Assembly: GCA_024639785.1 (NCBI GenBank)
Contig: JAHEGI010000009.1
Coordinates: forward strand, 8,192 to 62,424
Origin: Cryomorphaceae bacterium
GTDB taxonomy: Bacteria; Bacteroidota; Bacteroidia; Flavobacteriales; Schleiferiaceae
Length of the DNA stretch: 54,233 bases
Direction: 5' to 3'
Shown piece after piece: positions 1 to 54,233 of this stretch. Numbering within the stretch: position 1 is the first letter of the stretch; every line of letters begins with the position of its first letter. The notes below the pieces were generated by a model. That model was not told where the DNA came from. It saw nothing but the letters and a program-made list of their open reading frames with translations, and searched no databases. The position numbers were made by a program, and so were the translations under genes.

Positions 1-11
1 TTAGGGTACAT

Positions 12-58
12 TATGTGATTCTATGTGACAAGGTAGTGGTTTCACAATTTCTCACAAT
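12..58. repeat. Cluster of four GTGA/TCAC half-sites, possible operator
   Basis: TATGTGA occurs at 12-18 and 22-28, and TCACAAT at 42-48 and 52-58. Each pair is spaced 10 bases (one helical turn) and the two pairs point toward each other. This layout resembles a binding site for a dimeric regulator. The gene it would control lies outside the window or is the short transcribed stretch that follows. No coding sequence was recognised in the first 134 bases; a plus-strand frame stays open from 3 to 83 but resembles nothing I know. Confidence 0.35.
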
Positions 59-134
59 ATTGAGACGGAAAATGTTTTTTTGATGCACATTTGTACTGCC
101 TCTCGGCCTCACATCAAATCAACCAACCAATTCA

Positions 135-163
135 GACCCTTGCGTGACAAGGGTCTTTTTTTT
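135..163 (+). terminator. Rho-independent terminator (plus strand)
   Basis: A perfect 8-bp stem, GACCCTTG / CAAGGGTC, has the loop CGTGA and is followed directly by eight T residues. The T-run is on the plus strand, so it ends a rightward transcript starting at or left of the window edge. It lies just past the 3' end of the leftward paaABCD genes, which it does not serve well because the minus-strand side lacks a U-run. Confidence 0.85.
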
Positions 164-187
164 GCCCAGGCCTTTGGTACATCATGG

Positions 188-667
188 CTAGAAGCACTTG
201 AAATAATCGAAGGGCTCGTTGCAGTCCTGGCATTGATATAAGGACTTACAGGCCGTTGAGCCAAACAAGGAGACAAGGTCGGTGCGCTCACTCTTACATC
301 GGGGGCACCTAACATTGGGGCTTGGAGCCCATAAGGTGCGTTTATCTGACGCTTTACCCACAGGGGGAGCAATCCCATACGCCTCCAGTTTTTTCTTCCC
401 CGCCTCCGTCATCCAGTCTGTCGTCCAGGGTGGATCGATCACCGAATGGATGATCGTCTCGCCAAACGGCTCTAAAGACGCTTTAATTCGCTCATGAATC
501 ACATCCATAGCCGGACACCCGGTGTACGTTGGTGCCACATCTACATGAATAACCTCTTTCACTTGGTATATCGCCCGAACTAAGCCCAGGTCCATGACAG
601 ACAATACCGGCACTTCTGGGTCCATTACGGACTCAAGTGCCCTTTCTAAAGCTTCATTGTCTACCAT
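188..667 (-). CDS. paaD: Phenylacetyl-CoA epoxidase assembly protein PaaD
   Basis: This 159-residue protein has an N-terminal MIP18/DUF59 domain (about 1-95, with DPEVPVLSVMDLGLV and a TYTGCPAMD motif). Its C-terminal zinc ribbon is built from CPRC and CQDC near 119-150. That combination is typical of PaaD/PaaJ, which is needed for an active ring-1,2-epoxidase complex, probably by helping metal-centre assembly; its exact role is still debated. The ATG lies seven bases inside the end of paaC, indicating translational coupling. It is the last gene of the leftward paaABCD run. Confidence 0.93.
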   Translation of the reverse strand: MVDNEALERALESVMDPEVPVLSVMDLGLVRAIYQVKEVIHVDVAPTYTGCPAMDVIHERIKASLEPFGETIIHSVIDPPWTTDWMTEAGKKKLEAYGIAPPVGKASDKRTLWAPSPNVRCPRCKSERTDLVSLFGSTACKSLYQCQDCNEPFDYFKCF

Positions 668-1437
668 GACGCATCGGGATAGGCCCGAGCGAGTGATTGC
701 ATCTCTGCGAGGAGATAGCCATGATGCTCAGAATGCAGGCCCGCCTTTCCTCCTTTTTTGGGAAATCCCAAATCCACCGGATCCAGTGTTGCCAATTGAA
801 GAATCGCATCCACCTTCTCCACCCAGCTTGAGGATAGGTCCGAGACTTTGGGACCAAAACCGGCCTCCGACGCTGCGCGATCCACCTCGGCCGCCACAAA
901 GAACTCATGGGCGAAGGGAGCAAAATGCCTTAGGCTTTGAGCGATTTTAGCATGGCTCTCCTCCGTGCCATCACCCAAACGAATAATCCATTCCGCGCTG
1001 TATTGCGCATGGTAGGAGGTTTCCTTGATGGCTTTGGCTGCAATGTGGCGAAGCCGCTCGTCAGAACTTTGGGCCAACGCCTCTAATTGGAAAAAGTGGA
1101 AGGTGTCAAAGTAAAATTGACGCGCTAGGGTGTCCCCCCAATGGCCGTTTGGCTGCTCACAAATTAAGTGATTCATAAACGCCCGGCTGTCCCGATGATA
1201 CGCTAGATCATTTTCTGAGCATCCCTCCCCCATAAGCTCGGCAGCATATTGATAATATTGACGAGCCAGTCCAATGAGGTCAAGGGAAATATTAGTTAGC
1301 GCAATATCCTGCTCGAGAATTGGCCCATGGCCACACCACTCGGCAAGACGTTGACCCAAAATGAGTGCGTCATCCGCCAAATGCAAGACATAGGCGGTTT
1401 TTGGATCACATGTGTCCCACTTCATCTGGTATGTCAT
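661..1437 (-). CDS. paaC: 1,2-phenylacetyl-CoA epoxidase, structural subunit PaaC
   Basis: This 258-residue ferritin-like subunit pairs with PaaA in the epoxidase. In characterised enzymes it is structural and has lost the di-iron site. Typical PaaC stretches are visible: YVLHLADDALILGQRLAEW near the N-terminus, then LTNISLDLIGLARQYYQYA. The frame is open further upstream, but the extra N-terminus is Arg-rich and unlike the family, so I place the start at MTYQMKW; MKWDTC four codons later is an alternative. The start lies inside the 3' end of paaB (about 30 bases of overlap), consistent with coupled translation. Confidence 0.9.
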   Translation of the reverse strand: MTYQMKWDTCDPKTAYVLHLADDALILGQRLAEWCGHGPILEQDIALTNISLDLIGLARQYYQYAAELMGEGCSENDLAYHRDSRAFMNHLICEQPNGHWGDTLARQFYFDTFHFFQLEALAQSSDERLRHIAAKAIKETSYHAQYSAEWIIRLGDGTEESHAKIAQSLRHFAPFAHEFFVAAEVDRAASEAGFGPKVSDLSSSWVEKVDAILQLATLDPVDLGFPKKGGKAGLHSEHHGYLLAEMQSLARAYPDASW

Positions 1438-1699
1438 AAAACGTGGGGTGGCGGTACACTTTGTCGTCAGAGGGGGCAAATAGGGGGTCTTTCTCATCCG
1501 GAGAAGACGCCGTAATCGAAGACGACGGCACAACCCAGATGGAGACGCCTTCACTGCGACGAGTATAGACGTCGCGTGCGTTTTTGAGCGCCATTTCTGC
1601 ATCGGGTGCGTGCAGACTGCCCGAATGCTTGTGTGCTAAGCCGTTTTTGCTCCGAACGAACACCTCCCAAAGAGGCCATTGATGTGATGCTTGACTCAT
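1406..1699 (-). CDS. paaB: 1,2-phenylacetyl-CoA epoxidase subunit PaaB
   Basis: This 97-residue protein matches the small PaaB subunit, which bridges PaaAC dimers and is required for activity. Recognisable segments are [31 protein letters not shown] and the motif [19 protein letters not shown]. The start codon overlaps the paaA stop as ATGA, and the 3' end overlaps paaC. Such tight packing implies a single transcript for paaABCD. Confidence 0.93.
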
Positions 1700-2661
1700 G
1701 CCGCGTGGGTTTGGGTGCTTGGATTCGGTTTGCGTGCAGCTTGCTTTACTGCGTAGGCGGTAGCGGCATCGCGCACCCAGGCGCCTTCGTCGTGTGCCTT
1801 TTGACGGGCAGCTAATCGCTCAGCGTTGCATGGGCCATTTCCTGCGATCACCTCGAAAAATTCTGTCCAATCGATTTCGCCAAAGTCGTAATGCCCTGTT
1901 TCGGCATTCCACTTTAAGTCTGGATCAGGTAGGGTTAGGCCAATAAATTCGGCCTGAGCCACAGTTTTATCAATGAATTCTTGGCGAAGCTCGTCGTTGC
2001 TTTTGCGTTTGATGCGCCACTTCATGCTTTGCGCCGAATTCGGACTGTTATCGTCCGATGGACCAAACATCATAATGGATGGCCACCACCATCGATTGAG
2101 GGCGTCTTGAGCCATCGCTTTTTGTTCCTTGGTGCCCTTAGCTAAGGTCATCATGATTTCATAGCCTTGGCGCTGATGGAAGCTTTCTTCTTTGCAAATG
2201 CGCACCATGGCCCGGCTGTAAGGGCCATAAGAGGTGCGGCAGAGCATCACTTGGTTGGCAATGGCAGCGCCGTCAACCAACCAGCCAATCGCACCCATGT
2301 CCGCCCACGTGAGGGTGGGGTAATTGAAGATGGAGGAATACTTCGCTTTGCCGCTCAGGAGGTCATCGATCATTTGATCCCGAGAGGTGCCGAGCGTCTC
2401 CGCAGCCGAATACAGGTATAGGCCGTGGCCCGCCTCATCTTGGACTTTCGCCAATAAAATCAATTTCGCCCGCAAGCTTGGCGCCCGCGAAATCCAGTTG
2501 GCCTCAGGAAGCATTCCCACCACCTCAGAATGTGCATGCTGGCTGATTTGACGCACAAGAGTCTTCCGGTAGCCGTCAGGCATCCAGTGTTTTGGTTCTA
2601 CTTTGTTTTCCGCTTCAACAAAGGCTTGGAAGCGGTCTTCTAAGGAATGCGTTTCTCCCAT
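1696..2661 (-). CDS. paaA: 1,2-phenylacetyl-CoA epoxidase catalytic subunit PaaA
   Basis: This 321-residue ferritin-fold subunit holds the di-iron centre that epoxidises the ring of phenylacetyl-CoA. Diagnostic stretches are the first helix pair [30 protein letters not shown] with the E/H ligands, and the later [11 protein letters not shown] helix. Length and order match known PaaA proteins. It is the first gene of the leftward paaABCD run and diverges from paaE across 122 bases. I found no convincing TAnnTTTG box in that gap. The downstream pathway genes (paaG, paaZ, paaK and so on) are not in this window. Confidence 0.95.
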
Positions 2662-2783
2662 CAGTGGCGCGAATTTGTGGCCAATTTACGGCCAGGTGAA
2701 CTAAGGTTGGTTCGAATGCGTTCTTCCACAAGGCTGCGAGGCCTACTTTTGTTCACTCACATTCGTTTATAGCCACCTCCATT

Positions 2784-3920
2784 ATGTTGGGATTTTTTAA
2801 GAAAAAAAGCCACGAAACGCTTCCGGGTCTGTTGACTACCAAAGCCGCCCAGAAAGGAATTAAGCCGAATTTTTACCCCGCCCAGGTGCTTGACGTTCGC
2901 CGAGAAACGGAAGATTGTGTCAGTGTTTCTTTTGCCGTCCCTGATGCCTCCATCTTTTCTTTTGTGCCTGGTCAGTATCTGACCTTGAAGACCTCCATCG
3001 ATGGCCAGGAGGTTCGTCGGTCTTACTCTTTGTGTAGCAGCCCTCTGTCAGGAGAGCTACGTGTAGCGATTAAGCAGGTAGAATCAGGCCTGTTTTCAAC
3101 GTGGGCTAACACCCAGCTGGCCACAGGGGCCCGTTTGGAGATGATGCCCCCCATGGGTCAGTTTCACCTAGAGGTCGCTGAAGAGGATCAGCAAACCTAT
3201 GTGGGTTTTGCGGCGGGATCAGGCATTACCCCCGTCATGGCGATTCTTAAAACTCTTTTGGCGCGGGCACCTCAGTCCAAGTTCATCCTATTCTATGGCA
3301 ACCGAAAGAGCCAAACCATTATTTTCAAATCCGAACTCGAAGACCTCAAGGATCAATACATGGGCCGCCTGGAAGTGCACCATGTTTTAAGTCGCGAAGA
3401 CCAAGGAAACGACCTCCTTCATGGACGGATTGACGAGGCCCGCACAAGCGCTTTGCTTCAGCACATTTCGGGTGTAAAAGAGGCTGCCGGTCACTTTTTA
3501 TGCGGCCCAGAAGAAATGATCCATGGCGTGACGGCCGCTCTAAGTGCCGCCGGTGTAGCAAAATCTGCCATCCACTTTGAACTTTTCACCGCGGCAACCC
3601 CTACGGCCGCGAGTAGTAGCCAAAAACAAAGCAAGGCCGGCGCGGAATCCTATGTGACCGTGATTCTCGACGGAGAAGAAACGCATTTCCATCAAGGCCC
3701 CAAAGACTTTGTCCTGGACGCAGCGCTCGACGCGGGAGCGGATGTGCCGTATGCGTGTAAAGGGGCTGTTTGCTGTACTTGCCGAGCCAAAGTGTTGGAG
3801 GGCGAGGTGGAAATGGCCATGAACTACTCCTTGACGGATGAAGAAGTAGAAGATGGGTATGTTTTAACCTGTCAAACGATGCCTCGCTCCGAGCGGGTTC
3901 GCATCAGCTACGACGACTAG
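2784..3920 (+). CDS. paaE: Phenylacetyl-CoA epoxidase reductase PaaE
   Basis: This 378-residue electron-transfer subunit passes electrons from NADPH to the PaaA di-iron site. Domain order is an FAD-binding ferredoxin-reductase domain (RSYSLCSSP flavin motif near residue 80), an NAD(P)-binding domain (GSGITPVMAI), then a C-terminal plant-type 2Fe-2S domain. The cluster motif ACKGAVCCTC is followed by a fourth Cys in LTCQ. The N-terminus is about 25 residues longer than in many PaaE proteins and Lys-rich; VLDVRRETED could mark the domain start. It diverges from paaABCD, so the reductase may have its own promoter, and its end overlaps the convergent acetyltransferase by four bases. Confidence 0.94.
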   Translation: MLGFFKKKSHETLPGLLTTKAAQKGIKPNFYPAQVLDVRRETEDCVSVSFAVPDASIFSFVPGQYLTLKTSIDGQEVRRSYSLCSSPLSGELRVAIKQVESGLFSTWANTQLATGARLEMMPPMGQFHLEVAEEDQQTYVGFAAGSGITPVMAILKTLLARAPQSKFILFYGNRKSQTIIFKSELEDLKDQYMGRLEVHHVLSREDQGNDLLHGRIDEARTSALLQHISGVKEAAGHFLCGPEEMIHGVTAALSAAGVAKSAIHFELFTAATPTAASSSQKQSKAGAESYVTVILDGEETHFHQGPKDFVLDAALDAGADVPYACKGAVCCTCRAKVLEGEVEMAMNYSLTDEEVEDGYVLTCQTMPRSERVRISYDD

Positions 3921-4363
3921 GCAATCAAGCGCATCCAGCGGTGTGGAATCCCGTCTTCCAGGAATTCATCCCGTTCTAATTCAAAACCAAATTCCTGGTA
4001 AAACTTGACGAGGTAGCTCTGCGCCATGATGACCAGGTCTTCTCCGGGCCACTGCATTTGTGCGCGGACAATGGACACGCGCATGAGCTCCTTTCCCAGC
4101 CCAGTTCGGCGCACGCGCTGAGCCGTGACAACCCGTCCAATCCCAGCTTCCGCATACGCGCTTCCCGGTGGAAGCAAGCGGGCGTAGGCCACAGGGTGCC
4201 CCTCGACTTCATACCAAACGTGCGTGCTTTGTAGGTCCTTGCCGTCTAGGTCTTGGTAGGGGCAATCCTGCTCCACTACAAAAACCTCTGCACGAAGTGC
4301 TAAGATTCCATAGAGCGTCGTAGTGCTGAGCTCAGAAAATGAGGCGAAGTGGGGTCCCGTCAT
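3917..4363 (-). CDS. GNAT-family N-acetyltransferase, ElaA-like
   Basis: This 148-residue single-domain GNAT protein matches the ElaA family. It has the ElaA-typical LRAEVFVVEQDCPYQDLDGKD segment near residues 28-48, the acetyl-CoA loop GIGRVVTAQRVRRTGLGKELM, and the end HRWMRLI. Members acetylate an amine, but the substrate is not established. It stands alone on the minus strand, converging on paaE with a four-base overlap, and its start faces lipB across 80 bases. Confidence 0.85.
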   Translation of the reverse strand: MTGPHFASFSELSTTTLYGILALRAEVFVVEQDCPYQDLDGKDLQSTHVWYEVEGHPVAYARLLPPGSAYAEAGIGRVVTAQRVRRTGLGKELMRVSIVRAQMQWPGEDLVIMAQSYLVKFYQEFGFELERDEFLEDGIPHRWMRLIA

Positions 4364-4379
4364 ACGGGGACCAATGTCG

Positions 4380-4387
4380 TATTTTTG
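4380..4387 (+). promoter_or_regulatory. -7 promoter box TATTTTTG upstream of lipB
   Basis: A perfect match to the Bacteroidota -7 consensus TAnnTTTG lies 56 bases before the lipB start, in the gap between two divergent genes. No TTG/TTTG -33 element is visible at the usual 19-21 base spacing, so confidence is moderate. Confidence 0.45.
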
Positions 4388-4443
4388 GAGGAGAGAAAAA
4401 ACTCACATGTAGCCCCCTCTTCTGAGCTTCTCCACACGCCTTC

Positions 4444-5211
4444 ATGGAAAATAGACCACTTCAAACTATTCGCCCGGTGCGCTTTGCCGATTTAGGCCGT
4501 TGGTCATACCAACGCGCATGGGATTTCCAGGAAGCAATTTTTTCCGAGACGATTGCACGTAAGTCTACCAATCGAGGGCTTCCCGAAGGAGAACAGCAAG
4601 CGACCGAAGATTGTCTACTATTTGTAGAACACCCCCACGTGTACACGCTGGGCAAGAGTGGAGACTATGCCAACCTGCTTGCCAATGAGCAACAACTAAA
4701 AGAGCTGGGAATTGAGTTTTACAAGATTAATCGCGGTGGAGACATCACGTATCACGGCCCAGGGCAACTAGTGGGCTATCCCATTTTAGATTTGGATCAC
4801 CACTTCACGGACATCCATCGCTATTTACGCACCTTGGAGGATGTAATCATTGACACCCTGGCTGAATATGGGCTATCGGGGGTTCGCAGTCCGGGAGAAA
4901 CCGGTGTTTGGCTCGATGTAGGAACCCCTTTTGCCCGGAAAATCTGTGCCATGGGCGTTCGAGCGAGCCGTTGGGTCACCATGCACGGCTGGGCGCTCAA
5001 TGTGAATACCGACTTGAAGTACTTCCAATACATCGTTCCCTGCGGGATCACGGACAAAGCGGTGACCTCCTTGCACCTTGAAGTCGGCCAGCCCATTGAT
5101 GAGGAAGCGCTCAAAATCAAGGTCCAAAAGCATTTTCAAGCGAGGTTCAGCGTTCGCCTTGAGCCCACCGCCTGGGAGTCTCTCTCTCCTACGGGTCGCG
5201 TGGGCGGGTAG
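4444..5211 (+). CDS. lipB: Octanoyltransferase LipB
   Basis: This 255-residue protein transfers octanoyl groups from octanoyl-ACP to lipoyl domains, the first step of lipoate synthesis. The family signature GGDITYHGPGQLVGYPI is present, as are the catalytic Lys in RKICAMGVR and the catalytic Cys in PCGI. The N-terminus is about 30 residues longer than E. coli LipB because of a segment around residues 28-48, a common variation in Bacteroidota. No lipA is adjacent. The 3' end is 34 bases from the next gene on the same strand. Confidence 0.95.
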   Translation: MENRPLQTIRPVRFADLGRWSYQRAWDFQEAIFSETIARKSTNRGLPEGEQQATEDCLLFVEHPHVYTLGKSGDYANLLANEQQLKELGIEFYKINRGGDITYHGPGQLVGYPILDLDHHFTDIHRYLRTLEDVIIDTLAEYGLSGVRSPGETGVWLDVGTPFARKICAMGVRASRWVTMHGWALNVNTDLKYFQYIVPCGITDKAVTSLHLEVGQPIDEEALKIKVQKHFQARFSVRLEPTAWESLSPTGRVGG

Positions 5212-5245
5212 CGCATCGCATTGCTCAATTCCCTACCTTTTCCTC

Positions 5246-6517
5246 ATGAAACGCATCGTTCAAACCCTCATCGCCCTGGCCCTGACATTCTTGTTAGTCC
5301 AGGCCTCTTGGTATAGCTATTTGTTCAAAGGGGTCTATGCAACCTATCTCCAAGGGCATACGACGAGCAACATTTTTGATGGTGCATCTTTTGATCAAGG
5401 GCCTGTCTTGGCTCCTAATCCGCAACCTTGGCCCGTGGCTTTGGACCTCTCCTATGCCCCGAGTGATGCGCTTCAAACTTTGCTGACCGAAATTGAAACC
5501 GGGGCCTTGCTGATTTTTACCCGCGACACCCTGCGCTATGAGGACTATGACCACAAAGTGAGTCCTGAGTCCAAAACCAATTCGTTTTCCATGGCCAAAT
5601 CTATCGTGACCATGCTGGTCCAGGTGGCCATCCAAGAGGGGAAAATCCCGAGCTGGGACGCGAAGGCCATCGACTACTTGCCTATGCTTCAAGGCCCTGG
5701 TGCTGAGAAGCTGACATTGAAAAATCTCAGCGCCATGACCGCAGACTTGGACTGGAATGAAGACTATTACAATCCTTTTGGCATCACCGCCAAAGCATAT
5801 TTTGGCAAGGACCTCTTTGCTACAACAACCCACTGCGCCGTGGGAGCGGAGGTTGGCCAACGCTACGAATACCAATCCGGCGCCACTGCCCTGCTGGGCT
5901 TCTGCTTGGAGTCGGCTACCGGCATGAAGGTCAACGAATACGCCTCCGCCAAGCTCTGGGGCCCTATGGGTGCTACGTCTGATGCCTTTTGGCACTTGGA
6001 CGACAGTGGCAACGCCTTGACCTACTGTTGTTTTAACGCCACAGCCCGCGACTACGGCCGCCTGGGCAAGCTCCTGCTCCAAAACGGCCGTTGGAACGGA
6101 GAAGTATTGGTGGACAGCACCTTCTTGTACACGGCGAGCACGCCTGGTTTGGAGGCCTTTTATGGGTACAGCTTTTGGCTCGGATCCGTCGGCGCTCCCG
6201 AGGGCGAACTGTGGGAAGCTCCCGTCTCCTATGTGGCCTACAGAGGCCATTTGGGTCAATGGATCGTAGCCGTTCCAGATCGTGACATGATTATTGTTCG
6301 AACCGGCCACCAAGAAGGGGGTGGCGACCGCGAAAAAGGACTGCCCTCCTCCTTTGTTCAAACCGTGACAGAATATGTCCAGCGTGATTTTTCGCGGCAA
6401 ACATTTGCGCTTGGCGAGGAGTTAAGTACGGACGATTCCCCAGAATTGGCAGATGACAAGCGCATCCTAGGTGAAGAATCAGACGCTTTGCCGATAACCG
6501 ATCCCTCAGATATTTAA
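5246..6517 (+). CDS. Membrane-anchored serine hydrolase (beta-lactamase/PBP class C fold)
   Basis: This 423-residue protein begins with an uncleaved-looking hydrophobic helix (MKRIVQTLIALALTFLLV), so it is probably a periplasmic domain tethered to the inner membrane. The catalytic SxxK is S115-M-A-K118 and the second motif is YEYQS. The fold is that of class C beta-lactamases and esterases; this group is usually annotated as a 6-aminohexanoate-dimer hydrolase-like or generic serine hydrolase. The substrate is unknown. I chose the start at MKRIVQ because the upstream open frame lies inside lipB. A near-consensus TACCTTTT stands seven bases before it. The next gene follows after five bases. Confidence 0.85.
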   Translation: MKRIVQTLIALALTFLLVQASWYSYLFKGVYATYLQGHTTSNIFDGASFDQGPVLAPNPQPWPVALDLSYAPSDALQTLLTEIETGALLIFTRDTLRYEDYDHKVSPESKTNSFSMAKSIVTMLVQVAIQEGKIPSWDAKAIDYLPMLQGPGAEKLTLKNLSAMTADLDWNEDYYNPFGITAKAYFGKDLFATTTHCAVGAEVGQRYEYQSGATALLGFCLESATGMKVNEYASAKLWGPMGATSDAFWHLDDSGNALTYCCFNATARDYGRLGKLLLQNGRWNGEVLVDSTFLYTASTPGLEAFYGYSFWLGSVGAPEGELWEAPVSYVAYRGHLGQWIVAVPDRDMIIVRTGHQEGGGDREKGLPSSFVQTVTEYVQRDFSRQTFALGEELSTDDSPELADDKRILGEESDALPITDPSDI

Positions 6518-6522
6518 TTGGG

Positions 6523-7989
6523 GTGCTTCACCTCCAGGGTTTACACATATTCAGCGCATCAACGCCTTTGGTGAAGGGGCTTGATCTAGGCATTGCAAAG
6601 GGTCGCTGTTCCGCCCTGGTTGGAGAATCTGGGTCTGGAAAGTCCCTCAGCGCCCTCGCGCTTATGGACCTCCTTCCATCGGGTATTCATGCCGAAGGGC
6701 GGGGATTGTCCGAGGCCCGCGCTTTGCGCCGGGCCATGGTTTTTCAGGAGCCAATGACGGCGTTGAATCCCACCATGCGCGTTGGGGAGCAAATCGCAGA
6801 AGCTGCCCAATCCCGCGGAAAAAGCTCCACTGAAGCCAAGGCCTATGCGTTGGACTGGATGGCGCGCGTTCAGCTTCCAGCGCCCGAGCTTAGTTATCGA
6901 AAATACCCGCACCAGATGAGCGGGGGACAGCGTCAGCGCGTCATGATTGCTATGGCCATGGCGCAGGACCCCGAACTTTTGATTGCCGATGAGCCCACCA
7001 CCGCTTTAGACCATTTCGTCGCTCATGAAATTCTTGGCCTGCTCCGCGACCTTCAGAAACGTCATGGGTTTTCTATGCTCTTTATTTCCCATGATCTCGA
7101 TGCCGTAGCCGCGGTGGCAGATGATCTGTATGTGCTTCGCTCGGGAGAATGTGTCGAACATGGGCCATTAAACGAGGTGATCGCACGCCCTCAGCACCCC
7201 TATACGCAAGGCCTATTAGCTTCGCGTCCTCCCGAAGATCGAAAACCCCTACGCCTACCCACGGTACAGGATTTTATTGAGGGTCGCCCAATAAGTGCCC
7301 TTGAGCGGCCCACGTATGTTCCCTCGGAGGTGATCCTTGAGGTGCGTGCCTTGTCCAAATCCTTTGGTGGGAGCCCCGTTTTAAAAGATTTGGATTTAGT
7401 GCTGCACGAGGGGGAAACCTTAGGGTTGGTTGGCGCTTCCGGGAGCGGAAAGTCTACCATTGCGCGCTGTTTAGTGAATTTAGCCCAACCCGACGGGGGT
7501 GAAATACGCTATCGCGGAAAGCGTATAGATGGGTTAGATCGTGCCGGACGCCGGGCGATGGCCCGCGAAATACAGTACATATTCCAAGATCCATTTTCGA
7601 GTCTTTCTCCAAGAATGCGTATTGGAGAAGCCATCCAAGAAGCCATGCAGGTACATCGGCTTTGGGGCACTTCTGAGGAACAAAAAGTCAAAGTTTTGGA
7701 CTTGCTCGAAGCCGTAGGCCTGCCCGAACCCGCTTTGGCCTATGCTAAATATCCTCATGAATTCAGTGGTGGGCAACGCCAACGGATTGGGATTGCGCGC
7801 ACCTTGGCCGTTGACCCGCGAGTAATCATTTGCGATGAGTCCGTCGCTGCTCTGGATGTTAGTGTGCAGGCTCAAGTCTTAAACGTCTTGAATGATCTCA
7901 AGGACCGATTCCAATTCAGCTATCTGTTTATTAGCCATGACGCGCGCGTCGTTCGCTACATGAGTGATCGCACGGTGGTTTTAGGGTAA
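6523..7989 (+). CDS. Fused two-domain ABC transporter ATPase, oligopeptide/nickel (DppD-DppF) type
   Basis: This 488-residue cytoplasmic protein contains two complete ATPase halves. The first has Walker A GESGSGKS, signature MSGGQRQRV and Walker B LLIADEPTTALD. The second has GASGSGKST, FSGGQRQRIGIARTL and VIICDESVAALDVS. Between them is the QHPYTQGLL motif typical of Opp/Dpp ATPases. It energises import of peptides or similar solutes, but no permease or binding-protein gene is nearby. The start is a GTG five bases after the preceding stop. It is somewhat shorter than typical fused forms (about 530-560 residues), and the C-terminal tail after the second H-loop is missing. Confidence 0.88.
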   Translation: MLHLQGLHIFSASTPLVKGLDLGIAKGRCSALVGESGSGKSLSALALMDLLPSGIHAEGRGLSEARALRRAMVFQEPMTALNPTMRVGEQIAEAAQSRGKSSTEAKAYALDWMARVQLPAPELSYRKYPHQMSGGQRQRVMIAMAMAQDPELLIADEPTTALDHFVAHEILGLLRDLQKRHGFSMLFISHDLDAVAAVADDLYVLRSGECVEHGPLNEVIARPQHPYTQGLLASRPPEDRKPLRLPTVQDFIEGRPISALERPTYVPSEVILEVRALSKSFGGSPVLKDLDLVLHEGETLGLVGASGSGKSTIARCLVNLAQPDGGEIRYRGKRIDGLDRAGRRAMAREIQYIFQDPFSSLSPRMRIGEAIQEAMQVHRLWGTSEEQKVKVLDLLEAVGLPEPALAYAKYPHEFSGGQRQRIGIARTLAVDPRVIICDESVAALDVSVQAQVLNVLNDLKDRFQFSYLFISHDARVVRYMSDRTVVLG

Positions 7990-8018
7990 ACGGGCTTCTT
8001 CGACTCTATACCGGGCCT

Positions 8019-9398
8019 TTAGAGCGTCTTGTCCAAATAGTACATCAAGGCAGCCATGGACGCAGATCCCAATTCAAGCTCACGTGGGTGCACCGATTCG
8101 ATGTTGTCTTGAGCGGTGTGGTGGTAGTCAAAGTAGCGCTGGCTGTCGCCGCGATATCCCATGAGGATGGCCCCTTCATCGGTGATTTGGCCGACGTCTG
8201 CGCCGGAACCCCCTTGGGTCCATTCGCGGCAGCCGTAGGGAGAGAGTAGCGTATTTAGGGCTTCGATGATTTCGGGATGTGCTTCATGGAAGAAGGCGGG
8301 TAGGCTAAAGCCACGAGGGGCGCCGGAACCTCCGTCGGACTCAACGCCAGCAAGATGCGTCCGGCCTGATTCCAAGCCGGAATCGGCATAATCGCGTGCG
8401 CCTTCCAAGCCGAATTCCTCATTGGCGAATAGCACGATGCGCATGGTGTGGCGGGGCTGGTAGCCTGCCTGCTTCAAGAGCCAAAGGGCCTGCATGGAAT
8501 GGACTACCCCCGCGCCGTCATCTTGGGCCCCTGTGCCGAGGTCCCATGAGTCCAGGTGGCCGCCGACGACCATGACTTGATCGGGGAATTCGCTGCCCTT
8601 CCATTCCGCGATGACATTGGCGGACATGGCGCGGCCTACTTCGTGGCAGCCCAGGGTATAATGCACCTGGAGGTTGGGGTTCTTTTTGAGCTCCGCGCTG
8701 AGCCAATTGGCGTCATTCGTGCTGATTCCCGCTGCGGGGATTTTTGTCACGCCCTCTTCGTAGGCCATGGCGCCGGTGTGGGGGAAGTCGTCGTTTCGGT
8801 GGGTCAAGCTGCGGACCAAAACGCCCACTGCACCAAATTTTGCCGCTTCGGACGCGCCTCCCCAGCGCTGCCAGCCCGCCTTGCCATAGGAAGAGCCTGT
8901 ATTGATCAACCAGGGGTCCATGGGCTCGTTGTAAAAGACCACGTTGCCAGCCAGGAGGTGTCCTTTGGCGGCGAGGTCTTCTCGGCCTACAATTTCAATG
9001 ACTTTCGCGGTGAGGCCAGGCCCCTTGTCGCCCCCGGGAGTACCCACAGAGCCGCCCAAAGCGGTCACGCGTAACGGGCGCTTGGTTTTGCCTTGAAGGC
9101 ATTCGGCCGTTTCCACGCCACGCGCCCAGTGTCGAACGTCAACGGGCTGGGTAAATACACGGTCAAAGCCGAGGGTGTCGAGGGTTTCTACCGCCCATTT
9201 CACGCCTTTGGCGTCGCCTTCTGAGCCGGCTAATCGAGGGCCCGCCTCAGAGCACAGGTTGGCAAGCCATTTGTAGCCTTGTTGCTCACCGAGGGCTTGT
9301 TGATACAAGCCTTTCACAAAGGCCGCATCTTCGGCTGTTTGGGCTACGGCTGTTGCGCTGATGGCGCAAAGAACCAAAGAGAGGTAGATATTCTTCAT
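8019..9398 (-). CDS. Secreted M28-family zinc aminopeptidase
   Basis: This 459-residue protein has a clear signal peptide (MKNIYLSLVLCAISATAVAQ). It has an M28 catalytic domain with an inserted PA-like region. Metal-ligand motifs visible are GGHLDSWDLGTGAQDDGAG, NEEFGLEGA and ESDGG, with a late His in FDYHHTAQD. These match carboxypeptidase Q/PGCP-like peptidases that release amino acids from peptides outside the cytoplasm. I chose the MKNIYL start because it is followed at once by the signal peptide; the frame is open 41 codons further. It is the last gene after mutS2 and the DUF819 gene. Confidence 0.92.
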   Translation of the reverse strand: MKNIYLSLVLCAISATAVAQTAEDAAFVKGLYQQALGEQQGYKWLANLCSEAGPRLAGSEGDAKGVKWAVETLDTLGFDRVFTQPVDVRHWARGVETAECLQGKTKRPLRVTALGGSVGTPGGDKGPGLTAKVIEIVGREDLAAKGHLLAGNVVFYNEPMDPWLINTGSSYGKAGWQRWGGASEAAKFGAVGVLVRSLTHRNDDFPHTGAMAYEEGVTKIPAAGISTNDANWLSAELKKNPNLQVHYTLGCHEVGRAMSANVIAEWKGSEFPDQVMVVGGHLDSWDLGTGAQDDGAGVVHSMQALWLLKQAGYQPRHTMRIVLFANEEFGLEGARDYADSGLESGRTHLAGVESDGGSGAPRGFSLPAFFHEAHPEIIEALNTLLSPYGCREWTQGGSGADVGQITDEGAILMGYRGDSQRYFDYHHTAQDNIESVHPRELELGSASMAALMYYLDKTL

Positions 9399-9417
9399 GA
9401 AGGGTTGTTTAGGAAGG

Positions 9418-9426
9418 CAAAAGATA
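9418..9426 (-). promoter_or_regulatory. Possible -7 box (TATCTTTTG) before the M28 peptidase
   Basis: Read on the minus strand, TATCTTTTG lies 19 bases before the peptidase start. It is the Bacteroidota -7 box TAnnTTTG with one extra T, and no -33 element is visible. It may give the peptidase its own transcript in addition to read-through from the DUF819 gene. Confidence 0.3.
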
Positions 9427-9457
9427 CGCCCCAAGCCCTCATGGAAATACCATGGAC

Positions 9458-10723
9458 TTAGGAGAGCATTAAGGGCAATGGGTCGCCACTTACTAAGTGC
9501 ATCAGGAGGCCTGTCAGCCATCCTCCATAGGTGCCAAGGGCGTAGCCCAATACGGCCAGCAATACCCCTACGGGCGCTAAGGAAGGATGGAATGCCGCCG
9601 CCGCTACGGGCGCAGATGCCGCCCCTCCAATGTTTGCTTTGGATCCCACCGCGACAAAGAAAAAGGGGGCTTTAATCCAGCGAGCCACACCCAGGAGGAT
9701 GAATACATGGAAAAGCATCCAAATGGCGCCCACGAGGATGAGTCCTGGCTGCTGAATGGCTTCCTTGATATCCATTTTCATCCCGATGGTTCCGACCAAA
9801 ATGTAAATGAAGACGGAACCCCAGCGACTTGCTCCGGCGCCCTCTAGATTTCGAGCCGAGGTGAATGAGAGTATGAGCCCCAAGGTTGTCGCGACTATAA
9901 CGACCCAAAAGAAATCGCTTGTCAACGAAAAATTCGCTGTGTATGGCATGTGTTCCGAAAACCAAGGCGCAAAAAAGTCGCCCGCCAAATGAGCGATGGC
10001 CACCGCGCCAAAAGCAATGCCCAAAATCATCATAACCTCTGGGAAGGTGGGAATGCGCGATGATTTTTTGAGGAATTCTTCCATTTCCCCCTGAAGCGCC
10101 TTGACGGATCGATTATCCGCTTTGAGCCATCCATCCACTTGATCACTTTTGGCCGCTCCCAATAGGATGATGGCCATCCAAACTTCAGCCACAACGACGT
10201 CTACGGTGATCATCGCAGAATAAAGTGCGCCTGAGGGTTGGAATATCTCGAACATCGCCGCTTGATTCGCGCCGCCACCAATCCAAGAGCCGGCAATAGT
10301 GGACATCCCGCGCCAAACTGCGTCGGGACCTGCGCCACCGACTAAATCCGGAGCAAACGCTGACACAGCAAGGATTGCCGCGGGACCCCCAAGGATAATG
10401 GTAGCCGTGGCTGTAAAGAACATGATAAGCGCCTTAGGGCCAAGGCCGAATACCGCTTTCAAGTCAATGCTCAGGGTAAGTAATACCAAGCTGGCAGGCA
10501 AGAGATAGCGTGAGGCCACAAAATAGAGATGCGTGTCTTTGGGAACTATGTTGAAGTTTGTCAACAAAGAAGGGAGGAAGTAACACAATAAAAGTGCTGG
10601 CACTACCTTGAAAAAACCCGAAAATCGAGGGTGGTTTGACGCCCAAAAGATGCCCCCTAACAGGGCCATGAGTAAGCCAAAAACCGTGGCTTCATTGCTA
10701 ATTAGGGGATGGACTTCTTCCAT
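9458..10723 (-). CDS. DUF819 family multi-pass membrane protein (YjcL-like)
   Basis: This 421-residue protein has roughly 11-12 hydrophobic helices and belongs to the DUF819 family. Family-typical stretches are ASRYLLPASLVLLTLSIDL, STIAGSWIGGGANQAAM and KANIGGAASAPVAAAAF. The internal similarity of the two Gly-rich motifs suggests a two-fold transporter-like repeat. The function of the family is not established; transport is an inference. It starts five bases after the mutS2 stop on the same strand, so it is probably cotranscribed with lysS-mutS2. Confidence 0.88.
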   Translation of the reverse strand: MEEVHPLISNEATVFGLLMALLGGIFWASNHPRFSGFFKVVPALLLCYFLPSLLTNFNIVPKDTHLYFVASRYLLPASLVLLTLSIDLKAVFGLGPKALIMFFTATATIILGGPAAILAVSAFAPDLVGGAGPDAVWRGMSTIAGSWIGGGANQAAMFEIFQPSGALYSAMITVDVVVAEVWMAIILLGAAKSDQVDGWLKADNRSVKALQGEMEEFLKKSSRIPTFPEVMMILGIAFGAVAIAHLAGDFFAPWFSEHMPYTANFSLTSDFFWVVIVATTLGLILSFTSARNLEGAGASRWGSVFIYILVGTIGMKMDIKEAIQQPGLILVGAIWMLFHVFILLGVARWIKAPFFFVAVGSKANIGGAASAPVAAAAFHPSLAPVGVLLAVLGYALGTYGGWLTGLLMHLVSGDPLPLMLS

Positions 10724-10728
10724 GTATT

Positions 10729-13155
10729 CTAGGGTTTAGGCGCTGCACCCGGCGGGTTCGTTTTTGGGCGCTTGCGGCGTTTTTTCTTTGGGCTCAAGGT
10801 AGGGGTATTCGGGTCGACTGAGGTAGCGCGGTCGGATGCTGGCTTCGCCTTCGGGCTAGGCACTGCTTTCGGGGTGGCGGTGCCTCCTTGAGTAGGTGCT
10901 GAATCCGCTTGTGCAGGCGGTTTTTGCTTTCCCTTCCGCTTTTTACTTTTTGGGGGTGCGTCCGAAGAAGCCGCTGCGGTCGCTGGGCTCATTTTGGGGG
11001 AGGCTATTTGCTTCTTGCTGGAGCCCGACTTCATTGGCTCCACTCCTGGGCGCTGATCCCAATGCACAAACTGCTGACGCTCCATCCAAGCCGATAGAAC
11101 ACCTCCTAGACTTACCAAAAATTTGTCTTTTCGGATTTCTTGTATTTCCCCCGCCTGACGCCCGGCGCCCTGAAGAACTTTCACCTTGTCCCCCACTTTG
11201 ACGGGCAAGGTCCATAACTTTTCTAGTCGTTCCCGGTCTGCCTTTTGCTTCGCGGTTTCGGCTCGTTGTTTTTGCACTTCGAGAACTTGATGTCGTTCCG
11301 ACAGCGTTCGGACGATACGCTCCTCAATTTCTTTTTTGGCCTTTTGGGTTTTGGCTTTACTCCAGCTGACGGACCACTGCTCCATGCGCTTGCCCCACAT
11401 CAGTTGGTCGTGAATTTCAGCGTTGTTTTCGGCGGCTCGGCTGAGCTTTGATTCGAGGTTGAGAATGTGCTTTTCTTGGGTGGTTTTTAACTGCTCCAAT
11501 TCAGCTAGGCGGTCAGTGATTTGGCTGCGTGTTCGGTCGAGCTGGCTGCGCTGCTTTTGAAGACCCACCAAAAGCCGATCGACCGCGAGGGTTTGGCTCG
11601 CTAAGGCTTCTTTGGCCGCTTGCATCAGTCGCTTTGGAATCCCCACGCGCTGGGCCACTTCAAAGGTGTAAGATGAGCCTGGAACACCCAGCTGCAGCGC
11701 ATATTGGGGGGCAAAGGTTTGGACATCAAAAGACATATTGGCATTGCAGCAGCCGTCCAGCTCCTCCGCCAAGGCTTTAATGCTGTTGTAGTGCGTCGTA
11801 AAGACCCCATAGGCGCCCGAAGTATGTATTTCCTCAAGGAAAACAGAGGCCAGCGCAGCGCCCAGGTCTGGATCCGAACCGCTCCCAAATTCATCCACGA
11901 GGCACAACGTGTCTTCCGCCGCCCAGGCAAGGATTTCCTTCATTTTGGATAGCTTCCCGCTGTAGGTGGATAGCTCGTTTTCCACGCTTTGGGCATCGCC
12001 AATGTCCGCCATGATGCGGCCAAACCAAGACATCACAGATTTAGGATGGGTTGGAATCAGCATGCCACACTGTAGCATGATTTGAAATAATCCCACCGTT
12101 TTTAAGGCGATAGATTTACCCCCCGCATTTGGTCCGCTGATAACCACGAGGCGCTGGTTTGGGCGCAAAGCAATATCCAAGGGAATGACCTGGCGGTTTT
12201 TGGCTTTTTGCACGCGGCGCAAAACCGGATTCATGGCCTGGCGTAGGTCGATTTCACCCTCTTGACTCAGTTGCGGCAGGCAGGCTCCCTCATCTCGCGC
12301 AAATCGCGTTTTGGCCAAAATGATATCTAGGGCGGTCAGGCGTTCATCGGTAGCTTGAATTTCTGCCCGGTAAGGCGAAAGGGTTTTGGTCAGCGCTTGC
12401 AAAATCCTTCGAATTTCTTTGCGTTCTTCCTCTACCAGCAATCCCACTTCCGCATTGATTTCTAGGCATTCCGTGGGCTCCAGAAAGACCAAAGTATTCT
12501 TAGCGCTGCTGCCGTGAAAGGCCCCGCGCGCTTTGCTTTTGTGTGAGGCAGACACAGCCATAACGCGGCGATCGTTGCTGACGGACTCTCGCACATCACC
12601 CAACCAGCCTTCTGATTCGTAGCGCTTCAGGACCTTGTAAAACAGTCGATCCGCTGCCACCCGCTTTTTCCCGAGATCCCCACGGATTCGCGCCAAATCA
12701 GAAGAGGCATTGCTCTTGACTTGGCCGTTTCGCTCCAAAACACGATCAATAGATTGTGGAATTTCTGGAGTGGGTGGAAAGGGCTTCAAGGATGCGGCTA
12801 ACATGGGCGCGTCCTCTTCGTAGGTGAGCATAAATCGATAGCCATTGGCATAGCTCTCGGCTTGCGCTTTGATTGCCATAAACTGCTCGGCGGTGAGCAC
12901 CGCGTTTTGAATGCGCAAATACGGCAATGCATCATCCACTTCTGCCATGGCCACCGCGGGGAAGTAATGCCCGCGCTCCATCAGCTGAAGAAGCTCGTCT
13001 GATTGCAGCAATGCGGGCTCCACCTCTCGCTGAGAGGGGTTTGGCTCCATGGACAAAAGCGCTAACCGTCCTTTTCGAGACGCTGCATGTTCCGCAACAT
13101 AGCCTTTCAATAAGTGAAAGTCCAAAGACTCTCCAGCGTTCGCGGGATAAAGCAT
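10729..13155 (-). CDS. mutS2: MutS2-type DNA-binding ATPase without Smr domain, basic C-terminal tail
   Basis: This 808-residue protein has the MutS2 arrangement: clamp and lever helices, then an ABC-type ATPase with Walker A ISGPNAGGKS and Walker B LVDEFGSGSDPDLGAAL. A long coiled coil (about 515-640) and a small KOW-like segment (VGDKVKVLQGAGRQAGEI) follow. MutS2 proteins bind branched DNA or collided ribosomes; the nuclease Smr domain at the usual C-terminus is absent here. The last ~110 residues are a low-complexity Lys/Pro/Ala/Ser tail. The start is three bases after the lysS stop, so the pair is one transcription unit. Confidence 0.9.
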   Translation of the reverse strand: MLYPANAGESLDFHLLKGYVAEHAASRKGRLALLSMEPNPSQREVEPALLQSDELLQLMERGHYFPAVAMAEVDDALPYLRIQNAVLTAEQFMAIKAQAESYANGYRFMLTYEEDAPMLAASLKPFPPTPEIPQSIDRVLERNGQVKSNASSDLARIRGDLGKKRVAADRLFYKVLKRYESEGWLGDVRESVSNDRRVMAVSASHKSKARGAFHGSSAKNTLVFLEPTECLEINAEVGLLVEEERKEIRRILQALTKTLSPYRAEIQATDERLTALDIILAKTRFARDEGACLPQLSQEGEIDLRQAMNPVLRRVQKAKNRQVIPLDIALRPNQRLVVISGPNAGGKSIALKTVGLFQIMLQCGMLIPTHPKSVMSWFGRIMADIGDAQSVENELSTYSGKLSKMKEILAWAAEDTLCLVDEFGSGSDPDLGAALASVFLEEIHTSGAYGVFTTHYNSIKALAEELDGCCNANMSFDVQTFAPQYALQLGVPGSSYTFEVAQRVGIPKRLMQAAKEALASQTLAVDRLLVGLQKQRSQLDRTRSQITDRLAELEQLKTTQEKHILNLESKLSRAAENNAEIHDQLMWGKRMEQWSVSWSKAKTQKAKKEIEERIVRTLSERHQVLEVQKQRAETAKQKADRERLEKLWTLPVKVGDKVKVLQGAGRQAGEIQEIRKDKFLVSLGGVLSAWMERQQFVHWDQRPGVEPMKSGSSKKQIASPKMSPATAAASSDAPPKSKKRKGKQKPPAQADSAPTQGGTATPKAVPSPKAKPASDRATSVDPNTPTLSPKKKRRKRPKTNPPGAAPKP

Positions 13156-13158
13156 CGC

Positions 13159-14676
13159 TTAGTCGGCCTTTTCGGGACGCATTTGAGGGAAGAAAAGCAC
13201 TTCTTGAATGCTCGATTGATCCGTTAACAACATGGTTAAGCGATCCATTCCAATGCCCATTCCGGAAGTAGGTGGCATGCCATACTCGAGGGCGCGCAAG
13301 AAATCCTGGTCAATAAACATGGCCTCGTCGTCGCCTTTTTCCGATAGTTTGAGTTGTTCTTCAAATCGCGCACGCTGATCAATCGGATCGTTCAGCTCGC
13401 TGTAGGCGTTGGCAATTTCTTTCCCATTTATAAACAGCTCGAAACGCTCTGTCAAGCGGTCGTCCTCGCGATGTCGCTTACACAATGGAGACATTTCCAC
13501 CGGGTAGTCGGTAATGAAGGTGGGTTGGACGTAGTGTTTCTCACACTTTTCCCCAAAAATCTCATCGATGATTTTTCCGCTTCCCATCTCACTGGTGACT
13601 TCAATCCCAATAGACTTAGCGGCGGCGCGAATGTCCTCTTCTGATTTACCCAAAAGATCTAAACCGGTGTGTGTTTTGATCGCCTCTAAGATGGGCACTC
13701 GGGCATAGGGCGCCTTCATAGAAATGGCCTTTCCTGAAACCGTGATTTCGGAAGATCCCGTCACCGTTTCAGCAATTTCTTCCAACATTTTTTCCGTCAT
13801 GTCCATCATCCAGTGGTAGTCCTTGTAGGCCACATAGATCTCCATGACAGTGAACTCTGGGTTGTGCGTTCGGTCCATTCCCTCATTTCGGAAGTCCTTG
13901 GCAAATTCGTAGACGCCATCAAAACCTCCAACAATCAATCGCTTCAAATACAATTCATTCGCAATGCGCAAATACAATGGCATATCGAGTGCGTTGTGAT
14001 GCGTGATGAAGGGCCGCGCGGCCGCTCCGCCCGGTATGGGTTGAAGAATTGGGGTTTCTACTTCGAGGTAGCCTGCCCGATTAAAAATCGAACGCATCGT
14101 ACCAAACACTTTGGTGCGCTTGACAAAAATATCCTTCACCCCTTCGTTTACCACGAGGTCCACATAGCGCTGGCGGTAGCGCAATTCGGGATCGGTAAAG
14201 GCATCGTACGTATTTCCGTCGGCATCTTTTTTGACCACAGGAAGTGGTCGAATGCTCTTGCTCAAAACGGTTAGCTCTTTGGCATGCACCGAAATTTCAC
14301 CCGTTTGCGTGGTGAAAACATGCCCTTTGATGGAGATGAAATCCCCAATGTCTAAGTGCTTTTTGAAGACATCATTGTAGAGCGTCTTGTCCTCCTCCGG
14401 GCATATTTCATCGCGGTTGAGGTAAATCTGAATTCGACCTGAAGAGTCCATCAAGCTCGCAAAAGAGGCTTTACCCATAATGCGTTTGGTCATCAATCGT
14501 CCGGCCACACATACCTCCGAAAAATCCTCCGGTTTGGATGGGTAGTCGTTTTTGATGTCTTGAGCCAAATGGCTCACGGGTACTTCGGCGGCAGGAAACG
14601 GATCCATGCCGGTCGCACGCAAGGCCTCTAAGGCTTCGCGTCGAAACTGCTCTTGTTCAGATAGCTGTCGCTCCAT
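13159..14676 (-). CDS. lysS: Lysyl-tRNA synthetase, class II
   Basis: This 505-residue class II synthetase charges tRNA-Lys. It has an N-terminal OB-fold anticodon-binding domain (about 60-170, VAGRLMTKRIMGKASFASL) and a catalytic domain. Motif 2 is around FRNEGMDRTHNPEFT and motif 3 is GMGIGMDRLTMLLT. I start it at MERQLSEQEQ, which gives the family length. A TATCTTTG box ends only four bases before this start, so the message may be nearly leaderless. mutS2 follows at once. Confidence 0.96.
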   Translation of the reverse strand: MERQLSEQEQFRREALEALRATGMDPFPAAEVPVSHLAQDIKNDYPSKPEDFSEVCVAGRLMTKRIMGKASFASLMDSSGRIQIYLNRDEICPEEDKTLYNDVFKKHLDIGDFISIKGHVFTTQTGEISVHAKELTVLSKSIRPLPVVKKDADGNTYDAFTDPELRYRQRYVDLVVNEGVKDIFVKRTKVFGTMRSIFNRAGYLEVETPILQPIPGGAAARPFITHHNALDMPLYLRIANELYLKRLIVGGFDGVYEFAKDFRNEGMDRTHNPEFTVMEIYVAYKDYHWMMDMTEKMLEEIAETVTGSSEITVSGKAISMKAPYARVPILEAIKTHTGLDLLGKSEEDIRAAAKSIGIEVTSEMGSGKIIDEIFGEKCEKHYVQPTFITDYPVEMSPLCKRHREDDRLTERFELFINGKEIANAYSELNDPIDQRARFEEQLKLSEKGDDEAMFIDQDFLRALEYGMPPTSGMGIGMDRLTMLLTDQSSIQEVLFFPQMRPEKAD

Positions 14677-14680
14677 GGTA

Positions 14681-14688
14681 CAAAGATA
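14681..14688 (-). promoter_or_regulatory. -7 box TATCTTTG of lysS
   Basis: Read leftward, this is a perfect TAnnTTTG box ending four bases before the lysS ATG, so transcription would start at or within a few bases of the start codon. It lies back-to-back with the identical gltX box 21 bases away. No clear -33 TTG is present. Confidence 0.6.
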
Positions 14689-14709
14689 GGTAGGTGCTGC
14701 GTGGTGGGT

Positions 14710-14717
14710 TATCTTTG
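14710..14717 (+). promoter_or_regulatory. -7 box TATCTTTG of gltX
   Basis: A perfect TAnnTTTG box lies 19 bases before the gltX ATG. Its sequence is identical to the divergent lysS box, and the two synthetase genes share a 60-base intergenic region. The -33 element is not recognisable. Confidence 0.6.
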
Positions 14718-14736
14718 CCCACCCAAAGAAAAACAC

Positions 14737-16275
14737 ATGGAAAACCGTCGGGTTCGCGTTCGTTTTGCCCCCAGTCCTACTGGACCTCTCCACATGGGGG
14801 GCGTCCGTACCGCTTTATATAACTACCTGTTTGCCAAGCAGAACGGTGGAGACTTCTTGCTACGCGTGGAAGACACCGACCAAACTCGCTTTGTTCCTGG
14901 CGCAGAAGCATACATCGTCGAGGCCCTCGCATGGTGTGGTTTTTCACCCGATGAAGGCATTGGCGCAGAAGATAAATTGCCTGGAGGAGGCCCACATGCC
15001 CCCTACCGCCAAAGCGAACGCAAACCAATGTATCGGGCTTTTGCTGATCAGCTATTGGAGGCTGGCCATGCGTATTATGCCTTTGATACGCCCGAAGATT
15101 TGGACGCCGTTCGCGAGCGTGCGAAACAAGCAGGAAATCCAAATTGGCAATACAATAGCATTACGCGCACTTCCATGAAAAACTCGCTAACCCTGTCAGA
15201 AGACGAGGTTCAGCGCAGGTTGGATGCTGGCGAAGCCTATGTCATCCGCGTCAAAATGCCTCGTAATGAGGAAGTAAAATTTGAAGACCGCATTCGTGGA
15301 TGGGTCAGTGTTAACACGCTCAACTTAGACGATAAGGTCTTGCTCAAGGGCGATGGCATGCCTACATACCACTTGGCGAATGTGGTAGATGATTACAGCA
15401 TGGAAATTACCCATGTGATCCGCGGTGAAGAGTGGTTGCCTTCCGCGCCGCTCCACGTACTTCTGTATCGTTTCTTCGGTTGGACGCAGCCCGAATTCGC
15501 TCACCTCCCTCTTTTGCTGCGTCCCGATGGAAATGGTAAACTATCCAAGCGTGATGGAGATCGCCTTGGGTTTCCCGTTTTCCCCTTAAACTGGAACAAC
15601 CAGGAGACCGGCGAAACGGCTTCCGGCTACCGAGAGCGTGGCTTTTACCCCCAGGCCTTTGTCAATATGTTGGCGTTTTTGGGATGGAATCCGGGCACAA
15701 ACCAAGAAATTTTCTCCCTAGAAGCCTTAATTGAAGCCTTCAATTTGAATAAAGTTAACAAGGCGGGCGCCCGCTTTGATTTTGAAAAAGCCAAGTGGTT
15801 CAATCAACAACATTTGCGCCTTTTGCCCGAATCGGAGTTGCTTCAAGCGTACATCGCTGAGGCATCCAACCGCGGCCTGGAAATTCCATCTGAAGATTTT
15901 GCCCGCCGTGCCATGCATCTCTTTATGGATCGCGCTGAATTTATTGGAGACACCCTGGATCCAGCAGATTATCTCTTTGCCGATCCACGTAGTTATGATG
16001 AGGCTATGGTCGCCAAAAAGTGGACCGCAGAGGCCCCTACCTACCTGAGTGATTTGGATTTGCTTTTTGCCCAAACGGATTACACGGAGGGCCCGCTCGA
16101 AGCTTGTTTCAAAAATTACCTTGCCGAAAAGGGCTTTGGTTTTGGCCAAGTGGGTCCTGTATTGCGATTAGCTATTGCAGGCACTACCCAAGGGCCGTCC
16201 ATTTTTACGGTGATGGAACTCATTGGAAGCGAAGCGAGCCATCGCCGAATTCAAACCGCTATTTCTACGCTCTAA
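14737..16275 (+). CDS. gltX: Glutamyl-tRNA synthetase
   Basis: This 512-residue class I synthetase charges tRNA-Glu. The HIGH-type signature is FAPSPTGPLHMGG and the KMSKS-type loop is KLSKRDGD. The catalytic domain and C-terminal helical anticodon-binding domain are complete. I start it at MENRRVRV, just before the signature; an in-frame GTG 12 codons upstream lies in the promoter. folB follows after three bases and tRNA-Cys after that, all on the same strand. Confidence 0.96.
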   Translation: MENRRVRVRFAPSPTGPLHMGGVRTALYNYLFAKQNGGDFLLRVEDTDQTRFVPGAEAYIVEALAWCGFSPDEGIGAEDKLPGGGPHAPYRQSERKPMYRAFADQLLEAGHAYYAFDTPEDLDAVRERAKQAGNPNWQYNSITRTSMKNSLTLSEDEVQRRLDAGEAYVIRVKMPRNEEVKFEDRIRGWVSVNTLNLDDKVLLKGDGMPTYHLANVVDDYSMEITHVIRGEEWLPSAPLHVLLYRFFGWTQPEFAHLPLLLRPDGNGKLSKRDGDRLGFPVFPLNWNNQETGETASGYRERGFYPQAFVNMLAFLGWNPGTNQEIFSLEALIEAFNLNKVNKAGARFDFEKAKWFNQQHLRLLPESELLQAYIAEASNRGLEIPSEDFARRAMHLFMDRAEFIGDTLDPADYLFADPRSYDEAMVAKKWTAEAPTYLSDLDLLFAQTDYTEGPLEACFKNYLAEKGFGFGQVGPVLRLAIAGTTQGPSIFTVMELIGSEASHRRIQTAISTL

Positions 16276-16278
16276 CCT

Positions 16279-16665
16279 ATGGGCCTTCAACGCATTGATA
16301 TAGAATCGCAACGCGAATATGCCTACCACGGCTGTCTCGATGAAGAGGCTATGATTGGTTCGGAATACCGAATTGACCTATCCGTTTTTGCAGACTTATA
16401 CCGATCGGCCCAAAGTGATGAACTCAAGGATACTGTGGACTACGTCGCTCTTCGGCAAATTATCAGTGAAGAAATGGCAATTCGGGCCAAACTTTTAGAA
16501 ACTGTGGCGGCACGAATAGTCCAGCGAATTTTCAGTCAACACCCCCAAGTCGCCCGGGCAGAAGTCAAGGTTTGTAAATTAAATCCACCCATTGATGGAG
16601 ATGTTCATGCCGTCTGCGTGGCCTTTTTAGAAGAAAATCCTTTGTTTACGGGGAAAGCGTTGTAA
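16279..16665 (+). CDS. folB: Dihydroneopterin aldolase FolB
   Basis: This 128-residue protein matches FolB, which converts dihydroneopterin to hydroxymethyl-dihydropterin plus glycolaldehyde in folate synthesis. Family features are YHGCLDEEAMIGSEYRIDL, DTVDYVALRQII, the active-site Glu in LLETVAARIV and the Lys in VKVCKLNPPI. Length is normal. It lies three bases after gltX and 16 bases before tRNA-Cys, so tRNA-Cys may be processed from the same transcript. Confidence 0.93.
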   Translation: MGLQRIDIESQREYAYHGCLDEEAMIGSEYRIDLSVFADLYRSAQSDELKDTVDYVALRQIISEEMAIRAKLLETVAARIVQRIFSQHPQVARAEVKVCKLNPPIDGDVHAVCVAFLEENPLFTGKAL

Positions 16666-16681
16666 TTTCGCCCCCCATTCA

Positions 16682-16752
16682 GGTCTCGTGGCCGAGTGGC
16701 TAGGCAAGGCTCTGCAAAAGCTTGTACAGCGGTTCGAATCCGCTCGAGACCT
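16682..16752 (+). tRNA. tRNA-Cys (GCA)
   Basis: A 71-base cloverleaf can be folded. The acceptor is GGTCTCG / CGAGACC and the D arm is GCC..GGC. The anticodon stem is AGGCT/AGCTT with loop CTGCAAA (anticodon GCA), and the T arm is AGCGG/CCGCT around TTCGAAT. The discriminator base is U, the usual identity element for tRNA-Cys. CCA is not encoded. It follows folB closely and is ended by a terminator. Confidence 0.95.
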
Positions 16753-16757
16753 CAAAT

Positions 16758-16792
16758 AAAAACCCCGGCATCTTTGTGCTGGGGTTTTTTTG
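16758..16792 (+). terminator. Rho-independent terminator after tRNA-Cys
   Basis: ACCCCGGCA pairs with TGCTGGGGT (one G-T wobble) around a TCTTTG loop and is flanked by A-run and T-run arms, with seven T residues at the 3' side. It ends the gltX-folB-tRNA-Cys unit. Confidence 0.85.
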
Positions 16793-16842
16793 TGCCTTCG
16801 ATTCTGAGTAGATTTTAATGCAAAAAAACCCTGCGTGCGAAC

Positions 16843-16859
16843 GGGTACACAATGGGTAC
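16843..16859. repeat. Two GGGTAC half-sites, 11-base period, downstream of tRNA-Cys
   Basis: GGGTAC occurs at 16843-16848 and 16854-16859 in the otherwise empty 190-base gap between the tRNA-Cys terminator and the next gene. It could be a recombinase arm site or an operator for the regulator gene that follows, or chance. No integrase gene is present nearby. Confidence 0.2.
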
Positions 16860-16944
16860 TTATTCGAAAGTCCAATTTGAGACCGCCGAATTATAGGAAA
16901 TCATTCAGTAATTTCACCATACCAACCAAAAACCAAGCTTACTG

Positions 16945-17697
16945 ATGATTTTACTCCTATCCCCCCGGGAAGAGGTGCGAACAAGATTCGCTAATCTTCT
17001 GAAGGGTAACCACATCGATGTGTCGGCTGTGTCCCACCTTCGAGAATGGAATCAGAACTTTAACGTCCAACTCCCTGCACTCATCATGGTAGATATCTGC
17101 CATGTCAATGATTCTGGTGAAGCTTTAATGGCTGAATTAGAAAATCAAGAGATGTTGAATAACGTCTGCACCATCATGATTGCCGAACATTGTAGCCTGA
17201 ATCAGCGCATTCAATGTCTTCAAAATGGCGCTATCGATTGTATTCCGACAGGAATGGATAGCACAGAAATGGTATTAAAAATTCGCAATCTGCTCGCTTT
17301 ATGTCCGCGTAGTAAATATGCGGCCCCCATGGAGCAAACTGAAAAAGAGCGCATCATTGCTACGGTTCAAAAGCACATGAAGCAAAATTTGAATGTAGAA
17401 ATGCTCGCTAAAGAAATGTTTATGAGTCGCTCCTCACTTCAACGCGCGTGCTTGAGACATTTCCAAACTGGTCCTAAAGAAATCATCACGTCCTATAAAA
17501 TTCAACATGCAGTGCGCATGATTGAATTTGGATCCAACAACGTGGCCTCTTTGGCTTATGCAGTAGGATATACCAATGTGAATAATTTCATTGCTGCGTT
17601 TAAGCGAATGATGGAAACTACCCCAAAGGAGTTTATGAAACGCCGACATGCTGAAAACCAAAAACTTCCAAGTGAAGTGACTGTTTTAGTGGCGTAA
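16945..17697 (+). CDS. Receiver-like / AraC-type transcriptional regulator
   Basis: This 250-residue protein has an N-terminal receiver-like domain (1-118) and a C-terminal AraC/XylS double helix-turn-helix domain (about 135-235). The HTH motifs are LAKEMFMSRSSLQRAC and VASLAYAVGYTNVNNFIAAFKRM. The likely phospho-acceptor is D50 in ALIMVDI, but the N-terminal acidic pair is replaced by SPREE, so phosphorylation is doubtful. It resembles the C-terminal output half of Bacteroidota hybrid two-component systems without the kinase. The adjacent ALDH gene is a candidate target because it lies 50 bases downstream. Third codon positions look A/T-richer than in the flanking genes. Confidence 0.8.
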   Translation: MILLLSPREEVRTRFANLLKGNHIDVSAVSHLREWNQNFNVQLPALIMVDICHVNDSGEALMAELENQEMLNNVCTIMIAEHCSLNQRIQCLQNGAIDCIPTGMDSTEMVLKIRNLLALCPRSKYAAPMEQTEKERIIATVQKHMKQNLNVEMLAKEMFMSRSSLQRACLRHFQTGPKEIITSYKIQHAVRMIEFGSNNVASLAYAVGYTNVNNFIAAFKRMMETTPKEFMKRRHAENQKLPSEVTVLVA

Positions 17698-17715
17698 GGC
17701 GCGGCGACTGGGGAT

Positions 17716-17723
17716 TACCTTTG
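17716..17723 (+). promoter_or_regulatory. -7 box TACCTTTG of the aldehyde dehydrogenase gene
   Basis: A perfect TAnnTTTG box lies 24 bases before the dehydrogenase ATG, inside the 50-base gap after the regulator gene. The dehydrogenase therefore probably has its own transcript. Confidence 0.55.
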
Positions 17724-17747
17724 TGGGAGAATTAAATCACTTTTCCC

Positions 17748-19280
17748 ATGGCACAACCCCAAATCACTTCTGTATTATCTGCTTTTGGTCTAGAATCAAA
17801 GAACGCTGGCACCTGGATTGGCCGGCGTTCTATGCTTTCAGAACATTGGATTTCTAGCTACTCTCCGGTAGACGGTAACTTCATCGGTTCCGTTTCGGAA
17901 ACCTCAGAAGACCAATACCACGAGGTTATTGCTGCGGCACAAAGCGCGCAAAGACAATGGCGTGAAGTACCCGCTCCAAAACGAGGTGAAGCGGTGCGAA
18001 TTTTTGGAAATAAACTTCGAGAGCAGAAAGAAGCGTTAGGAATGTTAGTCTCCTATGAAATGGGAAAATCCTACCAAGAAGGTTTAGGAGAGGTCCAGGA
18101 GATGATTGATATCTGTGATTTTGCCGTGGGATTATCGCGTCAGTTGACTGGTTTGACCATAAAAAGTGAGCGTCCAGAACATTTCATGATGGAGCAATGG
18201 CATCCTGTTGGACTCGTTGGAATTATCTCAGCCTTCAATTTCCCCGTCGCTGTATGGGCGTGGAACTCAGCACTAGCTTGGATTTGTGGAGATGCCTGTG
18301 TTTGGAAAGCCTCTGAAAAAGTGCCTCTCTGTGCATTAGCTTGTCAGCATATTTGGAATGAGGTTAGTTCCGAGCTCAACCTACCTGAAGGGCTTTCTAC
18401 AATTGTTACTGGGGGTCGTGATCTTGGCGTTTGGATGGCAGAAGACGGCCGCATTCCTGTGATATCAGCTACAGGTTCGATTCGAATGGGTAAAGATGTA
18501 GCTCAACGTGTTGGTAGCCGTTTAGGTCGATCTATCCTTGAATTAGGTGGAAATAATGCCATGATTATTACCGATACAGCTGACTTGAAAATGACGGTTA
18601 CCGCGGCCGTATTTGGTGCGGTAGGAACAGCCGGTCAACGTTGCACATCCACTCGACGCTTGATTATTCATGAAAGCGTCTACGATAAAGTGTGTGAAGC
18701 TATAGTTAATGCGTACGCTCAAATTAAAATCGGTAGCCCATTAGATGCTAGTATGCATATGGGACCTTTAATTGATTCAGATGCTGTGCGTATGTATCTA
18801 GACTCTTTAGAGGCCGTAGAGAAGGCCGGAGGGCGTTTCTTGGTTAAAGGAGGTGTATTATCTGATCAAGGAAGTGCATGCTATGTCAGTCCATCCATTG
18901 CGGAAGTAGAAAATCACTGGGACATCGTCCAGCATGAGACTTTTGCACCCTTGTTATATGTCATGAAATACCGTGAATTAGAAGAGGCTATTGCCCTACA
19001 AAATGGTGTTCCTCAAGGTTTATCCTCCGCTATCATGACAGGTTCGATGCAAGAAGCTCAGCGTTTTGTGAGCGCAACTGGCTCTGATTGTGGTATTGCT
19101 AACGCGAATATTGGTACGAGCGGAGCAGAAATTGGTGGTGCTTTTGGCGGTGAAAAAGAAACAGGTGGCGGTCGTGAAAGTGGATCGGACGCCTGGAAAG
19201 GATATATGCGACGACAGACCAACACCTTGAATTATGGAAATAGCCTTCCATTAGCGCAAGGAATTGAATTCAACATATAA
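17748..19280 (+). CDS. amaB: ALDH7-type aldehyde dehydrogenase (aminoadipate-semialdehyde type)
   Basis: This 510-residue NAD-dependent aldehyde dehydrogenase resembles the ALDH7/antiquitin branch, which oxidises L-aminoadipate semialdehyde in lysine breakdown. Motifs: substrate-channel FNFPVAVWAWNSALAW, general base Glu in LELGGNNAM, catalytic Cys in GTAGQRCTSTRR, and the ALDH7-like tail FGGEKETGGGRESGSDAWK. Length fits the branch. No other lysine-degradation gene is adjacent, so substrate is inferred from family only. It is preceded by a regulator gene and a TACCTTTG box, and followed by a long non-coding AT-rich gap. Confidence 0.85.
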   Translation: MAQPQITSVLSAFGLESKNAGTWIGRRSMLSEHWISSYSPVDGNFIGSVSETSEDQYHEVIAAAQSAQRQWREVPAPKRGEAVRIFGNKLREQKEALGMLVSYEMGKSYQEGLGEVQEMIDICDFAVGLSRQLTGLTIKSERPEHFMMEQWHPVGLVGIISAFNFPVAVWAWNSALAWICGDACVWKASEKVPLCALACQHIWNEVSSELNLPEGLSTIVTGGRDLGVWMAEDGRIPVISATGSIRMGKDVAQRVGSRLGRSILELGGNNAMIITDTADLKMTVTAAVFGAVGTAGQRCTSTRRLIIHESVYDKVCEAIVNAYAQIKIGSPLDASMHMGPLIDSDAVRMYLDSLEAVEKAGGRFLVKGGVLSDQGSACYVSPSIAEVENHWDIVQHETFAPLLYVMKYRELEEAIALQNGVPQGLSSAIMTGSMQEAQRFVSATGSDCGIANANIGTSGAEIGGAFGGEKETGGGRESGSDAWKGYMRRQTNTLNYGNSLPLAQGIEFNI

Positions 19281-19619
19281 ACATTAAATAATTTTTTGAA
19301 ATAGAAGAAGAGTATATAATAGTAATGGTCGGTTTATTAAGTGTAGAAGCTTTTAACCCCCTGCTTGGATTAATCGCTTATGAACAGTTATTGACAAGCT
19401 ATCAACTAGCTAAACTGATCTAAGTACTTCATTTTATCTAGATTACTATTTTTCATTCACAGCGAAGAAATAGATTATTACCTATCGATAGTGAAAAACT
19501 TCCCAAGCTTTTCGTTGTCAACAAACCAGGTTAAATCATGTATAAGGTGGTGAATGAATTAAGACCGGCTAAGAGGTAAAAAATAGAAATGAACACTTTC
19601 TTTCAAATTTGAACAGGTT
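19281..19619. other. AT-rich 339-base stretch without a recognised gene
   Basis: This is the longest gap in the window and is visibly AT-rich. The only open frame of note is plus-strand 19325-19423 (32 codons, starting MVGLLSVEAFNP). It has no recognisable family and no promoter box, so I do not call it a gene. No terminator with a T-run was found after the dehydrogenase. Near the right end, CAAATTTG at 19604-19611 is one base off the -7 consensus and may serve rpiB. The rest shows no clear repeat or RNA fold. Confidence 0.5.
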
Positions 19620-20063
19620 ATGAACAAGATCTCAACGATAGCAATTGGTAATGATCACGCTGGCCCTGAATTAAAATTTAAAGTAATTCAATTACTTGAA
19701 AATCAAGGTATTAAAGTAATAAATCACGGATGTGATACCAGTGATTCCGTAGATTATCCAGATTTTGCACATGCCGTGGCGGCCGATGTGAGCTCGGGTA
19801 AAGCAGATCGAGGAATTGTGATATGTGGTTCAGGAAATGGGATCAATATGTCGGTGAATAAACATTCAGCGATACGTTCCGCTTTATGTTGGAATAGAGA
19901 AATCGCCTCTTTAGCGGTACAACATAATGATGCCAATGTATTGGCATTACCTGCCCGGTTTATTTCAGAAGAAGAAGCTTTAGCTTGTGTGGCTGCGTTC
20001 ATTCAAGAAGTTTTTGAAGGAGGGCGTCATCAACGCCGTGTAGATAAAATTGCCTGTTGCTAA
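19620..20063 (+). CDS. rpiB: Ribose 5-phosphate isomerase B
   Basis: This 147-residue RpiB/LacAB-family enzyme interconverts ribose 5-phosphate and ribulose 5-phosphate. Family motifs are IAIGNDHAGPELK at the N-terminus, the catalytic-Cys loop IVICGSGNGINMSVNK, and HNDANVLALPARFI. It sits directly before ybeY, whose start lies just past or inside its stop, and belongs to the ybeY-mnmG run. Confidence 0.94.
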   Translation: MNKISTIAIGNDHAGPELKFKVIQLLENQGIKVINHGCDTSDSVDYPDFAHAVAADVSSGKADRGIVICGSGNGINMSVNKHSAIRSALCWNREIASLAVQHNDANVLALPARFISEEEALACVAAFIQEVFEGGRHQRRVDKIACC

Positions 20064-20064
20064 G

Positions 20065-20496
20065 GTGTCCTATACGTCTTCAGATATACTTCCTTGGGAT
20101 TTTACGGAGTCTCAAATACTGCATTGGTTTCAATTTGTAGCGGAATCTGAAGGGAAGATGTTAGCAGGTGTTACTATGGCGTATTATTCCGATGAGGGTC
20201 TTCTGGAGGTCAATAAAACCTATCTGCAACACGATTACTACACGGACATTATCACATTCGATCGGTGTCGGGGCATACGGATTAAAGGGGATTTAGCTAT
20301 TTCGGTGGACCGGATAGTTGATCATGCTTTAGCGCGTGGCTTGTCGATTAATTGCGAAGCTGCTCGGGTGCATGTGCATGGCTTCCTCCACCTTTGTGGA
20401 TATAATGATCAAACCGAAAAGCAAAAATTAGCGATGCGAAGCTTAGAGGATAAATACCTGGCTCACGCATCTGATTTTGGAATATTATGGACTTAA
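20065..20496 (+). CDS. ybeY: Endoribonuclease YbeY (rRNA maturation factor)
   Basis: This is a 143-residue zinc-dependent endoribonuclease for 16S rRNA 3'-end maturation and ribosome quality control. The metal motif is HVHGFLHLCGYND; the third His of the E. coli motif is Asp-like here, as in other Bacteroidota members. HDYYTDIITFD and the MRSLEDKYL end are also family-typical. I prefer the GTG one base after the rpiB stop, which gives the usual N-terminus. A TTG 15 bases upstream, overlapping rpiB, is an alternative. The stop is followed directly by a parS site. Confidence 0.9.
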   Translation: MSYTSSDILPWDFTESQILHWFQFVAESEGKMLAGVTMAYYSDEGLLEVNKTYLQHDYYTDIITFDRCRGIRIKGDLAISVDRIVDHALARGLSINCEAARVHVHGFLHLCGYNDQTEKQKLAMRSLEDKYLAHASDFGILWT

Positions 20497-20512
20497 TGTT
20501 TCACGTGGAACA
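20497..20512. promoter_or_regulatory. parS: parS site (ParB-binding), upstream of mnmG
   Basis: TGTTTCACGTGGAACA is the reverse complement of TGTTCCACGTGAAACA, a perfect match to the conserved chromosomal parS 16-mer bound by ParB/Spo0J. It occupies exactly the 16 bases between the ybeY stop codon and the mnmG start codon. ParB nucleates here and spreads to organise the origin domain. An identical copy lies downstream of mnmG. Confidence 0.92.
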
Positions 20513-22360
20513 ATGATGTATGATGTAATAGTTGTGGGTGCTGGGCACGCAGGTTGTGAAGCGGCTTGTGCGGCAGCGCGTATGGGTTCTACCACCCTCC
20601 TAGTGACTATGAATATGCAAACGATTGGTCAAATGAGCTGCAATCCTGCCATGGGTGGGGTGGCAAAGGGCCAAATAGTTCGTGAAATAGATGCCTTGGG
20701 TGGTTTTAGCGGGGTCATTAGTGATCAAACAGCTATCCAATTCAGAATGCTAAATCGTTCGAAAGGCCCTGCGATGTGGAGCCCAAGGGTTCAGTCAGAT
20801 CGCTGGCGTTTTGCTGAAACATGGCGACTCACCTTGGAACAAATGGAGAATCTTCACTTTGTACAGAGTACGGCTAATGAAGTTTTGACCGACAGCCATG
20901 GCGTTACCGGAGTCATCCTTCAAAATGGGAATAAAGTACAAGGCAAAGCTGTGGTGTTAACCAGTGGAACCTTTCTCAATGGAGTAATGCATATCGGCGA
21001 AAAGCAAACCCACGGGGGACGCTCCTCCGAAGGAAGTGCGCGCGGTATTACCGAGTGTTTGAATGCCTTGGGTTTTGAATCAGGTCGAATGAAGACCGGC
21101 ACCCCTCCACGTTTAGACGGTCGTAGCTTGGATTATAGTCAGTTTGAAGAACAGAAGGGTGACGAAAAGCCTGGAAAGTTTTCCTATCAACCGACTCAAG
21201 CGCTAAAGAAACAAAGGTCCTGCTGGATTTCGCATACGAGTGAAGCCGTACATGATACGCTTCGGGCCTCCTTTGATCGCAGCCCACTCTTTAATGGGGC
21301 GATTCAGTCAAGCGGACCTCGGTACTGTCCAAGTATTGAAGACAAGATCAACCGCTTTGCGGATAAAACGAGCCACCAAATGTTTATCGAGCCGGAAGGT
21401 TGGGATACCGTGGAGGTCTATATCAATGGTTTTAGCACCTCCTTACCGGAAGAAGTACAGCATGAAGCCTTGAGAAAAGTGCCTGGTTTCCAAAATGCGC
21501 GGTTCTTCAGACCAGGGTATGCGGTGGAATATGACTACTTCCCCCCTACGCAATTGTCGCATAGTTTGGAGACCAAGATTGTTCCCCGTTTGTTCTTTGC
21601 GGGCCAAATTAATGGCACCACAGGGTATGAAGAGGCGGCCTGTCAAGGCTTGATGGCAGGTATCAATGCCCACCTGGCGGTGCATTCCAAAGACCCCTTT
21701 ACGTTAGACCGAAGTCAAGCCTACATGGGGGTGTTGATTGATGATCTGATCACCAAGGGAACGGAAGAGCCGTATCGCATGTTTACTAGCCGAGCGGAGT
21801 TTCGATTGACCTTGCGTCAGGATAATGCGGACCGTCGTTTGACGGCCTTAGGACATAGCCTCGGACTAATTGAGGAAGATCAATGGAAGCGATTTCAAAA
21901 TAAAATGGAGTCGATTGCGCAGGCCCAACAATGGCTTGGGCAACAAAGCATTGAACCAAAAGATGCAAACAAGTATCTTGAGGAAATGGGAACTGCGGCG
22001 ATTAAACAGCGCGGGCCTTTAGCCCAATTAGTAGCGCGACCACAGCTCCAATTGGAAGGAATACTGAGTAACCTTGGTAATGACGTACCAGTGTTTAGCG
22101 AGGAAATTTGGGAACAAGTAGAAATTACCGAGAAATACGCGGGGTACATTGATAAAGAATTAGAGCAAGTGGCTAAACTTAAGCGCTTGGAAAACCTTCG
22201 TATTCCATCCGGGTTTTCGTTCGAGCGCATTACTGCGCTAAGCATGGAAAGCCGTCAGAAATTGCAGCGCATTCAACCAGAAACCCTGGGTCAGGCGAGT
22301 AGAATTTCTGGGGTTTCCCCGGCGGATGTTCAAATATTAATGGTTCATTTAGGCCGTTAA
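20513..22360 (+). CDS. mnmG: tRNA uridine-5-carboxymethylaminomethyl synthesis enzyme MnmG (GidA)
   Basis: This 615-residue FAD enzyme, with MnmE, installs the cmnm5 group on U34 of certain tRNAs. The FAD-binding motif is VVGAGHAGCEAACAAARMG, followed by the signature MSCNPAMGGVAKGQIVREIDALGG. Later motifs are GRMKTGTPPRL and GQINGTTGYEEAACQGLMAG. Length is standard. The start is ATGATG immediately after a parS site; either ATG is possible. MnmE is not in the window. The gene is bracketed by two parS sites, fitting its frequent location near the replication origin. Confidence 0.97.
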   Translation: MMYDVIVVGAGHAGCEAACAAARMGSTTLLVTMNMQTIGQMSCNPAMGGVAKGQIVREIDALGGFSGVISDQTAIQFRMLNRSKGPAMWSPRVQSDRWRFAETWRLTLEQMENLHFVQSTANEVLTDSHGVTGVILQNGNKVQGKAVVLTSGTFLNGVMHIGEKQTHGGRSSEGSARGITECLNALGFESGRMKTGTPPRLDGRSLDYSQFEEQKGDEKPGKFSYQPTQALKKQRSCWISHTSEAVHDTLRASFDRSPLFNGAIQSSGPRYCPSIEDKINRFADKTSHQMFIEPEGWDTVEVYINGFSTSLPEEVQHEALRKVPGFQNARFFRPGYAVEYDYFPPTQLSHSLETKIVPRLFFAGQINGTTGYEEAACQGLMAGINAHLAVHSKDPFTLDRSQAYMGVLIDDLITKGTEEPYRMFTSRAEFRLTLRQDNADRRLTALGHSLGLIEEDQWKRFQNKMESIAQAQQWLGQQSIEPKDANKYLEEMGTAAIKQRGPLAQLVARPQLQLEGILSNLGNDVPVFSEEIWEQVEITEKYAGYIDKELEQVAKLKRLENLRIPSGFSFERITALSMESRQKLQRIQPETLGQASRISGVSPADVQILMVHLGR

Positions 22361-22369
22361 GCCTTAAAC

Positions 22370-23278
22370 TTGTTTCACGTGGAACATCTTCAAAGAATCC
22401 CCCATTGCCCCTTGTGTTTGTCTGATGCACATAGCCCATTCCTGGGGGTAAAAGATCACATGGTAAGCCAAGAGAATTTTGAAATTATTCAATGCGCTTC
22501 CTGTGGATTTAAGCGAACAAGCCCGCGACCGGACCAAAATCATATAGGCAAGTACTATGACTCGCCTGCCTACAAAAGTCACAATGAATCTTCCAAGGGG
22601 CTTTTTGATGTGCTCTACAATTTTCTACGAGATCGCGCAGCACGGAAAAAGGCCAAGTTTTTGAGTCAAAGAAGTCCTTCAGAATTAAAAATTCGCCACC
22701 TCCTGGACGTTGGCTGTGGAATAGGCGTTTTTTTGGAGGCCGCTAAAAATGAGAAATGGGGCGTTTTTGGGGTAGAAATCAGTGAAAATGCCCGAAAACA
22801 AGCCGAAAAGCGTATAAAACAGCCTGTTTTTGAAAAATTAGAACAGCTCCCAGTTGATCAGAAATTTGACGGAATTACTCTTTTTCATGTTTTGGAGCAT
22901 CTTCCAGAGCCTCTTGAAACAATGAAGGCACTCTATGCTAAAGCCTCCCCTGGCGCGTGTTTGATTTTAGCGCTGCCAAACCCAGATTCATGGGATGCCC
23001 ATCATTACGGAACCCATTGGGCGGCATGGGATGTCCCTATCCATTTTTGGCATTTCCGAAAAGAGGACGTAAAGCGTTTAGCAAAAGAAAGCGGTTGGAA
23101 CTACGAATCAGTAGACCCAATGCCTCTGGACGCCTTCTATGTGGGATTGCTTAGTGAGTCGTTCCGACATGGGTCCAAACGATGGATTTCTGCCACGCTG
23201 AAAGGATTGTGGAGCAACTTTAGGGGCGGCAAGGACAACACATCAAGTCTGTTGTACGTGCTTAGAAAGCCTTCATAA
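22370..23278 (+). CDS. Class I SAM-dependent methyltransferase with N-terminal zinc-finger-like motif
   Basis: This 302-residue protein starts with a four-Cys metal-binding-like segment (HCPLC near 12 and CASCGFKRTSPRP near 43). A Rossmann methyltransferase domain follows, with SAM motif LLDVGCGIGVFLEAAK and motif FDGITLFHVLEHLPEP. The substrate is unknown; many Bacteroidota carry this type beside mnmG. The start is a TTG whose next codons (FHVEH) are encoded by the second parS site, so the coding start and the ParB site overlap. Its 3' end overlaps convergent holB by 17 bases. Confidence 0.85.
   Translation: MFHVEHLQRIPHCPLCLSDAHSPFLGVKDHMVSQENFEIIQCASCGFKRTSPRPDQNHIGKYYDSPAYKSHNESSKGLFDVLYNFLRDRAARKKAKFLSQRSPSELKIRHLLDVGCGIGVFLEAAKNEKWGVFGVEISENARKQAEKRIKQPVFEKLEQLPVDQKFDGITLFHVLEHLPEPLETMKALYAKASPGACLILALPNPDSWDAHHYGTHWAAWDVPIHFWHFRKEDVKRLAKESGWNYESVDPMPLDAFYVGLLSESFRHGSKRWISATLKGLWSNFRGGKDNTSSLLYVLRKPS
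22371..22386. promoter_or_regulatory. parS: parS site (ParB-binding), downstream of mnmG
   Basis: TGTTTCACGTGGAACA is identical in sequence and orientation to the site before mnmG, about 1.87 kb away. It overlaps the first codons of the methyltransferase gene. Confidence 0.92.
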
Positions 23279-24371
23279 GAAGCAAGCTTGCGTCGAAGAA
23301 AACCAGGCGTGCATTGACATTTCTCCCTACATCTTTATATGCATCATCTAATGTTTGATGCATGAAAAGAACTTTATGATGGTCCATTAGCTTGGCAAAA
23401 CCATCCGCATTGAACGCAATTTCTGGGAACCAATCTAGTGCGAAACCACGCAATGCGTTTTGACGTTTACGTTCTAATTGGGAAAGGACCTCTCCTGAAA
23501 AGACGAGGAAATCGCGCTGTTGTTCCCGGTTCCAAGCAGCGACGTGGTCAACCCATGTCTGCAGGCCAGGTAAATCCTTTTTAAACGCTAGGCGTAACCA
23601 CTCTACAAAATGCTCAGCTAAGGGAATCAGTCGCTCGCGATTTTCGAGAAAATCCAAGGCAATTCCTGGCTCACCCGCGCTAAGCGAAGAGAGAATTTTC
23701 GCTTGGTTGGGATCCATTCGGCGCTCGTCAATCAACCACCGCTCTACTTCGTTCCGACCCCATGGGGGTAAGTATATGGTTTGACAACGACTACGGATGG
23801 TTCCTAGGATGGACTCCTCATCATGGCTGATAAGCAAGATGACCGTTTTGTTTTCGGGTTCTTCGAGGGTTTTGAGCAATTTATTGGCGGCGGAGTCATG
23901 CATCCGCTCGGGCAGCCAAATGACTAAAACCTTATATCGACCACTGTGGGAAGTAAGGCTGAGAATGTCCCCCATCCGCTTGGCTTCTTTGACAGAGATT
24001 TGGACCACTTTTTGCGCGGCATCCAATGCCTCAATCCAATTTCTAACGACCGGAAACTTGTTGAATTTCAAGAAGTTGCGGAACTCCGGAAGGAATACAT
24101 CAGAGGTGCCGCCGGACGAAGCGCTAGCGACCACCGGAAAGATGTAATGCACATCAGGATGGGCCATTTGGCGATGTTGCGCGCAAGCATCACAGGTACC
24201 ACAGCCTCCCTGAGCACATACGAGCATTTGAATATATCGCTGCACAGCAGGCCAAGCGAGGCCGCCATTTTTGGATACAATGAGCTGCGCATGTGGAATG
24301 TGCCCTGAGGACGCATGCTCCATCCAAGTTTTACTGGGGTAGTTCTCTGGAAAGTGAAAAATTTCAGGCAC
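23262..24371 (-). CDS. holB: DNA polymerase III delta'-like clamp-loader subunit
   Basis: This is a 369-residue AAA+ clamp-loader subunit. After PHAQLIVSKNGG, where active ATPases have a P-loop, the GxxGxGKT motif is lost. This fits delta', which does not hydrolyse ATP. A four-Cys zinc module (CAQGGCGTCDAC) and the SRC-like motif IRSRCQTIYL are present, as is LLKTLEEPENKTVILL. The start is uncertain: a GTG gives an N-terminus of family length, and the first ATG (ending at 24323) would remove 16 residues. A near-consensus TACCTTCG box ends four bases before the GTG, suggesting a leaderless message. Confidence 0.85.
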   Translation of the reverse strand: MPEIFHFPENYPSKTWMEHASSGHIPHAQLIVSKNGGLAWPAVQRYIQMLVCAQGGCGTCDACAQHRQMAHPDVHYIFPVVASASSGGTSDVFLPEFRNFLKFNKFPVVRNWIEALDAAQKVVQISVKEAKRMGDILSLTSHSGRYKVLVIWLPERMHDSAANKLLKTLEEPENKTVILLISHDEESILGTIRSRCQTIYLPPWGRNEVERWLIDERRMDPNQAKILSSLSAGEPGIALDFLENRERLIPLAEHFVEWLRLAFKKDLPGLQTWVDHVAAWNREQQRDFLVFSGEVLSQLERKRQNALRGFALDWFPEIAFNADGFAKLMDHHKVLFMHQTLDDAYKDVGRNVNARLVFFDASLLLMKAF

Positions 24372-24375
24372 AAAG

Positions 24376-24383
24376 CGAAGGTA
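24376..24383 (-). promoter_or_regulatory. Possible -7 box TACCTTCG of holB
   Basis: Read leftward, this is TAnnTTTG with one mismatch, ending four bases before the proposed GTG start of holB. It lies back-to-back with the perfect pgk box seven bases further right. Confidence 0.35.
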
Positions 24384-24389
24384 GAAACC

Positions 24390-24397
24390 TACCTTTG
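24390..24397 (+). promoter_or_regulatory. -7 box TACCTTTG of pgk
   Basis: A perfect TAnnTTTG box lies 18 bases before the pgk ATG. No TTTG is visible at the expected -33 spacing. Confidence 0.6.
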
Positions 24398-24415
24398 ATG
24401 TCCCATACTTTTCCC

Positions 24416-25612
24416 ATGAAAACAATCGAGAATTTATCCGTTTCGGGCCAACGCGTGTTGGTTCGTGTTGATTTTAATGTTCCTCTCAATGAGGACGGTA
24501 GCGTAGCCAACGACAAGCGTATTTTGGCGACGCTTCCCACGCTTCGCTATTTGCTGGACCAAGGGGCCAAGGTGATCCTATTATCCCATCTCGGAAGGCC
24601 CAAAGCGGCTCCTGAAGCAAAGTACAGCTTGCGCCCGGTTGCTGAGGCTCTCGCCTTGCGCCTGGGTCAGGCTATTTGTTTTTGTGAAGAGGCCATTGGC
24701 CCAAAGGCCGATGCGGCAGTGCAGGAATTACAGAATGGGGAGTTGTTGCTTCTAGAAAACGTTCGTTTTTATCCAGGGGAAGAACGTGGGGATGAATCCT
24801 TTGCTCAGGCCTTGGCAGCTCATGGCGATTGCTACGTCAACGACGCATTTGGTACCGCACACAGAGCGCATGCCAGTACCACCGTGGTGGCTAAATTTTT
24901 CCCTGGAGCCTGCGCGTTTGGCTATGTGATGGCGGCGGAGATTGAGAACGTGAATCGTGTTCTTCAGAGTAGTGAGCGACCTGCCCTGGCCATTGTGGGA
25001 GGATCGAAGGTTTCTAGCAAAATTGACATTCTTCAACGCTTGATGGATCGGGTGGATCATATCATCATTGGTGGAGGAATGAGCTTCACGTTTATTAAAG
25101 CGCAGGGCGGCGAAGTCGGCCAAAGTATTTGCGAGCTGGACCATCTTCAAACAGCGAAGGATATTATGGACTTAGCCAAAGAAAAAGGGGTAACCCTTCA
25201 CCTGCCAAGCGATGTAATTGCGGCGGATGACTTTGCCCCGACAGCCAACACACAAATCTGTTCCATTTTTGAAATTCCATCCGATTGGCAAGGATTAGAC
25301 GCAGGTCCTGCATCGCGGAAAGCGTTTATCGAGGTGGTTAAGTCCGCGAAAACACTTCTTTGGAACGGCCCCTTGGGTGTTTTCGAAATGGACGCCTTTG
25401 CTGGCGGGACGCGTGAAGTCGGTGAGGCTATAGCAGAAGCCACAGAGGCAGGTCTTTTCAGTTTAGTGGGGGGAGGCGATTCGGTTTCAGCCGTTGAACA
25501 GTTTGGTTTAGCCGATCGCATGAGCTATATCTCCACGGGAGGCGGCGCTATGTTAGAATATTTGGAAGGAAAAACCCTTCCCGGGATTCAGGCAATCATT
25601 GATTTTGCCTAA
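24416..25612 (+). CDS. pgk: Phosphoglycerate kinase
   Basis: This 398-residue glycolytic kinase transfers phosphate from 1,3-bisphosphoglycerate to ADP. The signature RVLVRVDFNVPLNEDG is at the N-terminus, LLSHLGRPKA follows, and the C-terminal nucleotide-binding segments LLWNGPLGVFEM and SLVGGGDSVSAVEQFG are intact. I start it at MKTIENLSV; upstream in-frame Met codons lie in holB. Its end overlaps convergent cvpA by four bases. Confidence 0.97.
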   Translation: MKTIENLSVSGQRVLVRVDFNVPLNEDGSVANDKRILATLPTLRYLLDQGAKVILLSHLGRPKAAPEAKYSLRPVAEALALRLGQAICFCEEAIGPKADAAVQELQNGELLLLENVRFYPGEERGDESFAQALAAHGDCYVNDAFGTAHRAHASTTVVAKFFPGACAFGYVMAAEIENVNRVLQSSERPALAIVGGSKVSSKIDILQRLMDRVDHIIIGGGMSFTFIKAQGGEVGQSICELDHLQTAKDIMDLAKEKGVTLHLPSDVIAADDFAPTANTQICSIFEIPSDWQGLDAGPASRKAFIEVVKSAKTLLWNGPLGVFEMDAFAGGTREVGEAIAEATEAGLFSLVGGGDSVSAVEQFGLADRMSYISTGGGAMLEYLEGKTLPGIQAIIDFA

Positions 25613-26106
25613 TTCTCAGGGCTAACTAGATAGCTTTGGCCTAAGTCTAAAAGCACCTCCCCGGCGTCGATTAAACCATGGTAAATCCACGAGGTTCCGA
25701 CCAGGTCATCGAGCGGAAAACGAGGGATAATCGCCTGGGTATAGAACGCTACGAGCAAGGAGGTAAAGACAATCCCCTTAGCGAGACCAGAAAGGCCTCC
25801 TGCTATTCGGTTTATCCAACCAAGCCAGACCAATTTAAGCACTTTGGTGAGCAGCTTCCCGAGCAGCACAACGACCAAATAAGCACTTAGGAAAACGGTA
25901 AATTTGGATACAAGTAGCGCGGTCGAAGGACTCAGCTCCACAGCATTCGCAAGCCAATCCGCAAAAGGTGCGGCATAAAGCTTCACCGCAAAGTACCCAA
26001 GAGCTAGCCCGAGCAAACCGGACCATTCATTGACAAAACCACGCCAAATTCCACGGCCTACAAAAAAGAGCACGAGCGCTAAACAAGAAATGTCTATTAC
26101 ATTCAC
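25609..26106 (-). CDS. cvpA: CvpA family inner-membrane protein
   Basis: This 165-residue protein has four hydrophobic segments and the CvpA-type pattern MNVIDISCLALVLFFVGRGIWRG, followed by the WINRIAGGLSGLAKG motif between helices 3 and 4. CvpA proteins affect colicin V production and envelope stress tolerance; the biochemical role is unknown. The start is a GTG; the overlapping ATG is out of frame. Upstream on the minus strand, TACCTTTA (26114-26121) is one base off the -7 consensus. Confidence 0.85.
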   Translation of the reverse strand: MNVIDISCLALVLFFVGRGIWRGFVNEWSGLLGLALGYFAVKLYAAPFADWLANAVELSPSTALLVSKFTVFLSAYLVVVLLGKLLTKVLKLVWLGWINRIAGGLSGLAKGIVFTSLLVAFYTQAIIPRFPLDDLVGTSWIYHGLIDAGEVLLDLGQSYLVSPEN

Positions 26107-26113
26107 AACACAC

Positions 26114-26121
26114 TAAAGGTA
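26114..26121 (-). promoter_or_regulatory. Possible -7 box TACCTTTA of cvpA
   Basis: On the minus strand this is TAnnTTTG with the last base changed, seven bases before the cvpA GTG. It lies between the starts of two divergent genes. Confidence 0.3.
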
Positions 26122-26123
26122 GG

Positions 26124-26471
26124 ATGACCGATCCATTGAAAGAAAAGTGGGAACGCGTAGTGGCGTTATTTACGGCAAGGTTTTCCCCGGGAGATCCGAT
26201 GGACCTGGACGGAATACTGTTTACCATTGGACTTCAAGAGCTTCAAATGCCCCACCAGCGCTTGCGGAAAGACCACAAAGTGGATGTCTTCCATATCGGA
26301 ATCTGCCGCCTCCTGGAGCCGTATGGATATTACAAATTCGTAGGACGAGACGAACAGGGCTGGCCTCATTTTGAAGCATTAGAAGCACTTCCAAATTTGC
26401 CGGGAGGCCACCAGGCACGGTTGATGCGCGAAGCGGTCATTCATTATTGCGAGGGCCAAGGGTGGATTTGA
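26124..26471 (+). CDS. Conserved-type hypothetical protein, 115 residues
   Basis: This small soluble protein has no signal peptide or membrane helix. I do not recognise its family by name. It contains HQRLRKDHKVDVFHIGICRLLEPYGYY in the middle and an acidic, helical N-terminus. Its codon use resembles its neighbours, it starts 17 bases from divergent cvpA, and it ends just before a bidirectional terminator, all consistent with a real gene. Function unknown. Confidence 0.75.
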   Translation: MTDPLKEKWERVVALFTARFSPGDPMDLDGILFTIGLQELQMPHQRLRKDHKVDVFHIGICRLLEPYGYYKFVGRDEQGWPHFEALEALPNLPGGHQARLMREAVIHYCEGQGWI

Positions 26472-26494
26472 GCAAACCCAATGTCATGTAAATA

Positions 26495-26520
26495 AAAACG
26501 CCCTCTCTTGAGGGCGTTTT
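26495..26520. terminator. Bidirectional Rho-independent terminator
   Basis: A perfect 11-bp stem, AAAACGCCCTC / GAGGGCGTTTT, has a TCTT loop. The A/T ends give a U-run in both directions, so it can stop the rightward hypothetical gene and the leftward lipoprotein pair. Confidence 0.85.
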
Positions 26521-26542
26521 AGATTCTAAACGGTTCAAGGGC

Positions 26543-26929
26543 TTAACAGCCAGCGGATCCGTTGCTGTATGGAAGCACCACAATCTTCATAACGACCGTG
26601 CTGTCTGGTTCAAGTTTGAGGTAACCGCAGCCAAATACCACGGGAGGATTGTCTCCTTTTTGGGCAGTGATTTGTAAAACAGCCGGCATGGTGTACTCAA
26701 AAACATCATCTCCAGAGTCATTGCGCATGATGCCGTCGATGCCCGTATGGCCTTGAAAGTCCGGGATGGCATTGACCACGGGCGCGGTAGCGCGCACATA
26801 GGCGTTTTGAATGGGTGTACCGTTTTCGTCAATGACTTCCACAGAAAAGCTGTAGACCGGTGCGTCTTTCTTTTTACAGGCGCTTAGGCCCAAAGTGATG
26901 ACGAGGAGAGCGAGGAGCAGACGTTTCAT
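26543..26929 (-). CDS. Small lipoprotein, paralogue of the adjacent one
   Basis: This 128-residue protein has a lipoprotein signal (MKRLLLALLVITLGLSAC, lipidated Cys 18). A single beta-rich domain with the motif NGTPIQNAYVRATAP follows, similar to carboxypeptidase-regulatory-like/SusD-tail beta folds. The neighbouring gene encodes the matching motif SIPIQNALVRLFAP, so they are tandem paralogues. I choose the MKRLL start because it gives an ATGA overlap with the upstream gene; MPPMKR three codons earlier is possible. Function unknown; probably attached to the outer or inner membrane. Confidence 0.8.
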   Translation of the reverse strand: MKRLLLALLVITLGLSACKKKDAPVYSFSVEVIDENGTPIQNAYVRATAPVVNAIPDFQGHTGIDGIMRNDSGDDVFEYTMPAVLQITAQKGDNPPVVFGCGYLKLEPDSTVVMKIVVLPYSNGSAGC

Positions 26930-27324
26930 TGGGGGCATCCGTTATTTAAGTCGCCAAAAGGCTTCATGAAGACAACAATTTCGGCCACAGAGCCCTTTGT
27001 GACGTGCACATAGGAACAACCGCGCCATCCTCCTTTGGCCGCTTCCACGTCCAAAAAGGCTTCGCCATCAAATTTGAATGAAGGCTCACACCATCCATCT
27101 ACCCCAGAGTAGCGATAATAACTTCCTTGGGTGTTTGGATCCGTAAACAAGGTGTTTGTGCCCGGTGCAAAAAGGCGCACTAGGGCATTTTGAATCGGAA
27201 TAGAATCCTGATTCAAGACGCGAACGCGCACTTGAGAACGCGTATCTTCCTCCTCACAACTGGTGCTCAGTCCGAGGATACTGAAGAAAATTAGACTCCA
27301 AACGAGTGTTTTGTTGAGCTTCAT
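26926..27324 (-). CDS. Small lipoprotein, first gene of a tandem pair
   Basis: This 132-residue protein has a signal ending in GLSTSC (Cys 23) followed by acidic EEED. A beta-rich domain with VRVLNQDSIPIQNALVRLFAP and a later GVDGWCEPSFKF matches the layout of its downstream paralogue. The start at MKLNKT is set by the signal peptide; the longer open frame runs into pheS promoter DNA. It shares overlapping promoters with pheS. Function unknown. Confidence 0.8.
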   Translation of the reverse strand: MKLNKTLVWSLIFFSILGLSTSCEEEDTRSQVRVRVLNQDSIPIQNALVRLFAPGTNTLFTDPNTQGSYYRYSGVDGWCEPSFKFDGEAFLDVEAAKGGWRGCSYVHVTKGSVAEIVVFMKPFGDLNNGCPQ

Positions 27325-27344
27325 CCGGGTTTGCAATAGTTTTG
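27314..27344 (+). promoter_or_regulatory. pheS promoter (TTG-N20-TAGTTTTG)
   Basis: The -33-like TTG (27314-27316) is followed after 20 bases by a perfect -7 box TAGTTTTG (27337-27344). Transcription would start inside the adjacent palindrome, about 30 bases before the pheS ATG. This is one of the few places here where both elements fit the Bacteroidota consensus. Confidence 0.65.
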
Positions 27345-27345
27345 C

Positions 27346-27359
27346 GCTCAGCGCTGAGC
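27346..27359. promoter_or_regulatory. Perfect 14-base palindrome between facing promoters
   Basis: GCTCAGCGCTGAGC is a perfect inverted repeat placed between the -7 boxes of the rightward pheS and leftward lipoprotein promoters, at both predicted start points. It could be an operator for a dimeric regulator or a 5' hairpin. Confidence 0.45.
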
Positions 27360-27366
27360 AAATATA
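27359..27366 (-). promoter_or_regulatory. -7 box TATATTTG of the lipoprotein pair
   Basis: A perfect TAnnTTTG on the minus strand lies 34 bases before the lipoprotein start and faces the pheS box. A TTTC lies 21 bases upstream as a weak -33 candidate. Confidence 0.55.
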
Positions 27367-27381
27367 AACGATTCCTTTCCC

Positions 27382-28398
27382 ATGCTGGAAATCATTGAAA
27401 AACACATTCGAACGATTGAGCAAACGACCCTTTCCACTGCGGAAGAGGCGGAGAACTTTCGTATTCAATACCTTGGAAAAAAAGGCATTTTAACTACGCT
27501 GTTTGCTGATTTTAAGACCGTTCCCAACGAAGAAAAGAAGGCGGTTGGCCAAGCGCTTAATGCGCTGAAAACGAGCGCAGAAGCGACTTTAGCCCAAATA
27601 CAAGTCAAGCCAAGCGCTCGGAAGAGTGGCCCGGTGGAGGATTTTAGTCGTCCAGGCTACGCTACACCCCCAGGAGCCCACCACCCTATTTCATTAGTTC
27701 GAAATGAGATTGTTTCCATCTTCGAAAGAATGGGCTTTGCGGTGGCACAAGGACCTGAGATGGAAGACGATTGGCATAACTTTTCGGCATTAAATTTCCC
27801 ACCAGAGCATCCTGCGCGCGACATGCAGGACACCTTTTTCTTGGCAAAAGACCCGGATTGGGCGCTTCGAACGCACACTTCAAGTGTTCAAGTCCGCACC
27901 ATGGAAAGCCAGAAGCCCCCCATCCGCATCATAGCTCCTGGACGTGTTTTTCGAAATGAAGCGATTTCAAGTCGTTCCCATTGTGTGTTCCACCAAGTGG
28001 AAGGGCTTTACATTGACCAGAATGTTTCTTTTGCAGACCTCAAGCAAACCTTATTGGAATTTGCACGGGCTTTCTTTGGCGAAAAGACAGAAATCCGCCT
28101 CCGCCCGAGCTATTTCCCATTTACTGAACCCAGTGCCGAAATGGATATTTGGTGGGGACTGGAAAATGAAGTGGACTACCGCATGACGAAGGGCACGGGC
28201 TGGTTAGAAATTATGGGATGCGGCATGGTAGACCCGGCCGTATTGGAGTCCTGTGGGATCGACCCCGGCGTGTATAGTGGCTATGCCTTTGGCATGGGCA
28301 TAGAGCGCATCGCCATGCAGCGATTCCAAATACCCGACATTCGAGCCTTCTACGAGAATGATTTACGTTTCTTAGGGAACTTTAGCGGAGCGGTGTAA
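27382..28398 (+). CDS. pheS: Phenylalanyl-tRNA synthetase alpha subunit
   Basis: This 338-residue class II synthetase alpha chain pairs with PheT to charge tRNA-Phe. It has an N-terminal helical tRNA-binding arm (1-90) and a catalytic core. Motifs are HPISLVRNEIVSIFERMGF, FNSALNFP-like HNFSALNFPPEHPARDMQDTF, motif 2 FRNEAISSRSHCVFHQVEG and motif 3 GFAMGIERIAM-like FGMGIERIAMQRF. pheT is not adjacent, as is common in Bacteroidota. It ends at a bidirectional terminator shared with pyk. Confidence 0.96.
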   Translation: MLEIIEKHIRTIEQTTLSTAEEAENFRIQYLGKKGILTTLFADFKTVPNEEKKAVGQALNALKTSAEATLAQIQVKPSARKSGPVEDFSRPGYATPPGAHHPISLVRNEIVSIFERMGFAVAQGPEMEDDWHNFSALNFPPEHPARDMQDTFFLAKDPDWALRTHTSSVQVRTMESQKPPIRIIAPGRVFRNEAISSRSHCVFHQVEGLYIDQNVSFADLKQTLLEFARAFFGEKTEIRLRPSYFPFTEPSAEMDIWWGLENEVDYRMTKGTGWLEIMGCGMVDPAVLESCGIDPGVYSGYAFGMGIERIAMQRFQIPDIRAFYENDLRFLGNFSGAV

Positions 28399-28416
28399 TA
28401 AGCGCTTAAAACGCAC

Positions 28417-28443
28417 AAAAGGGGGCCAGAAGCCCCCTTTTTT
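28417..28443. terminator. Bidirectional terminator between pheS and pyk
   Basis: A 10-bp stem, AAAAGGGGGC / GCCCCCTTTT, has the loop CAGAA and is followed by more T residues. It serves rightward pheS and, through the A-run, leftward pyk. A second weaker stem, GATCTCA / TGAGATC, lies at 28453-28475 and overlaps the pyk stop. Confidence 0.85.
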
Positions 28444-28473
28444 GATGGATTGGATCTCAACGAGTCGCTGAGA

Positions 28474-29892
28474 TCACTCGCCCACGCGTTTGACCCGCAT
28501 GGTATTCGTCGTTCCCTTTTTCAAAATTGGCATACTAGCTAACTGAATGATGTAGTCGCCATCCTCTACTTGATTCTCTGAGCGGAGGGTTTGTGTAATC
28601 TCCATCATCGTTTGATCGGTAGACTCTAACCCGTCATAATAGTATCCGCAGACCCCCCAGAATAAGCTGATCTTATTCAAAATTGCCTTGTTCGAGGTGA
28701 AGGCGTAAATAGTGCTTTTGGGTCGGAAAGAGGAAATGAGCTGAGCGGAATACCCCGAGAAGGTCATGGTACAAATTGCCCGAGCCTCAACAAGGTTGGC
28801 CATTTTCGCTGCCTGGAAACAGATTGCGTTGTTCACAAAGCGCTCATCTTGCTTCTTGGGCTTGCGCTCTTTGATGTGGTTTACCCCCGAAGTTTCCGCT
28901 GCCGCGACGATTTTGGCCATGGTTGCGACCACTTCTACGGGGAATTTGCCGACGGAGGTTTCGCCGGAAAGCATAACGGCATCAGCGCCATCCAAAACCG
29001 CATTCGCCACGTCATTGACCTCTGCGCGACTTGGCGTCATACTGTCAATCATGCTCTCCATCATTTGGGTGGCTACAATGACCGGCTTCGCACGTTCAAC
29101 CGCCTTTGCGACGATCATTTTTTGAATCAACGGAACACTTTCCAAAGGAACCTCAACCCCTAGGTCCCCACGAGCCACCATCACCCCATCCGTGGCGTCA
29201 AGGATTCGCTCGATGTCGGATACGGCTTCAGGCTTTTCAATCTTGGCAATGATGCCCGCATTGGATTTATTCTTGTCTAAGATGGCGCGAAGCTCTTTGA
29301 TGTCTTGGGCATTTCGGACAAAGCTCAAACCGATCCAGTCTACATTCTCATCCATGGCGACCTCTAGGTCAGCCAAGTCTTTCTCTGTTAAGCAAGGAAG
29401 GGAAACACGGGTATTCGGGAGGTTCACTCCTTTCTTGGACTTTAAAGGCCCACCTTGAACCACTTCGGTAACCACTTCATCCTTGCGATTGGTCGAAATG
29501 ACGCGCATCATCAATTTGCCATCATCGAGAAGAATGGTTTCTCCTGGGTTGACATCCTTAGGAAACTCCGCATAGGTCATGTAGACGCGCTCCTTGTTTC
29601 CGTCACACTTGATATTGGTGAATGTCACCGTATCGCCGGGCTCAACCACGGCACCTTCTTCCACTGTTCCGACGCGAAGCTTTGGACCTTGTAGGTCGGC
29701 CAAAATGGCGGCATGCAAACCGGTGCGATCCAGAATTTCACGGATAGTTTGGATGGTTCCGCGGTGCTGCTCATGACTTCCGTGAGAAAAATTCACGCGG
29801 AAAACATTGACTCCCGCATGGAGCATAGCCTCAAGCGTTTTGCTGTCTGAAGAGGCGGGGCCGAGCGTGGCGACAATTTTTGTTCGTTTCAT
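28474..29892 (-). CDS. pyk: Pyruvate kinase
   Basis: This 472-residue glycolytic enzyme makes pyruvate and ATP from phosphoenolpyruvate. It starts at MKRTKIVATLGPASSD, has RVNFSHG, the active-site signature IIAKIEKPEAV, MVARGDLGVEVP, and the catalytic Lys/Glu core around ATQMMESMI. The C-terminal domain is present. It is the last gene of the acpP-fabF-rnc-pyk run, starting 17 bases after its upstream neighbour. Confidence 0.97.
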   Translation of the reverse strand: MKRTKIVATLGPASSDSKTLEAMLHAGVNVFRVNFSHGSHEQHRGTIQTIREILDRTGLHAAILADLQGPKLRVGTVEEGAVVEPGDTVTFTNIKCDGNKERVYMTYAEFPKDVNPGETILLDDGKLMMRVISTNRKDEVVTEVVQGGPLKSKKGVNLPNTRVSLPCLTEKDLADLEVAMDENVDWIGLSFVRNAQDIKELRAILDKNKSNAGIIAKIEKPEAVSDIERILDATDGVMVARGDLGVEVPLESVPLIQKMIVAKAVERAKPVIVATQMMESMIDSMTPSRAEVNDVANAVLDGADAVMLSGETSVGKFPVEVVATMAKIVAAAETSGVNHIKERKPKKQDERFVNNAICFQAAKMANLVEARAICTMTFSGYSAQLISSFRPKSTIYAFTSNKAILNKISLFWGVCGYYYDGLESTDQTMMEITQTLRSENQVEDGDYIIQLASMPILKKGTTNTMRVKRVGE

Positions 29893-29909
29893 AGCGAGGT
29901 TCGCTTTAT

Positions 29910-30407
29910 TTATATGTTCAGCGGTTCTAAGAGAAAGTTTTCTCGAACGCGAAGGGAAGACCAAGGGAGGATCTGTTGTCCAAGCACTCCGGGAATCGAA
30001 GCAATTTGACGTTGCAAAATTACCATTTCCGCGGGAGATAGCGGCGGATCCATGATTAAGACGGCGTGAATATTCTTAGGCTTTTGCACCAAGGGGCGCT
30101 TAGGTGCGGCCGATAGGCTTTCCGAAAACAAGTCATCCGAAGGGGGCGCTTCGCCAGTCAGCCACGTGCTTTCATCCGGGAGATTCCAAAAAACCGCTTG
30201 CTCTTGGGCACCTTGGGCACCGCGGAATAGCGCATGATGGCTGCGAATCGGGGACTGAATGCATGCCAAGTCTTCCACGCGCCTCAATGTCCAGCGAAGG
30301 GAATGATTCAATTGAAAAATGAAGGAGACATCACTCAGCGCCGTACTGAGCCCAAGTAGGCTAGGGGGAGGCCCCTCATCGACGTCGTCGAGGACGAGAC
30401 GGCTCAC
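29910..30407 (-). CDS. IPExxxVDY-type protein between rnc and pyk
   Basis: This 165-residue protein occupies the slot where Bacteroidota carry the IPExxxVDY family. Its N-terminus (RLVLDDVDEG ... LNHSLRWTLRRVEDL) fits that family, but the name-giving IPExxxVDY near the end is not preserved; the matching region reads KPKNIHAVLIM. The function of the family is unknown. It overlaps the end of rnc by 32 bases and is co-oriented with pyk. It is either a diverged member or a different gene in the same slot; I favour the first. Confidence 0.7.
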   Translation of the reverse strand: MSRLVLDDVDEGPPPSLLGLSTALSDVSFIFQLNHSLRWTLRRVEDLACIQSPIRSHHALFRGAQGAQEQAVFWNLPDESTWLTGEAPPSDDLFSESLSAAPKRPLVQKPKNIHAVLIMDPPLSPAEMVILQRQIASIPGVLGQQILPWSSLRVRENFLLEPLNI

Positions 30408-31137
30408 GGCGACCTAGATTTAGCGCCTTGCAAGCAGCGCGTGACGCAGCTTCTTCAGCGGCTTTTTTCGATTGTCCAGCGCCTTCTCCTTGCACTTCCC
30501 CATCGATTTTAATACACATCGTGAAGCGCTTGCGGTGTTCTGCGCCATTTTCTTCAAGGACTTCGAATTCGAATGTCTTTTTCTGACGCTGCACCCATTC
30601 AATGAGTAAACTCTTGTAGGAGATGACTTCTTTTTCGACGCGGTCAAAATTCACGTAGGCATCCAAGAGGCGCTTGTGAACAAACACCTTCGTTGCATTC
30701 CACCCTTGATCCACATAGACGGCACCAACGAGAGCTTCGAGGGTATTGCCCGGTACAGAGGTGGTGCCGGCGCGGCGACCCCGCGAAGACTGCTGCATCC
30801 ACTCAGGAATGCCCATTTTTACGGCAATGCGATTGAGTGCCTTACGGCTAACCACTTTCGAGCGCATGCTGGTGAGGTATCCTTCGTCTCCTTTTGGGTA
30901 CTTCTCGTAGAGGTATTCGGCCATTAAAACGCCCAAAACGGCATCGCCGAGATATTCCAAACGCTCGTAGCGCATGTTGGCACTCTTTTGACTTTGGTCG
31001 TCCACCTTACGGCGGAAGGCTGCGAGGTAAATATTTGGATCCGCAGGGCGCAAGCCCGTCATTTCGCGGATGGCAGCGAGCAGCTCTTTAGATTCGGCAG
31101 GAACCGGCTTAAAAAAGGAAAAGAATGCCCGAAGCAT
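30376..31137 (-). CDS. rnc: Ribonuclease III
   Basis: This 253-residue double-strand-specific endoribonuclease processes rRNA precursors and other RNAs. The catalytic signature is ERLEYLGDAVLGVLMAEYL (residues about 61-80). The second acidic residues lie in TLEALVGAVYVDQGW. A double-stranded RNA-binding domain (about 160-245) ends in KKAAEEAASRAACKAL. It starts three bases after the fabF stop in the conserved acpP-fabF-rnc order. Confidence 0.95.
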   Translation of the reverse strand: MLRAFFSFFKPVPAESKELLAAIREMTGLRPADPNIYLAAFRRKVDDQSQKSANMRYERLEYLGDAVLGVLMAEYLYEKYPKGDEGYLTSMRSKVVSRKALNRIAVKMGIPEWMQQSSRGRRAGTTSVPGNTLEALVGAVYVDQGWNATKVFVHKRLLDAYVNFDRVEKEVISYKSLLIEWVQRQKKTFEFEVLEENGAEHRKRFTMCIKIDGEVQGEGAGQSKKAAEEAASRAACKALNLGRREPSRPRRRR

Positions 31138-31140
31138 AAA

Positions 31141-32391
31141 TCAGTCCACTTTCTTGAACAACACGGAGGCGTTGTGCCCGCCAAATCCAAACGTATTGGA
31201 CAAAGCTGCGCGCACGGTGCGCTTTTGAGGCGTGTTGAAAGTGAAATTTAGCTTGGAGTCCAACTCGGGATCATCCGAGAAGTGATTGATGGTCGGAGGA
31301 ATGATGTCATGAACTACCGATAAACAAGCAACCAATGCTTCTGCGGCCCCGGCGGCCCCCAAAAGGTGTCCTGTCATGGACTTGGTTGAACTGATGTTTA
31401 ATTGATAAGCATGATCTCCAAAAACACCCTGGATGGCCTTGGTTTCGGCAATATCACCAAGTGGTGTAGAGGTTCCATGAACGTTGACGTAGTCGACGTC
31501 TTCTGGCTGAAGACCTGCATCTTCAAGGCAGTTGCGCATCACATTCAAAGCGCCCAGTCCTTCAGGATGTGGAGCGGTCAAGTGGTGCGCATCGGCAGAA
31601 AGTCCTCCACCCGCTAATTCGGCATAAATTTTTGCTCCGCGGGCTACGGCATGCTCATAGGATTCAAGAACCATACAGGCAGCGCCTTCTCCCATGACAA
31701 AACCGTCGCGGTCTTTATCAAATGGGCGAGATGCAGTCTTTGGATCATCGTTTCGGGTAGAGAGGGCATGCATCGCGTTAAATCCACCGATGCCCCCAGG
31801 TCCAATCGCCGCTTCAGAACCCCCACAAACAATCACGTCTGCTTTGCCGAGGCGAAGAAGCATCAGCGCATCAATGATGGCGTTGGTAGATGAAGCGCAG
31901 GCCGAAACCGTCGTGTAGTTCGGGCCACGAAACCCGTATTTCATGGAAACATGACCGCCGCAAATGTCCGCGATCATTTTGGGAATGAAGAACGGATTGA
32001 AGCGAGGGTTTCCTTCCCCTTCAACGAAATTCGTTGCTTCTTCAAAGAAGGTATCAATACCTCCAATGCCGGAACCCCAGATTACACCAATACGGTCTTT
32101 CGAGGTTTCAGTTTGTTCAATTCCCGAGTCTTGGATGGCTTCGTCAGCAGCAATAAGGCCAAGATGCGTGCAGCGATCCATTCGGCGCATTTCCTTGCGA
32201 TCAATGAAATCCTCGACATTGAGGTTCTTGATTTCGCAAGCAAATTGCGTCTTGAATTTGCTCGAATCAAAATGAGTAATGGGAGCGGCACCGCTCTTTC
32301 CTTGGAGCAGGCCGTCCCAAAATTCTTTGGCGGTATTACCAATCGGCGTCAATGCGCCGATCCCGGTAACGACTACGCGCTTTAGTTCCAT
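31141..32391 (-). CDS. fabF: 3-oxoacyl-ACP synthase II (FabF)
   Basis: This 416-residue condensing enzyme elongates acyl-ACP with malonyl-ACP. The catalytic Cys is C165 in TVSACASSTNAI, with His residues in VNVHGTSTPLGD and MTGHLLGAAGAAE. Length and order are standard. It follows acpP after 12 bases and precedes rnc by three, so substrate carrier and enzyme are made from one message. Confidence 0.96.
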   Translation of the reverse strand: MELKRVVVTGIGALTPIGNTAKEFWDGLLQGKSGAAPITHFDSSKFKTQFACEIKNLNVEDFIDRKEMRRMDRCTHLGLIAADEAIQDSGIEQTETSKDRIGVIWGSGIGGIDTFFEEATNFVEGEGNPRFNPFFIPKMIADICGGHVSMKYGFRGPNYTTVSACASSTNAIIDALMLLRLGKADVIVCGGSEAAIGPGGIGGFNAMHALSTRNDDPKTASRPFDKDRDGFVMGEGAACMVLESYEHAVARGAKIYAELAGGGLSADAHHLTAPHPEGLGALNVMRNCLEDAGLQPEDVDYVNVHGTSTPLGDIAETKAIQGVFGDHAYQLNISSTKSMTGHLLGAAGAAEALVACLSVVHDIIPPTINHFSDDPELDSKLNFTFNTPQKRTVRAALSNTFGFGGHNASVLFKKVD

Positions 32392-32403
32392 CCGAGAGGA
32401 TGA

Positions 32404-32640
32404 TTAGGCTTTTGCAGTTTCGATGTACGAAACAGCTTGACCAACGGTAGCAATGTTTTCCGCTTGGTCGTCTGGAATTTGGATATCGAATTCCTTTTCG
32501 AATTCCATGATCAATTCTACAGTGTCCAGAGAGTCAGCACCTAGATCGTTGGTGAAAGATGCTTCTGTGGTGACTTCGGCTTCAGAAACGCCGAGCTTGT
32601 CGACGATGATGGCCTTAACGCGGGATGCGATATCCGACAT
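32404..32640 (-). CDS. acpP: Acyl carrier protein
   Basis: This is a 78-residue acidic four-helix carrier. The phosphopantetheine attachment Ser is S37 in [13 protein letters not shown] start it at MSDIASRVK, giving the usual length. It is the first gene of the leftward run to pyk and has a recognisable -33/-7 promoter 30 bases upstream. Divergent purN starts 114 bases away, an arrangement common in Bacteroidota. Confidence 0.97.
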
Positions 32641-32670
32641 AACAGTGAGTTTAGATTGGTTGAATCGGTG

Positions 32671-32701
32671 CAAAGAAACGCCATATGAACATTTAGAGCA
32701 A
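32671..32701 (-). promoter_or_regulatory. acpP promoter (TTG-N20-TTTCTTTG)
   Basis: On the minus strand, TTG (32699-32701) is followed after 20 bases by TTTCTTTG (32671-32678), which is TAnnTTTG with one change. The predicted leader is about 25 bases. Confidence 0.55.
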
Positions 32702-32741
32702 TACATTTCGTTCATCGCCGGTCGGATATACCCCCATGGAC

Positions 32742-32749
32742 TACCTTTG
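32742..32749 (+). promoter_or_regulatory. -7 box TACCTTTG of purN
   Basis: A perfect TAnnTTTG box ends only five bases before the purN ATG, so the transcript would start at or next to the start codon. No -33 element is evident. Confidence 0.6.
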
Positions 32750-32754
32750 TCCCC

Positions 32755-33366
32755 ATGTCCTCAACTGTGCCTCAACCCTTGATTTCATTGGCCATATTGG
32801 CCTCGGGAAGCGGCAGTAATGCGGCCGCAATTGTCGAATATTTTAAGGGACATAAATTTTGCCGCATCGAAGGAATTTGGACGAATTCGTCAAAAGCGGG
32901 CGTTTTGAGCCGGAATTTATCCGTGCCGGTACATGTTTTTACCCCAGGGTTGGACGACGCAATGGTCCTTCAAGATTGGAAGCGTCGCGAGGTTCAAGCA
33001 ATTGCGTGTGCAGGCTACCTCAAGCGTGTTCCCGCGGATTGGATTCAGGCCTTTGAAAAGCGAATATGGAATGTTCACCCCGCATTATTGCCCAAATTTG
33101 GCGGAGCAGGGATGTACGGATTGCACATCCATCGCGCAGTAATCCAAGCGGGGGAAGCCCTTTCGGGGTTGAGTATTCACGAGGTTACCGCCGAATATGA
33201 TGAAGGGGCGCTGTGCTTTCAGTGTGCCTTGCCCGTCGCGTCTACGGATGATCCCGAAAGTCTTCAGGCGCGCATACTGCGCATGGAGCACTGGGCCTTT
33301 CCTCGGGTATTAGAGGCGTTACTTTTGGACAAAAACCTACCAGATCCTAGCGCATGCCCCAAGTAG
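32755..33366 (+). CDS. purN: Phosphoribosylglycinamide formyltransferase PurN
   Basis: This 203-residue enzyme transfers a formyl group from formyl-THF to GAR in purine synthesis. Motifs are [16 protein letters not shown] at the N-terminus, the catalytic Asn-His segment [17 protein letters not shown], and the Asp loop [16 protein letters not shown]. It is divergent from acpP and overlaps the start of rnhA by 13 bases. Confidence 0.95.
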
Positions 33367-33824
33367 AGCTATATACGGATGGCGCCGCCAAAGGCAACCC
33401 GGGCCCGGGGGGCTATGGGGCGATCCTGCGCAGTGGCCAAAATGAAAAAGAATTGTCGGGGGGCTTTTACCACACCACCAATAATCGAATGGAACTCTTG
33501 GCGGTCATCGTAGGACTTGAAGCGCTTAAGGTGAAAGGCTGCCATGTGACCGTGGTATCCGATAGCAAATATGTGGTGGACGCCTTCCAAAAGAATTGGA
33601 TTGACGGATGGAAGCGCCGTCGGTGGGCCAAAGTCAAAAACCCTGACCTCTGGAAGCGTTTGCTCCTAGCCATGGAGCCGCATCAAGTGAACTACCAATG
33701 GATTAAAGGGCACAATGAGCATCCAGAAAATGAGCGATGTGACCGGCTAGCTGTCGCGGCATCCCATGCACCCACGGAGCAAGATCACGGCTATCAGCCG
33801 GGCGATGGAAAATTAGGCCTCTAA
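33354..33824 (+). CDS. rnhA: Ribonuclease HI
   Basis: This 156-residue enzyme cleaves RNA in RNA-DNA hybrids. Catalytic residues are seen in [17 protein letters not shown] (Asp), [14 protein letters not shown] (Glu), [11 protein letters not shown] (Asp), and the terminal [15 protein letters not shown] (His/Asp). It overlaps purN upstream and converges with the GH3 gene by 12 bases. Confidence 0.95.
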
Positions 33825-35315
33825 AGCGAGGAGCGCCTCGGCAATTTTTCGGTCGTTGGTGAGGCGAGGCACTTTGTTCTGGCCTCCAAGTTTTCCTTCG
33901 GACTTCATGTAGCGGATAAACGACTCGGGCCCGAGTGAACGCAGGACACAAGGCCTCAAAATGGCGCCCGTAATCAAATCGTCGTAGTAGCTGTTTTTTT
34001 GCCGAAGGCCAGCATCTAGACTTTTCATAAAGGCCTCGATGTCGTTCGGCGCCTCGTCAAATTCGACCAACCATTCATGGTAGGGCAATCCGCCCTCTAG
34101 GGGGTTTACGTTGGGCGCTACCGTAAATTCTCGTACTAGTCCTCCGTGTTGATTCAAGGCTTGGTCCATGGCGTATTCTACCTCGGAGCCGATCACATGT
34201 TCCCCAAAGGCCGAAATGAAATGCTTAATTCGGCCGGTCACGCGAATGCGATAGGGTGACTTGGAAACAAACATCACCGTGTCCCCAATGCTATACCCCC
34301 ATAGGCCCGCATTGGTATTTAAAATCAGTGCATAATTCACGCCAAGCGCTACGTCTCCAATTGTCAATCGAGGGGGATTTTCTTCGAAGTATTGATCGGC
34401 TGGCACAAATTCATAGAACATGGCATTGTCCAATAAGAGGAGCAAGTCTGGACTATTGGATTGATCTTGGTAGGCAAAAAAGCCTTCGGAGGCAGGGTAG
34501 GTTTCTAGAATGGGAACATCCTTGCCAAAAAGCTCAAGCAACCGCGCCTTGTAGGGTTCTAATGCGACCCCACCGGTGACGAATAAGTCGAAGTTGGGGA
34601 AAATCTCCGCCATGGTTTTCTTCCCGGTTTTGGCCATTAAGCGCTCGAAGTACATTTGAACCCAAGGGGGAATGCCACTGATCACGGTCATGTCCACTTG
34701 GTGCGTTTCTTCGGTGATGGCATCTACCTTTTTTTCCCAGTCTTCGATGCAATTTGTTTCCCAAGAAGGCATGCGGTTTTTGAGCAAATAGCTCGGCACA
34801 AAGTGAGCCGTAATTCCAGACAATCGACCCAAGGAGACCCCCTTCTTGTCCTCAAGTTCAGGGCTGCCCTGGAGGAAGATCATTTTCCCATTTAAGAAAC
34901 CCGAGCGCCCGGTGTTCCGAATGTGTGTAAGGAGGGCATTGCGGGCAGATTTAATGTGGTAAGGAACCGACTCTTTGGTCAAAGGAATGTACTTCGCTCC
35001 AGAGGTTGTTCCACTCGTTTTGGCATAGTACAAAGGCCTTCCAGGCCATAAAACGTCGGACTCTCCGTCCACGACGCGGTCCACGTAGTTTCGCAGGCCT
35101 TCATAATCGCGCACGGGGACGCGGTCTTGAAAGTCTTTCATGGTTTTAATCGAGGCAAAGTCATGATCGCGGCCAAATGCGGTGTCTTTGGCGCGTTCAA
35201 TCAGCGCTTGAAAAGTCTTTTCTTGTGTTTCAAGCGGCTTTGAAGCCCATTTCTGGGTTTCGCGTTCTGCAATTTGGGCCCAAATGCGCGCGCCGATTTC
35301 TTTAATGCTAGCCAT
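33813..35315 (-). CDS. GH3-family acyl-adenylate-type protein
   Basis: This 500-residue protein matches the bacterial branch of the GH3 auxin-responsive family. The plant members conjugate acids to amino acids through acyl-adenylates. The ATP-binding motif [18 protein letters not shown] is intact, and [23 protein letters not shown] and [23 protein letters not shown] match the fold. The bacterial substrate is unknown. It lies six bases after the M23-like gene on the same strand and ends inside the 3' end of rnhA. Confidence 0.88.
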
Positions 35316-35321
35316 GAATTC

Positions 35322-36164
35322 TTAGAGTCCTAAAAGCTTTTCGAGATTGAGGGATTCTCCGCCCAACCAGTATTGAACCGAAACAAAGGGCTGTTCTCCT
35401 TCTGGGGCTTCCCCTAGGGCACCTAAAATATCGCCCTGTTTCACATAGTCGCCCGCACGTTTATTGGTTTTGGCCAAATTACCATATCGACCCAAGGCCC
35501 CACCCGAATGTTGGACTAGGAGTACAAAACCGAGCGAGGGCGTCCCTTCGACGGAGAGCACAGTGCCATCTTTCATGGCGTGAATTTCGGCGCCATCTTC
35601 GCCTGCCAGCTTGATACCAAACTCTCGACGTGAAATCCGCTGACTTGCGAGCAGGGTGCCTTCGAGCGGCCTCCGCAACTCTTTGTCTGGATCCACCTCC
35701 GTTTTGGCCCGCGCCTCCATTTCTGCCACGGATTGTCGCAAGGCCAACTCGCGATCACTCGGTTTAAGCTTTTCGGGACTCCAGCCCGCGGGGACTGCAC
35801 TGGCACTTCCAAGGGAGTCGCTGGGCAGGGCGTCGTCCATGACCGCCTGCAATCGACGAATGAAGGCTTCTTGGTAGGCTACTTGGTTGATGAGCGAATC
35901 AGATTCTTGGTCCAAGGAAATCGCTGAACGTCGTAAATACGTACTGGCGTAGCCCGGAATGTACTCGCGCAATGGGGTGTAAGCAATCAAAAGAATCGTG
36001 CCGATGATGAGCAAAACGGCAGTCGTGCCCACGGTAATGAACACGTTAAAACGGCTGAGCACCATGGAAAAACGCTCCTCAAAAGAAGCCTCGTCCAGCA
36101 ATACCACGCGGTATTTCCGGAGCAACTTATGCCAGCGTTTTGCTTGTTTCTCGTTCTTTTCCAT
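35322..36164 (-). CDS. Degenerate M23/LytM-type protein, membrane-anchored
   Basis: This 280-residue protein starts with a basic cytoplasmic segment and has one membrane helix (about 50-70, VFITVGTTAVLLIIGTILLI). A coiled coil follows, then a C-terminal M23-like domain. The domain fold is visible (DGTVLSVEGTPSLGFVLLVQHSGG, YVKQGDILGALGE). The zinc ligands appear lost: the usual HxGxD region reads EFGIKLAGEDG and the HxH region reads FVSVQYW. It is therefore probably a non-catalytic regulator or scaffold for cell-wall enzymes, like EnvC-type LytM factors. It is divergent from sprE/porW. Confidence 0.85.
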   Translation of the reverse strand: MEKNEKQAKRWHKLLRKYRVVLLDEASFEERFSMVLSRFNVFITVGTTAVLLIIGTILLIAYTPLREYIPGYASTYLRRSAISLDQESDSLINQVAYQEAFIRRLQAVMDDALPSDSLGSASAVPAGWSPEKLKPSDRELALRQSVAEMEARAKTEVDPDKELRRPLEGTLLASQRISRREFGIKLAGEDGAEIHAMKDGTVLSVEGTPSLGFVLLVQHSGGALGRYGNLAKTNKRAGDYVKQGDILGALGEAPEGEQPFVSVQYWLGGESLNLEKLLGL

Positions 36165-36170
36165 TCGATA

Positions 36171-36178
36171 CAAAGATA
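36171..36178 (-). promoter_or_regulatory. -7 box TATCTTTG of the M23-like gene
   Basis: A perfect TAnnTTTG on the minus strand ends six bases before the proposed start, supporting that start and suggesting a nearly leaderless message. It is one half of a divergent pair with the sprE box. Confidence 0.6.
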
Positions 36179-36207
36179 TTGGGTCCGCGTGGCCCATCTC
36201 CATGAAA

Positions 36208-36215
36208 TAACTTTG
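36208..36215 (+). promoter_or_regulatory. -7 box TAACTTTG of sprE/porW
   Basis: A perfect TAnnTTTG lies 39 bases before the sprE/porW ATG, in the 90-base gap shared with the divergent M23-like gene. A -33 element is not clear. Confidence 0.5.
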
Positions 36216-36254
36216 GGGCCGCGTCGTTAGTTTGATCCGGCCCCAACAATATCC

Positions 36255-38936
36255 ATGAAGATAACCCAGCGCTCCCGTTATTTGCTCAACGCCCTCTTGG
36301 TAGGAGTGCTGTTGGTAGGGCTGTCATGTAGCCGAACCAAAGACCGGGCCATCAACCGCACGTACCATCAGCTTTCCGCCCGATTCAACCCGCTATTTAA
36401 TGGCCAAGAAGCCTTTGACGAAGCGCTCAAAACACTCGAGTCCGAGCATGTGGATGTCTATGATCGGGTATTGGATATCTACCCCTGGGGTCAGGCAAAA
36501 GAAAGCTCGGCGGCGGCATCGCAGTTAAAGCGCGCAGTCGAAAAAGCCACTAAGACCATTCAAGAGCATAGTATGATGTTTCGAGGAGCGCAGCGAAACA
36601 CCGTGGTCTATGATGCCTATTTGTTGATGGGCGACGCCCAAGCGCTCCTTGGCCTAGATGTAGCGGCTCAAGAATCGTATGCCATTGTTTCGCGTAATAC
36701 CGATCGAAAGGCGAGCCGACCATGGAACGCCGAGCGCTTTTTCTCTCAAGGGGAATCGCACTTACACTACCAATCTGAACTGCATCGCATCTTGATCCAA
36801 GCGCGCCAAAGCAATGGTCCGGCAACATTGTCTGCACTGGATGAATTGGAGCGCACCGGGGTACCAGAGCGCTATGATGTCGAGATTTTATTGCTTCGAG
36901 CGCAAGGACACCTCAGCCAACAGGAACCCATGCTCGCGGCGGACCTGCTCCGTGCTGCATCCGAAAAAAGCAAGAACCGCCGAGATTTTGCGCGCTATGC
37001 TTTCATCGCCGGCCAGCTCTATGAAAATGCCGGAGAGCGTCTGTTGGCACGCCAGTCTTTTGAACGCTGTATTGCCGGCCAGCCCGCCACGTATGACATG
37101 CTTTTGGAAGCCCAATTGCATAAAACCCTGAATGGCGACGGAAGGCCTCAAAAGCTCTATGCCGAATTGTTGAAACTCCTAAAAGAGCCCAAAAATGCGA
37201 CGTACCGTGATCGAATCTATTATGCTTTGGCGCGGGTGGCTCAGACGCAAGAAGATGATAAAAACCGCCTTTTTTACCTCAATCGATGTGTAGGGACAGG
37301 GCAAAGTGCTCGGCCGGTACTCTGGGCGCTTGCCTATTCGGAGCGAGGGGGCATGCACTTTGAGGCAAAGCGCTACCCAAGAGCCCAAGTAGATTTGGAT
37401 TCGGCGTATGCCTTGTTGCCGGAAGGACATGCGTTGAAGCAATCGCTTTCAAAGCGTCGCGATGGTCTCAATGCGTTAATGGCGGTGGTCCAAATTGTGG
37501 ATCGAAATGATTCTCTTCTGGTGCTGGGAACAAAATCTGATGCGTTTTTGCGGTCCAAATTCACTGCCTATGTGGAGAATTTGAAGAAACAAGAACAACT
37601 CGCCATTCGCGCGGCAGAGCGTGCCGCATTGAATGCGCAACTAAACGCCCAGTCGGAACTTCTATCAGCCACGGGTCCAGTGGCGGGGGGCGCTACGGCT
37701 GGGGGATGGATTTTTTACAATCCTGTTTCGAGAGCAGCGGGGATGGCCAGTTTTACAACGCAGTGGGGGCAGCGACCCAACGTGGATAATTGGCGTTTGC
37801 AGAGCGCTTCAGGCACGTGGGCCATGGCGACCATGGGTCAGAATAATGGACCATCGGCGCCAGGAGACCCAAGCGAAGGCGGGGCAGAATACATCGACCC
37901 GGCCTATGATGTGAATAGCTACTTAGCCACCATTCCCAAAGACCCCATAGCGCGAGATTCCTGTCAGCAATTGGTGTGTTCGGCGCTTTTGGAGGCAGCG
38001 GCCATCTACCGGGATCAAATTGGGGATTTGGATGAGGCTTTGGCCGCTTTGAAAAGGAATCAGGAGGAATGCGGCATGCCAGATAGTTTAAAAGTTAGCT
38101 GCATCAGCGCGTCTAGCCCTGCATGTGATCAAGCCGCCTTTGTGCACTATGCCTTACATCGACTCCACCTTCAGCGCGAGGAGGCAATCCAAGCGCAGAC
38201 GGAAAAGGACCTCGTGTTGAAGGACTATCCCAATAGTCGCTATGCCGCGTTACTGCGAGGCGAGGTCGAAGACAAAGGGCCGACGAGCCAAACCACGCAA
38301 GCGTTTAGGCGGTTGGTCAGCCAAGTGGAAGGCCGTCAATGGAAGGAGGCCCTGAATACGTGTTCGACAACGACCTGGAATTCTGACGAGGCGCCACGCG
38401 CCGCCCTGCTCCGAGCCCAGGCTCTAGGGGGTTTAAATGGTCGGAATGCCTACATCGAAGCGTTGACCGACGTAGAGGAAGGCTATCCAAATAGCCCGCA
38501 GGCGGTGGCAGCGGGAAATATCAAGATGTCTCTAGCTGCCGACGCGGAAGATGTCACCACCCCAAAGAGCCCATATACAGAAGCCCTTTCTGTTCCCCAC
38601 CAAGTGTTAATTGTATTTTCTTCTGCCGGAAATTCCAACGATGTGCGGAATGCGTTGGCGCGGTTTCACCAACAGTATTTTGCGGGAAACGCCATGTCGA
38701 TTCGACTCTTGCCTCTGGATGAAAGCACTCAAATCATTGCTGTTGACGGCTTCAAAAACAGCACGGAGGCCATGGACTATCGAAACAAGGTGAAGCGGGC
38801 GGCGGCTGTTACGCAATTTTTAAATCCATATGATCCTTCCTATTGGCCTATAACCGTGCAAAATTTTGCGCATTTTTACACCAACAAAGATCTCATGGGC
38901 TATAAACGCTTTGTGGAAATGATATACACGCTATGA
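36255..38936 (+). CDS. sprE: Type IX secretion / gliding lipoprotein SprE (PorW)
   Basis: This 893-residue lipoprotein has a signal ending in VGLSC (Cys 25) and then the family-typical SRTKDRAINRTYHQLSARFNPLFNGQEAF. Helical TPR-like repeats occupy roughly residues 60-420 and 580-760. A Gly/Ser-rich linker near 470-540 and a C-terminal SPOR/ferredoxin-like domain (HQVLIVFSSAG to the end) complete it. SprE is needed for gliding and type IX secretion in Flavobacterium, and its homologue PorW for gingipain secretion in Porphyromonas. It overlaps the bactofilin gene by four bases and leads the ATP synthase genes. Confidence 0.88.
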   Translation: MKITQRSRYLLNALLVGVLLVGLSCSRTKDRAINRTYHQLSARFNPLFNGQEAFDEALKTLESEHVDVYDRVLDIYPWGQAKESSAAASQLKRAVEKATKTIQEHSMMFRGAQRNTVVYDAYLLMGDAQALLGLDVAAQESYAIVSRNTDRKASRPWNAERFFSQGESHLHYQSELHRILIQARQSNGPATLSALDELERTGVPERYDVEILLLRAQGHLSQQEPMLAADLLRAASEKSKNRRDFARYAFIAGQLYENAGERLLARQSFERCIAGQPATYDMLLEAQLHKTLNGDGRPQKLYAELLKLLKEPKNATYRDRIYYALARVAQTQEDDKNRLFYLNRCVGTGQSARPVLWALAYSERGGMHFEAKRYPRAQVDLDSAYALLPEGHALKQSLSKRRDGLNALMAVVQIVDRNDSLLVLGTKSDAFLRSKFTAYVENLKKQEQLAIRAAERAALNAQLNAQSELLSATGPVAGGATAGGWIFYNPVSRAAGMASFTTQWGQRPNVDNWRLQSASGTWAMATMGQNNGPSAPGDPSEGGAEYIDPAYDVNSYLATIPKDPIARDSCQQLVCSALLEAAAIYRDQIGDLDEALAALKRNQEECGMPDSLKVSCISASSPACDQAAFVHYALHRLHLQREEAIQAQTEKDLVLKDYPNSRYAALLRGEVEDKGPTSQTTQAFRRLVSQVEGRQWKEALNTCSTTTWNSDEAPRAALLRAQALGGLNGRNAYIEALTDVEEGYPNSPQAVAAGNIKMSLAADAEDVTTPKSPYTEALSVPHQVLIVFSSAGNSNDVRNALARFHQQYFAGNAMSIRLLPLDESTQIIAVDGFKNSTEAMDYRNKVKRAAAVTQFLNPYDPSYWPITVQNFAHFYTNKDLMGYKRFVEMIYTL

Positions 38937-39337
38937 TGAACGCACCTCGACGCAACGAAGCCAATGCAGAGCACAACCGCATTGTAGAAGGCACCCAAAT
39001 CCAAGGAAACATTCACTCTCCAGGGGACATCCGCATTGATGGCCATGTCAAAGGCAATTTATCTGTCGGAGGAAAGCTGGTGGTCGGCCCTACGGGGGCA
39101 GTAGACGGCGAGGTACGTGCTCAAGAAGCCTCCATAGCAGGACGCGTCATGGGCAAATTGGAAATTAAAGGGCTGAGCACGTTGCTTCAAACAGCGAATG
39201 TTCAAGCGGACTTGAACACGGGCCAGCTGGCGGTGGAGTCGGGCGCTCAATTCACCGGCACGTGTGTGATGGCCAATCGGAAAACCACGGCCACCCCGGC
39301 GGATACCGTGGCAAAAAAGGAAGCCTCAGCCGCCTAA
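38933..39337 (+). CDS. Bactofilin (polymer-forming cytoskeletal protein)
   Basis: This 134-residue protein has the beta-helical bactofilin core (about 20-110: RIVEGTQIQGNIHSPGDIRIDGHVKGNLSVGGKLVVG). Short disordered Asn/Ala-rich ends flank the core. Bactofilins polymerise without nucleotide, usually at the membrane, and place cell-wall enzymes or shape determinants. Its start overlaps the sprE stop as ATGATGA, and the degenerate M23-like gene is close by. A second ATG three bases later is an alternative start. Confidence 0.92.
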   Translation: MMNAPRRNEANAEHNRIVEGTQIQGNIHSPGDIRIDGHVKGNLSVGGKLVVGPTGAVDGEVRAQEASIAGRVMGKLEIKGLSTLLQTANVQADLNTGQLAVESGAQFTGTCVMANRKTTATPADTVAKKEASAA

Positions 39338-39346
39338 GCAGGCCGG

Positions 39347-39553
39347 ATGAAGAACGCCATTAAATTTTCGGGCATGGCCTTTCAAATGGCTGCAATCATT
39401 GGCTTAGGCACCTATGGTGGCTATCGGTGGGATGTTTCCGAAGGTCGATGGGGCGAGGAGCAAACCGCATGGGCCACGGTGGCCTGTGCCCTCTTGTCTA
39501 CCCTCCTTGCCCTTGGCCTAGTAGTCAAACAAATCATAGACGATTCAAAATGA
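39347..39553 (+). CDS. AtpZ/AtpI-like membrane protein
   Basis: This 68-residue protein has two hydrophobic helices (FQMAAIIGLGTYGGYRW and TVACALLSTLLALGLVV). This is the layout of AtpZ/AtpI-type assembly factors often encoded ahead of F-type ATP synthase genes, where they may aid c-ring or Mg2+ handling. It ends in an ATGA overlap with the next small membrane gene. Confidence 0.85.
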   Translation: MKNAIKFSGMAFQMAAIIGLGTYGGYRWDVSEGRWGEEQTAWATVACALLSTLLALGLVVKQIIDDSK

Positions 39554-39915
39554 AAACCTGGGGACCCCCGTTGCTTTTAACCTACGCCTTGTGGCTCATG
39601 CTTCACGGCATGTTCTATTATGTTTTGGACCGCGAAGGCGTGTTCTGGGTTGGGGATGTGTATTGGATTGGTACCGGTGTAGCGCTCTTCGGATTGGCGC
39701 AGTCCTTGGAGGCCCAAAAGAAAGGTCGGTTCATTCCTGTCTACTTTGTGGGCGGCCTGCTTCGCATGTTGCTTGGTTTAGGGGCCGTCATTCTCCCATT
39801 ATCCCTTCGGGATGCCCCTAATTTTCAAAGTGCTGCACTTCAGTTTGTTGCCGCCTATTTATTCATGTTAGTTGCCGAATCAGCCTTGGCTATTTTTTGG
39901 ATCAAGAAACAGTAG
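39550..39915 (+). CDS. Small four-helix membrane protein before atpB
   Basis: This 121-residue, strongly hydrophobic protein has about four membrane helices. It overlaps the AtpZ-like gene (ATGA) and precedes atpB. Genes in this position in Bacteroidota are usually hypothetical or AtpI-like. I infer a role linked to the synthase from position only. The start is set by the overlap; a longer frame in another direction has no support. Confidence 0.75.
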   Translation: MKTWGPPLLLTYALWLMLHGMFYYVLDREGVFWVGDVYWIGTGVALFGLAQSLEAQKKGRFIPVYFVGGLLRMLLGLGAVILPLSLRDAPNFQSAALQFVAAYLFMLVAESALAIFWIKKQ

Positions 39916-39935
39916 GATTTGGAAAGCTTGCGGAG

Positions 39936-39943
39936 TATCTTTG
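39936..39943 (+). promoter_or_regulatory. -7 box TATCTTTG upstream of atpB
   Basis: A perfect TAnnTTTG lies 21 bases before the atpB ATG. A TTTG lies 14 bases upstream of it, shorter than the consensus spacing. The ATP synthase genes may therefore have their own transcript besides read-through from sprE. Confidence 0.55.
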
Positions 39944-39964
39944 CCGCGCATTTTGCAAGGCTTC

Positions 39965-41080
39965 ATGAGTAATACACGTACATACCTAACAGGACTTTTC
40001 TTAGCGATCAGTTCATCCCTTTTTGCTTCCAGCGCGGAGGCTGAAGTGCATGAAACCCTGATTCACGAAGAAGAAAAGGAAGCAGCGTTCAACCCTGCGG
40101 AGGTGATCATGCACCACATTGCAGATAGCCACGGCTGGCATTTATTCGATTGGAATGATCACCCGGTAAGCATTCCTCTTCCGGTTATTTTGTATACCGA
40201 AAAAGGCCTAGTGGTCTTTTCATCCTCCAAGTTTCATCACGACGCCGAAGGGCACCATGTCGTAGAGGCAGGGGGCCAGCGCTTCGTGAACATTCATGAA
40301 AAAATTTACTACGCCTCGGACGTAGCAAACGAACACGGCGCATTTGCCGAGATGGATCACGAAACCCACGAGGTTTCCAATGCCAGCCCATGGGATATTT
40401 CGATTACGAAAAATGTGGCTGCCCTCCTATTTAGTGCCTTTGTCATTTTGATGCTTTTCTTGCCTGCCGCTCGCAGTTACAAGAAAAACCCAGGGGTTGC
40501 ACCTACCGGTGTAGCGGGGTTTGTAGAGCCACTGGTCGTTTTTGTTCGCGACGACATTGCAAAAAACAATATCGGCCCGCATTACAAGCGTTTCGTCCCG
40601 ATGTTGTTGACCATGTTCTTTTTCATTTGGATTAACAACCTTCTCGGTTTAGTTCCATTCTTCCCAGGCGGAGCAAACGTGACGGGGAATATTGCCGTGA
40701 CGATGGTCTTGGCCGTAGTCACCTTTGTGGTAACGAATGTGAATGGAAATAAGCATTATTGGGGTCACATTTTTTGGATGCCAGGCCTCCCCGTGGCGGT
40801 CAAGCCATTGCTTGCAATTGTAGAATTTATTGGCATTTTCACGAAGCCCTTCTCTTTGATGATTCGATTGTTCGCCAACATTACGGCAGGACACATCATT
40901 GTATTGAGCTTGGTCTCGTTGGTCTTCATTTTTGAAACGGTTTGGGTGAGTCCCGCCTCGGTGCTGCTCACCTTATTCATCTCCGTACTTGAATTGTTAG
41001 TCGCCGCTTTGCAGGCGTACATTTTCACCCTCTTAACTGCTCTATATATTGGGGCAGCTATGCACGAAGAACACCATTAA
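39965..41080 (+). CDS. atpB: ATP synthase F0 subunit a
   Basis: This 371-residue membrane subunit forms the proton half-channels. It begins with a cleavable-looking signal (MSNTRTYLTGLFLAISSSLFASSAEA) and a long His/Glu-rich periplasmic part (to about 130), the Bacteroidota form. The core has RLFANITAGHIIVLSLVSLVF with the essential Arg, followed by LLVAALQAYIFTLLTALYIG. It is longer than E. coli AtpB because of the periplasmic extension. Confidence 0.95.
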   Translation: MSNTRTYLTGLFLAISSSLFASSAEAEVHETLIHEEEKEAAFNPAEVIMHHIADSHGWHLFDWNDHPVSIPLPVILYTEKGLVVFSSSKFHHDAEGHHVVEAGGQRFVNIHEKIYYASDVANEHGAFAEMDHETHEVSNASPWDISITKNVAALLFSAFVILMLFLPAARSYKKNPGVAPTGVAGFVEPLVVFVRDDIAKNNIGPHYKRFVPMLLTMFFFIWINNLLGLVPFFPGGANVTGNIAVTMVLAVVTFVVTNVNGNKHYWGHIFWMPGLPVAVKPLLAIVEFIGIFTKPFSLMIRLFANITAGHIIVLSLVSLVFIFETVWVSPASVLLTLFISVLELLVAALQAYIFTLLTALYIGAAMHEEHH

Positions 41081-41320
<240 letters not shown>

Positions 41321-41340
41321 TATCTCACCTCTTACAGGGC

Positions 41341-41376
41341 CGTTTGGCAGCACAACGCTGCCAAACGCGCCTTTTT
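41341..41376 (+). terminator. Strong hairpin between atpE and atpF
   Basis: A perfect 11-bp stem, CGTTTGGCAGC / GCTGCCAAACG, has the loop ACAAC and is followed by CGCC and five T residues. It looks like an intrinsic terminator but sits inside the operon. It may partly stop transcription, or protect or process the mRNA so that atpE is made in excess, as the c ring requires. It could also be read-through tolerant. Confidence 0.7.
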
Positions 41377-41408
41377 GGTGAAACTGTTAACCTAAGAAAC
41401 GAAGAACA

Positions 41409-41903
41409 ATGGGTATCGTAACTCCTGGCTTTGGCCTCATTTTTTGGACGACACTGACGTTTTTCATCCTGCTTTTCCTTTTGGCAAAGTTTGCATGGAA
41501 GCCGATCCTGAAGGCCGTTCAAGACCGCGAAGAGGCGATCAATTCAGCGCTTAAGGCGGCCGAAGCGGCCAAGGCCGAAATGGCCTCGCTTCAGTCAAAC
41601 AATGAGCAACTCTTGAAAGAGGCGCGCGAAGAACGCGAAGCCATGCTTAAGGAAGCTCGCGCCATGCGCGACAAAACCATTGCCGACGCCAAGGGAGCCG
41701 CTTCAGAAGAGGCTGCCAAGGTATTGGAGGCTGCGCGTGCCCAGATTCACAATGAGAAAATGGCCGCCATGACCGAGGTGAAAAACCAAGTGGCTCAGTT
41801 GGCTATTGACATGTCTGAGCGCATTTTGCGTGCAGAATTGAAGGATGCAGAAGCGCAGAAGGCTATGGTCGATCGCGCGATGCAAGATGTTAAAATGAAC
41901 TAA
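41409..41903 (+). CDS. atpF: ATP synthase F0 subunit b
   Basis: This 164-residue peripheral-stalk subunit has an N-terminal membrane helix (GFGLIFWTTLTFFILLFLLAKF) and a long charged coiled coil (about 35-160, SALKAAEAAKAEMASLQ). Length is normal. It starts 88 bases after atpE past the strong hairpin and lies seven bases before atpH. Confidence 0.95.
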   Translation: MGIVTPGFGLIFWTTLTFFILLFLLAKFAWKPILKAVQDREEAINSALKAAEAAKAEMASLQSNNEQLLKEAREEREAMLKEARAMRDKTIADAKGAASEEAAKVLEAARAQIHNEKMAAMTEVKNQVAQLAIDMSERILRAELKDAEAQKAMVDRAMQDVKMN

Positions 41904-41910
41904 TCAGGAG

Positions 41911-42468
41911 ATGAGCACATTGCGCGCTTCAAACCGCTACGCGAAGGCCCTGTTGGACTTGGCACGTGAACGCCAGGCGTTGGACGTGATCAAGGCGAAC
42001 AGTGACACCTTGTTGGCTGTCCTCAAGGAGAGCCGTGATTTTCGCGTGTTCTTGAAGAGCCCCGTGATTAAGCCTGAGCAAAAGTTGAAAACGCTGGAAA
42101 CAGCATTTTCGGCGCAATTGGACCCCCTCATGAATTTGTTTTTGGCCTTGCTTGTGAAGCATGGTCGGGAGGCGCATTTGGAGGATGTCCTTGAAAAATA
42201 CACCAGCCTTTATTTGGCTGAGAAGAAGGTGGTTCGCGCCCGGGTAGCTTCGGCTAGCCCGTTGACGAATGACCAAGTAAGTCAACTGTTGGGATTGTTG
42301 AAAACAGCGGAGGCTTCTGACGTCCAGTTGGAGCAAGTTGTGGATGAATCCCTGATTGGTGGCTTTGTGCTCCGCGTGGCAGACCAGCAAGTAGATGCCT
42401 CTGTGGCCTCTTCGCTGGCGAAACTGGAGCGTGAATTCGAGAAAAACTTATACATCGCGGACTTTTAA
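41911..42468 (+). CDS. atpH: ATP synthase F1 subunit delta
   Basis: This 185-residue subunit links the b stalk to the alpha3beta3 head. The N-terminal six-helix domain begins [15 protein letters not shown] and the C-terminal signature is [30 protein letters not shown]. An AGGAG stands directly before its ATG, one of the few Shine-Dalgarno-like matches in the window. Confidence 0.95.
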
Positions 42469-42479
42469 ATTCCCACCCC

Positions 42480-44060
42480 ATGGCAGACGTAAAACCAGCA
42501 GAGATTTCAGCCATCCTGCGTCAACAACTTTCCGGTTTCGCATCCGACGCCCAGCTTGAAGAAGTTGGCACCGTATTGCAAGTAGGTGACGGTATCGCCC
42601 GTGCCTATGGAATGGAAAACGCTCAATCGGGCGAGCTTGTCGAGTTCGAAACAGGCCTTCGCGGCATCGTTTTGAACTTGGAAGAAGACAATGTCGGTAT
42701 CGTATTGTTGGGTGCCGCCGAAGGAATCAAAGAAGGCTCTACAGTAAAGCGTACGGGAGTTATTGCCTCCATCGAAGTGGGCGAAGGCATGCTCGGTCGC
42801 GTAGTAGACACCTTGGGTAACCCAATTGACGGCAAGGGCCCGATCGAAGGAACCAAATACAACATGCCTTTGGAGCGCAAGGCTCCCGGAGTAATCTACC
42901 GTCAGCCGGTAAATGAGCCCCTTCAGACGGGCATCAAGGCGATTGACGCAATGATTCCTATCGGCCGAGGCCAGCGTGAGTTGATCATTGGCGACCGTCA
43001 AACAGGTAAGACTACCGTGGCGATTGACACGATCATCAACCAAAAGGAATTTTACGACAAAGGGGAGCCTGTATACTGTATCTATGTGGCTATTGGCCAG
43101 AAAGGATCTACTGTAGCTGCCCTGGCGAAGAACTTGGAAGAAAAAGGTGCGATGGCCTATACGACCATTGTAGCCGCGAACGCGGCGGACCCGGCTCCGA
43201 TGCAATTCTACGCTCCGTTTGCTGGTGCAGCGATTGGAGAGTACTTCCGCGACACAGGTCGTCCAGCATTGATCATTTATGATGATTTATCAAAGCAGGC
43301 CGTAGCTTACCGTGAGGTATCCTTGTTATTGCGTCGCCCTCCAGGTCGTGAGGCCTATCCAGGGGACGTATTCTACCTACACAGCCGTTTGCTTGAGCGC
43401 GCGGCGAAGGTGATCAAGGACGATACGATTGCCCAAAACATGAATGACCTTCCAGAGTCATTAAAGCCGATTGTTAAGGGGGGTGGTTCATTGACCGCAT
43501 TGCCCATCATCGAAACCCAAGCGGGGGACGTATCTGCCTACATTCCTACCAACGTAATCTCGATCACGGACGGTCAGATCTTCTTGGAAGCAGACTTATT
43601 CAACTCAGGGGTTCGTCCTGCGATTAACGTAGGTATTTCGGTATCTCGTGTGGGTGGATCTGCTCAGATCAAGCCCATGAAGAAGGTGGCGGGTACCTTG
43701 AAGTTGGACCAAGCACAGTACCGTGAATTAGAGGCGTTTGCAAAGTTTGGCTCTGATTTGGATGCCGCGACAATGAACGTCATCAACAAGGGTCGTCGTA
43801 ACGTAGAAATCCTCAAGCAGAAGGTCAATGACCCGATGAGCGTGGAGAAGCAAGTAGCGATCATTTACATTGGAACGAAAGGCATGTTGAATAACGTGCC
43901 AGTCGACAAGGTAAAGGCCTTTGAAAACGGCTTTATCGAGTACATGGAAAGCAAGCATCAAGATGTGTTGGACGCATTGCGTTCGGGCGCTTGGGGCGAT
44001 GCCCAAATCGAAGCCATTGAAAAGGCTGCGAAGGAAGTTTTGCCCGCTTACACTGCCTAA
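42480..44060 (+). CDS. atpA: ATP synthase F1 subunit alpha
   Basis: This 526-residue nucleotide-binding, non-catalytic head subunit has the P-loop [11 protein letters not shown] and the family segment [17 protein letters not shown]. The N-terminal beta barrel and C-terminal helical domain are complete. It lies 11 bases after atpH and 20 before atpG. The catalytic beta gene (atpD) is not in this operon. Confidence 0.97.
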
Positions 44061-44080
44061 TCACGTAGAAAAACAATACC

Positions 44081-44941
44081 ATGGCCAATCTAAAAGAGCT
44101 TCGTAATCGGATTGCATCGGTGTCCAGCACCATGCAGATTACGTCGGCTATGAAGATGGTTTCGGCCGCCAAGCTGAAGCGTTCTCAAGATGCCATTGTT
44201 CAAATGCGCCCGTATGCTGAAAAGCTTACCGCGTTGATGGGCAACGTGACCGCTACGTTGGACGCCTCGGAAAACCCCTATGCGCAGGAGCGCCCAATCC
44301 AAAAGGTGCTCATCATTGCGATGACTGCAAACCGGGGATTGTGTGGTGCCTTTAACTCTTCGGTGATCAAGCGTACCAAAACAGTCGCGGATCAGTATGA
44401 GGCGCAAGGCGCATCTGTAGCGGTATTCACGGTGGGTAAAAAGTCGCGCGACTTGCTGAAGAAGACCATGAATGTGGTTGGCGAGGAGCTTGAAGTGGTG
44501 AACCAAGTCAATTTTGAAGGGGCTCAACGCGTGGCCGATGTGGCCATGCAAGGCTATGTCCAAGGCCAGTACGACAAAGTAGTGATGGTCTACAACCAAT
44601 TCAAGAATGCGGCGGTTCAGCTGCTTCAAGAAGAGCAATTGTTGCCCGTACAACCGGCCCAAAGCACGGAAGGACAGGCGGGGGATTACATCTATGAACC
44701 CACGAAGGTTTCTTTATTAGAAGAGTTGATTCCAACGAGCATTAAGAGCCAAGTGTTCAAGGCGTTGTTAGATTCGCAAGCTTCTGAGCATGGGGCACGA
44801 ATGACGTCCATGCACAAGGCCACAGACAATGCTACGTCGATGCGCGATGGCCTTAAGTTGCAATACAACAAGGCGCGTCAGGCGGCCATCACCAATGAGA
44901 TCTTGGAGATTGTTGGCGGTGCGGAAGCATTGAACGGTTAA
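44081..44941 (+). CDS. atpG: ATP synthase F1 subunit gamma
   Basis: This 286-residue central-shaft subunit has N-terminal and C-terminal coiled-coil helices (LRNRIASVSSTMQITSAMKMVSAAKL and MRDGLKLQYNKARQAAITNEILEIVGG). The Rossmann-like middle contains the GLCGAFNSS motif. It is the last synthase gene here and is ended by a GC-rich hairpin. Confidence 0.96.
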   Translation: MANLKELRNRIASVSSTMQITSAMKMVSAAKLKRSQDAIVQMRPYAEKLTALMGNVTATLDASENPYAQERPIQKVLIIAMTANRGLCGAFNSSVIKRTKTVADQYEAQGASVAVFTVGKKSRDLLKKTMNVVGEELEVVNQVNFEGAQRVADVAMQGYVQGQYDKVVMVYNQFKNAAVQLLQEEQLLPVQPAQSTEGQAGDYIYEPTKVSLLEELIPTSIKSQVFKALLDSQASEHGARMTSMHKATDNATSMRDGLKLQYNKARQAAITNEILEIVGGAEALNG

Positions 44942-44963
44942 TCGTTTTAAACGTTTGAAATAG

Positions 44964-44991
44964 CAAAGCGCGGCCCAACGGCCGCGCTTTG
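44964..44991 (+). terminator. Hairpin terminator after atpG
   Basis: A perfect 12-bp GC-rich stem, CAAAGCGCGGCC / GGCCGCGCTTTG, has the loop CAAC and lies between atpG and the kinase gene. There is no long T-run, which is common in Bacteroidota terminators. Confidence 0.65.
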
Positions 44992-45007
44992 GCGTTATTA
45001 TTGCCCC

Positions 45008-45015
45008 TAGATTTG
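45008..45015 (+). promoter_or_regulatory. -7 box TAGATTTG of the histidine kinase gene
   Basis: A perfect TAnnTTTG ends six bases before the kinase ATG. A TTTG 16 bases upstream (44988-44991), inside the atpG hairpin, is a possible -33 element, so terminator and promoter may overlap. Confidence 0.55.
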
Positions 45016-45021
45016 TCGAAT

Positions 45022-46455
45022 ATGCGTTGGCCTACCATAACACTTAGAACTCGGATCTTCTTAGCGATGCTATTGCTCGTTCTTGTGGGCTTTGGTGCCA
45101 CGGGAATTGTCAGTGGCTTGCACTTCCGAGCCGAAGAAGTGGAGTATCACCGGGATCGATTACAGCGCAAGGAGCAAGCCATTGAGGCGCATTTAACGCA
45201 CGAGTTGAATCGTGAATCAGAGACGCCACTCTCTACAAACAGCCTCCCTGAATTACTGAGTTCGGAACTCTGCTCCATCGCAGATATCCACGGGATGGAC
45301 GTGGCCCTCTATTCCATGGATGGGGTTTTATTGCTTAGCTCCAATCCAGTCCTCAATGATGACGGCACGTTCCCTATGCGCTTACCCGAAGGGATACGCA
45401 GTCAGCGAAATGAAGTTTTGACCATTCACCCGTCCTCTGATACGATTCGGGAAGTCATGATTTATTCTTCAGAAATTGTTAATCCTGAAGGGCTCCCCTT
45501 AGCTATCATGGTGGTGCCCTACACGGATGGGCGGACTTTGCCTGTCGAGGACGAAGCCTTTTTTCGCGCACTGGCGTATTTGAACATTGTGCTTTTCTTA
45601 GCTGCCGCCTATTTTGCGTATTTGCTTTCTAGGAGCATAACGCGCGGCCTGGACGCCGTAGGGGATGCTATGCGCTCCACGCGTAGCACAGCGGACAAAA
45701 AGAAGGTTAAATGGAACTCCAAGGACGAGATTGGTGCGCTGATTGCGGAATACAACCGCATGGTGGACATGACCGAGGAGCATGCGCGCGCACTGGCATT
45801 GGCGGAAAAGGAAAGCGCCTGGAAAGAAATGGCGCAACAAGTGGCGCATGAAATCAAGAATCCCTTGACACCCATGCGGCTCATGACCCAACTTCACGCT
45901 ATGAATGCAGGCCAGCAATCAGCGGAAAGCGTGAAAGAATTTGCAGAAGGCATGCTCGCTCAAATTGATGCTATGGCCCAAATTGCTGGGGACTTTAGTC
46001 AATTCACACAGACACCGGAGCGCGATCAAACAAATGTGGACCTGAGAAATCTGCTGAAAGAAGCCCATGCCGCCTACCCGCACGCCAGCTTACTGTTACC
46101 TAGAGAAGGGGAGTGGACGGTTTTAGCCAACGAAGAGCAGTTGCTTCGAGTGATAAATAATCTGCTGAATAACGCGTTTGAGTCCGTGGAATCAGGCCTC
46201 AAAGCGATGGTTTCTTTCGGGCTTCGCCAGGAGGAAAGTCAGGTGCACATTTTTGTAAGAGATAATGGTTCGGGTATTCCAAAGCATAGAATGGAACAGA
46301 TTTTTGAACCAAAATTCACCACGAAATCGCGGGGCACGGGCTTAGGATTGGCTATTGTCAAAGCGATCGTGGAGAGCTTTCATGGTAGAATTTGGGTCGA
46401 AGAAAGCTCGGATGCGGGAACGGAGTTTGTGTTTAGTTTGCCATTGAAGGGTTAA
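45022..46455 (+). CDS. NtrY-like sensor histidine kinase, orphan
   Basis: This 477-residue kinase has two membrane helices (about 7-30 and 190-212) around a periplasmic sensor loop and then a HAMP-like region. The HisKA phospho-acceptor lies in QQVAHEIKNPLTPMRLM. An HATPase domain carries the N-box NNLLNNAFESVESG, G1 DNGSGIP and G2 TGLGLAIVKAIVE. The HEIKNPLTP form is typical of NtrY-type kinases. No response regulator is adjacent. The signal is unknown. The start at MRWPTI is preceded by a TAGATTTG box. Confidence 0.9.
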   Translation: MRWPTITLRTRIFLAMLLLVLVGFGATGIVSGLHFRAEEVEYHRDRLQRKEQAIEAHLTHELNRESETPLSTNSLPELLSSELCSIADIHGMDVALYSMDGVLLLSSNPVLNDDGTFPMRLPEGIRSQRNEVLTIHPSSDTIREVMIYSSEIVNPEGLPLAIMVVPYTDGRTLPVEDEAFFRALAYLNIVLFLAAAYFAYLLSRSITRGLDAVGDAMRSTRSTADKKKVKWNSKDEIGALIAEYNRMVDMTEEHARALALAEKESAWKEMAQQVAHEIKNPLTPMRLMTQLHAMNAGQQSAESVKEFAEGMLAQIDAMAQIAGDFSQFTQTPERDQTNVDLRNLLKEAHAAYPHASLLLPREGEWTVLANEEQLLRVINNLLNNAFESVESGLKAMVSFGLRQEESQVHIFVRDNGSGIPKHRMEQIFEPKFTTKSRGTGLGLAIVKAIVESFHGRIWVEESSDAGTEFVFSLPLKG

Positions 46456-46456
46456 A

Positions 46457-46479
46457 GAGCTCGGGCGAAGCCCGAGCTC
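46457..46479 (+). terminator. Hairpin terminator after the histidine kinase
   Basis: A perfect 10-bp stem, GAGCTCGGGC / GCCCGAGCTC, has a GAA loop and starts one base after the kinase stop. It is followed by T-rich repeated sequence rather than a pure T-run. Confidence 0.65.
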
Positions 46480-46489
46480 AGTTTGTTCG

Positions 46490-46565
46490 TTTGTTGGCTA
46501 GTTGGTTTGTTAAGCACGCGCTTCGCGCTCATTGTTTGTTAGTTTGCTTGCTAGTTGGTTTGTTA
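46490..46565. repeat. Two 23-base near-identical T-rich copies
   Basis: Positions 46490-46512 and 46543-46565 agree at 21 of 23 bases; both contain GCTAGTTGGTTTGTTA. A short GCGC-TTC-GCGC hairpin sits between them. The repeats are not coding and probably arose by local duplication or belong to a dispersed element. Confidence 0.6.
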
Positions 46566-46586
46566 GGTGACGCGATGCGCCTTATC

Positions 46587-46613
46587 CTTTAACCCTTTAA
46601 CCCTTTAACCCTT
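46587..46613. repeat. Tandem CTTTAACC octamer, three copies
   Basis: CTTTAACC is repeated three times with a partial fourth copy. The stop codon of the methyltransferase gene read leftward falls inside the array. Similar (non-identical) pyrimidine-rich CCCTT runs lie at about 49170-49195. Confidence 0.75.
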
Positions 46614-47453
46614 GTTCCCCTTAACCACCAGGTAGGCCTGCGTTCCGCCGAAGCGTTCGGGCAGGAGGTCGTACGTCCAAGAACCGTCAACTGCGGAAAG
46701 GGCCTCGCGCCAAAAGGATTCGGAGCAATACACCGAGCCGTAGACGTCTTCAGAAAGGACGTCTTCGAGTTCGCGCAAGGCGGATTCTTCGGTGAAAGGG
46801 TGGAAGCTAAAGCGCTGCGACTGGAATTCGTGAAGGGTAAGGAGGAGCGTTCCATTGCGTGTCAGTCGGTTCAAAAGGGCGCCGAGCGTGCTGTGGAAGT
46901 CGGTCTCTGGAAGATGGGTGAACACGCTCCCAGCGAATATGAGGTCTACGGGTTGCTGGTCGTCGGTAAGGGCGCCAAAGTGTTTGATTTGGAAGTCGAC
47001 AGCAGAGGATTTGGGGTCCAAAACCATGCGTTTGGCATGAGGAAAAGCAGTGGATAGAAAGCGTCCAACACGGCCATAACCACCACCAAAATCTAGGATT
47101 CTTTCAGCCTTAGGGGCGACGGTCTGGAGGCGTAAAGCAGCTTCGGCGCCGGTTTCATAGTATTCACGAAGAACTTTAAGGGCATCTCCACCGTGAACTT
47201 GAAAGGGGTAGCGGAACATGGGGTCGCTTCGATGAATAGCTTTAGGACAGGAGACCCAAGATTCGGGGAGGTCCAAAAGGTTCATCGTATCAGCCCAAGC
47301 GCGGTCCACAAGGGGCTCGGGAATGGGCAGGACTTCGGGAAGCGCCCACTGTTCTAGAGTAGCGAGGGCGTTGATGCGCTTCTCGAGCAAGGCCAATTTG
47401 TCGCGGTTTTCACCGATGCCGATTTTGTCTTGGATCCAACGTTTGAAGTTCAT
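46605..47453 (-). CDS. Class I SAM-dependent methyltransferase
   Basis: This 282-residue protein has a C-terminal Rossmann methyltransferase domain with SAM motif RILDFGGGYGRVGRFL and motif FAGSVFTHLPE. An N-terminal helical segment precedes it. The substrate is unknown. I start it at MNFKRWIQ; the open frame continues 25 codons upstream into the enoyl-CoA hydratase gene, which is divergent and separately supported. The last codons run into a CTTTAACC repeat array, so the C-terminus may vary between strains. Confidence 0.8.
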   Translation of the reverse strand: MNFKRWIQDKIGIGENRDKLALLEKRINALATLEQWALPEVLPIPEPLVDRAWADTMNLLDLPESWVSCPKAIHRSDPMFRYPFQVHGGDALKVLREYYETGAEAALRLQTVAPKAERILDFGGGYGRVGRFLSTAFPHAKRMVLDPKSSAVDFQIKHFGALTDDQQPVDLIFAGSVFTHLPETDFHSTLGALLNRLTRNGTLLLTLHEFQSQRFSFHPFTEESALRELEDVLSEDVYGSVYCSESFWREALSAVDGSWTYDLLPERFGGTQAYLVVKGNKG

Positions 47454-47476
47454 GGCGAGAAGAAGCGGGTGGTCAA

Positions 47477-47484
47477 TATCTTTG
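47477..47484 (+). promoter_or_regulatory. -7 box TATCTTTG of the enoyl-CoA hydratase gene
   Basis: A perfect TAnnTTTG lies 23 bases before the hydratase ATG and 23 bases beyond the divergent methyltransferase start. No -33 element is obvious. Confidence 0.55.
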
Positions 47485-47507
47485 AGGAAACAGCCCAATT
47501 TACAACG

Positions 47508-48278
47508 ATGGAATTTCCCCACCTGCATTTGGCGATTGAGAATCGCGTCGCCACCCTTACGATTGATCGCCAGAAGGCGCTGAACGCCCTAAATAAAGAG
47601 GTAATTCAAGCGCTGCACGACGCGATCGAATGGCTGGATGAGCAGGCGGATGTCCGGGTCGTCATTTTGACGGGCGCGGGCGAAAAGAGCTTTGTTGCGG
47701 GGGCCGACATTGCCGAATTCGCCTCCTTCAATGAAGCACAAGGGGAGGCCTTGTCGGCCGATGGCCACCGCCTCCTGTTTGACCGAATCGCCGCTGCCAA
47801 AAAACCTTACATCGCTGCCATCAACGGCTATGCCTTGGGTGGTGGTCTGGAGCTGGCGATGGCCTGCCATGTGCGCATCGCTGCGGACACGGCGCGTTTG
47901 GGCCTTCCAGAGACCTCTTTGGGCCTGATTCCGGGCTACGGGGGAACCCAACGCCTGGTTCAGCTCGTTGGAAAGGGCCGGGCCATGGAGATGATGTTGA
48001 GCGCGGGCATGATCGACGCTCCAACTGCGGAACGTTACGGACTCGTCAACAAAGTGGTAGCACTCGATGAGCTTATGCAGGTAGCCCAAAGCATGGCAGC
48101 CAGTTTCCTGAAGCAGTCCGGACAAGCACATGCAGCCGTCATTCAAGCGGTGAATGCCGCCACAGAGGGTGGGCCTGGATTTGGGGCAGAACAGAATCTC
48201 TTTGGCGCCTTGTTTAGTACCGCAGATTTTGCGGAAGGGACATCGGCCTTTCTCGAAAAGCGCAAGCCTAGCTTCTAA
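47508..48278 (+). CDS. Enoyl-CoA hydratase/isomerase family protein
   Basis: This 256-residue crotonase-fold enzyme probably hydrates enoyl-CoA in fatty-acid oxidation. The oxyanion-hole motif is FVAGADIAEF, and the two catalytic acidic residues lie in GYALGGGLELAMACHVRIAADTARLGLPETSLGLIPGYGGTQRL. Length is typical of short-chain hydratases. No other beta-oxidation genes are adjacent, and it is 44 kb from the paa genes, so a paaF/paaG role cannot be read from context. Confidence 0.93.
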   Translation: MEFPHLHLAIENRVATLTIDRQKALNALNKEVIQALHDAIEWLDEQADVRVVILTGAGEKSFVAGADIAEFASFNEAQGEALSADGHRLLFDRIAAAKKPYIAAINGYALGGGLELAMACHVRIAADTARLGLPETSLGLIPGYGGTQRLVQLVGKGRAMEMMLSAGMIDAPTAERYGLVNKVVALDELMQVAQSMAASFLKQSGQAHAAVIQAVNAATEGGPGFGAEQNLFGALFSTADFAEGTSAFLEKRKPSF

Positions 48279-48323
48279 GTGCTTGGACTTCCCTAAATTG
48301 GGGAGATCTAAACGCACACGAAC

Positions 48324-49082
48324 ATGACTTTTTTACAAATCGAGCATGCGGTTTACGCCATGGGCTCCTCCGGCTGGTGGTACGGCTTGTTCATTTTTGC
48401 GGTCTATGCCATCTGGGTAATCCTGGCCGCGCGCATGCTGAAGAGCGAAGACCAGCTCCGAATGTTTGAAAAATTTTGGGGACTCCTTCTTGTCGCTTTG
48501 TGGATCGGAAAGCATATCCACTTGGCCAATGAGGGTCTCTGGAACGTGATGGATAACCTCGAGCTGCACCTCTGTGGGTTTAGTCGATTTTTGAGCATCT
48601 TTTTATTGCTATTTGGTTGGCGCTGGGCCTACTACCCTTTGTTTTTCTGGGGCATCGTGGGCGGCGTTCATTCTCTTCTTACCCCTGAACTCACCTCCGG
48701 CGACACCACCTACATGTTCATCGAATACTATGTGGTCCACGGGGGCATCATCATCATTCCGCTTTACTACCACTTTGTTCGCGGCATGCGGATTGGACGC
48801 TGGACTTGGGCCAAAGTGCTCGGGGTGAATGTGGCCCTGATGCTGCCGATTGGCCTGGCCAATTATTTCACCGGAGGCAATTATATGTTTTTGTGCTCGC
48901 CGCCCAAAGTAGACAACCCCTTCATCATTGGCGAATGGGTAGACGGCATTCGGGTATGTGTAGACGGGACGTTCAATGCCTTCCCAACCTATATAGTCGG
49001 ATTTTTGGTTGCCGGCGCGTTGCACTACGTCGTACTAACCGCCCTTTTTTGGAAGAGTATTAAAGCTTCGGAAGAACTCTAA
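48324..49082 (+). CDS. YwaF/TIGR02206-like membrane protein, first of a tandem pair
   Basis: This 252-residue protein has about seven hydrophobic helices. Motifs match the YwaF/TIGR02206 group: ELHLCGFSRFLSIFLLLFG, a middle GGVHSLLTPEL and EYYVVHGGIII, then the loop GGNYMFLCSPPKVDNPFIIGEW. The function of the group is unknown; transport or signalling is speculation. It is a paralogue of the next gene. Confidence 0.85.
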   Translation: MTFLQIEHAVYAMGSSGWWYGLFIFAVYAIWVILAARMLKSEDQLRMFEKFWGLLLVALWIGKHIHLANEGLWNVMDNLELHLCGFSRFLSIFLLLFGWRWAYYPLFFWGIVGGVHSLLTPELTSGDTTYMFIEYYVVHGGIIIIPLYYHFVRGMRIGRWTWAKVLGVNVALMLPIGLANYFTGGNYMFLCSPPKVDNPFIIGEWVDGIRVCVDGTFNAFPTYIVGFLVAGALHYVVLTALFWKSIKASEEL

Positions 49083-49199
49083 AGCTTGGCTGCCGCTTAG
49101 GCTAAAGGCAAGAGAGCTGTTCCGAGTTAAACGGTTAAAACGCTTAAAATCCGTAGCTTCCCACCCTACAACCCTTTTACCCTTCAACCCCATCCTCCC

Positions 49200-49901
49200 A
49201 TGAACCCCGAACAGTATGAAATGGTCCCCATCGAGGTGGGCTCCTTTGTGTGGTACGCCGGATACGGCATTTTGCTCAGCATGATAGTCGGTTTGTTTTT
49301 CTTGGCGCCTCGTGTGGGCGATGAGAAAATGGCCAAATGGGAGAAGTTCCTGGGGTGGTTTACCCTGGCCAACTTGCTTTGGTACCAAGGGATGGCCCTA
49401 TTGGCGGGCATTTGGATGAAGGAAGAATCCCTTCCGATGCACATGTGTAGCTTCAGTCAGATACTACTCTTCATTCACTTAGTTTACAAGAAGGATTGGG
49501 CGTTCCAGTTGCTGGCCTTTTGGGGCCCACTGGGTGGAATTCAGGCCTTTTTGACGCCAGCTTTGGAGACTGAACCGACGTTTGGCTTTGTGATGCAGTT
49601 CTATTTAGCGCATGGTTTGGTGGTTTTAGCGCCGATTTACCTGATGGTGCATGGGGGCCGCCGCTTGGACAAGGGGGGCGTTTGGCGCGTGATTGGAATC
49701 ACCTTCCTCACGGGCTATGTGATGATGCCGATCAATGCGCTGTTGGGCTCCAACTATATGTACACAAACAATCCGCCACCGGTGGATCACCCACTCGTGC
49801 AGGGCGAATGGCCGGGCTATTTGGTATGGATACAAATGGCGGTGGTTGTGCTATTCCTCATGTTTTATTACGGATTTAGTCGGTATGTTAAGAAAGATTA
49901 G
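49200..49901 (+). CDS. YwaF/TIGR02206-like membrane protein, second of a tandem pair
   Basis: This 233-residue protein with about seven helices follows the same family pattern as its neighbour: PMHMCSFSQILLFI, GGIQAFLTPALE, FYLAHGLVVLAPIYL, and LGSNYMYTNNPPPVDHPLVQGEWPG. The two genes are tandem paralogues on one strand, 117 bases apart. A terminator follows. Function unknown. Confidence 0.85.
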   Translation: MNPEQYEMVPIEVGSFVWYAGYGILLSMIVGLFFLAPRVGDEKMAKWEKFLGWFTLANLLWYQGMALLAGIWMKEESLPMHMCSFSQILLFIHLVYKKDWAFQLLAFWGPLGGIQAFLTPALETEPTFGFVMQFYLAHGLVVLAPIYLMVHGGRRLDKGGVWRVIGITFLTGYVMMPINALLGSNYMYTNNPPPVDHPLVQGEWPGYLVWIQMAVVVLFLMFYYGFSRYVKKD

Positions 49902-49934
49902 CGCTTGAATCACTAACCGCATTTGACTGGTTTT

Positions 49935-49964
49935 CCCGGGTCCGAAAGGGCTCGGGATTTTTTT
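49935..49964 (+). terminator. Rho-independent terminator after the YwaF-like pair
   Basis: CCCGGGTCC pairs with GGGCTCGGG (with wobbles) around a GAAA loop, followed by A and seven T residues. The T-run overlaps the convergent alkD stop codon. Confidence 0.8.
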
Positions 49965-50643
49965 ATCGAAAGTGTTTCAAAGCCTCCCGAATGCTAAGGC
50001 CCGAAAGTTCGGCTCGATGGGCCTCCACAAAGTCTAGGACCCATTGTGGGTCGCGCGCCGCGTGAGAGCGCAGGGCCCAACCAATGGCTTTGCGCAAGAA
50101 AAACTCCTTAGAAGGCATGTGGGGCAGGATGGCAGCGGTCAAGAAGACCACATCGAGGTTCTTGCGGTAGAGGATTTGGGCAATGATGGCGCTACGGTTC
50201 AGCCAGATGTTGGGGTCCCCGATCCAGATCTCAAGCTCGGGACGGATTTGCGTTGGATACCGTTCCAAAAGGGACCCTACGGCATGCGTGGCTAAAAAGT
50301 CCACGCTGTCCCACCAGGATTTTTTGAGGATCAGGGCCTTGATCCAAGGCAGGTCCTCCGGCGTGAGTTGTCGCTCAAATTTGCGAATGAGATCTAGGGC
50401 AACCATTTGGTATTCGCGTTCTGGAAGGGCCCAAAGCGCTTCGCAGTTGGATTGAAGTTCCACCTTGGAAGGCAGGTTAGCCCGCTCAAAGAGGGGTTTG
50501 GTGAGTGCTGCGCGCGGCGTTTTTTTAAGCCCTAGAAAGGAGAACTTCCCCTTCATGTAGGCGGACATGGCCTGGGCATCGGCACTAAGTCCTTCGTTCT
50601 GAAGTAGTTCAACGACTTCCTGAGCCCAATAAAAGTGTCTCAT
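49963..50643 (-). CDS. AlkD-type DNA alkylation repair glycosylase
   Basis: This 226-residue, all-helical HEAT-like repeat protein matches the AlkD family, which removes alkylated bases such as 3- and 7-alkylpurines. Segments that fit are KFSFLGLKKTPRAAL, WALPEREYQMVALDLI, KKSWWDSVDFLATHAVG and EFFLRKAIGWALRSHA. I start it at MRHFYW; MCQMRHFYW three codons earlier is possible. The start codon overlaps the -33 candidate of the divergent gene. Confidence 0.85.
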   Translation of the reverse strand: MRHFYWAQEVVELLQNEGLSADAQAMSAYMKGKFSFLGLKKTPRAALTKPLFERANLPSKVELQSNCEALWALPEREYQMVALDLIRKFERQLTPEDLPWIKALILKKSWWDSVDFLATHAVGSLLERYPTQIRPELEIWIGDPNIWLNRSAIIAQILYRKNLDVVFLTAAILPHMPSKEFFLRKAIGWALRSHAARDPQWVLDFVEAHRAELSGLSIREALKHFR

Positions 50644-50668
50644 TTGGCACATATGTTCCGTACCTTTG
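50643..50668 (+). promoter_or_regulatory. Promoter (TTTG-N14-TACCTTTG) of the secreted protein gene
   Basis: A perfect TACCTTTG -7 box (50661-50668) ends eight bases before the ATG of the secreted-protein gene. A TTTG lies 14 bases upstream of it, the same short spacing as at the atpB box. Confidence 0.6.
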
Positions 50669-50676
50669 CGGACCTC

Positions 50677-51219
50677 ATGAGGTCATCCATTTTCCGTCGT
50701 TTTTTCGTTTCCGCAAGTTTGCTCTTGGCCAGTTCTGTGCTTTTTGCAGCCCCCGGCCCTGATGCGAAAGTAAAGGCGAATCTCTACAAGACGATAGAGG
50801 GCATGCAGCAATCGCTGATGAACCTACAAGCAGGTCTTCGCGACATGGAAGAAAATGGTCGTTGTACGTCGTGCGAGTCGTCCATCGCACATTTTGAACG
50901 CCAGGCGGCAGATGTGGCGTGGTTTATTCTAACGGTAAACCCGGACTTTTATCGGAGTAAGATTCTACCCGGCTTGGATGCCTTAACGGCCTGGGAGAAC
51001 AATCCAGACGCGGTTCCCAACGTGCACCAAGTGGTCGGAGATTTGATGACGCAATGTGCATATGCCTTTCTGCTCTTTGAAGACGTGAAGTGGGATGCCG
51101 CTTTTTGGGACCGTGCAGCCCAAACATGGCAGGCACACAAAGACCATTTAGGCTTACCAAAAGCTGATGCGCGTCGTGCACAGAGGGCCTTCGAAAAGGC
51201 GCTCAAGAGTCGTCCTTAA
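50677..51219 (+). CDS. Secreted protein of unknown function
   Basis: This 180-residue protein has a signal peptide (MRSSIFRRFFVSASLLLASSVLFA). A helical domain with one CTSC motif near residue 63 and a further Cys follows. I recognise no family. The start at MRSSIF is supported by the signal peptide and by the TACCTTTG box eight bases before it. Confidence 0.75.
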   Translation: MRSSIFRRFFVSASLLLASSVLFAAPGPDAKVKANLYKTIEGMQQSLMNLQAGLRDMEENGRCTSCESSIAHFERQAADVAWFILTVNPDFYRSKILPGLDALTAWENNPDAVPNVHQVVGDLMTQCAYAFLLFEDVKWDAAFWDRAAQTWQAHKDHLGLPKADARRAQRAFEKALKSRP

Positions 51220-51236
51220 GGAGGGTGATTTTAGGC

Positions 51237-52364
51237 CTATACGCGCCAGTAGATCTTCTTCCGGTCCATCCAAAAGCCGACACTCCAACATAGGAGCATA
51301 AAACTTAGGGCCATTAACAGCGATCCAAAGTCATTTCCAAGCGGTTGGTAAAGCGTCTCGTAAAGCCAGGGCCAAAGCCGGGTGTCCTGAATGGGAATGA
51401 GGTAGAAGGTGACTAGCAGGATTTCAGAGACTAAGTAGACCGCTAGCGGGTTTTTTCCGAGGGGTTCAAAGAAGGAAACCAACGCGTTCTTTCGGGCATT
51501 CAGCGGTAGGAAAAAGAGCAGAACGGCAAGAATAATGAGGTCCAATCCGACGGTCAAAAGCACAAAGGAAGAGGTCCACAATTTCTTGTTGATGGGGAAG
51601 GCAAAATCCCAAAGAACAGCCAGTCCACACGCCACGGCGCCAGCGAGTATGATTTTAATGACCGTATCTGCCGCGCTACCTCTTTGCTGCAAATGCTTCC
51701 CTAATGCATAGCCGGCGATCACATTAGCAAATGCGGGCAAGGTGCTCAAGAGACCTTCCGGGTCAAAGGCCATGCCCTCTCCATGGTAGAGGTGCGCTTC
51801 GCCAAACAGGGCTAGATCGACGTGCAATCCGGCATTTCCGGTCATAGAAAAGGGGTCACCCGGCACGCCAAATGCAAGGAGAATTCCCCAATAAACGAAT
51901 AGCCCAAGGCCCGCTAGGATATACGTGACTTTTTGCCCCAAAAACCAGATGGAGAGCGCCGCTAAACCATAACATAGGGCGATGCGTTGGAGGACGCCGA
52001 GGATACGTGTTTCGGATAGAGGAAAGGCGGAAATTTCAAGGCTATCGCTAACGCGGAAGAAGGGGTACCAGTACATCAAAAAGCCCAGTAAAAACAGCAG
52101 GGCGGTTCGCTTGAGAATGTGGAAGGTCACTTCAAGGCTAGGGTGGCCTTTGAATTTATCTAGACTGAAACTCATGGCGGCCCCTACCGCAAATAAAAAA
52201 GAAGGGAAGACCAGGTCCGTGGGGGTAAAGCCATGCCAAGCCGCGTGCTCGAGGGGGTCGTAGGCATAGGACCAACTGCCCGGAGAATTGACAATGATCA
52301 TGAAGGCAATGGTCATGCCTCGGAAGACGTCTAGGGCGAGAAATCTGCGGGTGCTTGGGCTCAT
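51237..52364 (-). CDS. DUF5009/HGSNAT-like membrane acyltransferase
   Basis: This 375-residue protein has about ten membrane helices and the family opening FLALDVFRGMTIAFMIIVN. The conserved region GFTPTDLVFPSFLFAVGAAM and VLQRIALCYG follow. It matches the heparan-alpha-glucosaminide N-acetyltransferase-like (NagX/DUF5009) group, members of which acetylate amino sugars across a membrane. The bacterial substrate is unproven. It is divergent from the Gfo/Idh/MocA gene across 69 bases, and amino-sugar handling is a plausible shared theme. Confidence 0.87.
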   Translation of the reverse strand: MSPSTRRFLALDVFRGMTIAFMIIVNSPGSWSYAYDPLEHAAWHGFTPTDLVFPSFLFAVGAAMSFSLDKFKGHPSLEVTFHILKRTALLFLLGFLMYWYPFFRVSDSLEISAFPLSETRILGVLQRIALCYGLAALSIWFLGQKVTYILAGLGLFVYWGILLAFGVPGDPFSMTGNAGLHVDLALFGEAHLYHGEGMAFDPEGLLSTLPAFANVIAGYALGKHLQQRGSAADTVIKIILAGAVACGLAVLWDFAFPINKKLWTSSFVLLTVGLDLIILAVLLFFLPLNARKNALVSFFEPLGKNPLAVYLVSEILLVTFYLIPIQDTRLWPWLYETLYQPLGNDFGSLLMALSFMLLCWSVGFWMDRKKIYWRV

Positions 52365-52433
52365 AGGGTCAAGTTTCTACGCTTGAGAGACAGGAAGTTA
52401 GTAAATTCATGGAGGAATCTCACCTGATACACT

Positions 52434-53804
52434 ATGAGCAAGCATTTTTCGCGTCGCGACGTCCTGAAAACTTTAGGGCTCTCCATGGGGGCCGTTTTAC
52501 CCTTGTCTGCATGGGCCGAAAATGAATTCGGCGAGCGGCTGATCATCCCCTCGTTTGAGAACAAGCGCCCCCTTCCCAAAGGGCCATTGACGGCGATCAC
52601 CTGCGGAGCGGGAAATCGCGGAAATGTCTACGGCAATTATGCGGTGCAATACCCCGAGGAATTGGACATCATTGGCGTGGCCGAACCGATTGCTATTCGC
52701 AACGAGCGCTATGCGGAAAAGCACAGCATTCCGAAGAAGAACCGGTTTGATACGTGGGAGCGGGTGTTTGAACGGCCCAAATTCGCCGATGCCATCATCA
52801 TTACCACCCCAGACGATTTGCACTACGGCCCCTGCATGAAGGCGTTGGAGATGGGCTACCATGTCCTGTTAGAAAAACCCATTTCGCCTTCTGAGCAGGA
52901 ATGCCGGGACATTTTAGCACTGGCCGAACGCAGCGGAAAAATCGTCGCGGTCTGCCATGTTCTTCGCTATGCCCCCTACTTTGAAAAACTGCGTGAAATC
53001 ATGCAGTCGGGCGTTTTGGGCAAGGTGGTTTCTATGCAGCATTTTGAGCCCATACAGCACGTGCACATGAGCCATTCGTTTGTGCGTGGAAACTGGCATA
53101 ATTCGGTGGATACGGCGCCCATAATTTTGGCCAAATCATGCCACGATTTGGATATGATGCGTTGGCTGGTAGGGAGCCCGGTTAAGTCTTTAAATGCCTT
53201 TGGGGATGTGAGTTGGTTTAAAACGGAAAATGCGCCCGAAGGATCTACGGCGCGCTGTACGGACGGTTGTGCCGCGGAGGCGAATTGCCCGTATTCGGCC
53301 CTAAAAATTTACCACCGCGATCGCACTTGGCTGCACCATTTTGACCTACCCGAAGACAAAGAGCTGCACGGTGAGGCCATCATGACCTACCTGCGCGAAA
53401 GCAATTATGGCCGCTGTGTGTACCGCATGGAGAATGATCAGCCGGACCATTACACGATGAATATTTTGTTTGAAAATGGGGTGACGGCTTCCTTCAATAT
53501 GGAGGCATTTACCTCCTATCACGGCCGCCGAACGCGCGTCATGGGCTCTATGGGGGATGTGGTAGGCGATATGACTTCATTCACCCACACCGATTTCCGC
53601 ACCGGCGAAAAGACCGTTTGGGAGCAAAAAACAGACGGCCACGGCGGCGGCGACTGGAAGCTCGTCTCTGACTTTATTCAGGCGGTTGGGCATGAAGATC
53701 CCTCCTTGTTGACGTCCACGATCGGCGCATCTATCGAATCCCACATCATGGGCTTTGCGGCCGAGAAGAGTCGGTTGCAGGGGGGTGAGCTAGCGGTTAT
53801 GTAG
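52434..53804 (+). CDS. Tat-exported Gfo/Idh/MocA-family oxidoreductase
   Basis: This 456-residue protein has a twin-arginine signal (MSKHFSRRDVLKTLGLSMGAV) indicating folded export to the periplasm. An NAD-binding Rossmann domain follows (ITCGAGNRG, and the family EKPIS motif). A C-terminal substrate-binding domain includes a Cys-rich insertion, CTDGCAAEANCPY, that is typical of a subset of these enzymes. They usually oxidise or epimerise sugars, but the substrate is unknown here. No TAnnTTTG box was found directly upstream. Confidence 0.9.
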   Translation: MSKHFSRRDVLKTLGLSMGAVLPLSAWAENEFGERLIIPSFENKRPLPKGPLTAITCGAGNRGNVYGNYAVQYPEELDIIGVAEPIAIRNERYAEKHSIPKKNRFDTWERVFERPKFADAIIITTPDDLHYGPCMKALEMGYHVLLEKPISPSEQECRDILALAERSGKIVAVCHVLRYAPYFEKLREIMQSGVLGKVVSMQHFEPIQHVHMSHSFVRGNWHNSVDTAPIILAKSCHDLDMMRWLVGSPVKSLNAFGDVSWFKTENAPEGSTARCTDGCAAEANCPYSALKIYHRDRTWLHHFDLPEDKELHGEAIMTYLRESNYGRCVYRMENDQPDHYTMNILFENGVTASFNMEAFTSYHGRRTRVMGSMGDVVGDMTSFTHTDFRTGEKTVWEQKTDGHGGGDWKLVSDFIQAVGHEDPSLLTSTIGASIESHIMGFAAEKSRLQGGELAVM

Positions 53805-53883
53805 GGATTTGCGACGCTCACGCATTTGTGTTGGAAGCGCCTTGATAGTCTCGTTTGACACGTCTCAAATGAATTTTATTGGG

Positions 53884-53891
53884 TATTTTTG
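53884..53891 (+). promoter_or_regulatory. -7 box TATTTTTG of the last, partial gene
   Basis: A perfect TAnnTTTG lies 25 bases before the ATG of the final gene. A TTTG lies 26 bases upstream of it, too far for a standard -33 element. Confidence 0.5.
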
Positions 53892-53916
53892 TTCCTCAAC
53901 GAAACACCGTATTACG

Positions 53917-54233
53917 ATGCGTAAACTGTTTACGGCCCTTTGTACAGTATTTTTTGTTTTGAATGCAGCAGCACAGACTACGCTAATTGTGGGGGATGTG
54001 GTGTTTGTGGGCTACAATTCTATAGGTGCTAATGCGGGTGCGCCCAACTACTTATCTATGGTTGTGCGGAAACCTATTGACGCGGGTACGACGATTTACC
54101 TAACGAACCAAAATTGGAACTCTTCAACTTCAAGCTTCAATACACCTGTTTCCGGAGGAAAACAGGGCACAATCAAATTGGTTTTTGACGAAGCCGTGTC
54201 CATAGGCCAAATTGTGGAAGTCCTATTTTCTAC
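53917..54233 (+). CDS. Secreted protein, 5' part only (cut by the window end)
   Basis: 105 codons are visible without a stop. They start with a signal peptide (MRKLFTALCTVFFVLNAAAQ) followed by a beta-rich domain (TTLIVGDVVFVGYNSIGAN ... DAGTTIYLTNQNW). Such an N-terminal domain is found in large secreted Bacteroidota proteins, many with a type IX secretion C-terminal signal. That part would lie outside the window, so export by that route is only a possibility. Confidence 0.8.
   Translation, partial: MRKLFTALCTVFFVLNAAAQTTLIVGDVVFVGYNSIGANAGAPNYLSMVVRKPIDAGTTIYLTNQNWNSSTSSFNTPVSGGKQGTIKLVFDEAVSIGQIVEVLFS

Follow-up and report, generated by a model that had tools for sequence, protein, structure and literature searches.

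The operator of the Escherichia coli bio operon sits between its two promoters. These promoters, which serve bioA and bioBFCD, are described as lying face to face under the control of BirA (PMC3494674). A second related arrangement is that of the bidirectional promoters of Warman et al., from E. coli and others, which are pseudo-symmetric and whose starts are stated to lie most often 18, and also 10 or 23, bp apart (PMC12825309). For the E. coli promoters of this type, direct steric exclusion is described, strong activation on one side is stated to repress the other, and the basal activity of the five that were tested is given as too low for competition (PMC12825309). Single sigma-A promoters of Bacteroidota are described with the −7 consensus TAnnTTTG (PMC7366714; PMC9723704). 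In Flavobacterium psychrophilum, this box occupies −12 to −5 and the median leader measures 24 nt (PMC9723704); the median leader given for B. thetaiotaomicron is 32 nt (PMC7366714).

Here, we analysed the intergenic gap upstream of pheS in a Cryomorphaceae bacterium. The whole stretch of DNA under analysis (54,233 nucleotides), hereafter the window, is contained in a 1.82-Mb genome. The named relatives closest to this genome are for the most part MAGs that carry the labels Schleiferiaceae, Cryomorphaceae or Flavobacteriales. Two small lipoprotein genes diverge from pheS, and 57 bp separate the start of the first of them (27324, minus strand) from that of pheS (27382, plus strand). The locus comprises the following features:

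26543–26938, minus strand: second lipoprotein gene (listed at 131 aa), which begins within the end of the first lipoprotein gene
26926–27324, minus strand: first lipoprotein gene, 132 aa, with a signal peptide ending in LGLSTS followed by Cys, and with divergent homologues
27315–27317, plus strand: TTG, possible −33 element of the rightward promoter, at a 19-nt spacer and within the lipoprotein coding sequence
27337–27344, plus strand: rightward −7 box TAGTTTTG of the putative pheS promoter, 6/6 consensus positions
27346–27359, no strand: palindrome GCTCAGCGCTGAGC, perfect over 14 bp and, from its conservation and frequency, judged to have arisen by chance
about 27349, plus strand: predicted pheS transcription start, leader of about 33 nt, placed by the F. 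psychrophilum register (PMC9723704)
about 27354, minus strand: predicted lipoprotein transcription start, leader of about 30 nt, placed by the same register (PMC9723704)
27359–27366, minus strand: leftward −7 box TATATTTG of the putative lipoprotein promoter, 6/6 consensus positions
27382–28398, plus strand: pheS, phenylalanine–tRNA ligase alpha subunit, 338 aa (PF01409, E 4.1e-96; PF02912, E 1.9e-17)

The gap appears to be a conserved case of the already known face-to-face divergent promoters: two boxes face each other within a divergent gene pair, and each lies downstream of the start predicted for the other. It resembles the bio operon in its face-to-face promoters and differs from it in that no conserved symmetric operator was found at the pheS gap, where just one of the 20 close loci has the palindrome in perfect form. 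With the promoters of Warman et al. it would share two polymerase orientations at one place and the steric exclusion described for them (PMC12825309). Unlike those promoters, the boxes here are separate, face inwards and lie 14 bp apart, and the predicted starts lie in crossed order about 5 bp from each other. This predicted distance falls outside the 10, 18 and 23 bp stated for that type (PMC12825309). Among the matches listed from the open-access literature, no title concerned the pheS arrangement or opposed TAnnTTTG promoters.

The rightward box TAGTTTTG and the leftward box TATATTTG, the latter being the complement of CAAATATA at 27359–27366, both fit the Bacteroidota sigma-A −7 consensus at 6/6 fixed positions. 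As the original prediction had described, they face each other with 14 bases between them (27345–27358). The TTG that it had placed 20 bases upstream of the rightward box is present, but at 19 nt; in the alignment, it is absent at such spacing from the sub-clade L014–L020. Upstream of the leftward box, a TTG was sought at a distance of 17–23 nt and none was there. Because Flavobacterium johnsoniae is also described as lacking the −33 TTG (PMC7366714), this element was not taken as a strict criterion. Compared with Bacteroidota sigma-A (sigma-ABfr) promoters, the locus agrees in its 6/6 boxes and in its predicted leaders of about 30 nt, which fit the median lengths of 24 and 32 nt given above; the missing −33 element on the left side is the sole difference at the level of the single promoter.

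Both predicted starts fall within the palindrome, in agreement with the earlier expectation that they would lie in or next to it, and the transcripts would share about 6 nt at their 5′ ends. An Rfam search of positions 26900–27800 returned no family up to E 1, and thus no RNA-family leader such as an attenuator or T-box. In the predicted minus-strand leader (27313–27354), TGAGC can pair with GCTCA right after the lipoprotein start codon. This leader folds at −6.3 kcal/mol, a value calculated without a shuffle control, and self-pairing of the palindrome is not involved in the fold.

The product of the first lipoprotein gene had no Pfam, NCBIfam or PDB match (query, residues 1–129 of 132); that of the second had no Pfam family, and its NCBIfam matches were all far below the cut-offs. 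The two genes overlap by 13 bp as listed (26926–26938); an internal ATG at 26929, taken as the start of the second, would reduce this to 4 bp. This overlap makes translational coupling of the pair likely.

We consider the 57-bp gap to hold two ordinary sigma-A promoters, serving pheS and the lipoprotein pair respectively, which lie face to face 14 bp apart and start within a few bases of each other (probability about 0.72). The sequences directly show both boxes, which are conserved in place among close loci and in order among other genera and families; they also show that the lipoproteins are homologous and that the bases between the boxes have turned over. Beyond this, both boxes would be used, with starts near 27349 and 27354, and a polymerase bound on one side would exclude a polymerase on the other. 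The footprint of RNA polymerase is large enough for overlap at near-coincident starts. Since the predicted starts nearly coincide and the footprints would overlap almost wholly, exclusive occupancy would be expected. The layout may most simply be space-saving, as a short divergent gap would put the upstream half of each promoter into the opposite gene, and the face-to-face order is probably favoured by short gaps. The exclusion itself would then be a by-product, relevant only under strong expression of one side. Expression of pheS might be coupled inversely to that of the lipoproteins, a point that sequence cannot judge.

A pheS match was obtained in 54 of 60 genomes, including that of the window. 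We examined 50 of these 54 loci (all but those of G028, G042, G051 and G058) together with 15 of 80 named loci. A homologous small lipoprotein gene diverges from pheS at 42 of the 65 loci, in several families of the order (L002–L050, L063–L079); the arrangement is thus found in other genera and families as well. A profile built from 7 of the 42 candidates matched 41 of them at E ≤ 0.001 in a search among those 42, with the weakest matches at L038 (4e-4) and L033 (6e-5). L005 was added to the set by hand, and L085, which is non-homologous (E 4.3), was left out.

Boxes were searched within 75 nt before each start. A locus was scored as face to face if the rightward box matched at least 5/6 and the leftward box 6/6 positions, with the rightward box to the left of the leftward one and 0–30 bp between them; where equally good boxes tied, one opposed pair sufficed (L022, L029). 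Among the 37 loci at which this divergent pair is separated by ≤90 bp, 34 had face-to-face boxes, compared with 0.8% of 7,400 equally searched shuffles; the loci are kin to one another, so that the 34 are not independent events and the shuffle figure is no probability for independent events. With this limit, the comparison supports the opposed, overlapping promoters originally predicted for pheS and the lipoprotein genes. The positive loci span nine genera of the window's family and four other families, in addition to the named loci. Of the three misses, L009 and L064 have lost the rightward box at this place and L023 has a leftward box of 5/6. At L030, a 6/6 rightward box beyond the search range overlaps the leftward box.

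Conservation was followed most closely in 20 close loci: the window itself, the named loci L063 and L064, and 17 loci from the same genus as the window. None of the 20 departs from the leftward box of the window, and 15 of them carry a 6/6 rightward box at position −45 or −46 relative to pheS. In L012 and L013 the rightward box scores just 5/6 (TAATTTGG), as it does in most other genera (e.g. TAATATTG or CATCTTTG). In the sub-clade L014–L020, where the gap measures 44–45 bp, the rightward box is still TAGTTTTG, even though the lipoprotein start codon reaches it. Six representatives from beyond the closest clade were compared with the window; their identity to it was 0.88 in the rightward box and 1.0 in the leftward box, against 0.49 for the pheS leader and 0.43 for the spacer.

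Loci without the lipoprotein gene provide a further comparison. Of the loci examined from the 60-genome set, 14 are lipoprotein-free; in the 110 bp next to pheS, 11 of these have a 6/6 rightward box, whereas a 6/6 leftward box occurs in none. Judged from this pattern, each box tends to accompany its own gene, although kinship may contribute, as 13 of the 14 lipoprotein-free loci come from other families. Helical phasing of the box distances was also considered and dropped, a circular test on 16 hand-listed genus-level distances giving p of about 0.16–0.19.

The palindrome invites a different explanation. The original prediction had equated it with the 14 bases between the boxes and proposed it as an operator or a shared 5′ hairpin. 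It is indeed perfect, but it occupies 27346–27359 rather than 27345–27358; it is thus offset by 1 bp from the inter-box interval and takes in the last base of the leftward box. An operator of the kind found in the E. coli bio operon, bound by a repressor or activator that governs the two promoters, would account for the perfect symmetry, for a centre within 1 bp of the promoter axis and for the 5 or 6 of 7 pairs kept by the seven closest loci. However, all 7 pairs are found at the homologous place in the window alone, and the check on relatives for which the prediction had called went against it: none of the other 19 close loci keeps the palindrome perfect. The 12 close loci outside the closest clade have 1–3 of 7 pairs there, or 4–5 of 7 at the best alternative placement. 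No compensatory double change occurs among the eight loci of the closest clade, and the spacer identity of 0.43 outside it likewise argues against a retained binding site. The exact palindrome GCTCAGCGCTGAGC has a single copy in the genome, which therefore holds no regulon of exact copies, and perfect palindromes of at least 14 bp number 5 in the window against 3.3 expected. As for a hairpin, a plus-strand transcript from 27349 would retain a stem of two pairs only; a start two bases earlier would permit four. On this evidence (one perfect case in 20, no compensatory change, chance-level frequency, a two-pair stem) we rejected the palindrome as a conserved operator or shared hairpin. Either role appears unlikely from sequence comparison, and joint control of both promoters by a bound regulator is highly improbable. 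The palindrome is more probably a chance outcome of drift in the spacer in this one genome.

Two further explanations concern the boxes themselves. If there were a single working promoter, one box would be functional and the other a by-product of the A/T-rich gap. The absence of a −33 TTG on the left and the loss of the rightward box at this place in L009 and L064 are consistent with this; together with the rightward boxes of 5/6, they also count against the two-promoter reading. Yet each box is conserved where the surrounding bases are not, and each tends to accompany its own gene, even if the lipoprotein-free loci come mainly (13 of 14) from other families. We regard a single promoter as quite improbable. 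Alternatively, the layout itself could have been selected as a switch, in which competition between RNA polymerases couples pheS inversely to the lipoproteins. The recurrence of the layout across genera and families despite a changing spacer would fit selection of this kind, as would the steric exclusion described for E. coli bidirectional promoters, where a strongly activated side represses the other (PMC12825309). The distance between the boxes, however, varies from 1 to 17 bp among pheS loci, so that no fixed competitive geometry has been retained, and the basal activity described in E. coli is too low to compete (PMC12825309). Of the five loci with gaps above 90 bp, one (95 bp) is face to face and four, of 118–210 bp, read back to back; the latter count against a selected switch, though their order carries little information because the 75-nt search range largely forces it. 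Selection for competition is accordingly an improbable explanation, and we retain the two ordinary promoters as the preferred reading.

To place the arrangement in context, we surveyed opposed boxes in the window's own genome, using 20 sampled stretches and the window (399,071 bases). Genes were called with a crude caller, except that both lipoprotein genes of the window were placed manually; 4 of 50 divergent pairs were left out because their starts overlapped. Gaps of ≤80 bp were found in 21 of the 46 remaining pairs. The best boxes were face to face in 21/21 short gaps and back to back in 25/25 longer ones, a split that the search range partly forces. In three of the 21 short-gap pairs, including that of pheS, the boxes scored 6/6 on both sides. 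Before 183 first genes, sense TAnnTTTG boxes clustered near the start, with 58 at 10–59 nt and 9 at 60–159 nt; the corresponding antisense counts were 27 and 23.

Exact opposed boxes 8–24 bp apart occurred at five sites in this genome, compared with two for the reversed pattern; at distances of 1–20 bp the counts were 6 against 5. Neither range gives a clear excess, which counts against the two-promoter reading of the pheS gap. Three of the five sites, the pheS gap among them, lie at divergent gene pairs, one inside a gene and one at a same-strand gene junction. At G000:C10:34045-34084 (L146 12045-12084), boxes 24 bp apart span a 27-bp intergenic space between a divergent pair, which we take to be a GldB-like lipoprotein gene and an NAD-synthetase-like gene. 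At G000:C12:20350-20373 (L147 12350-12373), boxes 8 bp apart lie near the starts of divergent genes, presumably an alanyl-tRNA-synthetase-like gene and an M23-peptidase-like one. Opposed boxes at a distance of 7–8 bp had matches in 20 of 22 genomes of the genus, perhaps at this same site.

Across the 60 genomes, opposed boxes numbered 1,327 against 788 in the reversed-pattern control, which preserves base composition only, with 50 genomes above their control and 9 below. Back-to-back boxes gave similar figures (1,398 against 814; 51 genomes above and 9 below). The ratio of opposed boxes to control was highest at a distance of 6 bp: in the 60 genomes, of which the window's own is one, TAnnTTTG-N6-CAAAnnTA was found 120 times and its reversed control 39 times (ratio 3.1), compared with ratios of 1.2–2.2 at the other distances tested. 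By genome, the 6-bp counts against control were 15/3 in G053, 10/0 in G058, 7/1 in G046 and 0/0 in the window's own. Gene context was examined in the window's own genome, and the excess of opposed boxes over the 60 genomes, strongest at 6 bp, is for us a lead only. It is conceivable, though doubtful, that Flavobacteriales possess a distinct geometric class of bidirectional sigma-A promoters, with inward-facing TAnnTTTG boxes, coincident or crossing starts and a preferred spacing (6 bp prominent), at which the two polymerase orientations exclude each other. The pheS–lipoprotein gap would then be an old, conserved member that ties the synthetase to envelope lipoproteins.

The functional part of this locus is probably something other than its conspicuous palindrome. 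The pheS–lipoprotein gap itself provides a well-conserved test case for how two genes start from one short gap in compact Bacteroidota genomes, and it also offers a test of the regulatory weight of polymerase competition. Should opposed sigma-A boxes form a general class in the phylum, the start sites already mapped in Flavobacterium and Bacteroides would allow a direct test.
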